A stretch of 64,000 bases of DNA, from the NCBI GenBank assembly GCA_900315255.1, contig OMYH01000012.1, positions 1-64,000 on the forward strand, in the 5' to 3' direction. The DNA is from an uncultured Eubacteriales bacterium. GTDB lineage: Bacteria; Bacillota; Clostridia; Oscillospirales; Acutalibacteraceae. The notes under the pieces are model-generated. The model did no database searches, had not been told where the DNA came from, and was given only the letters and a program-made list of their open reading frames with translations. Made by a program: the position numbers and the translations under genes. Numbering within the stretch: position 1 is the first letter of the stretch; each line of letters begins with the position of its first letter. Positions 1 through 64,000 of the stretch are shown piece by piece.

Positions 1-1426
1 GCTTGTTTGTGAAAACGCAAAAGACGAGGCGGAGTGGCTTGAATGGGCAGTGAAAGCAATGGAAAGCACCTACGGCTATGAGTATCAGGGCGACAATCTG
101 CTGATAGGCCGAATTAATCTTCTCATAACCTTCTGCGATTATATGCAGGAGCATTTGAAAAGGCAGCCCACAAAAAGCGAGCTGTCGAAAATAACAAACA
201 TCATCGCATGGAACATCTGGCAGATGGACGGTTTGAAAGACGCAGTACCGCTCGGTATGCCCGGAGAGGACGATTATGCTTATTCTCTGTTCGGAGAAGA
301 AAGCAATGAAAAGCCGCATGAGGAGGTTGCCTGCAGGATCTGCAACTGGCGGCATAAAAGACCATTGCTGTTCAAGGATATAAAGGAGGGAAAAACGAAA
401 ATGAAGTTTGATTATGTGATTGGTAATCCGCCGTATCAGGAGGAAACCGAGGGAACATCTGACAAGCCGATTTATAATTTTTTTATGGATGCGGCTTTTA
501 CTGTTTCGGATAAGGTGGAGCTTATCACACCGGCAAGATTTTTGTTTAACGCAGGAAAAACGCCGAAAGCGTGGAATGCGGAGCGTTTAAGTGACTCGCA
601 TTTTAAGGTTATGTTTTATGAGCAGGATAGTAGTAAGGTGTTCGGAAATACCGACATCAAGGGTGGTGTTGCGGTGACATACCGTGATACAACGCAGGAT
701 TTTGGAGCGATTGAAATATTTACGCATTTTTCGGAACTTAACTCTTTATTGAAAAAGGTTAAAACGCTCAGTTCAGAATTTCTAAACACGATTATGTATA
801 GCTCGGATGTTTATAAATTTACCGAACAAGTACATAAAGATTGCCCGAATATAAAAGACCTGTTGAGTAAAGGTCATGAAAATGATATAGTAACTAATAT
901 ATTTGATAAACTTGACGATATGGTTTTTTTTGAAACTAAACCAGATGATGACTATGATTATGTAAGAATTTATGGAAGAAAAGGTAATAATCGTGTGTAC
1001 GAATGGGTACGAAGTGATTATATTATTTCTCCCAGCAATTTTAATCATTGGAAAGTTATCCTACCAAAATCTAATGGTAGTGGAGCAATCGGTGAAGTAT
1101 TAAGCACGCCGCTTGTCGGCACGCCGCTTGTCGGTCATACACAAACATTTATTACAGTAGGCTCATTTGATACCGAAGAAGAGGCACAGGCTTGTTTGAA
1201 ATATATCAAAACAAAGTTTGCACGTGCTTGTCTGGGAATACTGAAGATAACACAGCATAATCCGCCCGACAAATGGAAATACGTCCCCCTCCAGGACTTC
1301 ACCGAAAATTCCGACATTGACTGGAGCGTCAGCATTCCCGATATAGACCGTCAGCTTTACAAAAAATACGGCTTGTCGGAGGAAGAGATCGACTTCATCG
1401 AAACTCACGTTAAGGAGATGGTGTAA
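1..1426 (+). CDS. N6-adenine DNA methyltransferase of a restriction-modification system (5' end outside the window)
   Basis: The frame is open from the first bases, so the N-terminus and the SAM-binding motif I lie upstream and the first in-window ATG at 50 is not the start. The catalytic motif IV, NPPY, is at 425-436 in the context DYVIGNPPYQEE, typical of N6-adenine methylases of the Eco57I kind. The roughly 330 residues after it should hold the target-recognition region. It would methylate host DNA to protect it from the nuclease encoded next door. Its TAA stop at 1424-1426 directly abuts the ATG of the next gene, whose ribosome site (AAGGAG, 1412-1417) lies inside this gene, so the two are translationally coupled. 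Family assignment is firm; the exact R-M type is not. Confidence 0.85.
   Translation, partial: LVCENAKDEAEWLEWAVKAMESTYGYEYQGDNLLIGRINLLITFCDYMQEHLKRQPTKSELSKITNIIAWNIWQMDGLKDAVPLGMPGEDDYAYSLFGEESNEKPHEEVACRICNWRHKRPLLFKDIKEGKTKMKFDYVIGNPPYQEETEGTSDKPIYNFFMDAAFTVSDKVELITPARFLFNAGKTPKAWNAERLSDSHFKVMFYEQDSSKVFGNTDIKGGVAVTYRDTTQDFGAIEIFTHFSELNSLLKKVKTLSSEFLNTIMYSSDVYKFTEQVHKDCPNIKDLLSKGHENDIVTNIFDKLDDMVFFETKPDDDYDYVRIYGRKGNNRVYEWVRSDYIISPSNFNHWKVILPKSNGSGAIGEVLSTPLVGTPLVGHTQTFITVGSFDTEEEAQACLKYIKTKFARACLGILKITQHNPPDKWKYVPLQDFTENSDIDWSVSIPDIDRQLYKKYGLSEEEIDFIETHVKEMV
1105..1134 (+). repeat. 15-bp perfect tandem duplication in the methylase gene
   Basis: Two adjacent copies of CACGCCGCTTGTCGG lie at 1105-1119 and 1120-1134. 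The unit is a multiple of three, so the protein reads TPLVGTPLVG and the frame is kept. It falls in the C-terminal, probably target-recognition, part of the methylase. Confidence 0.85.
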
Positions 1427-4400
1427 ATGAGTGTACAGATCAAGACAACAAAACAGGTCGTTCCGAAATGCTATGCCTACACCACGCCTACTGTTGCCGA
1501 CAATGCAGGCTGGATCAAGATAGGCTACACCGAGCAGGACAATGTTGAAACACGGATCAGCCAGCAGCTCAAGACGGCTCACATTCCTCATAAGACGGAG
1601 TGGTCCGACGTTGCCGTTTTTTCCGACGGAGTCACGGGTTTTACCGACAAGGATTTCCATGCCTATCTTGCAAAACACGGCATTGAGAGAATGAAGCCGT
1701 TCCCCGGTGACAAAAAGCCTCCCGAATGGTTCAGAACAGACGGGGATAAGTCATATTCTCTATACTGCAGCTTCCGCAGGGACAAGGGTGTTTTGAACGC
1801 TGTCGGTGTGTCTGTTCCTTATACTCTGAGAGCAGAACAGGAAATGGCTGTTTCGATGACTGCAGATTATTTCAAAAATCACAAGAACGGCGAGTTCTTG
1901 TGGAACGCAAAGCCGCGTTTCGGGAAAACTCTCGCCGCATATGACCTTTGCAAACGAATGGCAAATTCAATTCGTCCCAGAGCTATGAATGTGCTGATCG
2001 TCACAAACCGCCCTGCGATAGCCAATTCGTGGTATTCCGATTATGTGAAGTTCCTGGGCGAGGAGTCGGGATTCTACTTTGTCAGCGAAACCGATTCTCT
2101 GAAATCAAAGCCGTATGTTCATAAAAGATGCGAGATCTATGACAAGCTTCAGGGACAAGACTATTCACAAGCTATGGGCATCATTGAGTTTTTGAGCTTG
2201 CAGGATCTGAAAGGGTCTATCCATTTTGGCGGTGTTTATGTAAAACTGGACGATATTGCAAAACGTGAATGGGACTTCCTTATAATAGACGAAGCTCATG
2301 AAGGCGTTGACACCTATAAGACAGACGTAGCCTTTGAGAAGATCAAACGTCATGCGACTCTGCATTTGTCCGGCACACCGTTCAAGGCGCTTGCAAACGA
2401 CAAGTTCCCGCAGGACGCTATTTTTAACTGGACGTATGCAGACGAGCAGAAGGCTAAGCGTGAGTGGGACGACCCACTGACCGAAAATCCATACGGCACA
2501 TTGCCCAAGCTGAACCTTTTCACCTACAAAATGTCGGATATAGTCCGTGACGAAATATCGCAGGGTATGGATATCAACGGCGAAACGGTAGACTTCGCAT
2601 TTGACCTGAACGAATTTTTCTCGGTAAACGAAAAGGGCGTGTTTAATCACGAAGACAGCGTTGACCGTTTTCTCGACGCCATGACAACTCAGACGAAATT
2701 CCCGTTTTCAACCGAAGAACTTCGTGAGGAACTGCGGCATACATTCTGGCTGCTTAATCGTGTTGACAGCGTAAAAGCGCTTGCAAAGAAGCTTGAAGAT
2801 CACCCTGTTTTCGGACATGGCAATTATAAGATTGTCATCGCTGCAGGTAACGAAAAAGAAAGCGAAGACGCTGTTCGCAAAAAGTCGTTTGACAAGGTTC
2901 GTGATGCAATAGATCAGAACGACAAAACGATAACTCTGTCTGTCGGGCAGCTCACAACGGGTATCACTATTCCGGAATGGACAGCTGTGCTTATGCTAAG
3001 CAATATAAGCTCACCCGCATTGTATATGCAGGCGGCATTCAGAGCGCAGAATCCCCATTTGTTCCGTTACGGCTCGGAGTGCCTGCGAAAAGAGAGAGCC
3101 TATGTGTTCGATTTCGACCCTGCCAGAACGCTCACGATTTACGAGAAATTCGCAAATGATTTATCATTTCATACCACCGGCAGCAAGGGCGACAGCAGCA
3201 AAAGACAGGAGAATATTAAAGAACTGCTCAATTTCTTCCCTGTTATCGGCGAGGACGAGAACGGCGAAATGATCGAGCTTGACGCAGAGCAAGTGTTGGT
3301 TATACCCCGCAGGATATACTCGCAGGAGGTTGTTCGCAGAGGCTTTATGTGTGATTTTCTGTTTCAGAATATATCTAATATATTCCATGCTCCGCAGGAG
3401 GTTCTCGACATAATAAAAAAGCTCACGCCCGCTCAGGCGCCAAAAAACGCAAGTGAACAGATCGACACAAGCGCTGTGAATGTAGATGATAACGGTGAAA
3501 TAGAAATAAGCGACGAATATGTTATAGGCACGGCAAAGGATATTTTCGGGGATAAATACATTACAACAGCTGCGCGTGACGCTGAAAACCTTGTTCGCAT
3601 GATGGAGCATATGGAGAAATCACAGCCCGTAACAAAGGTGACCGAAGGGTTAAAAGACGCTATTAAAAACGGTTTTATTGATAAAATGGTTGATCAGGCG
3701 AAATCTGACCTTGACCCGAAAATGAAGAAGTCCGAAGAAAAGAAAATTAAGAGCGATCTTCAGAAGGAGATTGAAAAAAAGCTTGATCACGAGGCTGCTA
3801 TTGCTGAAATAAAGCAAAAGGAAATAGAGCATGAGCGCAAGCAGGAGATTGCCAACCGCAGCAGCACGGGAAAGACCGCAGAAGAGATTCATGAGAATTA
3901 CGATCAAAAGCAGCGTGAGATGATAGACGAATGGAAAAAAACTGTAGCTGAAACCGTGAACAGCTTTGTGGAAAAAGCTCAGGAAGAAACCGTTAAGGTT
4001 ATTGAAACAAAGAAAGAGGAGCGCAAGAAAGAGTCGATACAGGATCGGATCAGAGATTATTTGCGAGGCTTTTCAAGAACCATACCGTCATTCCTGATGG
4101 CGTACGGTGATGAGAACACGACACTTGCCAATTTTGATACGATCATACCTGCGGAGGTGTTTCTTGCTGTCACGAGCATCACGATAGACGAATTCCGTTT
4201 GCTCAGAGATGGTGCGGACTATATTGATGAAAACGGAAAACATCAGCATTACGGTAATCACTTCGATCCGGTTGTGTTCAACGATTCTGTTCGCGAATTT
4301 ATGAACAAAAAGACGGCACTTGCAAATTACTTTGACGAAACGCAAAGTGAGGACATTTTTGACTACATACCCCCTCAGAAGACAAATCAGATATTCACAC

Positions 4401-4777
4401 CGAAGAAGATCGTTAAACAGATGGTAGATATGCTTGAAGCAGAAAATCCCGGTTGTTTTGACGACCCGACAAGGACGTTTGCCGATCTTTATATGAAATC
4501 AGGACTGTATATCGCCGAAATCGTGAAAAGGCTGTATAATTCCAACGGCATGAAAAAGGCGTATCCCGACAGCGGCAAAAGGCTTGAACATATTTTTGAG
4601 AAACAGGTCTACGGACTTGCTCCGACGGAGATAATATATCAGATAGCGATACATTTCATTCTCGGATTTGCAGAGAATAAATACACGATTAATCATAATT
4701 TCAGACAAGTTGATTCATTGCCATATGCTAAGGACGGGACGTTGGAGAAGAAGCTGGATGAGTTTTTTGGCAGATAA
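1427..4777 (+). CDS. Restriction protein: GIY-YIG (T5orf172-like) nuclease, superfamily 2 helicase and C-terminal methylase-like domain
   Basis: This 1116-residue protein has several parts. Residues about 15-90 look like a GIY-YIG/T5orf172 nuclease (CYAYTTP, then GWIKIGYT and a conserved Arg). Residues about 135-620 are a DEAD/DEAH-type helicase, with Walker A PRFGKT near 165 and the DEAH box IIDEAH near 285. Residues about 740-880 are rich in Lys and Glu and probably form a coiled coil. The last 130 residues resemble the N-terminal half of an N6-adenine methylase (TNQIFTPKKIV, then FADLYMKSGLY in place of motif I), but no NPPY follows. With the preceding methylase it should form an R-M system in which this subunit tracks along and cuts unmodified DNA. 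The nuclease call rests on motifs only. It starts at ATG 1427, directly after the preceding stop. Confidence 0.8.
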   Translation: MSVQIKTTKQVVPKCYAYTTPTVADNAGWIKIGYTEQDNVETRISQQLKTAHIPHKTEWSDVAVFSDGVTGFTDKDFHAYLAKHGIERMKPFPGDKKPPEWFRTDGDKSYSLYCSFRRDKGVLNAVGVSVPYTLRAEQEMAVSMTADYFKNHKNGEFLWNAKPRFGKTLAAYDLCKRMANSIRPRAMNVLIVTNRPAIANSWYSDYVKFLGEESGFYFVSETDSLKSKPYVHKRCEIYDKLQGQDYSQAMGIIEFLSLQDLKGSIHFGGVYVKLDDIAKREWDFLIIDEAHEGVDTYKTDVAFEKIKRHATLHLSGTPFKALANDKFPQDAIFNWTYADEQKAKREWDDPLTENPYGTLPKLNLFTYKMSDIVRDEISQGMDINGETVDFAFDLNEFFSVNEKGVFNHEDSVDRFLDAMTTQTKFPFSTEELREELRHTFWLLNRVDSVKALAKKLEDHPVFGHGNYKIVIAAGNEKESEDAVRKKSFDKVRDAIDQNDKTITLSVGQLTTGITIPEWTAVLMLSNISSPALYMQAAFRAQNPHLFRYGSECLRKERAYVFDFDPARTLTIYEKFANDLSFHTTGSKGDSSKRQENIKELLNFFPVIGEDENGEMIELDAEQVLVIPRRIYSQEVVRRGFMCDFLFQNISNIFHAPQEVLDIIKKLTPAQAPKNASEQIDTSAVNVDDNGEIEISDEYVIGTAKDIFGDKYITTAARDAENLVRMMEHMEKSQPVTKVTEGLKDAIKNGFIDKMVDQAKSDLDPKMKKSEEKKIKSDLQKEIEKKLDHEAAIAEIKQKEIEHERKQEIANRSSTGKTAEEIHENYDQKQREMIDEWKKTVAETVNSFVEKAQEETVKVIETKKEERKKESIQDRIRDYLRGFSRTIPSFLMAYGDENTTLANFDTIIPAEVFLAVTSITIDEFRLLRDGADYIDENGKHQHYGNHFDPVVFNDSVREFMNKKTALANYFDETQSEDIFDYIPPQKTNQIFTPKKIVKQMVDMLEAENPGCFDDPTRTFADLYMKSGLYIAEIVKRLYNSNGMKKAYPDSGKRLEHIFEKQVYGLAPTEIIYQIAIHFILGFAENKYTINHNFRQVDSLPYAKDGTLEKKLDEFFGR

Positions 4778-4821
4778 AAGGGATACCGTAAAAAGCCGAA
4801 GTGCGGATCGGAGGTGACTAT

Positions 4822-5727
4822 ATGAAATACACAAGGAATTACTCAGACGAAATCGACCGTCTGAAAACAGAACTGCAAACCGCAGACGCAATAATCATCG
4901 GTGCAGGCGCAGGACTTTCAACAGCTGCGGGATTTACCTACAGCGGAGAGCGCTTTTACAAATACTTTTATGATTTTGCCGAGAGATTCGGTATCACAGA
5001 TATGTACTCGGGCGGATTTTACCCCTTCCCGAATGAACAAACCTTTTGGGCTTGGTGGGCAAGACACATCTACTACAATCGTTATACAGATGTCGACAAC
5101 GGTACATACAAAATGCTTTTTGATCTGATGAAAGATAAAAACTATTTCGTTATCACCACAAACGTCGATCACCGGTTCCAAAAGACAGGCTTTGACAAAC
5201 AACGTCTTTTCTACACACAGGGCGATTACGGCTTGTTTCAAAGCGTGAATGAGGATATACAAAAGACCTACGACAACGAAAAATGGGTAATGCAGGCTAT
5301 GGCAGCACAAGGCTTTGTTAGAGATGAAAACGGAGTATTCCAGCCGCCCGAAAAAGAAAAGCTGCTGATGCGTATCCCGACCGAGCTTATTCCGAAGTGT
5401 CCTGACGACAACAGCGATATGACACTGAATTTGAGAAGCGACGATACGTTTGTCGAAGATGAGGGCTGGCATATAGCCGCTCGCCGTTACAGAGAGTTTC
5501 TGCACAAATGCAGCGGCAAACACGTTCTGTTTCTTGAACTCGGAGTGGGCGCAAATACCCCCGGTATTATCAAGTATCCGTTCTGGCAGATGACGGCAGA
5601 TAACAAAAACTCTGTTTATGCTTGTCTGAATTACGGGCAGGCAGTTGCGCCGAATGATATTGCAAAGCGTTCTATTGTGATAAATGGAGATATAACGCAG
5701 ATTTTAAAAGATATTAAAGGCAGATAA
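4822..5727 (+). CDS. Class M (SirTM-type) sirtuin, probable NAD-dependent protein ADP-ribosyltransferase
   Basis: The 301-residue protein starts at ATG 4822 behind GGAGGTGA (4810-4817); the in-frame GTG at 4801 lies upstream of that site. The Sir2 NAD-binding loop GAGAGLSTAAGFTYSG is near residue 26 and TTNVDHRF near 111. The catalytic His of deacetylating sirtuins is replaced by Gln in TQGDYG near 131. That replacement and the GGFYPF and FVEDEGW segments are hallmarks of class M sirtuins, which ADP-ribosylate proteins and usually sit beside a macrodomain hydrolase, GcvH-like and lipoate-ligase-like genes. None of those partners is here. Only one Cys remains in the zinc-knuckle region (IPKCPDD). 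It follows the restriction genes by 44 bases and ends at a strong terminator, so a defence role is possible but inferred. Confidence 0.82.
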   Translation: MKYTRNYSDEIDRLKTELQTADAIIIGAGAGLSTAAGFTYSGERFYKYFYDFAERFGITDMYSGGFYPFPNEQTFWAWWARHIYYNRYTDVDNGTYKMLFDLMKDKNYFVITTNVDHRFQKTGFDKQRLFYTQGDYGLFQSVNEDIQKTYDNEKWVMQAMAAQGFVRDENGVFQPPEKEKLLMRIPTELIPKCPDDNSDMTLNLRSDDTFVEDEGWHIAARRYREFLHKCSGKHVLFLELGVGANTPGIIKYPFWQMTADNKNSVYACLNYGQAVAPNDIAKRSIVINGDITQILKDIKGR

Positions 5728-5756
5728 AGGGGCAGCTGCACTAAGCGCCCTGCAAT

Positions 5757-5801
5757 GACGACCGGACAGCCCGAAAGGTTTGCCCGGTCAGCGTCTTTTT
5801 A
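5757..5801 (+). terminator. Rho-independent terminator after the sirtuin gene
   Basis: GACG-ACCGG (5757-5765) pairs with CCGGT (5784-5788) and CGTC (5792-5795), followed by a T-run at 5796-5800. It closes the restriction/sirtuin transcript. Confidence 0.8.
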
Positions 5802-5898
5802 TATAAATATTAATTTTCATTAAACTATAGCATTCCACTTTCAAATCATGTATAATAAAAAGCAGTTGAAAGAATAATGTTATTCGGGAGATGATAAT

Positions 5899-6327
5899 AT
5901 GAATACCTGGTATACATTTTTCCTCACATTTGCAATAATAGCATTATTGTTGGTAGGCTCTGTTATATCTGTTATTATATTTATTATCAAACTTCACAAG
6001 AAAAAGCAGGCAAGATCAGCTCTTGTTTCCTTTATGATAAATGCAGCACTGATAATATATATCGTTGTATTTTTATTTTCACACAAGCATTATTACAAAT
6101 ATAACGATTGGTTCATAATGGGTAACGATATAGACACAGTAGTGCAGAAATACGGCGATTTTGATGTAGGCAGTATTCATCAAGGACGAAAGGGCAAAGT
6201 GGGATATTATATCTATACAGATAACGGACCGATCATGCCCGACCATTTGCCGCATTACTATTACATACACTACGATGAAAACGGCATTGTCTATCAGGTT
6301 GAGGAAGGCTGTGCACCCGGAGGCTGA
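5899..6327 (+). CDS. Small membrane protein of unknown function
   Basis: 142 residues with two predicted membrane helices near residues 7-32 and 43-63, joined by a short basic loop (KLHKKKQAR), then an extracytoplasmic or cytoplasmic domain of about 80 residues rich in Tyr, Asp and Gly (VVQKYGDFDVG, HYYYIHYDENG). ATG 5899 follows GGGAG at 5887-5891. A TATAAT hexamer at 5851-5856 could be its -10 box, but I see no good -35. I do not recognise the family. A strong ribosome site at its 3' end couples it to the tiny ORF that follows. Confidence 0.6.
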   Translation: MNTWYTFFLTFAIIALLLVGSVISVIIFIIKLHKKKQARSALVSFMINAALIIYIVVFLFSHKHYYKYNDWFIMGNDIDTVVQKYGDFDVGSIHQGRKGKVGYYIYTDNGPIMPDHLPHYYYIHYDENGIVYQVEEGCAPGG

Positions 6328-6332
6328 TTATT

Positions 6333-6416
6333 ATGCAAAAGTATCCAATTTATACCATCGATCGTTATTGCAAGTGGTACTTTACAGGGCAAAAGACTAA
6401 AATGGTTTTAACATAA
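6333..6416 (+). CDS. 27-residue ORF, possible small peptide or gene remnant
   Basis: ATG 6333 is preceded by GGAGG (6319-6323) at good spacing, inside the last codons of the upstream gene. The product (MQKYPIYTIDRYCKWYF, then a basic tail) has no recognised homolog. It could be the surviving 5' end of a deleted gene or a real small protein. The ribosome site is the only positive evidence. Confidence 0.3.
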   Translation: MQKYPIYTIDRYCKWYFTGQKTKMVLT

Positions 6417-6431
6417 GAGAGGAAGATCAAA

Positions 6432-6965
6432 ATTTCAACAGTAAACGAACAGGATTTCTTGAATTTAGAAAACAACATTCTGAAAGAAGAGATCAAGAAA
6501 ATATTGAAGCTTCGTGATGAAGCTGAAGCAGAGAATAACTACAGCTATTCTTTTGCCCCACCGATAGACGAAGAAAAAATGACATCATGGGAGAAAGAAA
6601 CAGGCATTACCATACCGGAGTCTTATAAAGAGTGGCTGCGTTTTTCGGGAGAAAGTACGATAAACGGTACAACTGCAAGCTTTTTTAGTCCTGAAAAATT
6701 CCATTCGGATTATGTTCCAGATGACCTTGTTGTTATTGGATCGGTGATAGGAGACGGTGAAGATGTTTGTTTTTCAAAGGAAACCGGACATTTTATAAGG
6801 TTTTTTGAAGGAAAACGACGTAGAGAATGTGAGGATTTTAAAGGCGTTCTTAACGACATTATAGAATTATTAGAACCGCAACCCCTAACTCCCGAAGAAA
6901 TTGAACAAATGCGTAAAAAATTAGAGGAGATACGGGAGAGAAGAAAAAAGGAGATTAAAATATGA
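6432..6965 (+). CDS. SUKH (SMI1/KNR4) family protein, probable toxin-immunity type
   Basis: The core matches the SMI1/KNR4 fold: an N-terminal helix, then WEKETGITIPESYKEWLRF near residue 55, the GDGEDVCFSKETG strand region, and a charged C-terminal helix. In bacteria such proteins are mostly immunity proteins against polymorphic toxins. Start choice is unusual. AGGAAG at 6420-6425 is spaced six bases from an ATT codon at 6432 that gives an ordinary N-terminus (ISTVNEQDFL), whereas the next start codon in frame, TTG 6459, has no ribosome site. I take ATT 6432 as a rare start or a mutated ATG. The stop overlaps the next ATG (ATGA, 6962-6965). No toxin gene is adjacent. Confidence 0.68.
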   Translation: MSTVNEQDFLNLENNILKEEIKKILKLRDEAEAENNYSYSFAPPIDEEKMTSWEKETGITIPESYKEWLRFSGESTINGTTASFFSPEKFHSDYVPDDLVVIGSVIGDGEDVCFSKETGHFIRFFEGKRRRECEDFKGVLNDIIELLEPQPLTPEEIEQMRKKLEEIRERRKKEIKI

Positions 6966-7471
6966 CAATTCAAAACGCCCCCAACAACAAGGTTATCCTT
7001 GCACCAACATCACATCTTGTAGTGGACGAGTTTGACGGAGTGACCATCTCGTTCAAACTCAATGACAGTTTTGTTCATGTGGAATCTCACGCAATGGAAG
7101 TACCGATAGTAGAGGTCTATGCACCCGGCTGTGACCCGGAATATGATGATATTGACGAAGCGACCTTTCCCAGCGTTTGTCTGCTCTGTGACGATGTGGC
7201 TTATGAAGCCTGCGAGAGCTTTAAAGAAACAGGGATTATTCCCGATGCGATAGAGTGCCAATCACTCAAAGGTGGTTTCAAATTCCGTGCAAAGCTGCCG
7301 TATGATAACGGACTGCTGATCTATATGTACGGCTTCGATATGGCTGACGGCGCGTGGGAGAATACCGCGCTGTGTGTGATCTATCCCAAGGAATACGAGG
7401 ACAACGATGATGAAAAACGCCTTATAACTGTGCTCGATGAAGCGGCGAGAAGTTACAAGGAGAACGTGTAG
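6962..7471 (+). CDS. Conserved hypothetical protein, 169 residues
   Basis: ATG 6962 overlaps the stop of the SUKH gene, so the two are coupled. The protein is acidic and mostly beta-strand by eye, with motifs VYAPGCDPEYDDIDEATFP and MYGFDMADGAW, no signal peptide and no membrane segment. I do not recognise it. Its place directly behind a SUKH gene suggests a second immunity-type protein, but that is context only. Confidence 0.6.
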   Translation: MTIQNAPNNKVILAPTSHLVVDEFDGVTISFKLNDSFVHVESHAMEVPIVEVYAPGCDPEYDDIDEATFPSVCLLCDDVAYEACESFKETGIIPDAIECQSLKGGFKFRAKLPYDNGLLIYMYGFDMADGAWENTALCVIYPKEYEDNDDEKRLITVLDEAARSYKENV

Positions 7472-7487
7472 TGCGGGAGTATCCAAA

Positions 7488-7973
7488 ATGTCAGATAAAA
7501 TAAAGGAATACATACTTGAAGGTAATTATCAGTTAGCAGAAAGTGTTTGTAATAAAATGAATTCGTCTGATGTATATAACACTCTTCTTACCTTAGCTTA
7601 TGATACTGAAAGCATATGTATATATAGTTTTATACAATATATGATTTCAAGAGCAAACGAGGTTTTATGGATCAAATTGGCGATAGAGGTAATGATAATT
7701 CCGCTATGTCATATTGAAGGAGCATATTCCGCTGCACTGTTTCATGCAAGAGAGCTGCTAAAGCTTGAATATAATGCAGCAAATTTAGAAATGGTACTTT
7801 TCTTTTACGATATTCCCGACAAGCTGATCAAAAAAAGCGAGGCTGAATCATTAGCAACGGAACTTCAGAAAATAGATCCTGATAATAAAGTGGCGTTACA
7901 TATATTAAGTGGTTGTTCATGGACGCAATTGAATACAAACGGTAAAGATTCTCAGACTGACTTAAAAGGATAG
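7488..7973 (+). CDS. Alpha-helical hypothetical protein (TPR-like), 161 residues
   Basis: The start ATG 7488 follows GGGAG at 7475-7479; an in-frame upstream ATG at 7437 lies inside the previous gene and is rejected. The protein is almost entirely helical with repeated short helices (YQLAESVCNKM, LFHARELLKLEYNAANLEMVLFF, ESLATELQKIDPDNKVALHIL), resembling degenerate tetratricopeptide repeats. No enzyme motif is visible. It sits in the run of small accessory genes after the SUKH protein and may share that role. Confidence 0.55.
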   Translation: MSDKIKEYILEGNYQLAESVCNKMNSSDVYNTLLTLAYDTESICIYSFIQYMISRANEVLWIKLAIEVMIIPLCHIEGAYSAALFHARELLKLEYNAANLEMVLFFYDIPDKLIKKSEAESLATELQKIDPDNKVALHILSGCSWTQLNTNGKDSQTDLKG

Positions 7974-7981
7974 TAATAGCG

Positions 7982-8722
7982 ATGAAAACAGATAAACACA
8001 AAATCAATAAACCAATGATGATCACCGTATCTGCATTTGCCGTTATCTGTATAACCGCAGCGGCATTGCTCTATTTTGGTATCATCCAGATAAACCACCC
8101 GCCAAAGGACAAGTACCCGATAAGAGGTGTTGACGTTTCCGAATATCAAGGTGATATCGACTGGAGCGTGTTATCGAATCAGGATATTGATTTTGCATTT
8201 GTGAAGGCAACGGAAGGATCGAGCTATACCGATGAGTATTTCTCGGAGAATTGGGAAAATGCTTCAAAAACCGATCTTAGAATCGGTGCATACCACTTTT
8301 TCAGTCTTGAATCGTCGGGCAAATCGCAGGCGGAACATTTTTGCGATACGGTGCAGTCTGTTTCGAATATGCTGCCGCCCGTTGTCGATGTCGAGCCTTA
8401 CGGTACATATAAGGACATAACCGAAAAAGATGTATCCGAGCTGACCGATTGGCTTACCGTAACGGAAGAAAACTACGGTGTAAAGCCGATAATCTACACA
8501 ACGTCAAAATGGTACAGCAAGCTGATTAAAGACTCATTTCCCTATTACGATATCTGGATACGCAGCGTTTATTCAACACCGAACAGAGAAGTAAAATGGA
8601 CATTCTGGCAGTATTCAAACAGAATGCGTCTTGACGGGTACGATGGGGAAGAGAAGTATATTGATATGAATGTGTTTTGCGGCTCGGAGGAGGAGTTTGC
8701 GGGTTATTCTAAGTTTAAGTGA
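7982..8722 (+). CDS. GH25 lysozyme (muramidase), membrane-anchored
   Basis: 246 residues. A short basic N-terminus and one membrane helix (residues about 12-34) tether it outside the cell. The catalytic domain starts at RGVDVSEYQGDIDW near residue 48 and carries FAFVKATEGSSYTDE, GAYHFF and PPVVDVEPYG near 135, which are the acidic active-site strands of family 25 glycoside hydrolases. WTFWQYS near the C-terminus is also typical. It should cut the beta-1,4 bond between MurNAc and GlcNAc in peptidoglycan. It starts eight bases after the preceding stop. Its job may be cell-wall remodelling or delivery of an antibacterial activity; the surrounding accessory genes fit either. Confidence 0.9.
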   Translation: MKTDKHKINKPMMITVSAFAVICITAAALLYFGIIQINHPPKDKYPIRGVDVSEYQGDIDWSVLSNQDIDFAFVKATEGSSYTDEYFSENWENASKTDLRIGAYHFFSLESSGKSQAEHFCDTVQSVSNMLPPVVDVEPYGTYKDITEKDVSELTDWLTVTEENYGVKPIIYTTSKWYSKLIKDSFPYYDIWIRSVYSTPNREVKWTFWQYSNRMRLDGYDGEEKYIDMNVFCGSEEEFAGYSKFK

Positions 8723-8735
8723 TAGATAATAGATT

Positions 8736-8764
8736 TTGAGTTTGATTTGTCATTATGGTACAAT
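8736..8764 (+). promoter_or_regulatory. Sigma-A type promoter
   Basis: TTGAGT (8736-8741), 17-base spacer, TACAAT (8759-8764), 33 bases ahead of the 94-residue ORF. Confidence 0.65.
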
Positions 8765-8796
8765 TAAATTGTAATACTTCATTTGGAGGTGTTTAT

Positions 8797-9081
8797 ATGT
8801 TAGCCTACTTTTTATACCCGTATGTACAAAATCGAGATGTTCGGGAGTATACCAAAGTGGATTTATTACAACCTGAAAAAGTCGAAGAGCTGTTTGATTA
8901 CTGTCAGATTCTTGAAGCATATATTACAAAAACGGGCTGGCAGTTTTTGATTGAGAGCTATGGATATGACAAATTATATGAAATAGACAAAAGAAGTGGT
9001 TGGCTTAGTGACCGATCATCCGAAAGCAGCATAGAGGAATACATAGAATGGGTAAAATATGAGATCAGCATTTCTAAATAA
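8797..9081 (+). CDS. Small hypothetical protein, 94 residues
   Basis: ATG 8797 follows TTTGGAGGTG (GGAGG 8785-8789) and its own promoter; an in-frame ATG at 8755 overlaps the promoter and is rejected. The product is acidic and aromatic-rich (LAYFLYPYVQNRDVREYTKV, SIEEYIEWVKYEISISK) and looks like a compact helical cytoplasmic protein. I do not recognise the family. Size, acidity and surroundings resemble an immunity protein, but nothing proves it. Confidence 0.55.
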   Translation: MLAYFLYPYVQNRDVREYTKVDLLQPEKVEELFDYCQILEAYITKTGWQFLIESYGYDKLYEIDKRSGWLSDRSSESSIEEYIEWVKYEISISK

Positions 9082-9096
9082 GAATAGTACACAGAG

Positions 9097-9294
9097 ATGA
9101 CTTCTATGATTGACAAAAACAACCGGCGGCTTCTTAACGATGTAGAGCATCTTCGGGGAGCTTACATAAATCCTACCGATGATGAAGAAATATGTCAAAC
9201 AGGAAAGATTTTTCCGATTGTACTTGTGCGGTATTGTCATAAGAGTATTGTAAGCAATAATAAGGATAACATTTTTTTGCAGGGGGGAATGATC
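9097..9294 (+). other. Open in-frame leader upstream of the GNAT gene, possible remnant of another gene
   Basis: An open stretch in the same frame as the acetyltransferase encodes NRRLLNDVEHLRGAYINPT and about 45 more residues. It has protein-like composition but is not part of a GNAT domain, and a strong ribosome site lies at its end. It may be the start of a lost gene that happens to be in frame. Confidence 0.25.
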
Positions 9295-9849
9295 ATGCAT
9301 TATTATCAAACAATCATATTAAAGGATGGAAGATCATGCACACTTCGTAACGGAACATCGCAGGACGGGCGGGCAGCATTGAATAACTTTATCATAACTC
9401 ATATGCAGACAGATTTTCTGCTGAGCTATCCCGATGAGATCACATTTAACGAAAAAGATGAAGCAGATTATCTGCAAAAGAAAGCAGACAGCACAAACGA
9501 GATAGAGATACTTGCAGATATCGACGGCAAGATAGTTGCTACAGCCGGGATAAGCTGTGTAGGCGACAAGGTAAAAACACGGCATAGATGCGAGTTCGGC
9601 ATCAGCATTGATAAGGAATATTGGGGACTTGGCGTAGGTGGCGCGCTGACAAGAGCTTGTATAGAGTGTGCAAAAAAAGCAGGATATTCACAGATGGAAC
9701 TTGATGTAGTAGCCGATAATGAATCAGCGATCTCACTTTACAAAAAGGCAGGGTTTGTTGAATACGGCAGAAATCCGAATGGATTTTTATCACGTGTTAC
9801 GGGCAGACAGGAGCTTTTGCTGATGAGACTTGAGCTTGAAGAGGTATGA
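9295..9849 (+). CDS. GNAT family N-acetyltransferase
   Basis: 184 residues from ATG 9295, chosen because a G-rich ribosome site (9282-9287) precedes it; the frame stays open upstream to 9097 but that part does not fit the family. The acetyl-CoA binding motif A is present as YWGLGVGGALTRACIECA, followed by the typical ELDVVADNESAISLYKKAGF segment, which places it with RimI/ribosomal-protein-like or small-molecule acetyltransferases. The substrate cannot be read from the sequence. Its TGA stop (9847-9849) is one base before the GTG of the broken hydrolase that follows, so the two were once an operon. Confidence 0.85.
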   Translation: MHYYQTIILKDGRSCTLRNGTSQDGRAALNNFIITHMQTDFLLSYPDEITFNEKDEADYLQKKADSTNEIEILADIDGKIVATAGISCVGDKVKTRHRCEFGISIDKEYWGLGVGGALTRACIECAKKAGYSQMELDVVADNESAISLYKKAGFVEYGRNPNGFLSRVTGRQELLLMRLELEEV

Positions 9850-9850
9850 A

Positions 9851-10427
9851 GTGAAGAAGGATATTGTTTTATATATTCACGGGAAGAATGGAAGTGCGGC
9901 TGAAAGCAAGCATTACAAAACGTTGTTTCCTGAGTGTGATGTATTCGGGCTTGATTACAAAGCATTTACACCATGGGAAACCGGTAATGAAATTCATATG
10001 TCGGTTGAGAAGCTGAAAGCAGAGTATGATAATATTATCCTGATAGCAAACAGCATATTTTATCTCGCCGATAGTTGATATGGATAGGCTTATCACTGAT
10101 ATGATGAAATGGGCAAATGTGACCGAGTCAGACTTACTGCACAAAGGCACTATAAGCACACCGTTCGGCGAAAATTTGTCATGGGATTATTTGTCCTATG
10201 TCAGAGAACACCCGATCATGTGGAATGTTACCACGCATATTCTGTATGGAATGAATGACGGTCTGACATCGTTTGATATGATAAAGGATTTTGCTGTTCG
10301 TCACAATGCGAGTCTTACGGTAATGGAAAAAGGCGAGCATTGGTTTCATACCGAAGAACAAATGGTCTTTCTCGATAACTGGATAATCGATCATTTTTAT
10401 AATTCCGAAGCAGTACAAGACTGTTGA
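9851..10427 (+). pseudogene. Broken alpha/beta hydrolase (internal deletion and frame change)
   Basis: The first part, from GTG 9851, reads KKDIVLYIHGKNGSAAES and continues to NIILIANSI, the strand ending at the nucleophile Ser. It then runs into a TGA at 10076-10078. From about 10059 another frame continues FISPIVDMDRLITDMMKW to LYGMNDGLTSFDMI and GEHWFHTEEQM, which is the acid and His end of the same fold. The helix-strand block that should follow ANSI is missing, so a deletion near 10055-10059 removed about 20-30 residues and shifted the frame. An intact gene would encode a small esterase or lipase-like protein. No functional product is expected. Confidence 0.75.
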
Positions 10428-10454
10428 GAATGCTCCCGCACTTGGTCACAATTA

Positions 10455-10853
10455 TTGAGCAGCTACATACGAGTTGGCAGAGGATATTCTATTGTGACCG
10501 CAACTACGGTTTGCGAGAATGATCCGGAGCATATCGAAACAGAAACTGCTCAGACAACATATACCGCAGCATTCACAGATCCTGCATTTGAGAGCCGGAC
10601 AAAAGATATAGAGATAATACTAAAGCAGTTGATGCAGACACGCCTGATCCTAAGCCGGAGAGAATCAGAATCTACGGTGATGTTAACGGAAAGATTACAG
10701 AAAAGATGGCTTGCTGATCCGGAGATACACGATTAAGCTTGAAGTATTTGATGACAAAGCACTCATACTTGCTGATGTGACAGGTGATAATAAAGCATCC
10801 GGATCTGATATTCCTGAGATCCGCCGTTATACAATTCGAATCATAATTCTATA
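10455..10853 (+). pseudogene. Decayed C-terminus of a dockerin-bearing surface protein
   Basis: Pieces of one protein tail appear in three frames. 10455-10610 encodes TATTVCENDPEHIETETAQ and TYTAAFTDPAFESRTKDIEI, which looks like a surface beta-domain end. About 10631-10710 encodes a linker DADTPDPKPERIRIYGDVNG and KIT. About 10706-10853 encodes LLIRRYTIKLEVFDDKALI, then LADVTGDNKASGSDIPEIRR and YTIR. The order GDVNG...KIT...RRYTIKL...ADVTGDNKAS...RRYTI is that of a type I dockerin (two calcium-loop helices). It matches the layout of the intact dockerin at 52.66-52.85 kb. At least two frameshifts are needed and the 5' part of the gene is absent. Confidence 0.72.
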
Positions 10854-10859
10854 ACGATA

Positions 10860-11578
10860 ATGCTCTTGCCCGGTACATTTTGCAGATTCAGGGAGAATTT
10901 CTCAAAGGTTATGCCTCTGCTTGAAGATCATTTCATGTTATCGGAGTGGACTATGACGGATTTGACGGTACGGATATAGAATTCTCGGATATAATAACAG
11001 TTACTGAAAAGATAGAACATTATAATTCTGAGCAGTTTGAGGGCAGGGTCAATATCGTTTACGGCTCATCCTTGGGCGGCAGCTTTGTCGGATTACTTGT
11101 TCAGAGGGAAAAGGTTCATTTTGATCATGCGATTTTATGCAGCTCAGATCTCGACCGGAGCATCGCTATGTCGGCAAAGCTGAGAGTCATTTTGTTCAGA
11201 GATATGCTCTACAAGATGTTGAGAAGCGGAAAAATGTCAGATAAAATGATGAAGCGCACGAAGCAAAAGCTTGGTGAATAGGGAACTCAGCGGTATATGG
11301 AAATGATTAACAGCATTTTCGCCTCTGTTCGTAACGTCAGCAAGAAAAGCATGATTAACGAATTTTACTCCAACCTTGTTGCTACGCTTAATGAAACAAT
11401 CTCTGTGAGGGGAACAAAGGTACACATTTTTTACGCACTGAAAATTGGGGAGAAGTACCTCAAAAGATACTTGAAGCATTTAAAAGACCCTGATATCAGG
11501 GAGCAGAACTACAGGCACGAAGAACTGCTGTTTTTATATCCCTACGAATGGTTTAAAGAACTGATACGGTCTTTGTGA
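10860..11578 (+). pseudogene. Alpha/beta hydrolase with a frameshift and an in-frame stop
   Basis: From ATG 10860 the frame reads MLLPGTFCRFRENFSKVMPL and LEDHF. Near 10930 one base is missing and the protein continues in another frame as VIGVDYDGFDG, with the nucleophile elbow YGSSLGGSF at about 11060-11090. A TAG at 11279-11281 interrupts it, and the same frame continues from 11282 to 11578 (VHIFYALKIGEKYLKRYLKH, later EELLFLYPYEWFKELI). The domain order is that of a small lipase-like hydrolase. Two independent lesions make it a likely pseudogene. It is unlike the hydrolase at 9.85 kb in detail. Confidence 0.75.
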
Positions 11579-11618
11579 TGTGCTGCCTTAACACAGTTAA
11601 CCGTATGGGGGGATTATT

Positions 11619-12239
11619 GTGAATCAGAACAAGTTAATAGAACGATATAAAAGGATATACAAAAAAGCATTAGGTTTCCTTAATTGTAACGGCATAGAGG
11701 AGAAGTTATCGAAATACTCTGATAGGCTCGCACGGATGTACGCTTCCGATAAATTCAAGGAGCATAATTTATACCCGACGACAGACACAGAACGTATCTA
11801 TGCTGTAATATCAATGTGCCTGGAGCTTAAAGAATTTGGATTATCCGATGACGATATTATAGAAGCGGTGAATCAAGGCTTTAAAAGAAGAAGGGAGTTC
11901 TTTAAAAAAATCATACGCTTTATTGACCTATTGCCAAACAGCTTCGAAATAGCAAAAAAATGGAATATTTCTGATCATAAAATGCGGGTAAAGGACGGGA
12001 GTATAACTTACGATTATTTTAATGTCGAAAAAGACAAGGTGGAGTACAAGATCTCGAAATGTATGTATGTCGAGATGTTCGAGTGCTACGGCATACGCAA
12101 TCTGTGCAGGTTGTTTTGTATGACTGACGAGACTGCATATTCAGGCATGACAAGACATGTTTGCTTTATCAGATATTCTGATCTTTCAACCGGCAGCTCT
12201 TGTCATGATAAAGTTATACGTAAAAGTAATAAGCATTGA
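11619..12239 (+). CDS. L-2-amino-thiazoline-4-carboxylic acid hydrolase-like protein
   Basis: 206 residues from GTG 11619 behind a G-run (11607-11612). The C-terminal half carries KCMYVEMFECYGIRNLCRLF, CMTDETAYSGM and FIRYSDLSTGSSCHDKVIR, the conserved core of the ATC-hydrolase-like family often seen beside transcription factors in gut Clostridia. Cys residues in CRLFC and SSCHD are conserved positions in such proteins. In the characterised member ATC hydrolase opens a thiazoline ring to give cysteine, but most relatives are uncharacterised, so the reaction here is only suggested by family. It stands alone between the pseudogene run and the pilus regulator. Confidence 0.68.
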   Translation: MNQNKLIERYKRIYKKALGFLNCNGIEEKLSKYSDRLARMYASDKFKEHNLYPTTDTERIYAVISMCLELKEFGLSDDDIIEAVNQGFKRRREFFKKIIRFIDLLPNSFEIAKKWNISDHKMRVKDGSITYDYFNVEKDKVEYKISKCMYVEMFECYGIRNLCRLFCMTDETAYSGMTRHVCFIRYSDLSTGSSCHDKVIRKSNKH

Positions 12240-12294
12240 ATTAAGGCAGCACCTCACAAATAATGCTTTACATTTGCTGCGGAATTACCTTATT

Positions 12295-12349
12295 TTTTGC
12301 TTGACTTATATGTGAAGATGAAGTATAATTGAGTTAGTCTTGACTTACC
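12295..12349 (+). promoter_or_regulatory. Two putative operator copies around the araC-type promoter
   Basis: On the minus strand, 12334-12349 reads GGTAAGTCAAGACTAA, and 12295-12310, overlapping the -35 box, reads TATAAGTCAAGCAAAA. The same element occurs at the pilus promoter. Inference: binding sites of the AraC-type regulator. The -35 hexamer itself supplies part of one match. Confidence 0.4.
12301..12329 (+). promoter_or_regulatory. Strong sigma-A promoter of the AraC regulator gene
   Basis: TTGACT (12301-12306), 17-base spacer, TATAAT (12324-12329), leading to the TTG start at 12397. Confidence 0.85.
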
Positions 12350-12396
12350 TATGCTTATGACCACTTTTTAATATTTCATAAAACGAAGGTGATAAT

Positions 12397-13365
12397 TTGC
12401 CAAATCCCATTGAGCAAACAATTAAAACGATCATTGATGATTTTTGCTTGAAGCCCGTTGCTATCCGCAATTCACAGTATGGCAATGAAATTAATTACAA
12501 AATCTGCTCGGATAAATGCAGGGGAGAATGCCGGATCTTTAAATCAAACGATCACTTGTGCCTTATATTGCTGAATGTAGAAATAATAACGGATATTGAG
12601 ATCAATTTTAATAACGTTAATTGCGTTTATCTGAGCTATTACCGTGATTTGTCCGCCGAATATCGTATTGGAGAAAACTCTGTCAGGCTGATGAATGGCA
12701 TGATGTATACAAACTCAGGTACGATAAATAGGGGCTGTACAGTCTTTTTTGCAGACAGTCAGGCAGACGGGATGATCCTTCTTATCGATCAGGATAAATG
12801 GTTGGAGCAGATCTGGTCAAATAGCGAGAGTAATATTATTAAATTTTCGGAGATCAACGGGTTGTTTATGCTGCCGACTATTGAGCCGATTATAGTTCAG
12901 ATCGAGAGATGTCCGATACGCGACAATGATGAATTATCACATATTTTTTATAACGGTAAAATTCATGAAATAATGTCTATATTAACTGACGCTGTTTTAA
13001 AAAAGAAACAATCTTCTGCTGACTATGCTTCAATAGATAGGGATGACGTTTCGTTTATTATATCTGTAGCCGAATATATACAGAATAATTTAGATCAGGA
13101 AATCGATGTGGTCATGCTGACAAATATGGCAAAAATGAGCAGAGCAAAACTGTATTACTCGTTTAAGTATATGATCGGAATGACTATGTTTGAGTACAGG
13201 AATGCCCTTCGAGGAAGAAAAGCAAAAAATTTATTGACAAAAACCGATATACCCATTAATGAAATTGCAGAAAACATAGGTTTTAGTTCTGCAAGTACTT
13301 TTTCAAGATTCTTTAAGGATATGTACGGAATTACTCCTTACAAGTACAGAAAAATGGATCTGTAA
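12397..13365 (+). CDS. AraC family transcriptional regulator, probable pilus regulator
   Basis: 322 residues from TTG 12397, set by GAAGGTG at 12385-12391. Residues about 1-200 form an AraC-type sensor domain of beta character with a Cys cluster near the N-terminus (CSDKCRGECRIF). The last 100 residues hold two helix-turn-helix motifs: MLTNMAKMSRAKLYYSFKYM and IPINEIAENIGFSSASTF, followed by SRFFKDMYGITPYKYRK, the AraC signature. It is encoded directly upstream of and in line with the pilus genes. In streptococcal FCT pilus regions an AraC-type protein (MsmR) sits in the same position and controls pilus genes, so a like role is inferred. A shared element around both promoters supports autoregulation plus pilus control. 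Confidence 0.85.
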   Translation: MPNPIEQTIKTIIDDFCLKPVAIRNSQYGNEINYKICSDKCRGECRIFKSNDHLCLILLNVEIITDIEINFNNVNCVYLSYYRDLSAEYRIGENSVRLMNGMMYTNSGTINRGCTVFFADSQADGMILLIDQDKWLEQIWSNSESNIIKFSEINGLFMLPTIEPIIVQIERCPIRDNDELSHIFYNGKIHEIMSILTDAVLKKKQSSADYASIDRDDVSFIISVAEYIQNNLDQEIDVVMLTNMAKMSRAKLYYSFKYMIGMTMFEYRNALRGRKAKNLLTKTDIPINEIAENIGFSSASTFSRFFKDMYGITPYKYRKMDL

Positions 13366-13422
13366 TTTGCTCTAATTTGCTGTATATATAAATTAATTTG
13401 CCTGAAGTCTAAACCGTTGCTA

Positions 13423-13520
13423 TTCGGATTGACTTACATATAATCATTGTGATAATATTCTATTTGTCGGTTAGTTAAGACAAATTAGATAAATCGGATC
13501 GTTAGGTTAGTCGAATCTAA
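13423..13520 (+). promoter_or_regulatory. Three putative operator copies at the pilus promoter
   Basis: The elements are 13423-13438 (minus, overlapping the -35), 13469-13484 (GGTTAGTTAAGACAAA) and 13505-13520 (GGTTAGTCGAATCTAA). They share the consensus GGTTAGTCAAGACTAA with those at the araC promoter. The last copy runs into the left end of the MITE, so part of its match may be accidental. Confidence 0.4.
13429..13458 (+). promoter_or_regulatory. Probable promoter of the pilus operon
   Basis: TTGACT (13429-13434) with TAATAT (13453-13458, spacer 18) or GATAAT (13451-13456, spacer 16). It lies about 350 bases upstream of the first pilus gene, on the far side of the MITE. Confidence 0.6.
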
Positions 13521-13709
13521 GGAGACGCTGATTAAATCGAGTGCCTATATTGCGACGTTAGATCTTCAGGCAAATTGGTTGAAAAATTCGCAGGAATACT
13601 GACGTATTTCAAGAATGTATTTCAAGAATTTTGAGATCAATTTGACGAAGAGATGCAAGCAAGATAGGTACTCAATTCGCAGAATGTGATTTAATCAGTG
13701 GTTCCCTAA
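13518..13709 (+). mobile_element. MITE-like element, copy 1 (in the pilus operon leader)
   Basis: The left end TAAGGAGACGCTGATTAAAT and the reverse complement of the right end (TTAGGGAACCACTGATTAAA) form imperfect terminal inverted repeats. The interior holds GAATACTGACGTATTTC, also found in the copy at 35.8 kb. It encodes nothing. It separates the promoter from the tip-protein gene. Confidence 0.8.
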
Positions 13710-13744
13710 TAACGGCGGTTCTTTTCGAGATCGTGGTCAGGGGT

Positions 13745-13777
13745 CCTCGGTCTATTAACCGACGAGGTCAATTTTTT
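13745..13777 (+). terminator. Hairpin with T-run just before the tip-protein gene, possible attenuator
   Basis: CCTCG (13745-13749) pairs with CGAGG (13763-13767), followed by six T at 13772-13777 and then the ribosome site of the next gene. Read from the far promoter it could stop transcription early. Confidence 0.45.
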
Positions 13778-13805
13778 ATTGTATGTAAAGGAGGAAATCA
13801 AACAA

Positions 13806-16800
13806 GTGACCAAGAGAATAATATCAATGCTTCTTATTACCGTTATGATGTTCACGATTATCCCTTCATCCGCATTTGCTGTGACCGAGAGTCAGATAGC
13901 AGAGGACGGAGAGTATACGAGCGCATATTTATACGGCTATAAGAAAGGCGAATTAAAATACCGTGCCGATCTTACAGTAGGTGTAGAAAACGGACTTATC
14001 AGTACATTGAGTATAAGCAACTGTACAAGCGATAAACTATACAAAGCATTTACACCGCAGCTTATCTCTGCTTATACAGATATACCCGCAAGTGTATCTT
14101 ATGTTGAGGCAGTAGAGGCGGACAGTGGCTCGGGTTTTGATGCAGTTTCAAGTGCGAGTGTAAAATCCTCTTACTCAAAGAGTGCAAAGTATTCCGTTAA
14201 TCTAAAAGAAGCTATCATTGATGCCTTGAGCAACGCTCCTGTTAAGGAAACTTCGTTGAGCGGCGAAATATACAGCGGTTCGGCAAAGGTAAACAATTAC
14301 GACCTTACAATGAATGTAACCGTTTTAAACGATACAATTGTTGATATAGAGGCGGATAAGGATAAATCTACGGGCTCTTGGGAAACGCTCGTGACTAATC
14401 TTAAGTCAAGCTATGTCGGCAAGAATACGGACAGTATCGATGCGGTAACGGGCGCAACACCTTACACGACAGCCGTAAACACAGCAGTCCTTGACGCACT
14501 TTCATCTGCAAACGCCTCGGCACAGCCCAAAATCCTGGAAGGCGAAAATCAGACATGGACTAAAGGCAGCGGCAAGAAGCTTAGATTCAAATCAAGTTCC
14601 GAGTTTATAAATTTCTTAAAGCTTTTGATTGACAGCAGAGAGGTATCAAATGCTTACTACACGACAAAGAGTGGTTCAACAATAGTAGAAGTTGATTCTT
14701 CTTTCCTTGAAACCCTGGCGGCAGGCGAGCATACGGTATCAATAGTATCAACAGATGGTACGGCAAGCACTAAGTTTACTGTAAAAAGCTCAGGAAGTTC
14801 AAGCGAAAGTATTTCAGACGGCACGTACACCGATGAAGGGGCTGTAAAAGGTTACTATAATAACTCAACGATTCCGGCCACAGTTTCTATTACTGTTTCA
14901 AACGGTCAGTTTGGCAATATAACAGCAAGCACAACGGCAACGTTCAACAAAGACCAATGGACTCTTGAGGATACCATTAAGATTTTTGCTGACGCTCTTA
15001 CAAACCGTGAAGCCACAGTTGCTGCAATAAGCAGCGTAACATTCTCTTCTTCGAGCAGCTGGGCTGATGAGCAAACCTTCAGTGATTTAAAACAATTGCT
15101 TCTGTCAGCCGTAGGCGGTACTTCGGAAGATGGCGATACAATTAAAACATACACCGGAAACGGCTCTTCTTATGACATTACCATCGAGGTTGGAGAAACG
15201 ATCAGACTGATAAGCAGTTACAGCAATTCTTCCTATCGTCAGTGGACAACAAGCGAATGGGATGGTGATGAGCAGCTTTATACAGATGATCAGAATGAAT
15301 CCGGAAACACTATCGAAGTCGTTGGTAAAGCCGAGGGACTTCAGACGTATAAATATTATGGTCAGTGGTTATCAACAAACGATGAGGTATTTAATATAAC
15401 CGTTGTTTCTTCATCAACTCCGGAAGAACCCGAAGAAGACGAAGAAGATCTTCCCGTACCCGATCATGTAAAATCTATATCAGGTTCAGGCGACGATTAC
15501 ACCATAAGTTTGAATGTAACAGGTAAAGATGTAACGTCTTCATCAACAACCACAACTCAGGGCAGTACTGTAAATAAGGGTACAAATCTTGTTATGGTAA
15601 TTGATATATCGGGGTCTATTGTGGGCAAGGAATCGGCTTTGAACAGTGCTATCAGATCACTTGTAAATGGATTGCCCGACAGCTCTCAGGTAGGTGTAGT
15701 TACATTCAACGAAAGTGCGGCTATGAGCAAGGTTTACAGCAAAAATACGATTTCGGGACTTAATTTCAGCGGTGTTGAGGATTCAGGTACAAATATGGCG
15801 ACAGGCATTTCTGCGGCTGCAACGCTTTTGAATGGTTCGGGCTGGACTAACAGCGATAATAACAAAGCTATGGTTATCATTTCCGACTTCGATATCGCAG
15901 ATTATGCCAATTCGATAAACGGTGCAAAAACAGCTAAGAATGCTAAAACCACCATATATTCGGTTAAAATTGACAGCAATACTGTTGGTGAAGCTTCCCT
16001 AACAGAATTATCGAGCGATAATAAGAATGCAAGCATACCGTCTGTTACAAGATATATTTCAAGCGAGTATCCAAATGCAAGTGCCGTAAATAATTCGATG
16101 CTTGGTATGTTCAATCAAGCAACGGTTACGACAGGAACGAAAGACAGCGATAAAACCTATGTTTACGGTGCGGGCGGCGGAAACTGGAGTGAGATATTTG
16201 CAGAGATTCAGGAAACTCAGCAGATAACCACTGTAACAGAGACTACCGTTCACACAAATAAGGTCATAATTGAGGATGTTCTTTCCGATTATGTAGACTT
16301 TTCAGGAACAGGTACAAATTTCGGAATTACCGTTGACGGCTTGACCTCTTCTCAGTACACTGTTGAGGTATCCGGTCAAAAGGCAACAGTAACCTTTTCT
16401 CCCACATTTGAGCTTAATGCTGATTCGGTTTATACGGTAAAAATACCCGTAAAGCCCACAGAAGCAGCACAGGCAGCGGCACATGCAGCAGCAAGCAACA
16501 GTGTGGAATTACCGACCAACAACGGTGCATCACTTTCTTATGCATACGGTGATAACGATGTAAAAACAGTACCATACGCAGAAACGCCGGTTATCACTGT
16601 ATCAAAGGAATTCACTCACACGCTCTCGTATGACGCAAACGGCGGTGATAACGCACCTGCCGAGCAAACAGTGACAAACAAAGCAAATTCGGTAGAATTT
16701 CATGTTAGCACTGCTGCTCCGACAAAAGAAAACTGCGACTTTATAGGCTGGGCTGAAAGCGAAAACGGAGAAGTAAAGTATTATGCGAATGATCCTGTTA

Positions 16801-17927
16801 CTGTCAGCTTGTCAAAGACGCTTTATGCAGTCTGGCAGACAAAAACAGCTGTTGTTACATGGAAAAATGATGATGGTACAGTTCTTGAAACTGATGAAAA
16901 TGTGTTGTACGGCACAATGCCCGAGTACAACGGCGAAACACCGACAAAGGCGGCTACAGCAGAAAAGACATACACCTTCGCAGGCTGGGATAAGGAGATT
17001 GCAGCAGTAACAGGCGATGTGACTTATACTGCAACTTTTACAGACGATACAAATACATATACAGTAAAGTTTGTAAACGAGGACGGAACAGAGCTGCAGA
17101 GCGAGGTTCTTGCTTACGGCACAATGCCCGAGTATAAGGGCGAAACACCGATAAAGGCGGCTACAGCAGAAAAGACATACACCTTCGCAGGCTGGGATAA
17201 GGAGATCGCAGCAGTAACAGGCGATGTGACTTATACTGCAACGTTTACAGACGATACAAATACATATACAGTAAAGTTTGTAAATGAGGACGGAACAGAG
17301 CTGCAGAGCGAGGTTCTTGCTTACGGCACAATGCCAGAGTATAAGGGCGAAACACCGATAAAGGCAGATGACGAGATTTACAGCTATACATTTACTGAAT
17401 GGGATAAAGAACTAACAGCAGTAACGGAAAACATTACCTATACAGCTGTTTATACGCAGAATCAGACTGCTTTCCGGGTTTTCATAGATGATTACTCAAA
17501 AGGAAAGGCTGATATAGACGGCGTTGTTTCGGGTAATTATTACAGAGGAGAGGTAAAGTTTACCGTATCCGCTGATCAAGCGATAGCATTTGGCATAGAT
17601 AATAAAGATAATACTTACACCCGTATGTACTGCGAGGAAAAGGATAACCGTTCTTATGAGTTCTTTGTAAATGTGACTGATCATGATGTATATCTTGTAG
17701 ATGGATTCAAGGGTGATGCCGATCTGAACGGTAAGGTTCAGCTCAGAGACGCATCAAAGATAGCTAATCATATGATCGATGTAAATGCTATTAATGATCC
17801 TCTGAATCTTTTTATCGGTGACGCAGATGCAAACGGAAAAATTCAGCTGAAAGATTCCTCAAGAATAGCTAACTATATGGTTGATATGGCTTCTATTAAT
17901 TGGGATTTGAACACGAGTGATCAATAA
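13806..17927 (+). CDS. Giant pilus-tip-like surface protein: FMN-binding, vWA, Listeria-Bacteroides repeats, C-terminal dockerin
   Basis: 1373 residues. The start is GTG 13806, because AAAGGAGG (13788-13795) rules out the upstream in-frame codons; it gives a clean signal peptide ending SSAFA. Residues about 30-245 hold two FMN-binding-like domains; the second has DAVTGAT near 211, the pattern to which ApbE attaches FMN, and the first has DAVSSAS. A third, degenerate unit lies near 340-440. A von Willebrand A domain begins near 594 with the MIDAS motif DISGS, then SGTNM and ISDFD. Listeria-Bacteroides repeats fill about 937-1225. Residues about 1302-1367 form a type I dockerin (GDADLNGKVQLRD, GDADANGKIQLKD). 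There is no LPXTG-type signal or C-terminal membrane helix. It is first in the pilus operon; vWA tips are usual in Gram-positive pili, a dockerin is not. Confidence 0.82.
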   Translation: MTKRIISMLLITVMMFTIIPSSAFAVTESQIAEDGEYTSAYLYGYKKGELKYRADLTVGVENGLISTLSISNCTSDKLYKAFTPQLISAYTDIPASVSYVEAVEADSGSGFDAVSSASVKSSYSKSAKYSVNLKEAIIDALSNAPVKETSLSGEIYSGSAKVNNYDLTMNVTVLNDTIVDIEADKDKSTGSWETLVTNLKSSYVGKNTDSIDAVTGATPYTTAVNTAVLDALSSANASAQPKILEGENQTWTKGSGKKLRFKSSSEFINFLKLLIDSREVSNAYYTTKSGSTIVEVDSSFLETLAAGEHTVSIVSTDGTASTKFTVKSSGSSSESISDGTYTDEGAVKGYYNNSTIPATVSITVSNGQFGNITASTTATFNKDQWTLEDTIKIFADALTNREATVAAISSVTFSSSSSWADEQTFSDLKQLLLSAVGGTSEDGDTIKTYTGNGSSYDITIEVGETIRLISSYSNSSYRQWTTSEWDGDEQLYTDDQNESGNTIEVVGKAEGLQTYKYYGQWLSTNDEVFNITVVSSSTPEEPEEDEEDLPVPDHVKSISGSGDDYTISLNVTGKDVTSSSTTTTQGSTVNKGTNLVMVIDISGSIVGKESALNSAIRSLVNGLPDSSQVGVVTFNESAAMSKVYSKNTISGLNFSGVEDSGTNMATGISAAATLLNGSGWTNSDNNKAMVIISDFDIADYANSINGAKTAKNAKTTIYSVKIDSNTVGEASLTELSSDNKNASIPSVTRYISSEYPNASAVNNSMLGMFNQATVTTGTKDSDKTYVYGAGGGNWSEIFAEIQETQQITTVTETTVHTNKVIIEDVLSDYVDFSGTGTNFGITVDGLTSSQYTVEVSGQKATVTFSPTFELNADSVYTVKIPVKPTEAAQAAAHAAASNSVELPTNNGASLSYAYGDNDVKTVPYAETPVITVSKEFTHTLSYDANGGDNAPAEQTVTNKANSVEFHVSTAAPTKENCDFIGWAESENGEVKYYANDPVTVSLSKTLYAVWQTKTAVVTWKNDDGTVLETDENVLYGTMPEYNGETPTKAATAEKTYTFAGWDKEIAAVTGDVTYTATFTDDTNTYTVKFVNEDGTELQSEVLAYGTMPEYKGETPIKAATAEKTYTFAGWDKEIAAVTGDVTYTATFTDDTNTYTVKFVNEDGTELQSEVLAYGTMPEYKGETPIKADDEIYSYTFTEWDKELTAVTENITYTAVYTQNQTAFRVFIDDYSKGKADIDGVVSGNYYRGEVKFTVSADQAIAFGIDNKDNTYTRMYCEEKDNRSYEFFVNVTDHDVYLVDGFKGDADLNGKVQLRDASKIANHMIDVNAINDPLNLFIGDADANGKIQLKDSSRIANYMVDMASINWDLNTSDQ
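16846..17465 (+). repeat. Three tandem coding repeats of 207 bp
   Basis: The landmark GGCACAATGCC recurs at 16911, 17118 and (with one change) 17325, giving a 207-bp, 69-residue period. Each unit encodes a Listeria-Bacteroides repeat (YTFAGWDKEIAAVTGDVTYT). The stretches from unit 1 into unit 2 and unit 2 into unit 3 are nearly identical in DNA; the third unit diverges. Confidence 0.85.
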
Positions 17928-17983
17928 ATCATGTATCCGAGTTTTAAATCGACGAATTTCGGATTATTGATATTACAGAGTCA

Positions 17984-18021
17984 GGGCAATACCGTAAGGC
18001 ATTATTTTTACGGTGTTGCCC
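17984..18021 (+). promoter_or_regulatory. Perfect intergenic hairpin between tip and backbone pilin genes
   Basis: GGGCAATACCGTAA (17984-17997) pairs with TTACGGTGTTGCCC (18008-18021), with one mismatch and a ten-base loop. No T-run follows; the pilin ribosome site comes next. It is probably an mRNA processing or stability element rather than a terminator. Confidence 0.6.
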
Positions 18022-18039
18022 GTAGAAAAGGAGAAAAAT

Positions 18040-19701
18040 ATGAAAAAGATTATATCGGTTTTTTTAGCATTACTAATGCTGATGGGATTAACGAGCGCTT
18101 TTTTGGCAATATCGGCTTCTGCAGATTCCGAAGCGACTACAACGGTAACTCCCGACAATGAGGAGATCGTATTTAATGTAAGCAGAAATGGGAACGTTCT
18201 TACCGTAAATTTTGATGCTGCAAAAGATTTTTCTATCGACGGACTGCTGTTGCAGCAATCTTATGCTGACAATATTACGTTTAACGCAGCGAACGCAGAT
18301 GAATTGAAGGACTCTGCTTTCCCGGTACAGGTATTTAATCCTTCCAACAACAAATTAGCATTTACGGGCAATGTTTCAGTAAATCAAGGGGAAACGCTTC
18401 TGTCGTTTGATTACACTATAAGTGACGGATTTAAGGAAGAAACAGACTATACTATCAGTTATGCCATTGGTGAGGCTTATTCCGATCTGTATGACATTGT
18501 TTATGATGATCTTGAAGGTAAGAATTTCACAGTAACATATCGTGAAGACCCCGTAACGGTTTATCATAACGTTACATTCGTAAACAACGGTACACAATAC
18601 GGCGATGTTATTACGGTTGAAGACGGCAAAGCAACAGCTGCACCCGAAACAGATCCTACAAAGGAAAATGCAGCATTCAAGCACTGGTCACTTACTAACG
18701 GCGGTACAGCTTATGATTTTGCAGCTCCGGTCACAGATGATATTACTTTGTATGCCGTGTATGACGCTGAGACAGTAAACGGCAGCAATACTGTTGATCT
18801 GTCTAAGGTTGAGATCAAAAAGACATTAAATAAAGACGCTAACGTTTCTATTGATGAGACTTTTACCTTTAAGCTTGAATATGTAAGCATGAAGCCCGCC
18901 GCATCGTCGGGTCAGGTCGCAGATGAATCAGCTATCCCGAACAATATCACAGCAGTGATCAACAACTCTGGCTCCGTTAAGCTTACAAGCGCAGAGTTCC
19001 CGATCGGCGGCGTTTATACTTATAAGGTTACAGAGGTACAGGGATCAACACCCGGTATGACATATGATACAACAGAGTATACTCTTGATCTTGAAATTGA
19101 GGAGAACAATAACGGCAATCTTGAGCTTGACACTGTAGTTGTAAAGAAGAACGGCGAGAAAGCTTCACTTGATTTCACAAACAGCTATGCGCCTACAACA
19201 ACTTTGAAAGTTAGCAAAAAGGTTACCGGAGAAGGAAATAATCCTCTCAGAAACAATAAGAAGTTTAACTTTTCAATCACGTTTACAGAGTCGTCTGTTT
19301 CAAATGAGCAGAAGGTTAGAGTAAACGGAACAGAGCTTGTTTACGGTACAGCATTTGAATTTACGCTGGGTGACGGCGAAGAACTTGAATTTACAAATAT
19401 CCCCGAAGGCACTAAATACACGATCATCGAGAAAGGCGAGGAGTATTACACACCGTCTGCAGAGATCATTTCCGGGGATACCGGAGATAAAAAGAACGGC
19501 ACATATGCTTCCGATCTTACTGTGTCTGATGTAACAATCGTCAAGGGTACAAACGAAGCAAAAATTACAAATACATACAGTATCACACCTCCGACAGGAT
19601 TATTCTTTAACAATGACATGTTTGTGATTCTTGCAGTTGCAATGCTTGCTCTGACAGGTACATTTATTGTAAATCGTAAGCTTAGCAAAGCAAGAAGGTA
19701 A
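18040..19701 (+). CDS. Backbone (major) pilin with N-terminal cohesin-like domain and PPTG sorting signal
   Basis: 553 residues from ATG 18040 (AAGGAG at 18028-18033; the upstream ATG at 18013 lies in the hairpin). It has a signal peptide ending near SASA. Residues about 30-175 are beta-rich with a pattern seen in cohesins (NVLTVNFDAAKD, then GETLLSFDYTISDGFKEET and FTVTYRE). A Listeria-Bacteroides-like repeat spans about 180-240. About 252-385 resembles the FctA/Spy0128 isopeptide pilin domain (VEIKKTLNKDANVSIDETFT, with YTYKVTE and TNSY), and about 386-510 is a Cna-B-type domain (TLKVSKKVTG, YTIIEKGE, ITNTY). The end is PPTGLF, a membrane helix and the basic tail NRKLSKARR, a sortase signal. 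It should be polymerised by the class B sortase downstream. The cohesin reading is by pattern only. Confidence 0.82.
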   Translation: MKKIISVFLALLMLMGLTSAFLAISASADSEATTTVTPDNEEIVFNVSRNGNVLTVNFDAAKDFSIDGLLLQQSYADNITFNAANADELKDSAFPVQVFNPSNNKLAFTGNVSVNQGETLLSFDYTISDGFKEETDYTISYAIGEAYSDLYDIVYDDLEGKNFTVTYREDPVTVYHNVTFVNNGTQYGDVITVEDGKATAAPETDPTKENAAFKHWSLTNGGTAYDFAAPVTDDITLYAVYDAETVNGSNTVDLSKVEIKKTLNKDANVSIDETFTFKLEYVSMKPAASSGQVADESAIPNNITAVINNSGSVKLTSAEFPIGGVYTYKVTEVQGSTPGMTYDTTEYTLDLEIEENNNGNLELDTVVVKKNGEKASLDFTNSYAPTTTLKVSKKVTGEGNNPLRNNKKFNFSITFTESSVSNEQKVRVNGTELVYGTAFEFTLGDGEELEFTNIPEGTKYTIIEKGEEYYTPSAEIISGDTGDKKNGTYASDLTVSDVTIVKGTNEAKITNTYSITPPTGLFFNNDMFVILAVAMLALTGTFIVNRKLSKARR

Positions 19702-19726
19702 AAATAATGAATCGGAAGGGGACATA

Positions 19727-20347
19727 ATGATGAAGAAAACGCTGTTTGCTATATATACAGCTGTGTTCTTTATGATGTCTGTGATAACTAATGCAAGTGC
19801 CGATCAGATCAGACTGCCTGTTTCACAGGTCGTATCTTGCGAAGGTCAAGAAACCGATTCCGAACCCTTTGTAGGTAACTATACTTTAACAGCAGTAGAT
19901 AAAGATGCGCCTATGCCTGAAGGTACTGTGAACGGAAAGTATGAGTTCAGCATTGCAGGCAGTTCGACTTATATTTTACCTGAGATCAAAACAAACAACC
20001 AAGGTCAATGGGAATATACCATCACCGGAAATAATCTTACTTCAAAACCTAATGATAACGTGATCTGTCTTACGCTTTATGCTGTTGATCAAGGCGGAGA
20101 TACGGAGCTTGTTTCTGTTGCGCGAAATTCTGATGGCAAAAAAAGCAATCTGATTTTTAATGTCTCGGTGATAAATGAAAAGCCGCAGAGCAGTTCGAAA
20201 AGCTCTGAAGTATATTCGTCAAAAATAACATCATCGGGAATCATATATTCACTGAAGACCGGGTATATCTCAAACATCATTGCTTATGTAATTGTTTTGG
20301 TATTGAGTGCGGCTGTGTTTGTTTTATTGAAGCATAGAACTGATTAA
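19727..20347 (+). CDS. Minor pilin / pilus anchor subunit (FctB-like position)
   Basis: 206 residues with a signal peptide (MMKKTLFAIYTAVFFMMSVI, ending near NASA), one beta domain of about 120 residues (FVGNYTLTAVDKDAPMPEGT, YILPEIKTNNQGQWEYTI), a Ser-rich stalk, then a C-terminal membrane helix and the tail KHRTD. A pentapeptide SLKTG sits at the place of a sorting signal, just before the helix, although it is not canonical LPXTG. The domain order and operon position match the minor pilins that anchor FCT-type pili to the wall. GGAAGGGG at 19714-19721 sets ATG 19727. Confidence 0.7.
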   Translation: MMKKTLFAIYTAVFFMMSVITNASADQIRLPVSQVVSCEGQETDSEPFVGNYTLTAVDKDAPMPEGTVNGKYEFSIAGSSTYILPEIKTNNQGQWEYTITGNNLTSKPNDNVICLTLYAVDQGGDTELVSVARNSDGKKSNLIFNVSVINEKPQSSSKSSEVYSSKITSSGIIYSLKTGYISNIIAYVIVLVLSAAVFVLLKHRTD

Positions 20348-20351
20348 AATA

Positions 20352-20383
20352 AAGCAGAGTATCTATATTCAGGTACTCTGCTT
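20352..20383 (+). promoter_or_regulatory. Intergenic hairpin between minor pilin and sortase genes
   Basis: AAGCAGAGTA (20352-20361) pairs perfectly with TACTCTGCTT (20374-20383). No T-run follows. It may set the ratio of structural to enzyme mRNA. Confidence 0.6.
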
Positions 20384-20406
20384 GATGTTGATTTCAGAGG
20401 ATTAAA

Positions 20407-21294
20407 ATGAATATAAAAAAATATATCGGATATCTATTAATTTTCACAGAAAAAATAATGAGTATATTTGTAATCTCGTTTCTTCTGTTAATAATAATAC
20501 TTTCAATGTTTGTCCTTATGGACAATAAAAAAATAATAACAGAAGCCGAAAGCTCCAATTATAAGGCGTATAAACCTGTGAAGGATGATATAATTTCGTT
20601 TAACGAATTAAAAAACAGAAATCATGATGTTTTAGGATGGATAACAATAGATAATACATCTATAGATTATCCCATCGTGCAGGGAGAAACCAATGAAACA
20701 TATATAAATAAATCTATATACGGAGATTTTAGTCTTACAGGAGCAATTTTTTTGGATTCTCGGAATACAGCCGATCCGGAAACAAATATTGTTTCTATTA
20801 TATACGGACACAACATGGTTGGAGATGCGATGTTTGGCGGAATAGATCTCTTCGAAAATAGCGACTATTTTAACGATCACCTTACCGGCACTCTGTTTAT
20901 AGATGATAAATACTATAAGCTCAATATTTTTTCTTTCTTCAAGGCGAACGGATATAACAGCTATGTTTATAATACTTCGATAAATAAAGATGATTACAAT
21001 GAATGGGTGAATGCAATTATTGCAATGTCTGTTAATAGGACAAATAATATTCCGCATGGAGAACCTGTGCTGCTGTTGAGCACGTGTTCTAAGGATGAAA
21101 CAGACGGACGCTGTGTGCTTGCAGCAACGATCACTGAAGGAGAAGCCCCTTTGAGAGAAAAAGAAGATGAGAAAAAGACAGATCTTACGGTGCATCTTAT
21201 GAATTATAACTTAGACAATATACCTTTTAAATATATTATCGTTTACTGTTGCTTTTTGATCATTATAACTTTAGCGTTCATAAAAAAGAGGTAG
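20407..21294 (+). CDS. Class B sortase, probable pilus polymerase
   Basis: 295 residues with an N-terminal membrane helix (about 15-38) and a second hydrophobic segment at the C-terminus. The sortase core has the catalytic His in IYGHNM near 134, Cys in LLSTCSKDE near 226 and Arg in DGRCVL near 235. The N-terminal NRNHDVLGWITIDNTSIDYP and YIYG-type NKSIYGDFSLTGAIFLDSRN segments are class B features. In FCT-type pilus regions a class B sortase (SrtC2 type) links backbone pilins by isopeptide bonds, and here it follows the pilin genes directly. It should recognise the PPTG signal of the backbone protein. Confidence 0.9.
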   Translation: MNIKKYIGYLLIFTEKIMSIFVISFLLLIIILSMFVLMDNKKIITEAESSNYKAYKPVKDDIISFNELKNRNHDVLGWITIDNTSIDYPIVQGETNETYINKSIYGDFSLTGAIFLDSRNTADPETNIVSIIYGHNMVGDAMFGGIDLFENSDYFNDHLTGTLFIDDKYYKLNIFSFFKANGYNSYVYNTSINKDDYNEWVNAIIAMSVNRTNNIPHGEPVLLLSTCSKDETDGRCVLAATITEGEAPLREKEDEKKTDLTVHLMNYNLDNIPFKYIIVYCCFLIIITLAFIKKR

Positions 21295-21297
21295 TGC

Positions 21298-21885
21298 ATG
21301 AAGAAACAAGAAAACACAGCAAAAACTGAAGTATCTTCCGATATGGAATTAAAAGATGGAAATGAAACCGGTAATAAAAAAACAGGCGACCGAACTTTAC
21401 TCTGCGATCTGATAGCATTTGTATTAAAGATAGGTTGGATCGTATTAGTTTTTTTACTGGTTTTAAAATTCATTGTCGGAATTACAATTAATCATGGGGA
21501 GAGAATGACTCCTGCTTTTTCAGATTCCGATCTGATAGTATACTACAGGTTAGCAGCTGATTTTCAAACAGGAGATTGTGTTGTATACGCAGGCGAAGGC
21601 AATACCCTGCTGATCGGAAGAGTAATAGCCAAAGAGGGGGATACGGTCGATATTACGTCAGACGGGCTGATGGTAAATGGCTATTACACAACAGAGAAGT
21701 ATGCGAATGGTGATATTGTTTTGTTTGAAGGAGGAGCCGAATTTCCGATGACGCTGTCATACGGAGAGTATTTTGTGCTCGCCGATAATCGCTCTGAGGG
21801 TTCGGACAGCAGAAATTACGGGGCTTTATCGAACGGTATTATTAAAGGACGGGTTTTGCTTTCGTTAAGATGGAGAAATTTTTAG
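21298..21885 (+). CDS. Signal-peptidase-I-like pilus assembly protein lacking the Ser/Lys dyad (SipA type)
   Basis: 195 residues: a charged cytoplasmic N-terminus, one membrane helix (about 43-62) and a signal peptidase I fold (MTPAFSDSDLIVYYRL, RVIAKEGDTVDI, YFVLADNRSEGSDSR and YG). The catalytic Ser that should precede MxP is an Arg (GERMTP, near 67), and the Lys that should precede RVI is a Gly (IGRVI, near 107). Streptococcal SipA of FCT pilus regions likewise lacks the dyad, with Asp and Gly at these places, and acts as an assembly chaperone rather than a protease. That role is inferred here from the matching loss and operon position, three bases after the sortase. Confidence 0.85.
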   Translation: MKKQENTAKTEVSSDMELKDGNETGNKKTGDRTLLCDLIAFVLKIGWIVLVFLLVLKFIVGITINHGERMTPAFSDSDLIVYYRLAADFQTGDCVVYAGEGNTLLIGRVIAKEGDTVDITSDGLMVNGYYTTEKYANGDIVLFEGGAEFPMTLSYGEYFVLADNRSEGSDSRNYGALSNGIIKGRVLLSLRWRNF

Positions 21886-21937
21886 TATGATATAAGACGC
21901 CCTCTGCATAAATACCGCCTAACGGTTATGCTTACAT

Positions 21938-22051
21938 TTAAGGAACCACTGATTAAATCACGTCCTTCGGACTGAGCACCAAATTTGCTTGCATCTTTAG
22001 TCTCGCCTGCCGGCTCGATCGGTGCTTCTGCTGCAATCAGTGTCTCCTTAA
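21938..22051 (+). mobile_element. MITE-like element, copy 2 (inverted, internally deleted)
   Basis: It starts TTAAGGAACCACTGATTAAA and ends CAGTGTCTCCTTAA. The first 60 bases are the near-exact reverse complement of the right end of the copy at 35.9 kb, so it lies in the opposite orientation. At 114 bp it lacks the middle part of the long copies. Confidence 0.82.
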
Positions 22052-22104
22052 GAAATAATAATATGTGCTATATTGCCATACATCTTTTCAGATAAATCAA
22101 ATTG

Positions 22105-22132
22105 ATCGCCTTGAGAGTTCAAGGCGATTTTT
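22105..22132 (+). terminator. Rho-independent terminator after the pilus operon
   Basis: ATCGCCTTGA (22105-22114) pairs perfectly with TCAAGGCGAT (22119-22128), loop of four, then a T-run. Being symmetrical it may also end the minus-strand ECF operon. Confidence 0.85.
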
Positions 22133-22156
22133 GTGCTGAATTTCTTAATATTTATC

Positions 22157-23581
22157 TTAACTTATTTTTCCGTTTTCAATATGCAGAATATGTGTGCAGC
22201 AGCGTTCGATAAGCTCGGAGTCGTGTGTGACAACCAGAACTGTACACTCGTCCGAAATACTGCTGAGCAGCTCTGCGGTAGATTCCATACCGGTGAAATC
22301 AAGTCCGCTTGTCGGTTCGTCAAATACGAGAAGACTTTTCTTTGCAAGGAGCGCAGATGCTATTGCGACTCTCTGTTTTTGTCCGCCGGAGAGTGACATC
22401 GGGTGACGGTTTTTATATTGTTCAATGCCGAGCCTTTTGAGGATCACAAGTGCATTTTCTTCATCACTTTCATCTGCACCGAGCATCACCTCTTCAAGTA
22501 CCGTTTCTGCGAAAAGCTGATGATTAACATCCTGCATTACCATATAAGATATCTTCCGCATTTTTCCGGAATTGTACGAGATCCCGTCTATTATCACCTT
22601 ACCCTTGAAGCCTCGCTGCAAACCGCACAGACATTTTACAAATGTCGATTTTCCTGCCCCGTTGTGTCCTGTTACAGCAGTGACGGAATTCTTCGGTAAT
22701 CCCAGGCTGCTTATTTTCAGCGCAGAATGTTTTCCATAGCTGTAATTAAAATCATGTAAACTTATATTACTGTCCGACCTGAATTTCTTAACGGCGTGAA
22801 TCCCGGGTTTATCATCAAAGTAATTCTTTTGAGATTTACATGTACGCAATCCCATTTGATTCAGACATTTTGTATCAAGCGAGAAAAAAGTGTTCCCGTC
22901 ATACTCCTTGATGATCTGACCGTTCTCCATAAATATCACCCTGTCGCACAGTGAAGACAGCCACTCTAAACGATGCTCCGCAATTACTATCGTTTTACCG
23001 CTGTTCTTCCAAAGCCGCAGAATATTCTTCAGCTGTTCGATGGAATCAACATCGAGATTTGATGTCGGTTCGTCAAGTACAAATATCTCGGGCTGCATAG
23101 CCGCAGCTCCGGCGCAGGCTATCTTTTGCTTTTCACCACCTGATAGCTTAAAGATACTTCGATCAAGCAGATCATTTATCTGCATCTGAGCTACAGCTTT
23201 TTTGACCCTTTTGTGTATCTCGCACTCGGGCAGTCCCATATTCTCGCAGCCGAAAGCGATCTCGGTTGTTGTGTCAACGCAGAAAAACTGACTGCGAGGA
23301 TTCTGAAAAACGCTGCCTACTGTGCCTGCAATATCTTCAATTGGCGTATCACCGATACTTTTTCCGAAAACGGTTGTTTTGCCGCAAAGCTCGCCCTCGT
23401 AATAATGAGGAATAAGTCCGTTCAGAAGCCTTGTAACAGTTGTTTTACCGCAGCCTGATCCACCGCAGAGCAGCACGCATTCACCCGTGGAGATCGTCAG
23501 ATCAACATCATTCAATACGTTTTCTTCTCCGTTCTGATATCTGAATCTTACATTTTTTATTTCTGCAGCAATTGTACTCAT
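22157..23581 (-). CDS. ECF transporter double ATP-binding protein (EcfA-EcfA' type)
   Basis: 474 residues with two ABC ATPase domains in one chain. The first has Walker A CGGSGCGKTTVTR and signature LSGGEKQK; the second has GHNGAGKSTFVKC and LSGGQKQR. It energises uptake together with the EcfT membrane protein encoded just upstream. The start ATG at 23581-23579 overlaps the stop of ecfT (ATGA) and follows AAAGGT. The longer frame up to 23677 lies inside ecfT and is rejected. It is last in the minus-strand operon. Confidence 0.9.
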   Translation of the reverse strand: MSTIAAEIKNVRFRYQNGEENVLNDVDLTISTGECVLLCGGSGCGKTTVTRLLNGLIPHYYEGELCGKTTVFGKSIGDTPIEDIAGTVGSVFQNPRSQFFCVDTTTEIAFGCENMGLPECEIHKRVKKAVAQMQINDLLDRSIFKLSGGEKQKIACAGAAAMQPEIFVLDEPTSNLDVDSIEQLKNILRLWKNSGKTIVIAEHRLEWLSSLCDRVIFMENGQIIKEYDGNTFFSLDTKCLNQMGLRTCKSQKNYFDDKPGIHAVKKFRSDSNISLHDFNYSYGKHSALKISSLGLPKNSVTAVTGHNGAGKSTFVKCLCGLQRGFKGKVIIDGISYNSGKMRKISYMVMQDVNHQLFAETVLEEVMLGADESDEENALVILKRLGIEQYKNRHPMSLSGGQKQRVAIASALLAKKSLLVFDEPTSGLDFTGMESTAELLSSISDECTVLVVTHDSELIERCCTHILHIENGKIS

Positions 23582-24321
23582 ATTACCAAACCGACCTTTC
23601 CGAGTACCCAAAGAATATATACTATAAACACTGACAGGAGAATAACAACATCCTGAATGTGAAACCCTATCCTGCATATGTTCGTTCGGCGAGTCGATGT
23701 TCCAAGTCCTCGTGTCAAAGCCGCCGCCGAAAGCTCGCTGCCTATGTTTACAGAGCAGACCATAAGAGGGATAAGTCTGTATTCAAAAAGCTTTCCTGCG
23801 TGCTTTCCTCCGAGTCGGATATCACGCATTTTCATTGCGGTGTTAATTGCAGAAAATTCTTCCAGAACAGTGGGGAAGAAGCGAAACATAACGGACATAG
23901 GTATGGTGATCTGCTGTGGAATATGCATTCTGTGCATTGATGCAATAAACTCGCTGACGGTAGTCGATGACAGCGTATATGCACCCATAATCAGTCCGGG
24001 CATAAGCCGCACAAAGATCAGGCAGCATAACCCGATCACACTCAAAGCAGCGCCCGTAAGAGTGGGTACAAGAAATATTTCCGCCGATTTTAGCGTCACA
24101 TAAATAATACCAAAAAATAAGGCTTTTTTGTATTGCTGCGAAGTTAACAGCAGAATGATCGGGAGAACTGACAGTGCGATCACAGCGTAACGAACTGTCT
24201 TTATTTCGCTTCCCGTTCCGCCAAGAGCGAATATTACAAGCGTTATCATCACCGATAGCTTTGTTCTCGGGTCGAGGATCAGTCCACGGTTCTCAATGTC
24301 TGCCGTAAATAACCCTGTCAT
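23578..24321 (-). CDS. EcfT-like transmembrane component of an ECF transporter
   Basis: 247 residues with about five membrane helices and a cytoplasmic coupling region holding the family motif in AALTRGLG, where Arg-Gly contacts the ATPases. The start MTGLFTADIENRGLILDPRT matches the usual N-terminus (DPRTK). It forms the scaffold between the S component, encoded first in this operon, and the double ATPase overlapping its 3' end. It starts one base after the stop of the ABC gene. Confidence 0.88.
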   Translation of the reverse strand: MTGLFTADIENRGLILDPRTKLSVMITLVIFALGGTGSEIKTVRYAVIALSVLPIILLLTSQQYKKALFFGIIYVTLKSAEIFLVPTLTGAALSVIGLCCLIFVRLMPGLIMGAYTLSSTTVSEFIASMHRMHIPQQITIPMSVMFRFFPTVLEEFSAINTAMKMRDIRLGGKHAGKLFEYRLIPLMVCSVNIGSELSAAALTRGLGTSTRRTNICRIGFHIQDVVILLSVFIVYILWVLGKVGLVI

Positions 24322-24322
24322 A

Positions 24323-26056
24323 TCACAGCCTCCAGGAAGCGGCTTCCTGCCTGCTTTTTACAAATGTGCGGTAAATTCCGTCCTGCTTCATAAGTTCACT
24401 GTGATTACCCTGTTGTACTATCCTGCCGGCATCTATCACGATTATATTGTCGGCATTTCTGACTGTTTTGAGCCTGTGTGCTATCATGATAATAGTTTTC
24501 TCTTTAGTCAGCTCCTCTATCGCCTTGATAAGCTCTGCTTCGTTCTCGGGGTCAACATTTGCCGTAGCCTCGTCAAGCACAATGATTGGTGCGTCCTTCA
24601 TAATAGCCCTTGCAATTGAGATTCGCTGCTTTTCACCGCCCGAAATTGATGCACCGCCCTCGCCGATAACGGTATCATATCCGTCGGGAAGCTGCATTAT
24701 AAAATCGTGACAACACGCTTTTTTCGCCGCTTCAATGACCTTATCCATAGGTGCATCGGGCTGTCCGAAGCGGATGTTATTCGCTATCGTGTCAGCAAAC
24801 AGATACACTCTCTGAAATACAAAACTGTAATTTTTCATCAGAGAATCCATGCTGTAATCACGGATATCTCTGCCGTCGAGTGTTACCTTGCCTTCGTCAA
24901 CATCCCAGAATCGTGAAAGCAGCGATGTTAGCGTTGTTTTTCCTCCGCCCGAGGGTCCGACGACAGCGACAGCAGTGTGCTCGGGTATATCAAGCGATAT
25001 ACCGTTTATTATTTTCTTTTGTTCGTATGCAAAGCTGATGTTGTCTGCTTCAATGTTAAAATGTGCAGGCGAAATATTCTCTCCCGATATATCCATCTGC
25101 GGCGTGTCGAGTATCTCCTGTGCTTGTCTGACACTTACATCGACCGTTCTCAAAAGCGCCGAATATTTGCCGGCATTATCGAGCTGCGCATAGATAAGAT
25201 ACGAGCTGATTATCATGATAAGGCAGGTAAGAAGCTCCATCTGCCCGGATAGACAGAACAATACTGATGAAAGAACTATTATTGTTCCCATCGCCTTTAA
25301 CCAGAAGCTTTGCAGCGTCATATAAGGTATCAGCTTCAGTTCCATTCCGGAGTTTGCGTACTCGTTTTCATCAATAGCCGTATTCAATTCACGGCTGGAC
25401 TGACCTGTGAGCCTGAATGCCTTGACATCTGCAATGCCCTGAATATACTCAATGACCTTCTCAACAAGTGCCGTATCCTTTTCAAGCTTTCGTTTTGCCA
25501 TATCGGAAGAGGCATTCATCATTACGTTGTTGATCGCAAAGAAAATTACAAGTCCTATGCAAAGAATCAACCCTATCCTGTAATCGAAAACAAGTATCAT
25601 CACCGTAATCACCGCAGTTGAGAGAAGTCCCGAGCTTACGATCATAACTACTCTCGTGGCAACATTTTCAAGATTCTGCATAGTGTTTGTCGTAACAGAC
25701 ATTATACGTCCGAGGCTGTTTTCGTTGTAATAACCCATCGGCAAATACCTGAGATGCTCCGCAATCTGCATCCGCTTGTTGGCACAGGTATTGTAGCCGC
25801 CCTCCGTTTGAAGCATCTGTGCCTTGCTTTTTACCAGACCGGCGCCTATAATGCTCACAAGCATAATAACAAAGCAGGTTATACAGGTGCTTTTAGTGAC
25901 GTTATTTTCAAGCATTGCTTTTACTAAGCAGGCGATAGCGGGAATTTTCAGCGCCTCAAATATCGCTTGTAACAGGCTCAATACAATAGAAGTATAGAAT
26001 CGCTTTCTGTCGTCTTTATCGCAAAAGTCAAAAAATCTTTTCAGTATTTTAAACAT
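24323..26056 (-). CDS. ABC half-transporter, exporter fold (second subunit)
   Basis: 577 residues: six membrane helices (about 1-300), then an ATPase with Walker A GPSGGGKTTL, signature ISGGEKQR and D-loop VLDEATANVD. The start is ATG 26056, set by GGAGGTGAG; an in-frame GTG at 26065 is too close to that site. It overlaps the end of the first half-transporter gene by eight bases, so the two form a heterodimer. Pairs of this sort next to ECF parts and an AraC gene resemble YbtP/YbtQ-like or heme-related importers, but the substrate is not readable. Confidence 0.88.
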   Translation of the reverse strand: MFKILKRFFDFCDKDDRKRFYTSIVLSLLQAIFEALKIPAIACLVKAMLENNVTKSTCITCFVIMLVSIIGAGLVKSKAQMLQTEGGYNTCANKRMQIAEHLRYLPMGYYNENSLGRIMSVTTNTMQNLENVATRVVMIVSSGLLSTAVITVMILVFDYRIGLILCIGLVIFFAINNVMMNASSDMAKRKLEKDTALVEKVIEYIQGIADVKAFRLTGQSSRELNTAIDENEYANSGMELKLIPYMTLQSFWLKAMGTIIVLSSVLFCLSGQMELLTCLIMIISSYLIYAQLDNAGKYSALLRTVDVSVRQAQEILDTPQMDISGENISPAHFNIEADNISFAYEQKKIINGISLDIPEHTAVAVVGPSGGGKTTLTSLLSRFWDVDEGKVTLDGRDIRDYSMDSLMKNYSFVFQRVYLFADTIANNIRFGQPDAPMDKVIEAAKKACCHDFIMQLPDGYDTVIGEGGASISGGEKQRISIARAIMKDAPIIVLDEATANVDPENEAELIKAIEELTKEKTIIMIAHRLKTVRNADNIIVIDAGRIVQQGNHSELMKQDGIYRTFVKSRQEAASWRL

Positions 26057-27803
26057 CACTCTCACCTCCGTCCTTTACGCTGATATGAGCCTTCCACATA
26101 GAACTGTAAAGACCGTTCTTTTTGATAAGCTTCTCATGACTGCCCGATTCCTCAACTATACCGTTATTAATCACATAAATGCAGTCTGCATTTTTTACGG
26201 TAGAAAGGCGGTGAGCTATTACTATCAGCGTTTTTCCTTTTACAAGCTTTGCCACACTGCGCTGTATCAGAGCTTCGTTTTCGGGATCTGTATAAGCGGT
26301 GGCTTCATCAAGAATAATGATCCCGGCATTTTTGAGCATCGCTCTTGCTATTGCGATCCTCTGTCGTTCGCCGCCTGAAAGATGTCCGCCTGCCGTACCG
26401 ACGATAGTATCGTAGCCGTTCTCCAGACTCATAATAAAATCGTGACATCCGCATTCTTTTGCCGCAGCTTCAACTTCGTTATCGGAAGCACCTTGTCTTC
26501 CGAGACGAATGTTTTCACGGACACTCAGATCAAACAAAAAATTATCCTGAGAGACGAAAGCGATTTTTTCATTATATTCGTCAAGCGGGATATCACGTAT
26601 ATTTACGCCTCCCAAGGAGATCGAGCCGCTGTTCACATCCCAAAGACTTGCGATAAGCCTTGCAATAGTTGTTTTTCCACTGCCCGAGGGTCCGACGAGT
26701 GCCGCAAACGCTCCTTTACGAATCGTCATGGAGATGCCGTGAAGTACCTCCTTTTCACCGTAAGAGAAGGAAACGTTGTCGAGAACAATGTCACCGCCGT
26801 TTATCTTTTTAGTGAGCTTCTCAGGGCGTACCATTTCGGGTGCTTCCAGTATATTCCTGACTTCCGATACAATTGTGTCCATCTGTGCAATATCGTCGGA
26901 ATATGACATAACTCCTATCAGCGGCTCTATAAGACCTACCGTCAGAATGATTATCGTGATAAGATCTGCGCGGCTTACAGTCCCGTGTATCGTCATGATA
27001 CCTCCGATTGGCAGTACAGAGAGCATCGTTGCAGGCATGATAACCATTGCAAATGTCATATAGACATTGCATGAGCGCATCCAGTCAACAAAGCTTGCAG
27101 CGGATTCCCTTGCAGCAGCGGCAAATTTTTCATAGCTCGATTGCGCCTTTCCGAAAACCTTGATGACCTCGATGCCGTTGATATATTCGGTGGTAACAGC
27201 GTTGAGATCTTTTGTTGCTCTGACAGTTCTTGCGTAGCTTTCCTCATATCCGAACATCATCAGTGCATAGCATACGATACCGAGCGGAACAGTGATAAGC
27301 GAAGCAAGTCCTAATTTCCAATTGATGATAAATACATAGATAAGTACGATTATCGGCGCCCCGATTCCCGTTGTAAACTCGGGCAGGATATGAGCGAGCG
27401 TTGTTTCTATGCTGTCGATACGTTCAACAACTGTGCTTTTCAAAGAGCCGGACGGTTGGCTTATCACATCTCCGAGCGGCATTTTCGCAAGCTTGTCGAG
27501 TGCTTTTTTTCTTATTACGGCGAGCGTGTGAAAGGTCGCCAGATGCGAATTTGTGGTAGACAGCGCATGAAACAGAGCATGGGCGAGCCACAGTGCCACA
27601 ATTATAATGCAGTTTCTTATGTAGGCTTCTTTGCTTGTTTCTCCGTTAAGAAGCATCTTGACAATTTCTGCAACAAAATAGTACGGTGCAATACCGCATA
27701 ACATACTTAATGCAGCAAGCACGACGCTTGCTATAAATTTTCCTTTACGATCGCCTGATTGACTTAACAGCCAGCCGAACGAACCATGTTTGTCTTTTAC
27801 CAT
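26049..27803 (-). CDS. ABC half-transporter, exporter fold (first subunit)
   Basis: 584 residues from ATG 27803, behind GAGGAGGA; the 48 extra residues of the longer frame overlap the regulator gene and are rejected. Membrane domain about 20-310, then an ATPase with Walker A GPSGSGKTTIARL, signature LSGGERQR and ILDEATAYTDPENE. The Tyr in place of the usual Ser in DEATAY is a small deviation. It pairs with the next gene and lies 52 bases after the AraC gene in one operon. Confidence 0.88.
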   Translation of the reverse strand: MVKDKHGSFGWLLSQSGDRKGKFIASVVLAALSMLCGIAPYYFVAEIVKMLLNGETSKEAYIRNCIIIVALWLAHALFHALSTTNSHLATFHTLAVIRKKALDKLAKMPLGDVISQPSGSLKSTVVERIDSIETTLAHILPEFTTGIGAPIIVLIYVFIINWKLGLASLITVPLGIVCYALMMFGYEESYARTVRATKDLNAVTTEYINGIEVIKVFGKAQSSYEKFAAAARESAASFVDWMRSCNVYMTFAMVIMPATMLSVLPIGGIMTIHGTVSRADLITIIILTVGLIEPLIGVMSYSDDIAQMDTIVSEVRNILEAPEMVRPEKLTKKINGGDIVLDNVSFSYGEKEVLHGISMTIRKGAFAALVGPSGSGKTTIARLIASLWDVNSGSISLGGVNIRDIPLDEYNEKIAFVSQDNFLFDLSVRENIRLGRQGASDNEVEAAAKECGCHDFIMSLENGYDTIVGTAGGHLSGGERQRIAIARAMLKNAGIIILDEATAYTDPENEALIQRSVAKLVKGKTLIVIAHRLSTVKNADCIYVINNGIVEESGSHEKLIKKNGLYSSMWKAHISVKDGGESDV

Positions 27804-27855
27804 AAAATGATGATCCTCCTCTATTTTTTGCGTGTCAGAAAAGAGCACAAAAATG

Positions 27856-28836
27856 CTAAACGGAGCTTGACTTTCGACTGCGATATTCCTGAGGCGACAT
27901 ACCCATAACAGCCCGAAATGCAGCCGAAAATTTTGACGCATTGTCATATCCGAATCGCTCTGCGACCTGTGATATATTCAGATCAGTCTCTCTTATCAGA
28001 AGCGCTGCGGCGGCTTTCATGCGATAGCTTTTAATGTATTGATAGATAGGACTGCCATACATTGCCTTGAATATTTTTCGCAGAGTTGCAGTTGGTATGT
28101 CAAATATCTTTGAAAGCTCCTCAACGGTATAATTCTTGTCAAGACGGCTTGTTATCAGCGTGTGAATTTTCTCTATTTTTTCGGTTTGCTTAGTGGGAAA
28201 ATACTGCCGCTTTTCTTCGATCGCCGATGTGTCAACAGTACCGAGAACGATAAGCAGCTCTGCTATTTTCAGCTTGTAATAGTCTATCCGTTTTTCTTCA
28301 GGCGCATGATAAAGCTGTGAAAATATAGTGTTAAGCGGTTTGTTTTCTCGCAGCAGAAATTCATTTTCATTGGGGCAGAACTTCTGTCCGAGTGATTCAA
28401 GATCGACTTTCAGCCACGGCATCTGATGTGCAAGTGACTCCTGTGCTGTATCCTTTGTAAACCCGATCGTCATTCCGTGGTAGTGGGAAAGAGGTAAATA
28501 GACCTGCCCTTCGTGGTGAACGCGACGATCGATCCTCATGTCTCCTGACTCCATATAGTAACGGTTACCCATTAGATTTTCATGCTCAATGCGTCCTTCT
28601 CTGCAGTGATCAATGCAAAGCACTGTGTCTGCATTCTGATATTCGGATATACACGTTTTGAGATGAAAATCGTTGAACATCAGATAAACACCGCTGAATA
28701 TTCGATACATAGTCATAAAACCTTCGCCCGTATCATCTTCCAGTCTGAGTACACGGCATTCGCCGTCTGCAGCTATCTGATGTACATTTGATCCGAACCC
28801 CGCCTGATCAAGCATTTCAAAAAGCTCTGCCCTCAC
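27856..28836 (-). CDS. AraC family regulator within the ECF/ABC operon
   Basis: 326 residues. The GTG start overlaps the stop of the S-component gene (GTGA, 28833-28836). Residues about 1-200 form the effector domain. The C-terminal 100 residues carry two helix-turn-helix motifs (VEELSKIFDIPTATLRKIFK and ISQVAERFGYDNASKFSAAF) and the end MGMSPQEYR. Layout matches the iron/siderophore-type AraC regulators (YbtA/PchR-like), whose N-terminal domains bind a ferric chelate, which would suit an adjacent YbtPQ-like transporter. That link is inferred. Confidence 0.87.
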   Translation of the reverse strand: MRAELFEMLDQAGFGSNVHQIAADGECRVLRLEDDTGEGFMTMYRIFSGVYLMFNDFHLKTCISEYQNADTVLCIDHCREGRIEHENLMGNRYYMESGDMRIDRRVHHEGQVYLPLSHYHGMTIGFTKDTAQESLAHQMPWLKVDLESLGQKFCPNENEFLLRENKPLNTIFSQLYHAPEEKRIDYYKLKIAELLIVLGTVDTSAIEEKRQYFPTKQTEKIEKIHTLITSRLDKNYTVEELSKIFDIPTATLRKIFKAMYGSPIYQYIKSYRMKAAAALLIRETDLNISQVAERFGYDNASKFSAAFRAVMGMSPQEYRSRKSSSV

Positions 28837-29399
28837 GCAATACCTGCCTTCTCAAAGTGCTTTTTAAGCAGTGCCTTGCCGAGCAGACCGCCGATGACAC
28901 CACATACAAATGCGACAACAAACATAACCGGGCACATCCACATGGGCATAAGCTTTGTTACAGCGTCGATGTAATCCTGACCGAAGTTCTGACGGGATTC
29001 CCAGTATTTCTCGGCAGCGAAGAATAGGGGAAGGTAATTTCCTGCAATCCAAAGACTGAACACTCCGCTTGTAATTACAGCCTTTGATGCACTTTTGTAA
29101 CCACCGCTTTTGTAGATAAGCTCAGCTATCAGACCGCTGACAACCGAAACAGCGAGCGGCGGCCAGCTCATACCTGTCAGAAGCATGAGTACACCCATTA
29201 TTACACTCATGATCCAGATCATGCCGAATTTTTTTACTCTTGTGAGAAAAAGCATAAACGGGATACCTCCCAATATCGGTACGATCACCGCAAGCAGCGG
29301 TAAGAAAATAGGTATCATTCCGAGCATTGCTACTATGAAAACAATAACAAAATAGATCGCAGAAAAAATACCGATGTTTATAAGATCTTTGCCTTTCAT
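28833..29399 (-). CDS. ECF transporter S component (MptD-like)
   Basis: 188 residues, five to six hydrophobic helices, no ATPase. The sequence (FLPLLAVIVPILGGIPFMLF, then SWPPLAVSVVSGLIAELIYK and GGLLGKALLKKHFEKAG) fits the MptD/Trep_Strep group of putative substrate-binding S components. It is first in the minus-strand operon, with AGGAGGT ahead of the ATG and a sigma-A promoter 70 bases upstream. It should bind the substrate that EcfT and the double ATPase move. Confidence 0.82.
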   Translation of the reverse strand: MKGKDLINIGIFSAIYFVIVFIVAMLGMIPIFLPLLAVIVPILGGIPFMLFLTRVKKFGMIWIMSVIMGVLMLLTGMSWPPLAVSVVSGLIAELIYKSGGYKSASKAVITSGVFSLWIAGNYLPLFFAAEKYWESRQNFGQDYIDAVTKLMPMWMCPVMFVVAFVCGVIGGLLGKALLKKHFEKAGIA

Positions 29400-29470
29400 A
29401 AAAAACCTCCTGAGTTATTATTGACTAACCCTTAGCCTTAAAATTAGACGCATATAACTGCGACTGATTC

Positions 29471-29499
29471 AGTATATCATAAATGTTATATTATTTCAA
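29471..29499 (-). promoter_or_regulatory. Promoter of the ECF/ABC operon
   Basis: On the minus strand: TTGAAA (29499-29494), 17-base spacer, TATACT (29476-29471). Confidence 0.75.
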
Positions 29500-29633
29500 C
29501 TCCATTTTGTTCTTATATAATCCATTCTGATTTCAGATTTTGTCTTTTCATATGATACTCTTTTTCTTTCACATTTTAAAACGCATTAGTATATTGTATT
29601 TTTTATTTTCATAAATTAAATTGCCGTTCTATC

Positions 29634-29662
29634 TTGAAAAAACATATGATGAATGGTATTAT
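29634..29662 (+). promoter_or_regulatory. Sigma-A promoter ahead of a gene remnant
   Basis: TTGAAA (29634-29639), 17-base spacer, TATTAT (29657-29662). Confidence 0.6.
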
Positions 29663-29757
29663 AGTTAGCGACAGATAACAATAATTATGTGCAGTTTTTA
29701 GATATTCAGATAGTTTTAACAAACTCACTGTTGAAAATAATTAATGGGGGAATTCTT

Positions 29758-30010
29758 ATGTTATGTTATGATGAGATAAGGGTATCTTAAAAGCTGCTCG
29801 GTAATATTGTTACGATGTATGACGGCATTGACGCCAATACCCGAAGACTTCTTGGGCGGACTTATTGAGGTTTCCGTAGAAACAGGTGTGCTTACTATGC
29901 CTTTGTATAAAGGCATTCCAAAAGCTTCAATTACCTGCCTCGACTGCTCTGCTAATATAATGAAAAATGCTGAAAATCGTGCTGAAGCAATGAATCGATA
30001 CTTCGGCTGA
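29758..30010 (+). pseudogene. Fragment of a class I SAM-dependent methyltransferase
   Basis: An ATG at 29758 behind GGGGGAA opens only ten codons. From 29807 another frame reads IPEDFLGGLIEVSVETGVLT, then MPLYKGIPKASITCLDCSAN and IMKNAENRAEAMN, which is the motif I and II region of a UbiE-like methyltransferase. The GxGxG core is damaged (VETG) and everything after about 65 residues is gone. Frameshift plus truncation make it non-functional. Confidence 0.6.
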
Positions 30011-30142
30011 CAGTTGACAGAAAAAGCAGATGTGATATAATAATGTTATATGCAACTAACCTATATGAAAAGCTGTATCAAATAATACTATATCTGACGG
30101 TATACCACAGTGGATCATCAAGATAAGAGAGGAGCAGTAATA

Positions 30143-30310
30143 ATGAACATTGTTATAATTATCATAGAAATGATAGTTTTTGCAGCGTTGTTTACCGCAG
30201 GTGTTTTTACTGCTGCGAAAAGAGGCAATAAAAACAGCGAAGCCAACATACACAACTACCCTCCCGATATTCAAGAGGAGTATTTTAATCAGTTGTTCCT
30301 TAAGATATAA
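30143..30310 (+). CDS. Small single-helix membrane protein or truncated gene, 55 residues
   Basis: ATG 30143 follows GAGAGGAG at 30127-30134. One membrane helix (MNIVIIIIEMIVFAALFTAG) is followed by a polar tail with HNYPPDIQEEYFNQLF. That tail looks like the start of the cytoplasmic loop of a longer membrane protein, so it may be a truncated remnant. No function can be assigned. Confidence 0.4.
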   Translation: MNIVIIIIEMIVFAALFTAGVFTAAKRGNKNSEANIHNYPPDIQEEYFNQLFLKI

Positions 30311-31052
30311 TTGAAAGGACGACATCTTTTTCCTTGAAAACAGTAGGGTTCAGAAGAAACTATCGAAACACGCCCTGTTCCAAAAGCCCCCTTTCCATTA
30401 AAGAAGGAGGAGGCTGGAGAGGAATGGTGATGACAATAAGGTGGATTCACAGTTTAGATTACGTTCTTCTGTCAATGATAGATTTGATGTGTTGATAACT
30501 TTTTTTATTGTTCAAAAGTCGTAAAATGAATACAAGAAGGTATTGCTTTTGTTATGCTTTGAATGCTGTATAAACGGCTCATTATTAAAGTCGCAGATAT
30601 TTACTCCTTTTTGGTTGAGTATCTGCGATTTGTATTATACAAAACATCGTAATAAATCAGCTGCTCAGACATAACTGTTGCACAAAGCTTGCTAAGCAAG
30701 GATATTGTTTCAAAATAATAAAATATATTATTGGACATCTCGATGTAATAATATCACTGAATGTCTATTTTCGTTTTTATAATAAATATTTAAAGAGGAA
30801 ATTATCCTGTATTAATGAATAAAAATCCACTATCTGTTTCTATGGCTTATTTACCACCGGTTTAATAATTTTACTATTTTTTCATTACTTTCTATAGATA
30901 ACCTATGCCAACTTATACCAATTATATTGTTGATAATATCCAAAAACTACAGCTAACTATATAATAATACTATACAAAAGCTGCATAAGATTGTACTATT
31001 GGCAATAATAATACAATTTAGATAATTTTTCTTTAAATTTTAGTAATCCTTC
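30311..31052 (+). other. Long AT-rich non-coding stretch with one hairpin
   Basis: I see no gene here. TCGCAGAT (30591-30598) with ACTC (30603-30606) pairs with GAGTATCTGCGA (30617-30628), leaving a four-base bulge, followed by a moderate T-rich stretch; it is a weak terminator candidate. The rest is AT-rich sequence without recognisable structure. Confidence 0.5.
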
Positions 31053-31081
31053 TTGAAACAGCGAGAATTTTGTTATATAAT
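31053..31081 (+). promoter_or_regulatory. Promoter of the oadG-oadB operon
   Basis: TTGAAA (31053-31058), 17-base spacer, TATAAT (31076-31081), 64 bases before the oadG ATG. Confidence 0.8.
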
Positions 31082-31145
31082 ATATAGTGTAGAAATTGGC
31101 GTTAGTGTAAATCGTCAAGCAATTTTATGGCAAGGAGTGAACTAA

Positions 31146-31544
31146 ATGTTAGAAAACCTCAGACTCGGGTTTATCATTCTTCTGACGGGTATTGTGATCG
31201 TATTCTCTGTTTTGATTTTGCTTATCGGGATCATTAAGCTGTACAGTGCGCTTGTTGTTTCGATACAAGAAACTTTTAAGAAAAAGTTTGCCAAAAAGAA
31301 AAAGAAGTCAGTTACAAGAGAAGAGATTGAAGCACCGGTCGAAGCACCAAAGACAGAAAACGTTGAAAGTGCGGCAAGTTCAGATAATGACGCGATACCG
31401 CTTGATGTCATCGCTGCTATCGCTGCCGCAGTTGACTATGTTTTCGGAGAAGGTGCTGTTAAAATCAAATCCGTGAGAAAATCATCTAAGAGACGTTCAG
31501 CGTGGAGATCGGCCGGCATGGCTGAGAATACCCGCTCTTTCTGA
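31146..31544 (+). CDS. oadG: Sodium-pump decarboxylase gamma subunit (OadG family)
   Basis: 132 residues. One N-terminal membrane helix (LGFIILLTGIVIVFSVLILL), a Lys-rich linker, an acidic/Pro segment, and a conserved C-terminal part (PLDVIAAIAAAVDYVFGE). This is the OadG layout. The subunit holds the Na+-translocating decarboxylase complex together at the membrane. It is followed 25 bases later by the beta subunit. The biotin-linked alpha subunit that decides the substrate (oxaloacetate, methylmalonyl-CoA or glutaconyl-CoA) is not in this window. Confidence 0.85.
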   Translation: MLENLRLGFIILLTGIVIVFSVLILLIGIIKLYSALVVSIQETFKKKFAKKKKKSVTREEIEAPVEAPKTENVESAASSDNDAIPLDVIAAIAAAVDYVFGEGAVKIKSVRKSSKRRSAWRSAGMAENTRSF

Positions 31545-31569
31545 TCAATGTTAAAGGAGAAGTGGTATT

Positions 31570-32811
31570 GTGGATATTTTTTATCGACTAAATGATTCTA
31601 TTTTTGAAATACTTGCGAATTCCGGGTTCTCTGCCCTTGATTGGCGAAATTACGTAATGATACTTATATCATTTGTTTTGATCTATCTTGCCATAAAGAA
31701 ACAGTATGAGCCGTTGGTTCTTCTTCCGATAGCCGTAGGTATGCTTCTGGTAAACCTTTGTCCTGCTATTGCATTGGGCGGTTCAACGAATCTCGTTGCA
31801 TTGGATGATTACATAAAGATGCATCCCGGTGAAACGATCAAATATGCAATGACGGAGCTGAACGGAATAAAGTATGTTAACGTGCCTACATCAGGCGGAT
31901 TGCTTTTCTATCTGTATCAGGGCGTTAAGCTCGGTATCTATCCGCCTCTGATTTTCCTCGGGATAGGCGCAATGACAGACTTCGGCCCTCTTATTTCAAA
32001 TCCGAAAAGCTTTATCCTTGGTGCAGCTGCACAGATCGGTATTTTTATTACTTTTATCGGAGCTATTCTGCTCGGCTTTGAGACAAACGAAGCAGGCGCA
32101 ATAGGCATAATCGGCGGCGCAGACGGTCCTACTGCGATTTATGTAACATCTATCCTTGCTCCCGATCTTCTGGGTCCGATAGCTGTTGCGGCTTATTCAT
32201 ATATGGCGCTTGTTCCTATTATTCAGCCGCCTATCATGAAGCTTCTCACTACAAAGAAGGAAAGACAGATCAAAATGACTCAGCTCAGAAATGTTTCAAA
32301 GCTTGAGAAGATCCTTTTCCCGATAATTGTTACTGTTATAGTTGCTATTCTTCTTCCCGATGCAACAACCCTTGTCGGTATGCTTATGTTCGGTAATCTG
32401 ATGAAGGAATCCGGAGTAGTCGATAGAATTGCAAACACGGCTAAAAACGAACTGATGAATATCATTACGATTTTCCTGGGGCTCTCTGTCGGTTCAACCG
32501 CTACGGGTCAGATCTTCCTTTCGTTCAGAACAATAGGCATTATATGCCTTGGTCTGTTCGCTTTCTGCATGGGTACGGCATTTGGTGTTATCTTTGGTAA
32601 GATCATGTGCAAGCTCACAGGCGGAAAGGTGAATCCGCTTATCGGTTCTGCAGGTGTATCTGCTGTTCCTATGGCGGCTCGTGTATCTCAGAAGGTCGGT
32701 CAGGAGGAGGATCCTTCAAACTTCCTGCTGATGCACGCTATGGGACCGAATGTCGCAGGCGTAGTCGGATCGGCTGTTGCAGCAGGTGTTCTTATCAGTA
32801 TTCTCGCATAA
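31570..32811 (+). CDS. oadB: Sodium ion-translocating decarboxylase beta subunit
   Basis: 413 residues from GTG 31570 (AAAGGAG at 31553-31559). About nine membrane helices with the family's conserved stretches: LGIGAMTDFGPLISNPK, GGADGPTAIYVTSILAP (its Asp lies in the Na+ path) and NPLIGSAGVSAVPMAARV. It decarboxylates the carboxybiotin of the alpha subunit and exports Na+, storing energy as a sodium gradient. A strong terminator follows. Confidence 0.93.
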   Translation: MDIFYRLNDSIFEILANSGFSALDWRNYVMILISFVLIYLAIKKQYEPLVLLPIAVGMLLVNLCPAIALGGSTNLVALDDYIKMHPGETIKYAMTELNGIKYVNVPTSGGLLFYLYQGVKLGIYPPLIFLGIGAMTDFGPLISNPKSFILGAAAQIGIFITFIGAILLGFETNEAGAIGIIGGADGPTAIYVTSILAPDLLGPIAVAAYSYMALVPIIQPPIMKLLTTKKERQIKMTQLRNVSKLEKILFPIIVTVIVAILLPDATTLVGMLMFGNLMKESGVVDRIANTAKNELMNIITIFLGLSVGSTATGQIFLSFRTIGIICLGLFAFCMGTAFGVIFGKIMCKLTGGKVNPLIGSAGVSAVPMAARVSQKVGQEEDPSNFLLMHAMGPNVAGVVGSAVAAGVLISILA

Positions 32812-32828
32812 CAACAGAAGGATTATTT

Positions 32829-32867
32829 AATAGGTTTGGTATCACAAGATACCGGACCTATTTTTTT
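32829..32867 (+). terminator. Rho-independent terminator after oadB
   Basis: AATAGGT (32829-32835) and GGTATC pair with GATACC and ACCTATT, ending in seven T. Confidence 0.85.
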
Positions 32868-32953
32868 GCAGATATTTCTTCACGATGTTTTTTTGCGGGG
32901 AGAAAATATGGAATAATAATCAAAGTTGTAATATTTTCGCTGTCCGTGAAGTA

Positions 32954-32982
32954 TTGTTTTATTTTTTGTGTTGTGATATAAT
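32954..32982 (+). promoter_or_regulatory. Promoter of the nusB-to-recN operon
   Basis: TTGTTT (32954-32959), 17-base spacer, TATAAT (32977-32982). Confidence 0.65.
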
Positions 32983-33057
32983 AACATAGAATAGGCATTT
33001 TTGCCGCCTTTAATGTGGTTATGATAAGAATAATTGTTAAAGCAGAGGTTTTTTGTT

Positions 33058-33609
33058 ATGAGCAAAGATAATTCAAAAAGAAAGCTTAGTGAAAAAGAGA
33101 TACGTCGATTCAGAGCAAGACGTGAAATATGTTTTGCTATACTTTTTGAGATGACATTTACAGATGATACAGCTGAAGAGATACTTGAAAATGCAAAAAT
33201 ATCGGGAGTAATTAACAGTATTTATACCGATAATAAAACAGCTGAACATTCAGATGATAATCCTGTCGTCAGCGATTCGGATATTCAGGGCGAAAACGAA
33301 CAAGGCGATCAGAATGAGTATCCGAACGAGGATAAATATATATTACATATGCTCAATTTATTTGTTGAAAACAAAGACGAGGTGGACGATACTATTAGTA
33401 AGTATATCAAAGGCTGGACGATAGATCGTCTGTCCAGGGTCACGCTCAGCGTTCTTCGCTTTGCGGTTACCGAGCTTAAGTACACCGATACTTCCGAGAA
33501 GGTCGCTATCAATGAAGCAGTGGAATTATCGAAAAAATATTCCACCCCTAATGACGCTCGCTTTGTCAACGGAGTACTCGGATCTGTTGCAAAAGAATTA
33601 CAAGAATAA
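33058..33609 (+). CDS. nusB: Transcription antitermination factor NusB
   Basis: 183 residues from ATG 33058 behind AGAGG (33044-33048). The N-terminal RRFRARREICFAILFEM and the C-terminal IDRLSRVTLSVLRFAVTELK, KVAINEAVELSKKYSTPND and RFVNGVLGSVAKEL are diagnostic. NusB binds boxA RNA with NusE (S10) and supports rRNA transcription. A polar, acidic insert of about 40 residues near 65-105 makes it longer than the usual 140 residues. It heads the long operon that runs to recN. Confidence 0.92.
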   Translation: MSKDNSKRKLSEKEIRRFRARREICFAILFEMTFTDDTAEEILENAKISGVINSIYTDNKTAEHSDDNPVVSDSDIQGENEQGDQNEYPNEDKYILHMLNLFVENKDEVDDTISKYIKGWTIDRLSRVTLSVLRFAVTELKYTDTSEKVAINEAVELSKKYSTPNDARFVNGVLGSVAKELQE

Positions 33610-33613
33610 GTAT

Positions 33614-34567
33614 ATGAAAAAGAAAGAATGTACGCTCGGTATCGACACCAGCAATTATACAACGTCTGCTGCTTTGTTTTGTCATGAAGATAATATGATG
33701 TATCAGAATCGCAGGCTTCTCCCCGTCGAAGAGGGCAAGTGCGGACTTCGGCAGAGTGACGCTGTTTTTCACCATACGCAGCAGTTGCATATAATAATTG
33801 ATGAGCTTTATCGCAGGCTTGATTTTATCCCGGTTATCAAGGCAATAGGTGTATCCGCACGGCCTCGCGACAGGATAGATTCATATATGCCGTGTTTCAC
33901 TGTCGGTGTTAATATTGCCAATACCCTTGGAACAGTTCTCAATATCCCTGTGTTTGAATTTTCACATCAGATGGGACATATTGCTGCAGCAGTTTATTCG
34001 GCGGATGCCGGGTATTTGTATAAAGACAAGTTTCTGGCATTTCATGTGTCCGGGGGAACTACGGAAGCGGTCATCGTATCTCCCGAGAACGATAATTTAG
34101 TTGTCAGCGATATTGTAGGAAAGACTCTGGACCTTCATGCAGGTCAGGCTATAGACAGGATAGGTGTTAAAATGGGTTTGCCTTTTCCTTGCGGAAAAGA
34201 GCTTGAAAAGCTTGCTTTGCAGTGCGAAAAGAAGGTCAGTGTTCGCCCGTGTATCAAAGGTACTGATTGCTGTTTGTCGGGCTTGCAGAACATTTGTGAA
34301 AAGCTGCTTGCAGAGAACACTGACAGATCGGAGACAGCGTTGACCTGCCTTATGTATATTGAAAAAACGATCGAGAAAATGTGTGTTGCTATTCTTGATA
34401 AATACGGCGCTATGCCTGTACTTTTTGCGGGAGGAGTAATGTCGGATTCCATTATTAGGGAAGAGCTTTCAAAAAAGCTTGACTGTATTTTTGCATCTGC
34501 CGAGCTGTCCTCGGATAATGCCTGCGGAACGGCAGTTTTAGCATACGACGCCTTTGGAGGAATATAA
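33614..34567 (+). CDS. TsaD/Kae1-like protein (peptidase M22 family paralog)
   Basis: 317 residues from ATG 33614, four bases after the nusB stop. It has the ASKHA ATPase fold: LGIDTSNYTTSAALF at the N-terminus, the metal-binding HQMGH near 118-122, VSGGTTEAVIV, and FAGGVMSD near the C-terminus. TsaD makes the t6A base of tRNA together with TsaB. This shorter, divergent form is a paralog often found in this operon of Clostridia and is annotated in such genomes as an O-sialoglycoprotein endopeptidase-like protein. Its true substrate is unknown. The stop nearly touches the xseA start. Confidence 0.78.
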   Translation: MKKKECTLGIDTSNYTTSAALFCHEDNMMYQNRRLLPVEEGKCGLRQSDAVFHHTQQLHIIIDELYRRLDFIPVIKAIGVSARPRDRIDSYMPCFTVGVNIANTLGTVLNIPVFEFSHQMGHIAAAVYSADAGYLYKDKFLAFHVSGGTTEAVIVSPENDNLVVSDIVGKTLDLHAGQAIDRIGVKMGLPFPCGKELEKLALQCEKKVSVRPCIKGTDCCLSGLQNICEKLLAENTDRSETALTCLMYIEKTIEKMCVAILDKYGAMPVLFAGGVMSDSIIREELSKKLDCIFASAELSSDNACGTAVLAYDAFGGI

Positions 34568-34568
34568 A

Positions 34569-35804
34569 ATGAGTAACCAGCTTGTTTTGTCTGTATCTCA
34601 GCTAAACAATTATATAAAATCTCAGATTGACAGCGATGAAAAACTTAAAGGTGTTTTTGTAAAGGGAGAAATATCAAATTTTAAACGAAATTATTCGGGT
34701 CATCTGTATTTTTCACTGAAAGACAAGGACAGTGTAATTAATATTGTAATGTTCAAAGGCTTCGCAAGCCGCCTGAGATTTGAGCCTGAAAACGGCATGA
34801 AAATCATTGTTTCTGGAAATGTTACCGTATATACCCCCTCGGGACAGTACCAGATACAGTGCATGAGTATGCAGCCCGACGGAATCGGAGCGCTGACTCT
34901 TGCATATGAACAGCTTAAACGAAAGCTGGAAGAAGAGGGTTTGTTTGATATATCGCATAAGCGCGAACTTCCGTTTGCACCAAAAAGGATAGGGGTAATA
35001 ACGTCGGCTACCGGCGCTGTGATCCAGGATATAAGGAATGTGGTATCACGCCGTTATCCTATCACAGAAATAGTTCTGTGTCCCGTTTCTGTTCAGGGAG
35101 AATCTGCACCGCCGCAGCTTATAACAGCCTTGAAGCTGTTCAACTCTATGGACGATATTGATGTGATCATTATCGGTAGAGGCGGCGGATCACTTGAGGA
35201 TCTATATTGCTTTAATGATGAACTGCTGGTTCGTGAGATCTATAAATCAAAGATACCAGTTATCTCTGCTGTTGGTCATGAAACCGATTTCACACTGTGT
35301 GACTTTGTTGCCGACAAACGTGCGCCCACGCCCTCTGCTGCAGCAGAAATTGCTGTACCGGACAGAAACGAGCTTCTTAAAAATATAATCCTTAATTACA
35401 GATCCATCGAGGGTTGTGTCGATGACAAGATAAAAAAGGAATATCAGAGTGTTGATATCTTATCCGACCGGATTCGTCTGCAAAGCTCTTCGGGGAGATT
35501 TGATAGGGAAAAAGAGTCCGTCAAAGCTTTGTATGAGAGTATTGGCAAGAGTACCGCCAATAAAATAAGATCAGAAAAAGCATATATTACCCTGCTTGCC
35601 GAAAAAGCTGACGCACTAAGTCCGATCAGGCTGCTGCAGAGAGGGTACAGTGTAGTACAAAAGGATAATCACGTTGTAGCTTCTGCGAAAGAATTATACA
35701 AAGGCGACGCTGTCACAGTAAAAATGTCGGACGGCTCGGTGGAATGTAGTGTTAAGGAGACACTGATTAAATCGAGTGCCGAAGTTGCGCCGTCAGATTT
35801 TTAG
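34569..35804 (+). CDS. xseA: Exodeoxyribonuclease VII large subunit, C-terminus supplied by a MITE
   Basis: 411 residues from ATG 34569 (GGAGGA at 34555-34560). An OB-fold domain (VFVKGEISNFKRNYSGHLYF) is followed by the catalytic domain with IGVITSATGAVIQDIRNVVS, IIIGRGGGSLEDL and SAVGHETDFTLCDFVADKRA, then a coiled region. The usual C-terminus ends near MSDGSVECSV. From codon 395 on, the frame enters the MITE at 35752, and the last 17 residues (VKETLIKSSAEVAPSDF) are MITE-encoded. With XseB it degrades single-stranded DNA. The core looks complete, so the protein is probably active. Confidence 0.93.
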   Translation: MSNQLVLSVSQLNNYIKSQIDSDEKLKGVFVKGEISNFKRNYSGHLYFSLKDKDSVINIVMFKGFASRLRFEPENGMKIIVSGNVTVYTPSGQYQIQCMSMQPDGIGALTLAYEQLKRKLEEEGLFDISHKRELPFAPKRIGVITSATGAVIQDIRNVVSRRYPITEIVLCPVSVQGESAPPQLITALKLFNSMDDIDVIIIGRGGGSLEDLYCFNDELLVREIYKSKIPVISAVGHETDFTLCDFVADKRAPTPSAAAEIAVPDRNELLKNIILNYRSIEGCVDDKIKKEYQSVDILSDRIRLQSSSGRFDREKESVKALYESIGKSTANKIRSEKAYITLLAEKADALSPIRLLQRGYSVVQKDNHVVASAKELYKGDAVTVKMSDGSVECSVKETLIKSSAEVAPSDF

Positions 35805-35930
35805 GCAAATTGTGCGAAAAATCCGCAGGAATACTGACGTATTTCAAGGATTTGAGTGCAATTTGACAAAAAGATGCAAGCAAATTTGGTGCTCAGTCCG
35901 AAGGACGTGATTTGATCAGTGGTTCCTTAA
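35752..35930 (+). mobile_element. MITE-like element, copy 3 (overlaps the 3' end of xseA)
   Basis: It begins TTAAGGAGACACTGATTAAA and ends with the inverted counterpart CAGTGGTTCCTTAA. It is 179 bp long with no ORF of its own and shares its interior with copies 1 and 2. It contributes the last codons and stop of xseA and separates it from xseB. Confidence 0.85.
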
Positions 35931-35959
35931 TAATATAAATATAAACGGAGAATGATAAT

Positions 35960-36160
35960 ATGAATGAAAACATGACGTATGAACAGGCGAAAAAACGCCT
36001 GGAAGAAATATCGGTCAAGCTTGGAAATTCCGATGTCGAGCTTGACGAAGCAATCGATCTTTATGAAGAGGCTGCTAAGCTTACGGCTTTTTGTTATGAA
36101 AAGCTCAGCCGTGCCGAACTAAGATTCTCAGAAATCTCACTGACTCCATCGGAGGAATAA
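35960..36160 (+). CDS. xseB: Exodeoxyribonuclease VII small subunit
   Basis: 66 residues: MTYEQAKKRLEEISVKLGN, then VELDEAIDLYEEAAKLTAFC and a second helix. This two-helix protein is the XseB family. It binds along the XseA coiled coil. It starts 30 bases after the MITE, whereas xseA and xseB normally adjoin or overlap. Confidence 0.92.
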   Translation: MNENMTYEQAKKRLEEISVKLGNSDVELDEAIDLYEEAAKLTAFCYEKLSRAELRFSEISLTPSEE

Positions 36161-36163
36161 TCT

Positions 36164-37036
36164 ATGGAAAATAAGTATATCTCTATGATAGAGAGCTGTT
36201 TGCCCACGCTTTTGCCGAGCGAGGATTGTTACGAAAAGGTTGTTATCGAAGCGATGAAGTACAGCCTGCTTGCACCCGGCAAGAGAATTCGACCCACACT
36301 GCTGCTTGCATTTTGCGAAGCCTGTGGTGGTGATGTGACTGCCGCCCTGCCTTATGCCTGCGCAGTCGAGATGGTGCATTCTTATTCGCTGATCCACGAT
36401 GATCTGCCGTGTCTTGATAATGATGACCTCAGACGAGGCAGACCCTCAAATCATATAGTTTACGGTGAAGATATCGCTTTGCTTGCAGGCGACGCGCTTC
36501 AGACTCTCGCATTTGAATCAATGCTCGGCGAAACGGCATTAGAGAAAAACGGGATCAAAGGCGCAAAAGCCGCAGGAATACTTGCAGCCGCAGCAGGTGC
36601 AGGCGGCATGGTGGGCGGTCAGACGATCGACGTTATCACCGAGGGGAAATCACCATCGCTTGATATTGTGCTTGAGATGTACTCAAAAAAGACGGGACGG
36701 CTTCTCAAAGCGCCTTGCGTTATGGGGTGTGTCCTTGCGGACGCAGACGAAAAAAGAATAGCGGCATCTAAGGTGTATGCGGAAAATATCGGACTTGCTT
36801 TTCAGATCGTAGATGATATTCTGGATATTACATCGGATACATCTGTCCTTGGAAAGCCGGTAGGCAGCGACGCCGAAAACAATAAGGTAAATTATGTTAC
36901 GCTCCTCGGTATAGAAGAAGCCAAAGCAAAGGTTCGCGATCTTACTCAGGCTGCTGTTGAGTCGCTGGATATATTTGATCGCAATACCGGATTTTTAAGT
37001 TTACTGGCAGCAGAGCTTGCCTCCCGCATTTATTAA
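36164..37036 (+). CDS. ispA: Farnesyl/geranyl diphosphate synthase (IspA type)
   Basis: 290 residues, starting three bases after the xseB stop. The two Asp-rich motifs of trans-prenyl synthases are present: DDLPCLDNDDLRRG near residue 80 and DDILDITSD near 223. GKRIRP near 43 and GGQTIDV near 150 are also typical. It joins IPP with DMAPP or GPP to make C15 (or C10) diphosphate for cell-wall lipid carriers. Its neighbour dxs supplies the upstream MEP pathway. Confidence 0.93.
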   Translation: MENKYISMIESCLPTLLPSEDCYEKVVIEAMKYSLLAPGKRIRPTLLLAFCEACGGDVTAALPYACAVEMVHSYSLIHDDLPCLDNDDLRRGRPSNHIVYGEDIALLAGDALQTLAFESMLGETALEKNGIKGAKAAGILAAAAGAGGMVGGQTIDVITEGKSPSLDIVLEMYSKKTGRLLKAPCVMGCVLADADEKRIAASKVYAENIGLAFQIVDDILDITSDTSVLGKPVGSDAENNKVNYVTLLGIEEAKAKVRDLTQAAVESLDIFDRNTGFLSLLAAELASRIY

Positions 37037-37052
37037 GAAGGAATGACTCACT

Positions 37053-38909
37053 TTGAATAATTCTGAATATGAATATCTGGATAAGATCGGCTCACCTGCC
37101 GATTTGAAGAAACTAAGCATAGAGGAATTGAACATTCTCTGTGATGAGATAAGAGATATGCTTGTAAAAACCGTATCAAAAAACGGCGGTCATTTGTCGC
37201 CCAATCTCGGTACGGTGGAGCTTACCGTTGCCATGCATTATGTGTTCAATACTCCCACAGACAAAATAGTCTGGGACGTAGGACATCAGTCGTATACGCA
37301 CAAGATCCTCACAGGCAGAAGGGATAAGCTTGACACCATCAGGAAAAAGGGTGGATTGTCGGGATTTCCGAAACGCAGCGAAAGTCCTTATGATGCTTTC
37401 AATGTCGGTCACAGCAGCACGTCGATTTCTGCGGCATACGGTATCGCCAGAGCAAGAGCGATCAAAGGGGAAAAGGGAAGGACGATTGCCGTCATAGGCG
37501 ACGGCGCATTGACGGGCGGTCTTGCTTTTGAGGGACTGAATAATGCAGGGCGGTCAAATAAAAACTTCACAGTAATTCTTAACGACAACAAAATGTCTAT
37601 CTCCAGGAATGTCGGTTCGATAGCAAAATATCTTACTCATATCAGAATAAGACCCGGATATATAAAGACGAAGAAGATAGTTGAGAAGATACTGCTCCAT
37701 ACACCTGTTATAGGAAATCCTTTAAGGAAACTTATGCTTCACTCAAAGTCAAAGCTCCGAATTTCTGTTTACCGAAATACCATTTTTGAAGATCTTGGGT
37801 TTGTATACTACGGACCGGTTGACGGTCACGACATAGGGAAGCTCATAGACGCCCTCAATGCCTCAAAGAATGTCAATCAGGCTGTGCTTATCCATGTTAT
37901 AACCACGAAGGGCAAGGGCTATCAGTTTGCGGAAGACGATCCAAGGGCATACCACGGAATATCGAGCTTCGACATAGAGAGCGGCGAACCGATCAGTTCC
38001 AAAAAAGGATTTTCCGCTCGGTTCGGCGAGATACTTTGCGATATAGCTGCGAAGGATAAGCGTGTTTGCGCAATTACCGCCGCAATGAAGCTCGGAACCG
38101 GACTTGCGAAATTTTCACATGAATATAAAGACAGGTTCTTTGATGTAGGTATTGCGGAGGAACACGCCGTTACTTTCGCAGCAGGCCTTGCAACAGAGAA
38201 TATGATACCCGTTTTTGCGGTGTATTCCTCATTCCTGCAGCGGTCTTACGATCAGATAATTCATGACGCTGCCGCGCAGGAGCTGCATATTATTCTTGCC
38301 ATAGACCGAGCCGGTATTGTAGGGGAGGACGGCGAAACCCATCAGGGGGTGTTCGATGTCGCTATGCTCAGCAGTATCCCGAATGTTACCATATATTCGC
38401 CATGCTATTTTGACGAGCTTGGCGATGCAATGAATAAAGCGTTTTATAAGAACAGCGGTATTGTTGCGATACGCTATCCTCGGGGCGGGCAGCCTTATCG
38501 TCCGTCCGATTATGAGTGCGGCGACGCTTTTTCTGTATACGGCGATGGGAAAGACGCTGTTATTGTGACGTACGGCAGATTATTCGCTAACGCCTGTCAG
38601 GCCAAGGCCGTGCTTAAAGACAAGGGCAAATACATTTCCATAGTGAAACTCAACAGAATACACCCCATAAGCAAAGAAGCTGTCAGGATATGCTGTGATT
38701 TTGACAAGGTATACTTCTTTGAAGAGGGAATGGAGAACGGCGGGGTCGGTGATAAATTCCGATGTATGCTTGATGATAACGGCTTTAAAGGAAATTACGA
38801 GCTTACTGCGATTAAAGATAAATTTGTCCCTCAGGCAACGGTAGATGAGGCTCTTTCGGACCTGTGCCTGGACTGCGAGGGTATGGTAAATAAACTAACA
38901 TGGAACTAA
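37053..38909 (+). CDS. dxs: 1-deoxy-D-xylulose-5-phosphate synthase
   Basis: 618 residues from TTG 37053, with AAGGA upstream. It has the thiamine diphosphate motif (VIGDGALTGGLAFEGLNNAG, then NDNKMSIS), the N-terminal HLSPNLGTVELTVAMHYVF and DVGHQSY, and the transketolase part (GIAEEHAVTFAAGLA, DRAGIVGEDGETHQGVFD). It condenses pyruvate and glyceraldehyde 3-phosphate, the first step of the MEP isoprenoid pathway. It lies in the usual order ispA-dxs-tlyA. Confidence 0.95.
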   Translation: MNNSEYEYLDKIGSPADLKKLSIEELNILCDEIRDMLVKTVSKNGGHLSPNLGTVELTVAMHYVFNTPTDKIVWDVGHQSYTHKILTGRRDKLDTIRKKGGLSGFPKRSESPYDAFNVGHSSTSISAAYGIARARAIKGEKGRTIAVIGDGALTGGLAFEGLNNAGRSNKNFTVILNDNKMSISRNVGSIAKYLTHIRIRPGYIKTKKIVEKILLHTPVIGNPLRKLMLHSKSKLRISVYRNTIFEDLGFVYYGPVDGHDIGKLIDALNASKNVNQAVLIHVITTKGKGYQFAEDDPRAYHGISSFDIESGEPISSKKGFSARFGEILCDIAAKDKRVCAITAAMKLGTGLAKFSHEYKDRFFDVGIAEEHAVTFAAGLATENMIPVFAVYSSFLQRSYDQIIHDAAAQELHIILAIDRAGIVGEDGETHQGVFDVAMLSSIPNVTIYSPCYFDELGDAMNKAFYKNSGIVAIRYPRGGQPYRPSDYECGDAFSVYGDGKDAVIVTYGRLFANACQAKAVLKDKGKYISIVKLNRIHPISKEAVRICCDFDKVYFFEEGMENGGVGDKFRCMLDDNGFKGNYELTAIKDKFVPQATVDEALSDLCLDCEGMVNKLTWN

Positions 38910-38918
38910 GGTGATTTT

Positions 38919-39743
38919 TTGGCAAAGAAAAAAAGGCTTGACGTTATGCTTTATGAGCAGGGATATGCCGAGAGCAGAGAAAAAGCAAAGGCTATCATAA
39001 TGTCAGGTATCGTATATGTTGATAATCAGAGATCAGATAAACCCGGAACTTCTTATCCCGAAGACTGCAGAATTGAGGTCAGAGGCAGTACGCTTAAATA
39101 TGTCAGCCGTGGGGGATTGAAGCTTGAAAAGGCTATGGAGGTATTTCCGATCGACCTGAAGGACTCTGTCACTATGGATATAGGGGCGTCAACGGGAGGG
39201 TTCACCGACTGTATGCTTCAAAACGGAGCAAAGAAGGTTTTTTCGATCGATGTAGGTTACGGCCAGCTTGCCTGGAAGCTAAGACAAGACGAGAGAGTAG
39301 TCAACTTAGAGGATACAAATTTCAGATATGTAACGGATGAACAGATAACCGATCCGATAGATTTTTTCAGCGTAGATGTATCTTTTATTTCTCTGAAACT
39401 GATACTCCCGAACGCAAGGACTTTCTTAAAGGATAACGGCACCGCAGTATGTCTTATAAAGCCTCAGTTTGAGGCGGGTCGTGAAAATGTCGGCAAAAAC
39501 GGAGTAGTTCGTGATCCCATGATACATTGTCAGGTCATAGAAGATATAATAGAATTCTGCCTTGAAAACGGCTTTTCTGTGTTGGGACTTGACTACTCAC
39601 CCGTAAAGGGCCCTGCAGGGAATATCGAATATCTTCTGTATATCCAAAAAAGCGAAGAGCCTGTGTCCGTACTTGGCAGTGACCCACGGTTAATAGTCGA
39701 AAAATCACACGAGAAATTAGATAAGAACAACGGTGATATCTGA
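38919..39743 (+). CDS. tlyA: TlyA family RNA methyltransferase (16S/23S rRNA 2'-O-methyltransferase type)
   Basis: 274 residues from TTG 38919 behind AAGGTGA. An N-terminal S4 RNA-binding domain (LDVMLYEQGYAESREKAKAI) is followed by an FtsJ-like methyltransferase with MDIGASTGGFTDCMLQNGA as motif I. KPQFEAGRENVGKNGVV and GPAGNIEYLLY are typical of the family. Known TlyA proteins 2'-O-methylate cytidines in rRNA; substrates in this lineage are untested. Its last base overlaps the next ATG. Confidence 0.92.
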   Translation: MAKKKRLDVMLYEQGYAESREKAKAIIMSGIVYVDNQRSDKPGTSYPEDCRIEVRGSTLKYVSRGGLKLEKAMEVFPIDLKDSVTMDIGASTGGFTDCMLQNGAKKVFSIDVGYGQLAWKLRQDERVVNLEDTNFRYVTDEQITDPIDFFSVDVSFISLKLILPNARTFLKDNGTAVCLIKPQFEAGRENVGKNGVVRDPMIHCQVIEDIIEFCLENGFSVLGLDYSPVKGPAGNIEYLLYIQKSEEPVSVLGSDPRLIVEKSHEKLDKNNGDI

Positions 39744-40600
39744 TGAAAATTGCTTTAATGCCGAATGCGGAGAAGGACAAGGCAATCGAGAATGCCCACC
39801 GTATTATAGATATATTGTCATATTACGGTACTGATTTCACGATGCACAGCGATCTTTCCGGTTGCTTTTCACATGATAATATTTCTTTTTACGGTAATCA
39901 TTCCGAAGCTGTCGCAAACTCTGATCTGGTAATAGCCGTGGGCGGTGACGGTACTATCATTCATATGGCAAAACACGCAGCGGAATACAATAAGCCTGTT
40001 CTCGGTGTGAATTGCGGGAGAATAGGGTTTGTGGCAAATCTTGAGCCTGCGCAGCTCAATCTGCTGCCCGATCTGCTTACAGGAGAATATCCTATTGACG
40101 AGCGTATGCTTTTTGAAGTGGACATTGAGCAAAACGGTACTCATGAGGCGCTTTATGCTCTCAACGACGTTACAGTTACACGAGGCTCTCTTTCTACGAT
40201 GGTTGAGCTTGATGTCATGCTCAACGGTGAGTTTATCAACAGCTACCGTGCCGACGGAATTATTCTTGCCACTCCCACAGGGTCTACGGCATATTCTCTT
40301 TCTGCCGGAGGACCTGTTATCGAGCCGCATATGAAGTGCATTCTGCTCACTCCGATATGTCCTCATTCTCTGTTTTCCCGTTCGATACTGTTCTCCGATG
40401 ATTCTCTCGTCAGTATTCGGCCACATCAGGGATACAGCAAGGAGATATATGCGACTATCGACGGTATACGTTCATTTAAAATAGAAAAAGAAGACAGCGT
40501 TACTGTCAGAAAATCGGAACAGACAGTACGATTTATAAAATTAACAAATAAAAATTTCTACAGAATATTAAGCGATAAGCTTAACGAAAGGAGGCAGTGA
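39743..40600 (+). CDS. nadK: NAD kinase
   Basis: 285 residues. The GGDGT motif (VGGDGTIIHMAKH), GRIGFVANLEP, NDVTVTRG and YRADGIILATPTGSTAYSLS are all present; they form the ATP and NAD site. It phosphorylates NAD+ to NADP+. It starts within the tlyA stop (TGATGA overlap) and ends at the argR ribosome region. Confidence 0.95.
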   Translation: MKIALMPNAEKDKAIENAHRIIDILSYYGTDFTMHSDLSGCFSHDNISFYGNHSEAVANSDLVIAVGGDGTIIHMAKHAAEYNKPVLGVNCGRIGFVANLEPAQLNLLPDLLTGEYPIDERMLFEVDIEQNGTHEALYALNDVTVTRGSLSTMVELDVMLNGEFINSYRADGIILATPTGSTAYSLSAGGPVIEPHMKCILLTPICPHSLFSRSILFSDDSLVSIRPHQGYSKEIYATIDGIRSFKIEKEDSVTVRKSEQTVRFIKLTNKNFYRILSDKLNERRQ

Positions 40601-40602
40601 GC

Positions 40603-41070
40603 TTGAAAAGAGGCAGACACTCCCGGATCATTGATCTGATACAGCGAAAACCAATTTCAACTCAGGAAGAACTGCTTCGGGAGCTTCGTTCTATGGGATA
40701 CAACGTTACTCAGGCAACAGTTTCCCGTGATATAAAGGAGCTAAAGCTGATCAAGATCCTGTCCGACAACGGAAAACATATCTACGCTCAGTCCTCCGCA
40801 CAGAAAGCCGATATCGGCTCAAGCCTTGATTCGTTATTTTCAACTGCGGTCATATCTGTCGAGAATGCGCAGAATATTGTAGTGATAAAGACTATTCCCG
40901 GTATGGCGCAGGCAGTTTGTGCGTCGATAGACGCTTCAAAATTCATCGGAATAATCGGCTCGATCGCAGGCGAAGACACTATATTTCTTGCCGCAGAAAC
41001 GACAGACGCAGCAAAGCATACGGCGTCGGTTCTAAAGCTCAGTGCGATTTACGATAAAAACAGCAGGTGA
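40603..41070 (+). CDS. argR: Arginine repressor ArgR
   Basis: 155 residues. I take TTG 40603 as the start, since AAGGAGG ends at 40594, eight bases away; the GTG at 40597 is only two bases from it. The N-terminal winged helix (IIDLIQRKPISTQEELLREL and NVTQATVSRDIKELKLIKI) binds DNA. The C-terminal hexamer domain has IPGMAQAVCASIDAS and GSIAGEDTIFLAAE for arginine binding. Its place between nadK and recN is standard in Firmicutes. Confidence 0.93.
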   Translation: MKRGRHSRIIDLIQRKPISTQEELLRELRSMGYNVTQATVSRDIKELKLIKILSDNGKHIYAQSSAQKADIGSSLDSLFSTAVISVENAQNIVVIKTIPGMAQAVCASIDASKFIGIIGSIAGEDTIFLAAETTDAAKHTASVLKLSAIYDKNSR

Positions 41071-41074
41071 TGAA

Positions 41075-42733
41075 ATGCTTTCAAATATATATATAGAAAA
41101 TGTTGCCGTTATTGAAAAAGCGAGTATAGATTTTGACGGCTCGTTCAATGTGTTGACAGGTGAAACAGGTGCAGGTAAATCTATCATTATCGACTCCATT
41201 AATGCTATACTCGGACAGCGTATTTCAAAGGATTTGATCCGTTCGGGTTCGCAGTCGGCTTTTATCAGCGCAGCCTTTACAGATGTATCGGATTCTGCAA
41301 AAGCCGTGTTTGAGGAATGCGGATATCAGGCCGAAGACGATATGTTTATACTGCAAAGACAAATTTCTCTTTCCGGGAAAAACTCCTGCAAGATAAACGG
41401 CCGTCCCGCACCGCTTTCGGTCTTTAAGAAAGTCAGCGGCTGCCTTGTGAATATCTATGGTCAGAACGAAGGATATGACTTCATGACAGCAGACAGTCAT
41501 ATCCATTATATTGACGCTATCGGGGATTACAGCGATCTTTTGGATGAATACAGGTCAAAATTCATGACGTATACTCAGATACGCAAAAAGATAATATCAC
41601 TTAACGATAATATTCAGGATCGTGCAAGAAAAATTGACCTTCTAAGGTATCAGATCGGAGAGATAGAAGACGCCGACCTGCACGACGGAGAGATCGAAGA
41701 AATAGAAGAACAGAGGGCGCTGCTGATAAACAGCGAGAAAATTCGCACAGGGCTTATGTTTGTTCATGCTCTCCTTGCAGGCGACGACGAAGAAGGCGCT
41801 GTTTCGATACTTGACAGCGCAAACGATACGTTGAGAGATATTTCCGATATGTATACCCCACTTGCAGATGTAACAAACAGATTACAGTCCGCATTTGAGG
41901 AGATAAAGGACTGTCAGTATGAGATAAACGATTTTATCGACGGTATAGATATCGACCCCAATGCTCTTGCAGAGATCGAAGAGAGATATGAGCTTATAAA
42001 ATCACTACGCAGGAAATACGGAGATACAATAAGAGAGATACTTAATTTTTGCGAGAATGCAAAATCAGAGCTTGATTCGCTTCTGGAATTTGATATAAAC
42101 AAAGAGAAGCTTATGGAAGAATTTCAGATCGCAAAGACAGAGCTTGTTGAAACAGCAGGCAGGCTTTCTCAAAGACGCACCGCAACAGCAAAGGAATTCT
42201 CGGATTCTGTCATGGAAGAAATGCGTTATCTCGATATGCCGAACGTTGTTATGGTGCCGCAGATCACCAAATGCGAGTACAGCGAAAAGGGCTGTGACAG
42301 AGTAGAGCTTCTGATATCCGCCAACCCCGGCGAAGAACCGAAGCCCTTGACGAAAATTGCGTCGGGCGGCGAGCTTTCGAGAATAATGCTTGCGGTAAAG
42401 ACGATCATTGCAGAAAAAGACGAGATAGCCACGCTTATTTTTGATGAGATCGACACGGGTATCAGCGGTTCGGCTGCCTCAAAGGTAGGAAGAAAGCTCC
42501 GGCAATTATCAAAAACACATCAGGTTCTATGCATTACTCACCAGGCGCAGATCGCCGCTCTTGCGGATACACATATGTTTATAAGTAAGAGCGTATCAGA
42601 GGGAAGGACATACACGAAAATACGGAGGCTTGATTTTGAACAGAGAAAGTACGAGCTGTCCCGTATAATAGACGGCGACTCTCCTTCGGAATTGTCGCTT
42701 AAACACGCAGAAGAAATGCTTAATTCAAAGTAA
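41075..42733 (+). CDS. recN: DNA repair protein RecN
   Basis: 552 residues from ATG 41075 behind CAGGTGATG, four bases after argR. An SMC-like ATPase: Walker A GETGAGKSIIIDSINAILGQ at the N-terminus, a central coiled coil (about 150-370), and the signature KIASGGELSRIMLAVKTI with Walker B LIFDEIDTGISG at the C-terminus. It helps gather broken DNA ends for recombination. It closes the long operon. Confidence 0.95.
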   Translation: MLSNIYIENVAVIEKASIDFDGSFNVLTGETGAGKSIIIDSINAILGQRISKDLIRSGSQSAFISAAFTDVSDSAKAVFEECGYQAEDDMFILQRQISLSGKNSCKINGRPAPLSVFKKVSGCLVNIYGQNEGYDFMTADSHIHYIDAIGDYSDLLDEYRSKFMTYTQIRKKIISLNDNIQDRARKIDLLRYQIGEIEDADLHDGEIEEIEEQRALLINSEKIRTGLMFVHALLAGDDEEGAVSILDSANDTLRDISDMYTPLADVTNRLQSAFEEIKDCQYEINDFIDGIDIDPNALAEIEERYELIKSLRRKYGDTIREILNFCENAKSELDSLLEFDINKEKLMEEFQIAKTELVETAGRLSQRRTATAKEFSDSVMEEMRYLDMPNVVMVPQITKCEYSEKGCDRVELLISANPGEEPKPLTKIASGGELSRIMLAVKTIIAEKDEIATLIFDEIDTGISGSAASKVGRKLRQLSKTHQVLCITHQAQIAALADTHMFISKSVSEGRTYTKIRRLDFEQRKYELSRIIDGDSPSELSLKHAEEMLNSK

Positions 42734-42748
42734 AGGAGTATTATTATA

Positions 42749-43954
42749 ATGAAAATTCCGTTTTCACCGCCGGATATAGGTCAGGCGGAAATCGACGCAG
42801 TAGTTGAAACACTCAGATCATCATGGATCACAACAGGACCAAAGACCGAACAGCTCTCACAGAGGGTCGCAGAAATGTGCCATGTACCGTATGCTGCCTG
42901 TATGAACAGCGCAACTGCCTGTCACGAGATGTCGCTCAGACTGCTTGGGATAGGTCCCGGAGATGAGGTTATCGTTCCTGCATATACATATACTGCGTCG
43001 GCGAGCGTTATCGAACACGTCGGGGCGATTCCTGTTATTGTAGATGTTGAAAAGGGTACGTTCCATATTTCATATGAAGAAGCAGAGAAGGCAATCACCC
43101 CAAAAACAAAAGCGATCGTCGCAGTGGATCTCGGCGGTGTTCTGTGTGACTATGACAGACTGATCGCTATTGCCGAAAGCAAAAAGGATATGTTCACACC
43201 GTCAAATGATATGCAAAAAGCAATAGGCAGGATCGCCGTAATTGCCGACGGCGCACATTCGTTTATGGCAGAGAGAAAAGACGGCAAACGCTCCGGTGAG
43301 CTTGCTGATTTTACAAGCTTTTCGTTCCATGCGGTGAAGAATTTTACTACCGCAGAGGGCGGTGCTCTTGCGTGGAAACCGATCAGTGGCTTCGACGGAA
43401 AAGATATAAAGAAATCACTGGCGCTGCTTGCTTGTCACGGTCAGGACAGAGCCTTCAAGCCGGAAGGTGAAAAGCCGTTCTGGGAGTACGACATTGTGTA
43501 TACCGGATATAAGCACAACATGACGGATATTCTTGCTTCCATCGGTCTGGTTCAGCTTGACAGGGCGGACGAGATACTTTCAAAACGCAGATATATTGCT
43601 CAAAGATACAACGAGGCGCTTGCAGACATTGAAGGCGTGGAGTTCCTCGATCACTTTGAAACCATAGGCTCAAGCTTTCATCTGTATCTTGTGAGATTCC
43701 CGGGTAAAAGCGAAGAATTCAGAAACGAGTTCATGGACAGAATGCTTGCAAAGGGTGTTGCTACAAATGTTCATTACAAGCCGCTTCCTTTGCATACCGC
43801 ATACAAAAACCTTGGATTCAATATTGCAGATTATCCTAATGCATACGAAATGTATAAGTGCGAGGTCACGCTGCCTTTGTACACCCTGCTTACAGATGAA
43901 CAGATAGATTATATCGTAGAAAAATTTCAAGAAACTTGCAAAGAAATGCTTTAA
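42749..43954 (+). CDS. DegT/DnrJ/EryC1/StrS family aminotransferase
   Basis: 401 residues from ATG 42749, AAAGGAG upstream. A PLP enzyme of the sugar aminotransferase family: ITTGPKTEQLSQRVAEM near the N-terminus, YAACMNSATACHEMSLR, DGAHSF, and the PLP lysine in SFHAVKNFTTAEGG. KHNMTDILASIGLVQL and VHYKPLPLHTAYK are also typical. It moves an amino group to a keto-sugar nucleotide. No other nucleotide-sugar gene is nearby, so the sugar cannot be guessed. Confidence 0.9.
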   Translation: MKIPFSPPDIGQAEIDAVVETLRSSWITTGPKTEQLSQRVAEMCHVPYAACMNSATACHEMSLRLLGIGPGDEVIVPAYTYTASASVIEHVGAIPVIVDVEKGTFHISYEEAEKAITPKTKAIVAVDLGGVLCDYDRLIAIAESKKDMFTPSNDMQKAIGRIAVIADGAHSFMAERKDGKRSGELADFTSFSFHAVKNFTTAEGGALAWKPISGFDGKDIKKSLALLACHGQDRAFKPEGEKPFWEYDIVYTGYKHNMTDILASIGLVQLDRADEILSKRRYIAQRYNEALADIEGVEFLDHFETIGSSFHLYLVRFPGKSEEFRNEFMDRMLAKGVATNVHYKPLPLHTAYKNLGFNIADYPNAYEMYKCEVTLPLYTLLTDEQIDYIVEKFQETCKEML

Positions 43955-44010
43955 TGTGACATAATATCAATCTATTTTACATAAGAAAAGTAACATTCTT
44001 GAAAACATTC

Positions 44011-44039
44011 TTGACGAAAATACGCATATATGATACTAT
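44011..44039 (+). promoter_or_regulatory. Promoter of the amino-acid transporter operon
   Basis: TTGACG (44011-44016), 17-base spacer, TACTAT (44034-44039). A small hairpin CTCAC/GTGAG (44061-44076) lies in the leader. Confidence 0.7.
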
Positions 44040-44097
44040 ATTTGAGTGAATTTATAAATACTCACAGGATCGTGAGTTGTTCAGGAGGATAAGGATT

Positions 44098-44928
44098 ATG
44101 ACAAAAATGAAGAGATTTCTTGCCATTGTTCTTGCAGTAGTTATGTGTTTGGCTATTGTAGGCTGTGACAAGAAGGACGAACCCGCTGCACCTGCAGCTT
44201 CCACACCTGAGTCTTCGGCACAGACCGTTGCCGCAACAGAGGATAATGCCGACAACACAACAAGCTCGGGTACATTGGTAATGGCTACAAACGCTTCGTT
44301 CCCGCCGTATGAATACTACGAGAACGAGAAGATCGTAGGTATCGACGCAGAGGTAGCAGAGCTTATCGCACAAAAGCTTGGCATGACTCTCGAGATCAAG
44401 GACATGGAGTTCAGCTCGATCATCGGAGCTGTACAGACAGGTTCGGTTGATTTTGGTATGGCAGGTATGACAGTAACAGAGGAGCGTCTTGTAACGGTAG
44501 ATTTTTCCGATACATATGCAACTGCAGTGCAGTCTGTAATCGTTAAAGAGGACAGCGAGATCGCAGCAGTTGAAGATCTTGAAGGCAAGAAGATCGGTGT
44601 TCAGGAGAGTACAACAGGCGATATCTATGCAACAGATGATTTCGGCGATGAGAACGTAAAGAGATTCAGCAAGGGCAACGATGCTGTTGCAGCTCTTTCT
44701 GCAGGAATTGTAGACGCAGTTATCATTGATAACGAACCTGCAAAGAACTATGTTGCAGCTAACGAGGGTCTGAAGATTCTTGATACATCTTATGCAGAGG
44801 AAGAGTATGCGATCGCAATCAGCAAGGATAACACCGAGCTCAAGGATAAGATCAATGCAGCACTCGCCGAGCTTAAGGCTGACGGAACACTCGATGCAAT
44901 CGTAGCTAAATACATTCCCGAAAACTGA
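44098..44928 (+). CDS. Amino-acid ABC transporter substrate-binding lipoprotein
   Basis: 276 residues from ATG 44098 (AGGAGG at 44083-44088). A lipoprotein signal peptide ends in IVGC, whose Cys becomes the lipid anchor. A Pro/Ala/Ser-rich spacer follows, then a family 3 solute-binding domain (MATNASFPPYEYYENEKIVG, then DVVEL-type IDAEVAELIAQKLG, GMAGMTVTEER, KKIGVQESTTGD). It captures a polar amino acid such as glutamine, arginine or cystine outside the membrane for the permease downstream. Confidence 0.92.
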   Translation: MTKMKRFLAIVLAVVMCLAIVGCDKKDEPAAPAASTPESSAQTVAATEDNADNTTSSGTLVMATNASFPPYEYYENEKIVGIDAEVAELIAQKLGMTLEIKDMEFSSIIGAVQTGSVDFGMAGMTVTEERLVTVDFSDTYATAVQSVIVKEDSEIAAVEDLEGKKIGVQESTTGDIYATDDFGDENVKRFSKGNDAVAALSAGIVDAVIIDNEPAKNYVAANEGLKILDTSYAEEEYAIAISKDNTELKDKINAALAELKADGTLDAIVAKYIPEN

Positions 44929-44957
44929 TATAGTTAATCGAATAATCATACAAATCG

Positions 44958-44986
44958 ACGGGGCTACGTAACGTAGTCCCGTTTTA
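44958..44986 (+). terminator. Partial terminator between binding protein and permease genes
   Basis: ACGGGGCTACGT (44958-44969) pairs with ACGTAGTCCCGT (44971-44982; the tip cannot fully pair), then TTTTA. It probably keeps permease mRNA below binding-protein mRNA. Confidence 0.65.
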
Positions 44987-45005
44987 TCAGAAGGAGAAAA
45001 AACCG

Positions 45006-45731
45006 ATGAATCTTGCAATGCTTAACGGTTTTGATGAATGGTTCTCAAAGTATAAAGAACGTTTTATCAATGACTTCATTACCGATAACCGTTGGAAATA
45101 TCTTTGGAACGGTCTGGGTGTAACAATGAAGATAACACTCGGCGCACTTTTACTGGGTATTCTGCTTGGTTTTCTTGTGGCGGCTATCCGTTCTACACAT
45201 GACAAGACAGGCAAGCTGAGATTTTTGAATCTGCTCTGCCGCATTTATCTTACGGTTATCAGAGGTACGCCCGTTGTCGTACAGCTCATGATAACTTACT
45301 TTGTAATTCTTGCACCGCTTGGTGTAAATGAAATCATCGTTGCAATATGCGCATTTGGGATAAACTCGGGCGCTTATGTTGCCGAGATCGTCCGTGCAGG
45401 TATTATGTCTATTGACAACGGTCAGTTTGAGGCAGGACGTTCACTTGGCTTTAACTATCCGCAGACGATGTATATTATTATACTTCCGCAGGCTTTCAAG
45501 AACATCCTTCCGGCACTCTGCAACGAGTTTATCGTTCTGCTGAAGGAAACCTCCGTTGCGGGTTACGTTGCGCTTCAGGATCTTACAAAGGGCGGAGATA
45601 TTATCAGAGGAAGAACATTTGACGCATTCCTTCCGCTCATAGCTGTCGCTCTTATCTATCTTGTTATCGTTATGATACTCACAAAGCTTGTATCTATACT
45701 GGAAAGGAGATTGAGGAACAGTGACCACTAA
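45006..45731 (+). CDS. Polar amino-acid ABC transporter permease
   Basis: 241 residues from ATG 45006 (AAGGAG at 44991-44996). About five membrane helices; the ATPase-contact loop is [20 protein letters not shown], then [27 protein letters not shown] and [12 protein letters not shown] are HisM/GlnP family signatures. It forms the membrane channel of the importer. The ATPase gene begins eleven bases before its stop. Confidence 0.93.
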
Positions 45732-46494
45732 GAAAGAATTTCTTGAGAAAACTAACGGCGCACAGTGCCTTATCGAGGTCAATAACCTTGAAAAGCACTA
45801 CGGCGATATCCACGCTCTTGACGGTATAAATACAAAGATATACAAAGGAGAGGTTGTCGTAATAATCGGACCTTCGGGTTCGGGAAAATCGACCTTTCTG
45901 CGTTCGCTCAACCTCCTGGAGCTTCCGACAGGCGGCGAGATAATCTTCGAGGGAGTGAATATGCTCGATAAATCTGTCGATATCAATAAGCACCGTCAGA
46001 AAATGGGAATGGTGTTCCAGCATTTTAATCTGTTCCCGCATATGACGATCATGAGGAATATAACAGTCGCTCCGATCAAGCTATTGGGGTTGTCAAAGGC
46101 TGAAGCCGAAAAACGTGCTATGGATCTTCTCGGCAAGGTCGGACTCGCCGACAGAGCAAATTCTTACCCTGCACAGCTCAGCGGAGGACAAAAGCAGCGT
46201 ATAGCTATTGTCCGTGCATTGTGTATGCAGCCTGATGTAATGCTTTTTGACGAACCAACTTCGGCTCTCGATCCCGAGATGGTCGGCGAGGTACTGGAGG
46301 TTATGAAGTCACTCGCACGTGACGGTATGACCATGGCTGTTGTTACACACGAGATGGGCTTCGCAAGAGAGGTTGCAGATAGAGTGATATTCATGGCAGA
46401 CGGAAAGATCCTCGAAACAGGTACTCCCGATGAGATATTCACTGCGCCTAAAACTGACAAAGCTAAGCAGTTCCTCGCAAGCGTGCTGAAATAA
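45721..46494 (+). CDS. Polar amino-acid ABC transporter ATP-binding protein
   Basis: 257 residues from GTG 45721, overlapping the permease gene. Walker [19 protein letters not shown], signature [15 protein letters not shown], Walker [20 protein letters not shown] and the His loop VVTHEM match GlnQ/HisP. It hydrolyses ATP to drive amino-acid uptake. Confidence 0.95.
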
Positions 46495-46514
46495 TATTTA
46501 CAGGAGGGGTGTGT

Positions 46515-47321
46515 ATGAGTTACGATATTATTGCCCTTGATATAGACGGTACTCTTACCAACAGCAAAAAGGAGATCACTCAGAGAACGGTCAAGTCTTT
46601 GATCGAAGCACAGCAGCTCGGCAAACGGGTCATACTTGCTTCGGGCAGACACGACTGCGGAATGCGTTCCATCGCAAGAACACTGAAGCTTGCCGAATAC
46701 AACGGTGTGATTCTCTCTTTTAACGGCGGCAGGATTATCAATGCTGCAACCAATGAGATCATCTCCCAGACATTCTTTCCTCGGAAATACATAGCAAGTA
46801 TCCTTGATATCATCAGCGGTTCGGGACTGACGGCTATAACATATGAAAACGATACCATAATAATGGATAATACTGTTAATGAATATACATATATTGAAGC
46901 CGAAATTGTCGGTATGGAGTATAAGCACGTTGATGATTTTTTATCCTACGTTAATTTCGACATCAATAAAATGCTCCTTGCAGGCGATCCCGATATTGTT
47001 GATGAGTATGAAGAAATACTCTCAGAGAGGTTTAAGGGTTACTTCGATGTTTTTAAAAGCTGCCCGTTTTTCCTGGAGATAATGCCGTTTGGTGTTAATA
47101 AGGGCGCAAGTCTGTCAAAGCTTTTGCCTAAGCTCGGCTATTCCCGTGAACAGCTCATTGCCTGCGGCGACAGCTATAACGATATGACTATGATCGGCTT
47201 CGCAGGTCTGGGCGTATGTATGAAAAACGGCGAAAAGGATGTCAAGAAAATTGCCGATGTTGTCGCCGACAGCTGCGATGATGACGGTGTAGCTAAGATT
47301 GTAGAGAAATATTTGCTGTAA
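46515..47321 (+). CDS. Cof-type HAD hydrolase (sugar/cofactor phosphatase)
   Basis: 268 residues from ATG 46515, six bases after AGGAGG (46503-46508); the GTG at 46509 is adjacent to that site and is rejected. HAD motif I is DIIALDIDGTLTNSKKE, motif II SGRH, and motif III/IV is KGASLSKLLPKLG with CGDSYNDMTMI. The cap-domain layout is of the Cof/YidA kind, which dephosphorylates sugar phosphates or cofactors. It follows the transporter genes by 20 bases and ends at a strong terminator. Confidence 0.9.
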   Translation: MSYDIIALDIDGTLTNSKKEITQRTVKSLIEAQQLGKRVILASGRHDCGMRSIARTLKLAEYNGVILSFNGGRIINAATNEIISQTFFPRKYIASILDIISGSGLTAITYENDTIIMDNTVNEYTYIEAEIVGMEYKHVDDFLSYVNFDINKMLLAGDPDIVDEYEEILSERFKGYFDVFKSCPFFLEIMPFGVNKGASLSKLLPKLGYSREQLIACGDSYNDMTMIGFAGLGVCMKNGEKDVKKIADVVADSCDDDGVAKIVEKYLL

Positions 47322-47331
47322 AAGTTGTTTT

Positions 47332-47372
47332 AATAACCAAATCGGAGCGTTTCGATTTGGTTATTATTTTTT
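47332..47372 (+). terminator. Rho-independent terminator after the HAD gene
   Basis: AATAACCAAATCG (47332-47344) pairs perfectly with CGATTTGGTTATT (47353-47365), loop of eight, then a T-run. Confidence 0.9.
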
Positions 47373-47511
47373 GTTACAATCATGTTACATTTATTGTATA
47401 TTAACGCTTTAAATGGTAATATGATTTAAAGCATACTTTGTGATGCTTTAATAAATTATTGGCATATACTGTTGTTGTATTATGCCAAATATTACAAAAG
47501 GAAGCTTCTAT

Positions 47512-50500
47512 ATGCAATTTCGTAAGAACAGCGGTTTAAGACGACTTCTTGCAGCATCGGTTTCTGTTTTAATGCTGACGGGAACCCTGCCCGGAATATT
47601 CAATGACTTTGTGAATGTTCCGATTGCTGCGCAGGCGGAGGAAACTGCCTCAATCGACTTTGCGAACGGTCCTGTTATTGTTACAACAACAGGATACAAA
47701 CAAGGCGGCGTTTCTGTAGAGTACACAGGCGACTATGTATTCAAGGGCGATATAGCTGCCGCAAACCCGTTGACATTTGTCAACGACACAAACAAGCCTG
47801 TCGAGTTTAATGTCACATTTGACGGCGATGTTAACATCGTCGCAGCGAACATTAACGGGGCAGCAGTTACCATAAAGGGTAACAAAATGACAACAGTCAA
47901 CGTACGGAATAACGGTAATGCTTCGATTCTGAATGCTCCCATGATTGGCGAATACGAGGTTGATACTTTCTTAAGTGAGGTCAATTCCGTAGTCAGCTTT
48001 ACCAATGCAAGCGGAAAAAGCGTTGATTTCGGAGAGAGTCCGTCAGCCGTAAAAACAAAGGTGCTTGTTGACGGAATGGAGCCGTTTGTATCGGAAAATT
48101 TCGTTAATATCACAAACAGATATTTCTTTTTCTTCCAGGATCTTATCCAGGGAGTATATGTAGATGACGAACAGATCAGCGTCACGGGCGGATTTATGCC
48201 TTCATCATACAGTGTTCCGTGGGAAGCTGAAGTAACCGTTATAACAAGAGGTCAGGCTAAGTTTAACGGTGTTGCTCTTGATCCTGTCGAAGTTGATGAT
48301 GTTACATATACTTACGAGTTTGCGGCAGATGAAGATTTTTATGTAGAGCCGGCGCTCACATTACATATCGTTCAGCCTGCGACTTGTGATAAGGAGGGTA
48401 TGGATTATTACTTCTCCTCCGATGACAACAAGTATTACCGTGATTATACGGGACAGGAGCCGATAGAGGATCTTTCAACATTGGTAATTCCCAAGACTGA
48501 TCACAACATCGTTCCAACACCTACAACAGATTTCATGGGACAAGCTGCAAATGAAAAAGAAAACTACTATAAGTGTACTATTTGCGGCAGGTATTTCTCC
48601 GATGCAGAGGGTACAAATGAGGTTGACGCAAGCGAGGTTGTTATCGAAGCAGTCGAGCATGATCATGAATATGACGACAACGGCTTCTGCAAAGACTGCG
48701 GCGGATACCAGCCTGCAGAAGAAGTTAACGGCGTATGGCAGATCTCCAACGCAGGTCAGCTTTACTGGTTTGCACAGCAGTGCGACAGCGGCAACCAGAA
48801 GAACGCTGTTCTCACGAAGGACATCGTTATCCAGAAGATCGAGTTCGGTGAGGACAACCTGCCGACCAATCTTGATGAGTTGAGGACATGGAAGCCGATA
48901 ACAATGTACAGCACCGTCAACGATTCACGTAGAATGTACAGCAAAACATTTGATGGCTGCGGTCATACAATCAGCGGTCTGTACGTTGAAGTCGGCGATA
49001 CAAGCAACAGTAATAATCAGGATCACGGCCTATTCGGCTGCACAAGCGGCGCTGAGATAAAGAACCTCGGTATGCTTAACAGCTACATCGTGAACGGTTA
49101 CTATGACTGCGGTTCGTTTGTCGGTGACGCATGTTACGATGATTATGGTTCGACTGTCTTGACAAACTGTTATTCGTTTGCTGTCATAGACTGTAACGGC
49201 AGGAATTATTGCGGCGGTCTGATAGGTTATGGCGACGACTCTAGTGACGGGACAGCTTTTGAAAACTGTTATTTTGCCGGAAAAATGGTTAATGGAAACC
49301 AATATGCAATCTGCGACGATTACGGTACCGCTCGTAATACATGGTACTTGGATGACTGCGGAGGTCGTGATTACGACGATGCCGAGAGCTTCACTGCAGA
49401 AGACCTCGCATCGGGCAAGCTCGCTTATGAGCTTAACAAGAATGCCGACGCACTCACGTATTATCAGATGCTGGGTGAGGACGCATATCCCCATCTTGAC
49501 AGCACAAAGGGCATTGTTCACCGTGTAAACGGCGACAGCGGCGATATTGATGAATTCACAAATGATCACGTTCTTGTAAAGATCGAGCAGAGAGATTATT
49601 CTCCCGCATTGTATTTAGACAACTATCTTATTTCTTCCGAAGTACCCGGCGTTTCTCAGGACGTGTGGTATGATGATGTTTGCCACAAGTACTATACAGA
49701 CGAGCAGGCAACTACGGAGATAGACGAGAATGATGTATTTGTTTATCCCGACAGCACAGTGTCTGTTAATGTTGTTTCAAAGAGCGTTACCGATCTCACT
49801 GTAAACGGTTGGACAAAGGACAGCGAAGACGGTTCGGTAACTGTATTTAAGGGTTCGACAAAGAACGTAACGGCTGCTATCACTTCAACTGCTCCCATAG
49901 CAGTCTGGGCTTGTGTTGAGAATGAACCCGCACCCGACCCTGTTCCGGGCGAAGAGCCTGTTTCAAATCTTCAGCGTGTAGCGTTTGTAGAAGCAACAAT
50001 GACGTCGGACGGAGTATATACAGCAGAACTTGAGAGGGGCATGATCTATGAGATAGCCGATCTCTTTGAGATCGATAACGAAGGTACGATCACTGCATAT
50101 AACGGTCCATGCAACGTTCTTGAGTATAACGAGCTTCATGTAAATGGCTATAGCGGTGATACTATCGTTATCCCCGAGAAGATCAACGATATCACAGTGA
50201 AGGCTATCGGCAAAGAGGTATTCAAATTTGCTCAGATCAAGTCGATCACATTCCCGTCCACTCTTGAAGAGATCGGCGACGGCGCATTCTACGGCGCAAG
50301 CTTTGATGAAAATGATCTTGACCTCAGCAATACGAGCGTCAGGACAATAGGAATAAGAGCGTTTGAGTCTTATTACTATATGTTGGATCATGAAGTAACC
50401 GGCAGCTGTCTTGAGAGCGTAACGTTCCCCGAAACACTTGAATATATCGGAGTTTCTGCATTCTACGGCAATAGGTTTACGGAGCTTACGATTCCGAAGT

Positions 50501-52872
50501 CGGTACAGTATATCGCTCTGGAAGCATTTGCTCAGAACCCTGTATCAAGTCTGATATTTGAAACGGAAGAGGACGGTACAAGTGAACTCAAAGCTATCGA
50601 GAGCTCGGCCTTCAGCATCGGTTTTATTTCCAATAATCAATATCCCGATGGAGTAATTCCCATCGGTCAGACGATGATGGTTCGTGACGTAACGATCACA
50701 GTTCCTGCCTGCAGAATCGACGGCTATGCATTCTCGGGTATGATCATGGGACGTGATATGTATTTAGGCAGATTGGGATACAATTTACCCACCTCACTGC
50801 GTATCGTTGTTACCCCGAACGGTGACAGACAGCTTGATTTAGGAAAGACAGATATTGCAGCTTATAATGTAGTTTCTATGCCTGACGGTGTATTTGATGA
50901 AAATGATCTGTATACAGGCTTTGAAACAATGGATCTTCCCACAAAATCTTCCCTTGGTATGAGTCAGCAGAGTAATAATATGTACATGGGCAACGATGAT
51001 TCATTATCAATACAAAGTGCTCAGCTCTTTGTTGAGGATAACGTTCCCATAGCCGATCTCGGCGCATATGCAGAGGGTGAGAACGTCTGGGATATTTATA
51101 CTTATGATTCTGATAATGAAGATAATGATGGTAACGATGATCCCGTAACAGTTGAAGATACTCTGATAAGGTATGGAATGCAGCTCAGAGCTATTTCGTC
51201 CGTTCTCGGTACATCGGGCAGATATGCGATATTCTCTGAAAGACTCGATCCGCTTTACACGATCTGCGTAGACGAAGAGAATATCGGCACTGGCTTCACC
51301 GACAGCGAGAAAGCACAACTCAAGCCTGTATCGGCTTCAACTAATGCATTTGATTTCACCAATTTCGATCCCTCCGATATGTTTACGATGAACCCGTTCA
51401 CAAAGAACTCGATACTCAACATCTTCGGAATAGATTACACGATAGTTCGCAATTATAACGTACTTATCGATCCCGGCAAGGTTAATACTTATCTTGTTGC
51501 AGCTATGAGAAATACTCTCAGCGATCCTGCCGACGCAGCGAATAATATGTTCGGCAATATGCAGATGTTCCCGTTCATGACGGCCGGTACAGAACAGCCC
51601 GAGCCGACAGAAGATGTGATCAATCCGCTTACAAAGGATGGATTCGTAAGATTCACAGAGGGTATGCCTTATGTAATTCTCTCAACGTGTTCGCTTGACT
51701 ACGTGGGAACAAAGTAAACAACAGACACACCCGACAGAGCTGACAGAACAGACGACAGCGATCCGTTCTTTAACTTCAGCGAGATCACAGCAGAACAGCT
51801 TGAAACGATCAAGACAGAATACCCGAACCTCTACGATTACATCACAGAGAACATGGCTAACGGCTATGAGTATGTATATGCAGCAGGCTGTAAGGAAGAT
51901 ATCCTTGCAAAGGATAATTATCACATTATTCAGCACATTCCGAACTATGAGTATTTCGTGAATGAGAGTGATCCGAGTCAGCTTCTTGTCGATGATCTTG
52001 ACGACATCAACCCGCCGTACTTATACGCAGAGCTCAAGGTTGACGAAGTATATTATGTAGGCGACGAGATGCCGAATGAAAAGAACGTAGAGTTCAAGGA
52101 TACTCCCGATACTCCCGACGTGACCGTGAAGATCACCAAGGAGAGTGAGGACGTTCCGGAAGTTACAGAAGAAGGCACATACACAGCAGAGGCAACGATC
52201 GTTGTTGACGGCGAAGAGTATGTACTCGTTAAGGACTTCATGGTCAAAGAGAAGCCTGTAGAATCTGATAGCGATAATACAGACAGTGACGAAAGCCCCG
52301 ATCAACCGCCTGTTGATTCCGAAAACACAGATAACACAGATAATTCCGATAACTCGGATAATACCGATAATACCGATAACTCCGACAACACGGACAACAC
52401 CGATAATTCGGACAATACCGATAACTCCGACAACACGGACAACACCGATAATTCGGACAATACCGATAACTCCGACAACACGGATAACACCGACAATTCG
52501 GACAACACGGATAACACCGATAGTTCGGACAACTCCGACAATACGGATAATTCTGATAATTCGGATAACACCGATAGTTCGGACAACTCCGACAATACGG
52601 ATTCCGACGAAAGTCCTGATCAGCCGAAGGATCCCGAGGGCAATAATCCGTACCTGATGGGTGACGTTGACTTTGACGGAAAGATCACCGCAAAGGATAG
52701 CTTGCTCATAATGAGAAAGGTTATCAATCTGTACAAGTTTGATGAAATTCAGGAGCTTGTTGCCGATGTAAACAATGACGGCAGGATCTCCAACGCTGAC
52801 GCAATGGTAATTTTGAGATATACGATCAAATTACCTGCAAACGGAAGCGTAGGCAAGACAGTTTATCTGTAA
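47512..52872 (+). pseudogene. Giant leucine-rich-repeat dockerin protein interrupted by one in-frame TAA
   Basis: From ATG 47512 (AAAGGAAG at 47497-47504) 1401 codons lead to TAA at 51715-51717. The same frame then runs on without a break to 52872, giving 1787 codons in all. A signal peptide (ending near AAQAEE) is followed by a region with CxxC pairs (KCTICGRYF, FCKDCGGYQ), a GLUG-like part (KTFDGCGHTISGLYVEV), BspA-type leucine-rich repeats near 850-1050 (SITFPSTLEEIGDGAFYG, TELTIPKSVQYIALEAF) and an Asp/Asn/Thr/Ser stalk. The end is a type I dockerin (GDVDFDGKITAKDSLLIMRK and ADVNNDGRISNADAMVILRY). The sense codon at the stop was probably CAA. As it stands the product lacks the dockerin. 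Confidence 0.82.
52326..52610 (+). repeat. Low-complexity coding repeat (TDNSDN-type stalk)
   Basis: About 95 residues made only of Thr, Asp, Asn and Ser in a three-residue rhythm (SDN, TDN). Longer blocks such as GATAACTCCGACAACACGGA recur at 24-66 base intervals. It is a flexible spacer before the dockerin. Confidence 0.9.
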
Positions 52873-52880
52873 TTATTATG

Positions 52881-52917
52881 ATCTCCCCGATGAAATTCCT
52901 CATCGGGGGGATTTTTA
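52881..52917 (+). terminator. Rho-independent terminator after the dockerin gene
   Basis: ATCTCCCCGATGA (52881-52893) pairs with TCATCGGGGGGAT, followed by TTTTT. Confidence 0.88.
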
Positions 52918-52955
52918 AAAAAACGTAATTTTTATCAATTCAAATCAAAAAACTA

Positions 52956-52984
52956 TTGAGAATTATTCGTCTTTGTAGTATAAT
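52956..52984 (+). promoter_or_regulatory. Promoter of nfnAB
   Basis: TTGAGA (52956-52961), 17-base spacer, TATAAT (52979-52984). Confidence 0.78.
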
Positions 52985-53035
52985 AAATAAGTATACTTAA
53001 GCAAACAATTAAAAAAACCGAAAAGAGGTTTGACT

Positions 53036-53881
53036 ATGTTTAAAATCTTAGAGAAAACACCGCTCAATTCGTCAATGACAAAAATGGTAGTTGACGCACC
53101 GCACATTGCTAAAAAAGCAAAGCCGGGTCAGTTTATTATATTCCGTGTTGACGAGTACGGAGAGAGAGTTCCGCTGACAATCGCCGATTATGATTCGCAG
53201 AAGGGGACTGTCACTATCATATATCAGAAGGTTGGGTTCAGTACTATGCTGCTCGATACATTGAATGAGGGCGATTATATTCTTGACTTTGTCGGACCTC
53301 TCGGAGTACCGAGCGAGCTTGAAGGCTACAAGAAGGTCGCTGTAATCGGCGGCGGAGCAGGCTGTGCAATAGCATATCCACAGGCGAAGGCTCTCCATAA
53401 CATGGGCACTGCTGTTGATGTTATCGCAGGATTCCGCAATACCGAGCTTATTATTCTTGAAGACGAGATGAGAGAGGCAAGCGATAATCTTTACCTTATG
53501 ACAGATGACGGCTCTAACGGAAACAAAGGCTTTGTGACAACAGCACTGGAAAACAATATCAAAGCTGGTACGGATTATGATCTTGTCATAGCTATAGGTC
53601 CTGTTCCGATGATGAGAGCGGTCAGCGAGCTTACACGTCCTTACGGGATAAAGACTATAGTTTCAATGAACCCTATCATGATCGACGGAACAGGTATGTG
53701 CGGAGGCTGCCGTCTGACGGTCGGCGGAAAGACACGGTTTGCCTGTGTAGACGGTCCCGATTTTGACGGACATGAGGTCGATTATGACGAGCTTATGAAA
53801 CGTAATGTAATGTATAGAGATAAAGAGCAGACAGCAAGAGATAAGAACTGCCGTCTGATAAGAAATGTCGAGGTGAACTGA
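53036..53881 (+). CDS. nfnA: NfnA-type ferredoxin-NADP+ reductase subunit alpha (sulfide dehydrogenase-like FAD/NAD-binding protein)
   Basis: 281 residues from ATG 53036 (GAGGTTTGA upstream). An FAD-binding beta-barrel (PGQFIIFRVDEYGERVPLTI) is followed by a NAD-binding half (VIGGGAGCAIAYPQAKAL). A [2Fe-2S] Cys cluster near the end reads MCGGCRLTVGGKTRFACVDG. With the next gene it should form NfnAB, which couples NADPH, NADH and ferredoxin by flavin-based electron bifurcation in anaerobes. The enzyme is cytoplasmic. The two genes are one base apart. Confidence 0.88.
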   Translation: MFKILEKTPLNSSMTKMVVDAPHIAKKAKPGQFIIFRVDEYGERVPLTIADYDSQKGTVTIIYQKVGFSTMLLDTLNEGDYILDFVGPLGVPSELEGYKKVAVIGGGAGCAIAYPQAKALHNMGTAVDVIAGFRNTELIILEDEMREASDNLYLMTDDGSNGNKGFVTTALENNIKAGTDYDLVIAIGPVPMMRAVSELTRPYGIKTIVSMNPIMIDGTGMCGGCRLTVGGKTRFACVDGPDFDGHEVDYDELMKRNVMYRDKEQTARDKNCRLIRNVEVN

Positions 53882-53882
53882 T

Positions 53883-55274
53883 ATGGCGAACATGACTCCT
53901 GTTAAAACTCCGATGCCCGAACAAGAACCTGATATAAGGAATAAAAATTTTGATGAGGTTGCAAAAGGTTATACCAAAGAAATGGCAATGCTTGAAGCAA
54001 CAAGGTGTATGAATTGCAAGAACAGACCTTGTGTAAGCGGCTGCCCTGTAAATATAGCGATCCCTGATTTTATTGCGCAGGTTGTAAAGGGGAATTTTGA
54101 AGAAGCCTATTCTATTATTTCCGAGACAAGCTCTCTTCCGGCTGTTTGCGGCAGAGTCTGTCCCCAGGAAACCCAGTGCGAGTCGAAGTGCGTGAGAGGT
54201 ATAAAGGGAGAGAGTGTCGGTATCGGCAGACTGGAGAGGTTTGTTGCCGACTATCATATGAACCACAGTACCGAAAAACAGAAAAAGCCTGTTTCCAACG
54301 GTCATAAGGTCGCAGTGATCGGCTCAGGTCCTGCAGGTCTGACTTGCGCAGGTTCGCTTGCAAAAATGGGGTATAGCGTCACGGTATTCGAGGCATTCCA
54401 TACCGCAGGCGGCGTTCTGATGTACGGTATACCGGAGTTTAGGCTTCCGAAGGCAATAGTACAAAAAGAGATAGAGGGTCTTAAGACTCTCGGAGTCGAG
54501 ATAAAGACTAATATGGTCATGGGAAAGGTAATGTCGGTCGACGAGCTTTTCGAGGACGGATATGAAGCTGTATTCGTAGGTACGGGTGCAGGACTGCCCA
54601 ACTTTATGGGCATGGAAGGCGAAGGACTGATTGGAGTTTATTCGGCTAATGAATTCCTCACAAGGATCAATCTGATGAAAGCGTACAAGGACGAATACGA
54701 CACACCTATTATCAGACCTAAGAAGGTAGCTGTTGTCGGCGGCGGTAATGTTGCTATGGACGCAGCAAGAAGTGCGCTGCGTCTTGGTGCAGATACTGTT
54801 TATATTGTATACAGACGAAGCGAGGAAGAAATGCCTGCACGTAACGAGGAGATCCACCACGCTAAAGAAGAGGGCGTGAATTTCAAGCTGCTCAATAATC
54901 CTGTAAGAGTATTGGGCGATGATAACGGTCATGTGATCGGTCTTGAATGTGTTGAGATGGAGCTTGGTGAACCTGACGCAAGCGGAAGACGCCGCCCCGT
55001 TGCGAAAGAAGGCTCGGAATTCGTGATTGATGTTGACGCTGTCATTATCGCTATCGGCAACGCTCCGAATCCGCTTATACGTTCTACAACAAAAGGTCTT
55101 GAGGCGAATAAAAAAGGTTGTATCATTGTCAACGAAGAAACTATGGCAACTACCAAAGACGGTGTTTATGCCGGTGGTGACGCCGTAACCGGCGCTTCAA
55201 CTGTCATCAAAGCTATGGGCGCAGGAAGAATGGCGGCGCACTCAATCGATGAATATATCAAGAATAAGAATTGA
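53883..55274 (+). CDS. nfnB: NfnB-type NADPH-dependent oxidoreductase (glutamate synthase small-subunit family)
   Basis: 463 residues from ATG 53883, ribosome site GAGGTGAA in the nfnA end. The N-terminal Cys-rich region (EATRCMNCKNRPCVSGCPVN, RVCPQETQCESKC) holds two [4Fe-4S] clusters. The first nucleotide fold is VAVIGSGPAGLTCAGSLAKM with GGVLMYGIPEFRLP; the second is VAVVGGGNVAMDAARSALRL. ATTKDGVYAGGDAVTGASTV is the family C-terminal motif. The same family includes GltD, but pairing with NfnA and the absence of GltB favour NfnB. Confidence 0.9.
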   Translation: MANMTPVKTPMPEQEPDIRNKNFDEVAKGYTKEMAMLEATRCMNCKNRPCVSGCPVNIAIPDFIAQVVKGNFEEAYSIISETSSLPAVCGRVCPQETQCESKCVRGIKGESVGIGRLERFVADYHMNHSTEKQKKPVSNGHKVAVIGSGPAGLTCAGSLAKMGYSVTVFEAFHTAGGVLMYGIPEFRLPKAIVQKEIEGLKTLGVEIKTNMVMGKVMSVDELFEDGYEAVFVGTGAGLPNFMGMEGEGLIGVYSANEFLTRINLMKAYKDEYDTPIIRPKKVAVVGGGNVAMDAARSALRLGADTVYIVYRRSEEEMPARNEEIHHAKEEGVNFKLLNNPVRVLGDDNGHVIGLECVEMELGEPDASGRRRPVAKEGSEFVIDVDAVIIAIGNAPNPLIRSTTKGLEANKKGCIIVNEETMATTKDGVYAGGDAVTGASTVIKAMGAGRMAAHSIDEYIKNKN

Positions 55275-55307
55275 TTAATTGTTTACGGAAAGGATACAAT
55301 TAATATA

Positions 55308-56621
55308 ATGAAAAAGGCTATTATAACAGTACTTGCGGCGATAGTTGTTTTGGGAACTGCCATTACCGCAGCGGTTATTTATGTACCGAAATCACTCAAT
55401 AAGGCGGAAATAAGCTCCACTGTAAGTACAGTGGAGGCTGCATCGTCGTCTGATACAACAACGAGATCCGCTGTATCATCTTCCGTAGTATCCGAAGCAA
55501 AAACAGCAAGTTCTTCTGCAGCAAGCAGTAACGCTTCATCATCAACTGCAAGTAAAAAGGACTCATCAACAAGCAGCAAAAGCAGTAATAATACTTCGTC
55601 AAAGTCCGTGACAAGTAAAAAAACAAGCAATACGACATCAACAACATCGAGGGCGGCAACATCATCTCAGGTGAAACCTGAACCTGCACCCGAACCGGTC
55701 GTTATGCCTGAGCTTAAAAGTGAAGAGAGGTACGATTATGACGGAACTCTTCTTGCCGAAACAGACACACTCAACGGTGCGAAGGCGGTTGCTCTTACCT
55801 TTGACGACGGCCCGGGAAAATATACGGCAGAGCTGCTTGAAGGTCTGAGGGCACGAGATGTTCGGGCAACATTTTTCATGGTAGGCAGCTGTGTTGATAC
55901 ATACCCCGAGCTATTGCCCATAATGGTTCAGGACGGTCATCAGCTCGGAAATCATACCTACAGTCATCCTTCTATCACTGCGCTTGACGAAAACGGCTGG
56001 AGAAAAGAGATCGAGATTACGGATAATGCTATATATAATGCCTGCGGTCATTATTCTACAGCTTTTCGTCCTCCGTATGGCTCATATACGGAATATCAGG
56101 CAAGATCGATCGATAAAACAGTAACGCTATGGTCAGTAGATACTCTCGATTGGCAGTCGAGAAACAAAGAGAGTATAAAGAAGATCGCATTCAGAGAGAT
56201 CAAAGACGGCAGTATCGTTCTATTCCATGATCTTTACAAAACGAGTGTCGACGCTGCGCTTGAGATCATCGACGAGTTGAAAAGCGAGGGTTACGTTTTC
56301 GTCACGGTTGATCAGCTCCTTACACGATATGGTTACCCTATCTCAAATACAGGGCATTTCGATCAGAAAGCAGTGGGAGATGTCAGGTTCACTGATTCTG
56401 TTGATACCGATACAGAGTCGTATATTTCTGATGATACAGACAGTGATGATTCTGACAAAGAAACGTACACAGATACCGATATCTATACAGAAACCGATAC
56501 AGATACAGATCCGACAGATGATCCCGATGATGATCAGACGACCGATGAAGATACCTATTACGATCCTTATGATTCTGATGAAGAGATCGTTGGGGAAGCG
56601 AAGGGACCTATTGACCCATGA
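55308..56621 (+). CDS. Cell-surface polysaccharide deacetylase (NodB domain, CE4)
   Basis: 437 residues. A membrane anchor or signal (residues 1-27) is followed by a Ser/Thr/Ala stalk (about 30-125). The NodB domain (about 145-350) carries VALTFDDGPGKYTAEL, the metal His pair in LGNHTYSHPSI, RPPYGSY, and DTLDWQSRN. The C-terminal 75 residues are nearly all Asp, Thr, Ser, Glu and Tyr and likely extend or bind cations at the wall. It should remove acetyl groups from peptidoglycan or another glycan, for example to resist lysozyme. It follows nfnB by 33 bases and ends in a terminator. Confidence 0.88.
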   Translation: MKKAIITVLAAIVVLGTAITAAVIYVPKSLNKAEISSTVSTVEAASSSDTTTRSAVSSSVVSEAKTASSSAASSNASSSTASKKDSSTSSKSSNNTSSKSVTSKKTSNTTSTTSRAATSSQVKPEPAPEPVVMPELKSEERYDYDGTLLAETDTLNGAKAVALTFDDGPGKYTAELLEGLRARDVRATFFMVGSCVDTYPELLPIMVQDGHQLGNHTYSHPSITALDENGWRKEIEITDNAIYNACGHYSTAFRPPYGSYTEYQARSIDKTVTLWSVDTLDWQSRNKESIKKIAFREIKDGSIVLFHDLYKTSVDAALEIIDELKSEGYVFVTVDQLLTRYGYPISNTGHFDQKAVGDVRFTDSVDTDTESYISDDTDSDDSDKETYTDTDIYTETDTDTDPTDDPDDDQTTDEDTYYDPYDSDEEIVGEAKGPIDP

Positions 56622-56626
56622 ATAAA

Positions 56627-56657
56627 ACCGACCGTTAATTGCGGTCGGTACTTTTTT
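56627..56657 (+). terminator. Rho-independent terminator after the deacetylase gene
   Basis: ACCGACCG (56627-56634) pairs with CGGTCGGT (56642-56649), then CTTTTTT. Confidence 0.85.
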
Positions 56658-56664
56658 GGTCTGA

Positions 56665-56698
56665 GAAAAAAGTGAGAGCAGATTTATCCGCTCTCACT
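56665..56698 (-). terminator. Rho-independent terminator of the kinase operon (minus strand)
   Basis: On the minus strand AGTGAGAGC pairs perfectly with GCTCTCACT, followed by six T (56670-56665). Confidence 0.87.
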
Positions 56699-56704
56699 AA
56701 ATGA

Positions 56705-59050
56705 TCATAAGATGTCAAGCTTGACCCACATCGCAGGTCTTATTCCGTTGTTGAACGATTTAACCGAGCTTCCGTAGTAATCGACATCTCCGCCGTAGTC
56801 AACATCGGCGGCATAGTTCTGACTGCAGCCCGAAGACCTCAGCCACCACCAACATTTACCGCTGTTGTTGACAAAAAGTCCTTTACTTCGTGCATATCCC
56901 GTAGGCTTTGCCGAACGGTCACGATCGTCTTCAAAGTATTTGTAGACCTCATCTATACTAAGCAGGAAAATGCTATCCTGTGTTATAATTCCGCCTCTCG
57001 TTTCGTATATTGGGTTGACAGGATTAGTGTTGTTTATTGGAATTATTCCCGTCCTCTGCTGCGGATTGAAGGCTGTATTGAGGAAATCCTTGTTAAGCCA
57101 TTTCCTGATTTGACTCTGAACCCATGTCGTGTCATCGCCGCTTTCGTTATATGGCATACTGTCAATACATTTGTCCGCGATCAGAAGTGCGATCTTGTCA
57201 CGAACTTCAAGAACTCTCCACCTGATAGGACCTTTACTCAGCATATTATTGGTGTAATAGCTTCCAAATTCTACCGTGTTGTAGCCCTTAGAGCTTACAA
57301 GGAAAGAAGCAGGCACATCATCATCCTCGGTCAATATCTCGGAGGGGGTAGGCTCCCATGAATCGAATAAGTCATCAATGGATACCCACATCGCAGGTCT
57401 GATAGCATTGATTCCGTGGAATTTATCGCTGCCATAGCTGTCAATATCTCCGCCGTAATCGACATCTGCCGCATAATTGTCATGACTTCCCGGCGAACGC
57501 AGCCACCACCAGCAGCCTCCGTTCTCTGCCACATAAACGCCGCGGCTTACCGCAAGCTCGGTAGGATAGAGTATCCTGTCCTCGTCATTCTTGAAATATG
57601 TATTAGCCTCATAAAGGCTCAGCAGAAATACCCTGTCAACAGTGTTGCTTCCGTTTTCTGTAAGGTATACTGTGTTGTCATTGTTGATAAGCTCTGCCTG
57701 CAGAATGGCGTTTTTCTCTGATTCCTTGAATGCAATGTTGAAGAATTCGTTGTTGAGCCATATTCTCATATACGAGGACTGCCACGGAGCAGGACCTTCG
57801 GATTGGTGATAACTGCCGGCGTCTATTCCGTATACGCTGGTTATCAGCGCTCGCCTTTCCTGAATATCGAGAACACGCCATTCGATCGGTTCCTTGTATC
57901 TGCTGTTACTCATATAGTAATGCCCGAATTCGATGGTACAGCCGACCGTAACATTAAGAGAATCGTCCGCATATCCATCAGTAACTTCGCTGATGTCGTT
58001 TTTGTCGGCTTCGGCATGGTTCTCGCTGTCGTAATTGGGCGCAGGAATGTCATTGATTCTATCGTCGTTATAGTAATCGGTTTTTTCTTCTTTGGGTTTT
58101 ATATCCAGCCTGCTGTTGTATATCAGATCTCCGTTGAGCATTGTCAGATCACGCAGCATTTCATCCATAGTGCGATAGCGTGTTTCTACACTGAACTCAC
58201 ATGCTTTGAGAATGATCCTGGCAAACTCGGGTGACGCATATTTTGGAGGCGGCAGCTTTTCGCCGTTCATTCGCCGGTCAATAGCAGTCTCCATATCTAC
58301 ATTATCGTCTTCAAACGGAAACAAAAGATCATTCATAAATTGATACAGACAAATTCCGAAGGAATAAATATCAGCCTGGCTCGTATAGTTCACATCGACA
58401 TTAGCTTTAGCCATGAATATTTCCGGTGCTAAGTAACCGTGAGTTCCTGCGAATGTCCTTGTAGCGTCCGTTTTCTTTGAAATATTGAAATCGCCGAGCT
58501 TATATAGTCCGAAATCGTCTACAAAGAAATTATCTAATTTTATATCACGGTGTATAACACCAATATCGTGAGCAGTTTTAATTCCGTTTCCGATATTTAA
58601 TGCGAGCTTAACGATATTAGCTTCGGAGTAGTCAAATGTACCGTTGGTCATCTTTTCGGTGACGCTGTTCAGGTACTCCATACGTATCAGATAATAATAT
58701 CCTTCGAAAACTCCGTTTATGTACAGCTCTTTGATATCCTCCTCTTCATATGCTACGATATAAGGAGATTTTCTCAAATTGTACATGATCTCCGCTTCGG
58801 TTTCGGAGTATTCCTTCTTTTGTTCTATATAATGTCTTTTACGTTCCTCATCAATGAAATGCTTTCCGTCGGCGGTGATCGGTTCAATTTTCAGTGCCGC
58901 AATACTTGTACGTCTTGAACTTCTCTTAGCCTCTACCTTATATACCGCACTGAACGCACCCGAGCCTATTTTCTCTTTGATATACCAATTTTCCCACAAG
59001 GGCTGCTTGATCTGTTTTAAGATCTCTTCAATTATATCATTGGTGTTCAT
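56705..59050 (-). CDS. Ser/Thr protein kinase with two C-terminal DUF6273 domains
   Basis: 781 residues from ATG 59050 (AGGGGA upstream; the TTG at 59059 is too close to it). A Hanks-type kinase fills residues about 15-300: IGSGAFSAVYKVEAK, VIHRDIKLDNFFV, LGDFNISKK and GTHGYLAPEIF. After an acidic linker there are two tandem DUF6273-like domains (about 370-570 and 590-781). Each has EWRVLDIQERRALI or RWRVLEVRDKIALL, then CWWWLRSPG or CWWWLRSSG, NYAADVDYGG and IRPAMWV. No membrane helix is visible, so it is cytoplasmic. The DUF6273 pair probably senses or binds a ligand. It is encoded with its PP2C phosphatase 16 bases upstream. Confidence 0.88.
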   Translation of the reverse strand: MNTNDIIEEILKQIKQPLWENWYIKEKIGSGAFSAVYKVEAKRSSRRTSIAALKIEPITADGKHFIDEERKRHYIEQKKEYSETEAEIMYNLRKSPYIVAYEEEDIKELYINGVFEGYYYLIRMEYLNSVTEKMTNGTFDYSEANIVKLALNIGNGIKTAHDIGVIHRDIKLDNFFVDDFGLYKLGDFNISKKTDATRTFAGTHGYLAPEIFMAKANVDVNYTSQADIYSFGICLYQFMNDLLFPFEDDNVDMETAIDRRMNGEKLPPPKYASPEFARIILKACEFSVETRYRTMDEMLRDLTMLNGDLIYNSRLDIKPKEEKTDYYNDDRINDIPAPNYDSENHAEADKNDISEVTDGYADDSLNVTVGCTIEFGHYYMSNSRYKEPIEWRVLDIQERRALITSVYGIDAGSYHQSEGPAPWQSSYMRIWLNNEFFNIAFKESEKNAILQAELINNDNTVYLTENGSNTVDRVFLLSLYEANTYFKNDEDRILYPTELAVSRGVYVAENGGCWWWLRSPGSHDNYAADVDYGGDIDSYGSDKFHGINAIRPAMWVSIDDLFDSWEPTPSEILTEDDDVPASFLVSSKGYNTVEFGSYYTNNMLSKGPIRWRVLEVRDKIALLIADKCIDSMPYNESGDDTTWVQSQIRKWLNKDFLNTAFNPQQRTGIIPINNTNPVNPIYETRGGIITQDSIFLLSIDEVYKYFEDDRDRSAKPTGYARSKGLFVNNSGKCWWWLRSSGCSQNYAADVDYGGDVDYYGSSVKSFNNGIRPAMWVKLDIL

Positions 59051-59066
59051 TTTGCACAATCCCCTG

Positions 59067-59912
59067 TCAAATCTTGATCACAATACAGGTTACGTTATCT
59101 TCTCCTCCGTTTTCAAGTGCTTTATCCACAAGAAGCTGAGCAGGATTATCGCACTCCTGTGAAAGGATCTCTTTTATTTCGTCGTCAGTACACATATCGG
59201 TAAGACCGTCGCTGCATATAAGCACCGTAATATCCGAAGTCTTGATTGGCTTATATGACAGAGATTTCAATCCGACCTCTCTGGAATCCACTCCGATAAA
59301 AGATGTTATCACATGGACGTCACGGCTGTTCTTAGCCTCTTCTTCCGTATAAATATTGGCTTTTATTTTTTTGTTGGCAAGCGTCTGATCCTCTGTGAGC
59401 TGAGTGAGTTCGTCGCCGCGCAGAGAGTAGACCCTGCTGTCGCCGATGTTGAACACGCTGACATATCTCTGATCAGTGCAGACAAGCGCAAGAGTACTTC
59501 CGCTGTGTGAGAGCTTACGCTCCTTTATCATGCGGCATACCCTGTTGTTCGCCTCGCTTGCATATTTATTTACTATCTCGTGCAGCTCGCTTTGAAGTGC
59601 TGACTTTAGTGTAGGCGCAAATTCTGCAAGGGTCTGTGCTGCTATGAGCGAGGCTTCTTCTCCAAGATCTTCTCCGCCCATTCCGTCGCATACCGCAAAC
59701 ACTCTGCGGACGTCAAGCGAGAGCTCTTCTGCTTTGCAGCTGTTTTCCACAGGACTGATGCCAAGCTCGTCTGCATAGTAATTGTCTTCGTTATTGCTGC
59801 GGTAGTACCCAAGATGAGTCGCCACATAAACAGCGGCTGTTTTCGGTTCGGCAGCTTCTGCAGCAGTATGACTTGAGTCTTTTGTTAAATATTTCTGTAA
59901 TGCGTCGTCCAT
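59067..59912 (-). CDS. PP2C-family Ser/Thr protein phosphatase
   Basis: 281 residues. The metal-binding motifs of PP2C are all present: RSNNEDNYYADE, VFAVCDGMGGEDLG, SGSTLALVC, VFNIGDSRVY, ICSDGLTDM and GGEDNVTCIVI. It removes phosphate from proteins phosphorylated by the kinase encoded next in the operon. The N-terminal 25 residues are a flexible leader. A promoter lies about 90 bases upstream. Confidence 0.92.
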   Translation of the reverse strand: MDDALQKYLTKDSSHTAAEAAEPKTAAVYVATHLGYYRSNNEDNYYADELGISPVENSCKAEELSLDVRRVFAVCDGMGGEDLGEEASLIAAQTLAEFAPTLKSALQSELHEIVNKYASEANNRVCRMIKERKLSHSGSTLALVCTDQRYVSVFNIGDSRVYSLRGDELTQLTEDQTLANKKIKANIYTEEEAKNSRDVHVITSFIGVDSREVGLKSLSYKPIKTSDITVLICSDGLTDMCTDDEIKEILSQECDNPAQLLVDKALENGGEDNVTCIVIKI

Positions 59913-60000
59913 AATAATACCTCGTTACGCTTCAGGATAATCGGTCAATGGGTGCCGATTTGTTGTTAATATATATAAAAACATACTTACAACTATACTA

Positions 60001-60030
60001 ATTATAATTCAAACTTGCATATATTGTCAA
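60001..60030 (-). promoter_or_regulatory. Promoter of the PP2C-kinase operon
   Basis: Minus strand: TTGACA (60030-60025), 18-base spacer, TATAAT (60006-60001). Confidence 0.75.
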
Positions 60031-60084
60031 TAGTATAAATAAAACTTGTACAGTAAAGAATATAATAAAAATAAAAATTTGTAT

Positions 60085-60123
60085 AAAAAAGATTGCCGCA
60101 GATCGTACCCGAACGCAGCAATC
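60085..60123 (-). terminator. Terminator of the Rrf2 regulator gene (minus strand)
   Basis: Minus strand GATTGCTGC pairs with GCGGCAATC (one G-U pair), then six T. Confidence 0.8.
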
Positions 60124-60163
60124 GCTTTTCTTTATAATAAATGTCTGTTGATTTGAATCAATG

Positions 60164-60586
60164 TCACGAATTTTCCGTGTGTTTTTGCGAAACAAAATCG
60201 GCAACCGTATAACTGCTTGTATAGCGTCGTATTACTTCGTCAAGCCCTTTCCAGAATTCCAGTGTCCTGCAGTCGGAAGCACGGCTGCATGGTTCACGGT
60301 CTGAATCCAGACAACTGACAGGCGCAAGACCGCCCTCCATGTAGTTAAGTATATCTCCTACGTTGATCTGCTCCGGCTCGCGCGCCAGACGGTAGCCTCC
60401 GCCTTTTCCTCGCAGACCTGTGACGATCTTGTTCGCAACAAGCACTTTAACGATACTTTCAAGATATTTCTCCGAAATATCCTGCCTCTCGGCAATATCC
60501 TTCAGTGTTATATACTTCTCTGAACGGTGTTCGGCCATATCTACAAGAATACGCATAGCGTAACGTCCTCTTGTTGAAATTAACAT
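60164..60586 (-). CDS. iscR: Rrf2 family regulator, IscR-like
   Basis: 140 residues from ATG 60586 behind GGAGGGG; five codons upstream in frame precede that site. The winged helix (MLISTRGRYAMRILVDMAEH, YITLKDIAERQDISEKYLES, LRGKGGGYRLAREPE) is typical. Three Cys with spacing CLDSDREPCSRASDC match the [2Fe-2S] ligands of IscR. It is divergent from iscS-iscU, with both promoters in the shared 250-base gap, so it probably controls them in response to Fe-S status. CymR/SufR-type action is possible. Confidence 0.88.
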   Translation of the reverse strand: MLISTRGRYAMRILVDMAEHRSEKYITLKDIAERQDISEKYLESIVKVLVANKIVTGLRGKGGGYRLAREPEQINVGDILNYMEGGLAPVSCLDSDREPCSRASDCRTLEFWKGLDEVIRRYTSSYTVADFVSQKHTENS

Positions 60587-60607
60587 CGTTATCCCCTCCA
60601 TATTTCT

Positions 60608-60636
60608 ATTATAATTGAACCGTTATTTTATTTCAA
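60608..60636 (-). promoter_or_regulatory. Promoter of the Rrf2 regulator gene
   Basis: Minus strand: TTGAAA (60636-60631), 17-base spacer, TATAAT (60613-60608). Confidence 0.78.
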
Positions 60637-60655
60637 CATTTTTTTGAAATTTATA

Positions 60656-60684
60656 TTGACAAATAGTATTAAAAGGTGTAATAT
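60656..60684 (+). promoter_or_regulatory. Promoter of iscS-iscU
   Basis: TTGACA (60656-60661), 17-base spacer, TAATAT (60679-60684). About 160 bases of leader follow; the two divergent promoters lie 20 bases apart, so one bound regulator could affect both. Confidence 0.8.
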
Positions 60685-60843
60685 AGATTAAGTTAATAAC
60701 ATACTAAATTGATGGGTTTTAGATTGGCGGGATCAATACCGGAACAGGAATAATATTTTCAGAGTATAGAGGGAAAATTATTATATGAAAATTGATCTCC
60801 GGATAATTTAAATCATGAATAATGAAACGAAAGGATTGAAAAT

Positions 60844-62031
60844 ATGCAGATATATGCGGATAATGCGGCTACGACAAAGATGAGCGAAGCGGCAATAAGC
60901 GTAATGACTGATTGCATGCAAAACTGGTACGGAAACCCGTCGAGCCTGTATACGATCGGTCAGAATGCAAAAGAAAAGCTCGAAGAAGCAAGGGAGGAGA
61001 TCGCACAGATCATAAATGCAGCACCGAGAGAGATCATCTTTACATCGGGCGGCAGCGAATCGGACAATCAGGCGATCCTCACCGCTGCGATAAACGGCAG
61101 GAAAAAGGGGAAAAACCATATTATTTCAAGCGCCTTTGAACATCATGCAGTTCTTCATACACTCAAAAAGCTTAAGAAAAACGGCTTTGAGATAACACTG
61201 CTGCCGGTACACGAAAACGGTATAGTTGACATATCGGAGCTTGAGGCGGCAATTTGTGACGACACTTGTCTTGTAACTATCATGACTGCCAATAATGAGA
61301 TAGGAACGATCCAGCCGATAGCGGAGATCGGAGAGATATGCCGCAAACATAATGTTGTGTTCCACACTGATGCAGTGCAGGCGGTCGGTCACTTGCCGAT
61401 CGACGTACAGGCTCAGAATATAGATATGCTCTCGGCTTCCGCTCACAAATTCCACGGACCAAAGGGTGTTGGTTTTCTGTATGTACGCAAAGGAATAATT
61501 GTGCATAACCTGATTGAGGGCGGAGCGCAGGAACGGGGTAAGCGAGCAGGAACAGAGAACCTGCCGGGTATTCTTGCTATGTCGGCAGCGTTAAAGGAAT
61601 CTGTATCAAAAATGGACGAAAACATTGTCCGTATGACAAAGATCAGAGATTATCTTATTGAAGGTCTATCCGAGATTCCACACTGTGCTCTGAACGGCGA
61701 CGCCGGAAAAAGGCTTCCGGGCAACGTTAATTTCAGCTTTGAGGGTATTGAAGGCGAATCTATTCTTATATTGCTTGACCGAAGGGGGATCTCTGCGTCT
61801 TCCGGCAGTGCCTGTACCTCCGGCGCACTCGATCCGAGTCATGTGCTGCTTGCTATCGGACGTATTCACGACGTTGCTCACGGGTCGCTTCGTCTTAGCA
61901 TTGGTGAGGATATGACGATCGAGCAGGCGGATTATATTATCGAAAATGTCAAAGAGATCGTGGCTTATCTGCGCAGCTTCTCACCTGTGTGGAGAGATCT
62001 GAACGAAGGCAAGAGAAAATTCATTTTATAA
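60844..62031 (+). CDS. iscS: Cysteine desulfurase (NifS/IscS)
   Basis: 395 residues. PLP-dependent fold with YADNAATTKMSEAAI at the N-terminus, FTSGGSESDNQAI, FHTDAVQAVGHLPID, the PLP lysine in SASAHKFHGPKGVGF, and the sulfur-carrying Cys in SSGSACTSGALDPS near residue 322. It takes sulfur from cysteine and passes it to IscU. It heads the two-gene operon next to its Rrf2 regulator. Confidence 0.95.
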   Translation: MQIYADNAATTKMSEAAISVMTDCMQNWYGNPSSLYTIGQNAKEKLEEAREEIAQIINAAPREIIFTSGGSESDNQAILTAAINGRKKGKNHIISSAFEHHAVLHTLKKLKKNGFEITLLPVHENGIVDISELEAAICDDTCLVTIMTANNEIGTIQPIAEIGEICRKHNVVFHTDAVQAVGHLPIDVQAQNIDMLSASAHKFHGPKGVGFLYVRKGIIVHNLIEGGAQERGKRAGTENLPGILAMSAALKESVSKMDENIVRMTKIRDYLIEGLSEIPHCALNGDAGKRLPGNVNFSFEGIEGESILILLDRRGISASSGSACTSGALDPSHVLLAIGRIHDVAHGSLRLSIGEDMTIEQADYIIENVKEIVAYLRSFSPVWRDLNEGKRKFIL

Positions 62032-62046
62032 ACAGGAGGATCAGAA

Positions 62047-62421
62047 ATGGCTTTATACAGTGAAAAAGTTATGGATCATTTTTTACACCCCCGCAATGTC
62101 GGAGTGATCGAAAATGCAGACGGAGTGGGCGAGGTCGGCAACGCAAAATGCGGTGACATAATGAAGATTTACCTGAAAATCGAAGATGATATTATCAAGG
62201 ACGTTAAATTTGAAACCTTTGGATGTGCAAGCGCAATTGCTTCAAGCTCAATGGCTACCGAGCTCATCAAGGGTCAGCGTGTTGAAGAGGCAATGACCCT
62301 CACCAATAAAGCAGTAGCCGAGGCCCTCGACGGACTCCCGGACTATAAAATGCATTGCTCAGTTCTGGCAGAAGAAGCTATTCAGGCAGCACTGGAGGAT
62401 TATAAAAAGAAACAATCTTAA
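62047..62421 (+). CDS. iscU: Fe-S cluster scaffold protein (NifU/IscU N-terminal type)
   Basis: 124 residues from ATG 62047 (CAGGAGGA upstream). The three ligand Cys are in NAKCGDIMK, ETFGCASAIASSS and MHCSVLAEEAI. It assembles clusters with sulfur from IscS. Its stop codon (62419-62421) lies within the end of a MITE, so the last residues may have been changed by the insertion. Confidence 0.95.
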   Translation: MALYSEKVMDHFLHPRNVGVIENADGVGEVGNAKCGDIMKIYLKIEDDIIKDVKFETFGCASAIASSSMATELIKGQRVEEAMTLTNKAVAEALDGLPDYKMHCSVLAEEAIQAALEDYKKKQS

Positions 62422-62438
62422 GGAACCACTGATTAAAT
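62418..62438 (+). mobile_element. Solo MITE end
   Basis: TTAAGGAACCACTGATTAAA, identical to the left end of the copy at 21.9 kb, with no matching second end within 300 bases. The sequence after it is unrelated. Confidence 0.75.
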
Positions 62439-62454
62439 TATCATTGAACAATTC

Positions 62455-62487
62455 GACCGAACAACTCTTTGGGCTGTTCGGTCTTTA
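62455..62487 (+). terminator. Rho-independent terminator after iscU
   Basis: GACCGAACA (62455-62463) pairs perfectly with TGTTCGGTC (62475-62483), then TTTATT. Confidence 0.85.
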
Positions 62488-62595
62488 TTGTGTGTTTTTT
62501 TGTCCGGAATTCATTAGAATAACGTCAATCTCAACAAAAAATCATATCTCAATTTGTAACTAATCATCAATCTGCTTTCATTCGTGTTTTTGTTG

Positions 62596-62624
62596 TTGAC
62601 TTTGGTGATTTAAAGTGCTATAAT
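62596..62624 (+). promoter_or_regulatory. Strong promoter with no gene behind it on this strand
   Basis: TTGACT (62596-62601), 17-base spacer, TATAAT (62619-62624). Downstream on the plus strand there is only a hairpin region (GATCC...GGATC at 62650-62667, followed by TTTT) and then the 3' end of the minus-strand amidohydrolase gene. Confidence 0.6.
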
Positions 62625-62655
62625 TATCAGGCGGCAAAAATTGCGGCAGGATCCA

Positions 62656-63486
62656 TCATGACAGGATCTTTTCCGCATTCAGATGAAGAATCATTTCTTT
62701 TTCAATATCGGAAAGTCCGCTTAATGACCTGAATTTCTCAAGGTATTCTCCCTGGTGGTTCCACGGACTGTCCGTTGCAAAAAGGATTTTATCGGCTCCG
62801 TGCTTTTTTATTACCTCGACCACCTCTTCGTCTGTTGTATCGCAGAAGCTGCCGAGCGAAGCGAACGAACAGCTGATATCTATATAGCAGTTTGTGCCTA
62901 TCAGATACTTCATCACATCTTTGTGGCAATAAATGCCGCCGAGATGAGCAAATATAAGGAATGGCTTTTCTGACCTTGTTTCGTTTGTTATCTTGTCAAG
63001 CACCGCTCTTGCTTTTTCGGGAGGGCAGTGTATTACGTCAAATGCAGGATCGACCCCTGCGTGAGTAATGACGGACAGCCCGATTTTTGCACATTCTCTG
63101 ATGATTCTGATATACCTTTCGTCATCTATGAATGTCTGTGTGTAGTCGGGATGGATCTTAACGCCCTTGAAACCGTTTTCCTTCAGGAATATCAGTTTGT
63201 TCTCTATATTATCATCGTCCGGATGAATACCGCCGAAAGAAACCAGCTCGCTGTATTTCTTGTTGATATCAAGTGCAAAGCGGTTGATCGTGTCAAATTG
63301 TCCTTTTCGTGTCGCCACAGGAAGTATAACGGATCTGTCTATTCCGTATTTTTTCATGCTTTCAAGCAGAGAATCAAGCGTTCCCTTTGTGAAAACCTTA
63401 ACATTCGGTGCGGATTTCATAAGGGTATTTATTGTTTTTTCTGCTATTTTATCGGGATAAACGTGCGTATGAAAATCAATTACCAT
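62656..63486 (-). CDS. Metal-dependent amidohydrolase (TIM barrel)
   Basis: 276 residues. The metal-binding HxH is at the N-terminus (MVIDFHTHVYPDK); further ligands are in KIHPDY, VITHAGVD, FAHLGG and LFATDSPW. This is the layout of the amidohydrolase 2 / TatD-like group. It is cytoplasmic and likely hydrolyses or decarboxylates a small molecule; the substrate is not readable. It stands alone on the minus strand, divergent from the symporter gene. Confidence 0.85.
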   Translation of the reverse strand: MVIDFHTHVYPDKIAEKTINTLMKSAPNVKVFTKGTLDSLLESMKKYGIDRSVILPVATRKGQFDTINRFALDINKKYSELVSFGGIHPDDDNIENKLIFLKENGFKGVKIHPDYTQTFIDDERYIRIIRECAKIGLSVITHAGVDPAFDVIHCPPEKARAVLDKITNETRSEKPFLIFAHLGGIYCHKDVMKYLIGTNCYIDISCSFASLGSFCDTTDEEVVEVIKKHGADKILFATDSPWNHQGEYLEKFRSLSGLSDIEKEMILHLNAEKILS

Positions 63487-63606
63487 GTTCTGTACCTCTA
63501 CTATGTATATTATCTGTGCAAAAAATTTTAATCTGCATTCTTAGAATATAGCACAGATTTTTTATAAAATATTTCTACAATAGAACAAATTGGAGGAAAA
63601 TAAAAA

Positions 63607-64000
63607 ATGGATATGTTAATAAAACTCTTGTTCCTTGTCATTTTTTTTGCTATAATGATAGGGGTAGGAATCTACTGCCGCAAACAGGCAACCGATGTTA
63701 ACGGCTTCGTACTCGGCAACCGCTCCGTAGGACCATGGCTTACGGCATTTGCTTTCGGTACATCATACTTTTCTGCGGTTATCTTTGTCGGATACGCAGG
63801 ACAATTCGGCTGGAGATTCGGTCTTGCTTCGACATGGATCGGACTCGGTAATGCTTTCATAGGCTCTCTTCTTGCGTGGAATGTCCTCGGCAGAAGGACT
63901 CGTGTAATGACGCAGCACCTTGATTCGGCTACAATGCCTGATTTCTTTGCAAAAAGATATGACTCGCCTGCCTTGAAGATCACGGCGTCCATTATTATAT
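63607..64000 (+). CDS. Sodium:solute symporter family protein (3' part outside the window)
   Basis: ATG 63607 follows GGAGGAAA (63591-63598). The first 131 residues show the start of an SSS-type transporter: a first helix (LLFLVIFFAIMIGVGIYCRK), then VNGFVLGNRSVGPWLTAFAF with GTSYFSAVIFVGYAG, which is the Na+-site region. The frame is open to the window end. Family members carry proline, pantothenate, sugars or carboxylates with Na+; the substrate cannot be told from this part. Confidence 0.88.
   Translation, partial: MDMLIKLLFLVIFFAIMIGVGIYCRKQATDVNGFVLGNRSVGPWLTAFAFGTSYFSAVIFVGYAGQFGWRFGLASTWIGLGNAFIGSLLAWNVLGRRTRVMTQHLDSATMPDFFAKRYDSPALKITASIII

What the first reader, a model, noticed from the sequence alone, without database searches (positions are those of the whole stretch)
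13806..21885. Possible cohesin-dockerin-assembled sortase pilus
Gene order (AraC regulator, giant vWA tip, FctA-like backbone pilin, minor pilin, class B sortase, dyad-less SipA-like protein) matches the streptococcal FCT pilus. The tip-like protein, however, has no cell-wall sorting signal. It ends in a type I dockerin with two good calcium loops (GDADLNGKVQLRD and GDADANGKIQLKD). The backbone pilin begins with a beta domain (residues about 30-175) whose strand pattern, with GETLLSFDYTISDGFKEET and a closing FTVTYRE, looks like a cohesin. If these pair, the tip is placed on the fibre by non-covalent cohesin-dockerin contact rather than by sortase. Alternatively the dockerin docks the adhesin onto a cellulosome scaffold elsewhere. 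Either would link pili to cellulosome chemistry.
Basis: partly seen in the sequence, partly recalled or inferred. Interest (0 to 1): 0.85.

Follow-up and report, generated by a model that had tools for sequence, protein, structure and literature searches.

The report
Dockerin-tipped pilus with cohesin-like backbone
In a few fibre-digesting gut bacteria the large adhesin of a sortase-built pilus has lost its covalent attachment signal and ends instead in a cellulosome-type plug, while every backbone subunit has gained a domain related to the matching socket, so the adhesin probably clips onto the fibre without a covalent bond.

Summary
The window comes from a cellulosome-producing Ruminococcus genome (71 dockerin hits). 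The operon is real: AraC regulator, vWA "tip", FctA/Spy0128-type backbone pilin, minor pilin, class B sortase, dyad-less SipA-like protein. The tip has no sorting signal and ends in a genuine, divergent dockerin. The pilin's N-terminal domain (D0) has no Pfam cohesin match, and two-sequence AlphaFold models (pLDDT 58 and 64) do not settle its fold. A third orthologous operon, found in another bacterial family, changed the picture: the three-species D0 profile aligns collinearly with cohesins (hhalign score 31-35, P 7e-5 to 1e-5), above every shuffle (max 22.7), block permutation (25.9) and natural beta-domain triplet (26.8). All three D0 operons have a dockerin tip without a sorting signal; six related FctA/sortase-B/SipA loci without D0 have tips with sorting signals. 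D0 and dockerin diverge faster than their neighbours, and the tip dockerin's recognition residues match none of about 40 other dockerins examined. The equivalent of Spy0128's polymerising lysine lies after D0, so D0 should project from every subunit. Most likely a dedicated cohesin-dockerin pair replaced sortase coupling of the adhesin. Binding is inferred, not shown.

The parts
12397..13365 (+). AraC-family regulator
   Evidence: HTH_18 E 6e-22, HTH_AraC E 9e-10
13779..17927 (+). Large surface adhesin ('tip'), 1382 aa: signal peptide, FMN_bind-like repeats, vWA, DUF7604, Listeria-type repeats, beta module, dockerin; no sorting signal
   Evidence: orthologues L001 and L185
15585..16010 (+). 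vWA domain of the adhesin
   Evidence: weak in the window (E 0.14), clear in the orthologue L185 (PF00092 E 1.4e-8)
17436..17705 (+). conserved beta module directly before the dockerin
   Evidence: alignment A4; 79/58/63% identical in the three pairs
17706..17894 (+). dockerin: calcium loops GDADLNGKVQLRD (17712-17750) and GDADANGKIQLKD (17817-17855)
   Evidence: 35.8 bits with the own-genome dockerin model; PF00404 16.6 bits, below cut-off; PDB dockerin matches
17984..18021 (+). 16-bp RNA hairpin between adhesin and pilin genes, no U-run; present with unrelated sequence at the same place in both orthologous operons
   Evidence: -25 kcal/mol, z -5.8; z -4.8 and -5.2 in L001 and L185
18013..19701 (+). 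backbone pilin (likely start ATG 18040): D0, Listeria-type repeat, FctA, DUF7601, ITPPTG sorting signal
   Evidence: two-domain match to Spy0128 3b2m E 3e-18
18124..18552 (+). D0, cohesin-like N-terminal domain of the pilin
   Evidence: hhalign to cohesins prob 64-80%, P 7e-5 to 1e-5, above all controls
18565..18762 (+). Listeria-type (InlB) repeat linking D0 to the shaft domains
   Evidence: Flg_new E 2e-11; Internalin B repeat in the PDB
18811..19191 (+). FctA domain; K383 (19159-19161) aligns with the polymerising K161 of Spy0128, N390 with its isopeptide N168
   Evidence: alignment; both residues invariant in three species
19201..19527 (+). DUF7601, CnaB-like C-terminal shaft domain
19582..19599 (+). 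sorting motif ITPPTG of the pilin, identical in three species
19727..20347 (+). minor (probably basal) pilin with SLKTG-like motif, hydrophobic stretch and charged tail
   Evidence: sequence; orthologue in L185 has SPKTG
20407..21294 (+). class B sortase (pilus polymerase)
   Evidence: TIGR03064 161 bits, above cut-off; catalytic LLSTC and downstream R in sequence
21298..21885 (+). SipA-like signal-peptidase homologue lacking the Ser/Lys dyad
   Evidence: PF10502 E 2.6e-17; GERMTP and IGRVIA at the catalytic positions; orthologue GEGMSP/LGRVIA
22104..22129 (.). terminator-like inverted repeat closing the operon

Best explanation
This is an FctA/class B sortase/SipA pilus in which the covalent (sortase) coupling of the large adhesin has been replaced by a dedicated cohesin-dockerin pair. 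The sortase polymerises FctA-type backbone subunits through K383 and ITPPTG, leaving D0 and its Listeria-type repeat as an N-terminal arm on each subunit. D0 works as a divergent cohesin. The secreted vWA adhesin, which has no sorting signal, docks on it through its C-terminal dockerin. Since every subunit carries D0, the adhesin can probably decorate the fibre along its length. Shown here: the operon, the dockerin, the missing sorting signal, conservation in three species of two families, and profile-level relatedness of D0 to cohesins. Inferred: polymerisation, the D0 fold in detail, D0-dockerin binding, and display along the shaft.
For: Dockerin: own-genome dockerin model gives 35.8, 40.5 and 34.6 bits in the three species; PDB matches include R. 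bromii, Acetivibrio and R. flavefaciens dockerins. D0 and cohesin: collinear over 96 columns, score 31.2 or 34.8. Controls: 400 column shuffles max 22.7, 300 block permutations max 25.9; 210 natural beta-domain triplets max 26.8; true but divergent single cohesins score 24.8-57.1 in the same kind of test. Swap: all three D0 operons have a dockerin tip without a sorting signal; six FctA/SrtB/SipA loci without D0 have tip-like proteins ending in sorting signals. Divergence: D0 46/33/30% identical against 87/61/61% for the shaft; dockerin 62/44/36% against 79/58/63% for the adjoining module. Specificity: recognition residues LRAN/LKAN (LRAD/LRAD and LRNK/LRNK in the others) occur in none of about 40 other dockerins of the genome. 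Geometry: Spy0128 K161 aligns with K383, C-terminal to D0 (K161-T311 linkage in PMC7900414). Setting: all three genomes are dockerin-rich, 71, 52 and 85 hits.
Against: D0 misses Pfam's cohesin model entirely, and two low-confidence AlphaFold models gave no cohesin among the 50 listed Foldseek matches. A two-sequence D0 profile gave no signal. Only three operons were found, and in L001 the tip reading frame, the minor pilin and the SipA-like gene are interrupted in the draft assembly. Fast divergence of D0 and dockerin would also follow from exposure on the surface. One related species with 40 dockerins (G013) keeps an ordinary pilus. Nothing here shows binding.
Confidence: 0.62

Rival explanations
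1. The adhesin's dockerin docks on an ordinary cellulosome scaffoldin or on a surface-anchored single cohesin elsewhere in the genome, and D0 is unrelated to it. The adhesin would be a cellulosome component that merely shares the pilus operon.
For: The genome has several other cohesins, including two single-cohesin proteins with C-terminal hydrophobic anchors. Other InlB-repeat proteins of the genome carry ordinary dockerins (ORFs C54 1327 aa and C64 1171 aa).
Against: The recognition residues match none of about 40 other dockerins examined. D0 and the dockerin occur together in all three operons, across two families, and the dockerin stands where related loci have a sorting signal.
Confidence: 0.15
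2. D0 is a cohesin, but a general one: the pilus is a covalent scaffoldin of open-ended length that loads many dockerin proteins (enzymes as well as the adhesin).
For: D0 is present on every backbone subunit outside the covalent shaft; the three host genomes hold 52-85 dockerins.
Against: The operon's own dockerin differs from the enzyme dockerins at the recognition positions, and D0 is far from the other cohesins in sequence.
Confidence: 0.12
3. D0 is a non-cohesin Ig-like or carbohydrate-binding domain (a spacer or a second adhesin) and the profile match reflects general beta-sandwich similarity.
For: No Pfam cohesin match; Foldseek's best matches to the weak models are other beta-sandwiches.
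Against: Other beta-sandwich families score at most 26.8 against the cohesin profile and D0 scores at most 18 against their profiles, while D0 against cohesins scores 31-35, collinear over most of the domain.
Confidence: 0.11

Closest known systems
Streptococcus pyogenes FCT-2/3/4 pilus (Cpa, FctA/Spy0128, class B sortase SrtC, SipA/LepA, FctB)
   Same: Two-domain FctA backbone with the polymerising lysine and isopeptide asparagine conserved, PPTG-type sorting motif, class B sortase, dyad-less SipA, minor pilin (PMC7900414, PMC4049620)
   Different: Cpa carries its own sorting motif and is covalently joined to FctA; here the adhesin has a dockerin and no sorting motif, and the backbone has two extra N-terminal domains (D0 and a Listeria-type repeat)
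Ruminococcus flavefaciens ScaE, sortase-anchored cohesin
   Different: ScaE is a single anchored protein for scaffoldins; D0 is part of a polymerising pilin and its proposed cargo is an adhesin
Type I dockerins of cellulosomal proteins
   Same: Two EF-hand-type loops with recognition helices repeated within the domain
   Different: Below Pfam's cut-off; recognition residues LRAN/LKAN instead of the genome's prevalent AKQR/NKLR
Ordinary FctA/SrtB/SipA pili of related gut Firmicutes (L225, L226, L227, L230, L231, L235)
   Same: Homologous backbone, sortase and SipA genes
   Different: Their tip-like proteins end in sorting signals and their backbones carry no D0

Membership tests
Type I dockerin | Two calcium loops of DxDxNGxxxxxD type about 35 residues apart, each followed by a helix | tested here: met
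   loops present in sequence and alignment A4 in three species; the helices themselves were not modelled
Type I dockerin | Pfam PF00404 score above the gathering cut-off | tested here: not met
   16.6 bits against 22.9; sub-threshold but aligned over the full model
Type I dockerin | Homology to undoubted dockerins by a more sensitive model | tested here: met
   own-genome dockerin HMM 34.6-40.5 bits; PDB dockerins E 5e-5 and weaker
Type I dockerin | Calcium-dependent binding to a cohesin | not testable with these tools
   needs a binding assay
Cohesin | Pfam PF00963 score above the cut-off | tested here: not met
   no match for any of the three D0 sequences; PMC11557425 notes that Ruminococcus cohesins are often too divergent for InterProScan
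Cohesin | Profile-level homology along the length of the domain | tested here: met
   hhalign prob 64-80%, P 7e-5 to 1e-5, collinear 23-122 on 24-126, above all nulls; moderate rather than overwhelming
Cohesin | Nine-stranded jelly-roll fold | tested here: inconclusive
   the second AlphaFold model has nine strands but pLDDT 64, pTM 0.64, and no cohesin among the 50 listed Foldseek matches
Cohesin | Binds a dockerin | not testable with these tools
   needs a binding assay
FctA / class B sortase / SipA pilus | FctA-type backbone with polymerising lysine and sorting motif | tested here: met
FctA / class B sortase / SipA pilus | Class B sortase and dyad-less SipA in the operon | tested here: met
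FctA / class B sortase / SipA pilus | Tip adhesin with its own sorting signal | tested here: not met
   no sorting signal in the tip of any of the three species
FctA / class B sortase / SipA pilus | Polymerises on the cell surface | not testable with these tools
   needs immunoblot or electron microscopy

The most novel reading that the evidence does not exclude
The pilus shaft is a covalent, open-ended scaffoldin: a sortase polymer in which each subunit presents a cohesin, so that a dockerin adhesin is clipped along the whole fibre by a dedicated pair that evolved from cellulosome parts and replaced the sortase signal.
Probability: 0.45. Interest if true: 0.88.

Novelty: new variant of a known kind. 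Interest (0 to 1): 0.74.

Why it matters
Sortase pili are understood as fully covalent fibres and cellulosomes as non-covalent assemblies. This operon appears to join the two: one covalent coupling step was exchanged for a reversible, calcium-dependent plug and socket. It would mean that adhesins can be swapped or shed without rebuilding the fibre, that cohesin-dockerin chemistry is used for attachment as well as for enzyme assembly, and that gut fibre degraders have a surface organelle which standard domain searches miss. My searches of the held papers found no description of such a link, though most subscription papers are not in that library. It also offers an orthogonal-looking pair for building decorated protein fibres.

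Tried and rejected
Pfam, NCBIfam and PDB sequence searches of D0 alone found nothing useful; the best PDB matches were antibodies by chance. hhalign with only two D0 sequences gave 0.7%, so that negative came from too little diversity. Two AlphaFold runs (window D0 first; L001 D0 first) were too weak to decide. Weak D0 hits in other family genomes were noise. Signal-peptide matches to unrelated proteins were discarded. Viral contigs and plasmids held no relatives. A search of 299 genomes of the second family found no further operon. A second kind of pilus locus in the genus (SpaA/GramPos_pilinD1 type) keeps sorting signals on its tips and was set aside. The idea that the dockerin is a chance match was rejected. 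A comparison of conservation on the two predicted sheets of D0 was too small to mean anything.

Full report
Setting. The window is contig C79 of a 2.69 Mb, 99.85% complete genome. Its nearest named relative is an uncultured Ruminococcus MAG, RUG10651. The genome holds 71 Dockerin_1 hits and four cohesin hits, and all 22 genomes of the genus have cohesins, so cohesin-dockerin chemistry is native to this organism.

The operon. On the + strand lie an AraC regulator (12397-13365), the 1382-aa adhesin (13779-17927), the backbone pilin (18013-19701), a minor pilin (19727-20347), a class B sortase (20407-21294) and a SipA-like protein (21298-21885), followed by a terminator-like repeat at 22104. The SipA-like protein lacks the signal-peptidase dyad (R and G at the two positions), as streptococcal SipA does (PMC4049620). 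The pilin core matches the two domains of Spy0128 (3b2m, E 3e-18). The alignment places the polymerising K161 at K383 and the isopeptide N168 at N390, both invariant in three species (the position of K161 and N168 in the printed chain was read off from the known motif). The shaft is therefore FctA plus DUF7601 plus ITPPTG; D0 and a Listeria-type repeat form an extra N-terminal arm. That the arm projects from the fibre is an inference from this layout and from the K161-T311 linkage described in PMC7900414.

The dockerin. The adhesin has no sorting signal and ends in GDADLNGKVQLRD...GDADANGKIQLKD. It was missed by the Pfam genome scan and reaches only 16.6 bits on its own. A model built from about 40 other dockerins of the same genome gives 35.8 bits, and the best PDB matches of the three-species profile are mostly solved dockerins. 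It is real but divergent.

The cohesin question. Single-sequence and two-sequence methods fail for D0. Two AlphaFold jobs gave pLDDT 57.8 and 64.4, the second with nine strands, and Foldseek listed no cohesin in the top 50 of either; I treat this as inconclusive. A search of 394 genomes of the order found a full-length D0 in a different family (G600, E 5e-15). That locus (L185) turned out to hold the whole operon: adhesin with FMN_bind-like, vWA, repeat and dockerin parts and no sorting signal, then D0-bearing pilin, minor pilin, sortase, SipA-like. With three D0 sequences, hhalign aligns D0 with 68 cohesin domains collinearly (23-122 on 24-126), score 31.2 (prob 64%, P 6.6e-5) or, with the alignment taken from whole pilins, 34.8 (prob 80%, P 1.4e-5). 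Controls: 400 column shuffles at most 22.7, 300 block permutations at most 25.9, reversed 16.5; other domains of the same proteins at most 17.2; 210 triplets of natural FctA, SpaA, pilin-D1, DUF7601 and Listeria-repeat domains at most 26.8. D0 against those other families scores at most 18.0. Genuine but divergent single cohesins score 24.8-57.1 against a genus-only profile, and with cohesin subsets D0 scores 25.8-34.9. I conclude that D0 is very probably a divergent cohesin relative. It does not pass the Pfam test and should not be filed as a Pfam cohesin on that ground; a published survey notes that Ruminococcus cohesins are often too divergent for standard detection (PMC11557425).

Why the two probably pair. 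First, a swap: six other FctA/SrtB/SipA loci of the family (L225, L226, L227, L230, L231, L235) have large tip-like proteins ending in VTPTG, PVTG, PLTG, PVPTG, PETG or TVPTG and backbones without D0, whereas all three D0 loci have a dockerin and no sorting signal. With 3 of 3 against 0 of 6 the chance of such a split is 1 in 84 if loci were independent, which they are only partly. Second, divergence: between species D0 is 46/33/30% identical while the shaft is 87/61/61%; the dockerin is 62/44/36% while the adjoining module is 79/58/63%. Surface exposure alone could also cause this. Third, specificity: recognition residues 10, 11, 17, 18 (the positions used in PMC4081043) are LRAN/LKAN here, LRAD/LRAD and LRNK/LRNK in the orthologues; the two halves agree closely within a species and differ between species, and no other dockerin of the genome examined has them. 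Fourth, setting: the three hosts have 71, 52 and 85 dockerins; eight genomes with related pili have 0-3 except one with 40. That one, G013, keeps an ordinary pilus, so the swap does not follow automatically from having many dockerins.

A conserved hairpin. Between adhesin and pilin genes there is a strong RNA hairpin (17984-18021, -25 kcal/mol, z -5.8) without a U-run. The orthologous operons have equally strong hairpins of unrelated sequence at the same place (z -4.8 and -5.2). A plausible role is processing or stabilisation of the pilin message, so that backbone exceeds adhesin; this is inference.

Limits. Only three operons are known. In L001 the adhesin frame is broken in the repeats, the minor pilin is reduced to a remnant and the SipA-like frame has a stop; whether this is decay or assembly error cannot be told. 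Binding, polymerisation and localisation were not testable. The claim that the system works as a cohesin-dockerin-coupled pilus is therefore likely but unproven.

Noticed in passing
window 17984-18021; L001 4166-4240; L185 9935-10008 (-): Strong RNA hairpin between adhesin and pilin genes, conserved in position and stability but not in sequence across three operons.
   Followed up: partly
window 14301-14501: FMN_bind-like repeat in the adhesin (E 5e-4, just below cut-off) with a DAVTGATPYTT motif resembling flavinylation sites; the orthologue L185 has DATSSATKYSA instead.
   Followed up: no
L181 1049-2473 and L178 1093-2493: In two other genomes of the genus, a protein with a C-terminal dockerin-like domain (weak, E 4e-7 to 9e-6) is encoded directly upstream of a large SpaA-type pilus protein with its own sorting signal.
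   Followed up: partly
L179 2614-3447: A putative lipoprotein with a single cohesin lies next to SpaA-type pilus genes in another genome of the genus.
   Followed up: no
G305:C59:7036-10251: One 1152-aa open frame with about ten dockerin matches in series.
   Followed up: no
L001 3-4165, 5956-6130, 6958-7838: The RUG10651 copy of the operon has a frameshift in the adhesin repeats, a minor-pilin remnant with an early stop and an in-frame stop in the SipA-like gene; decay or draft-assembly error.
   Followed up: partly
window 52660-52821: An ordinary dockerin in a 384-aa open frame elsewhere in the window.
   Followed up: no
window 20352-20383: Terminator-like hairpin between the minor pilin and sortase genes.
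   Followed up: no
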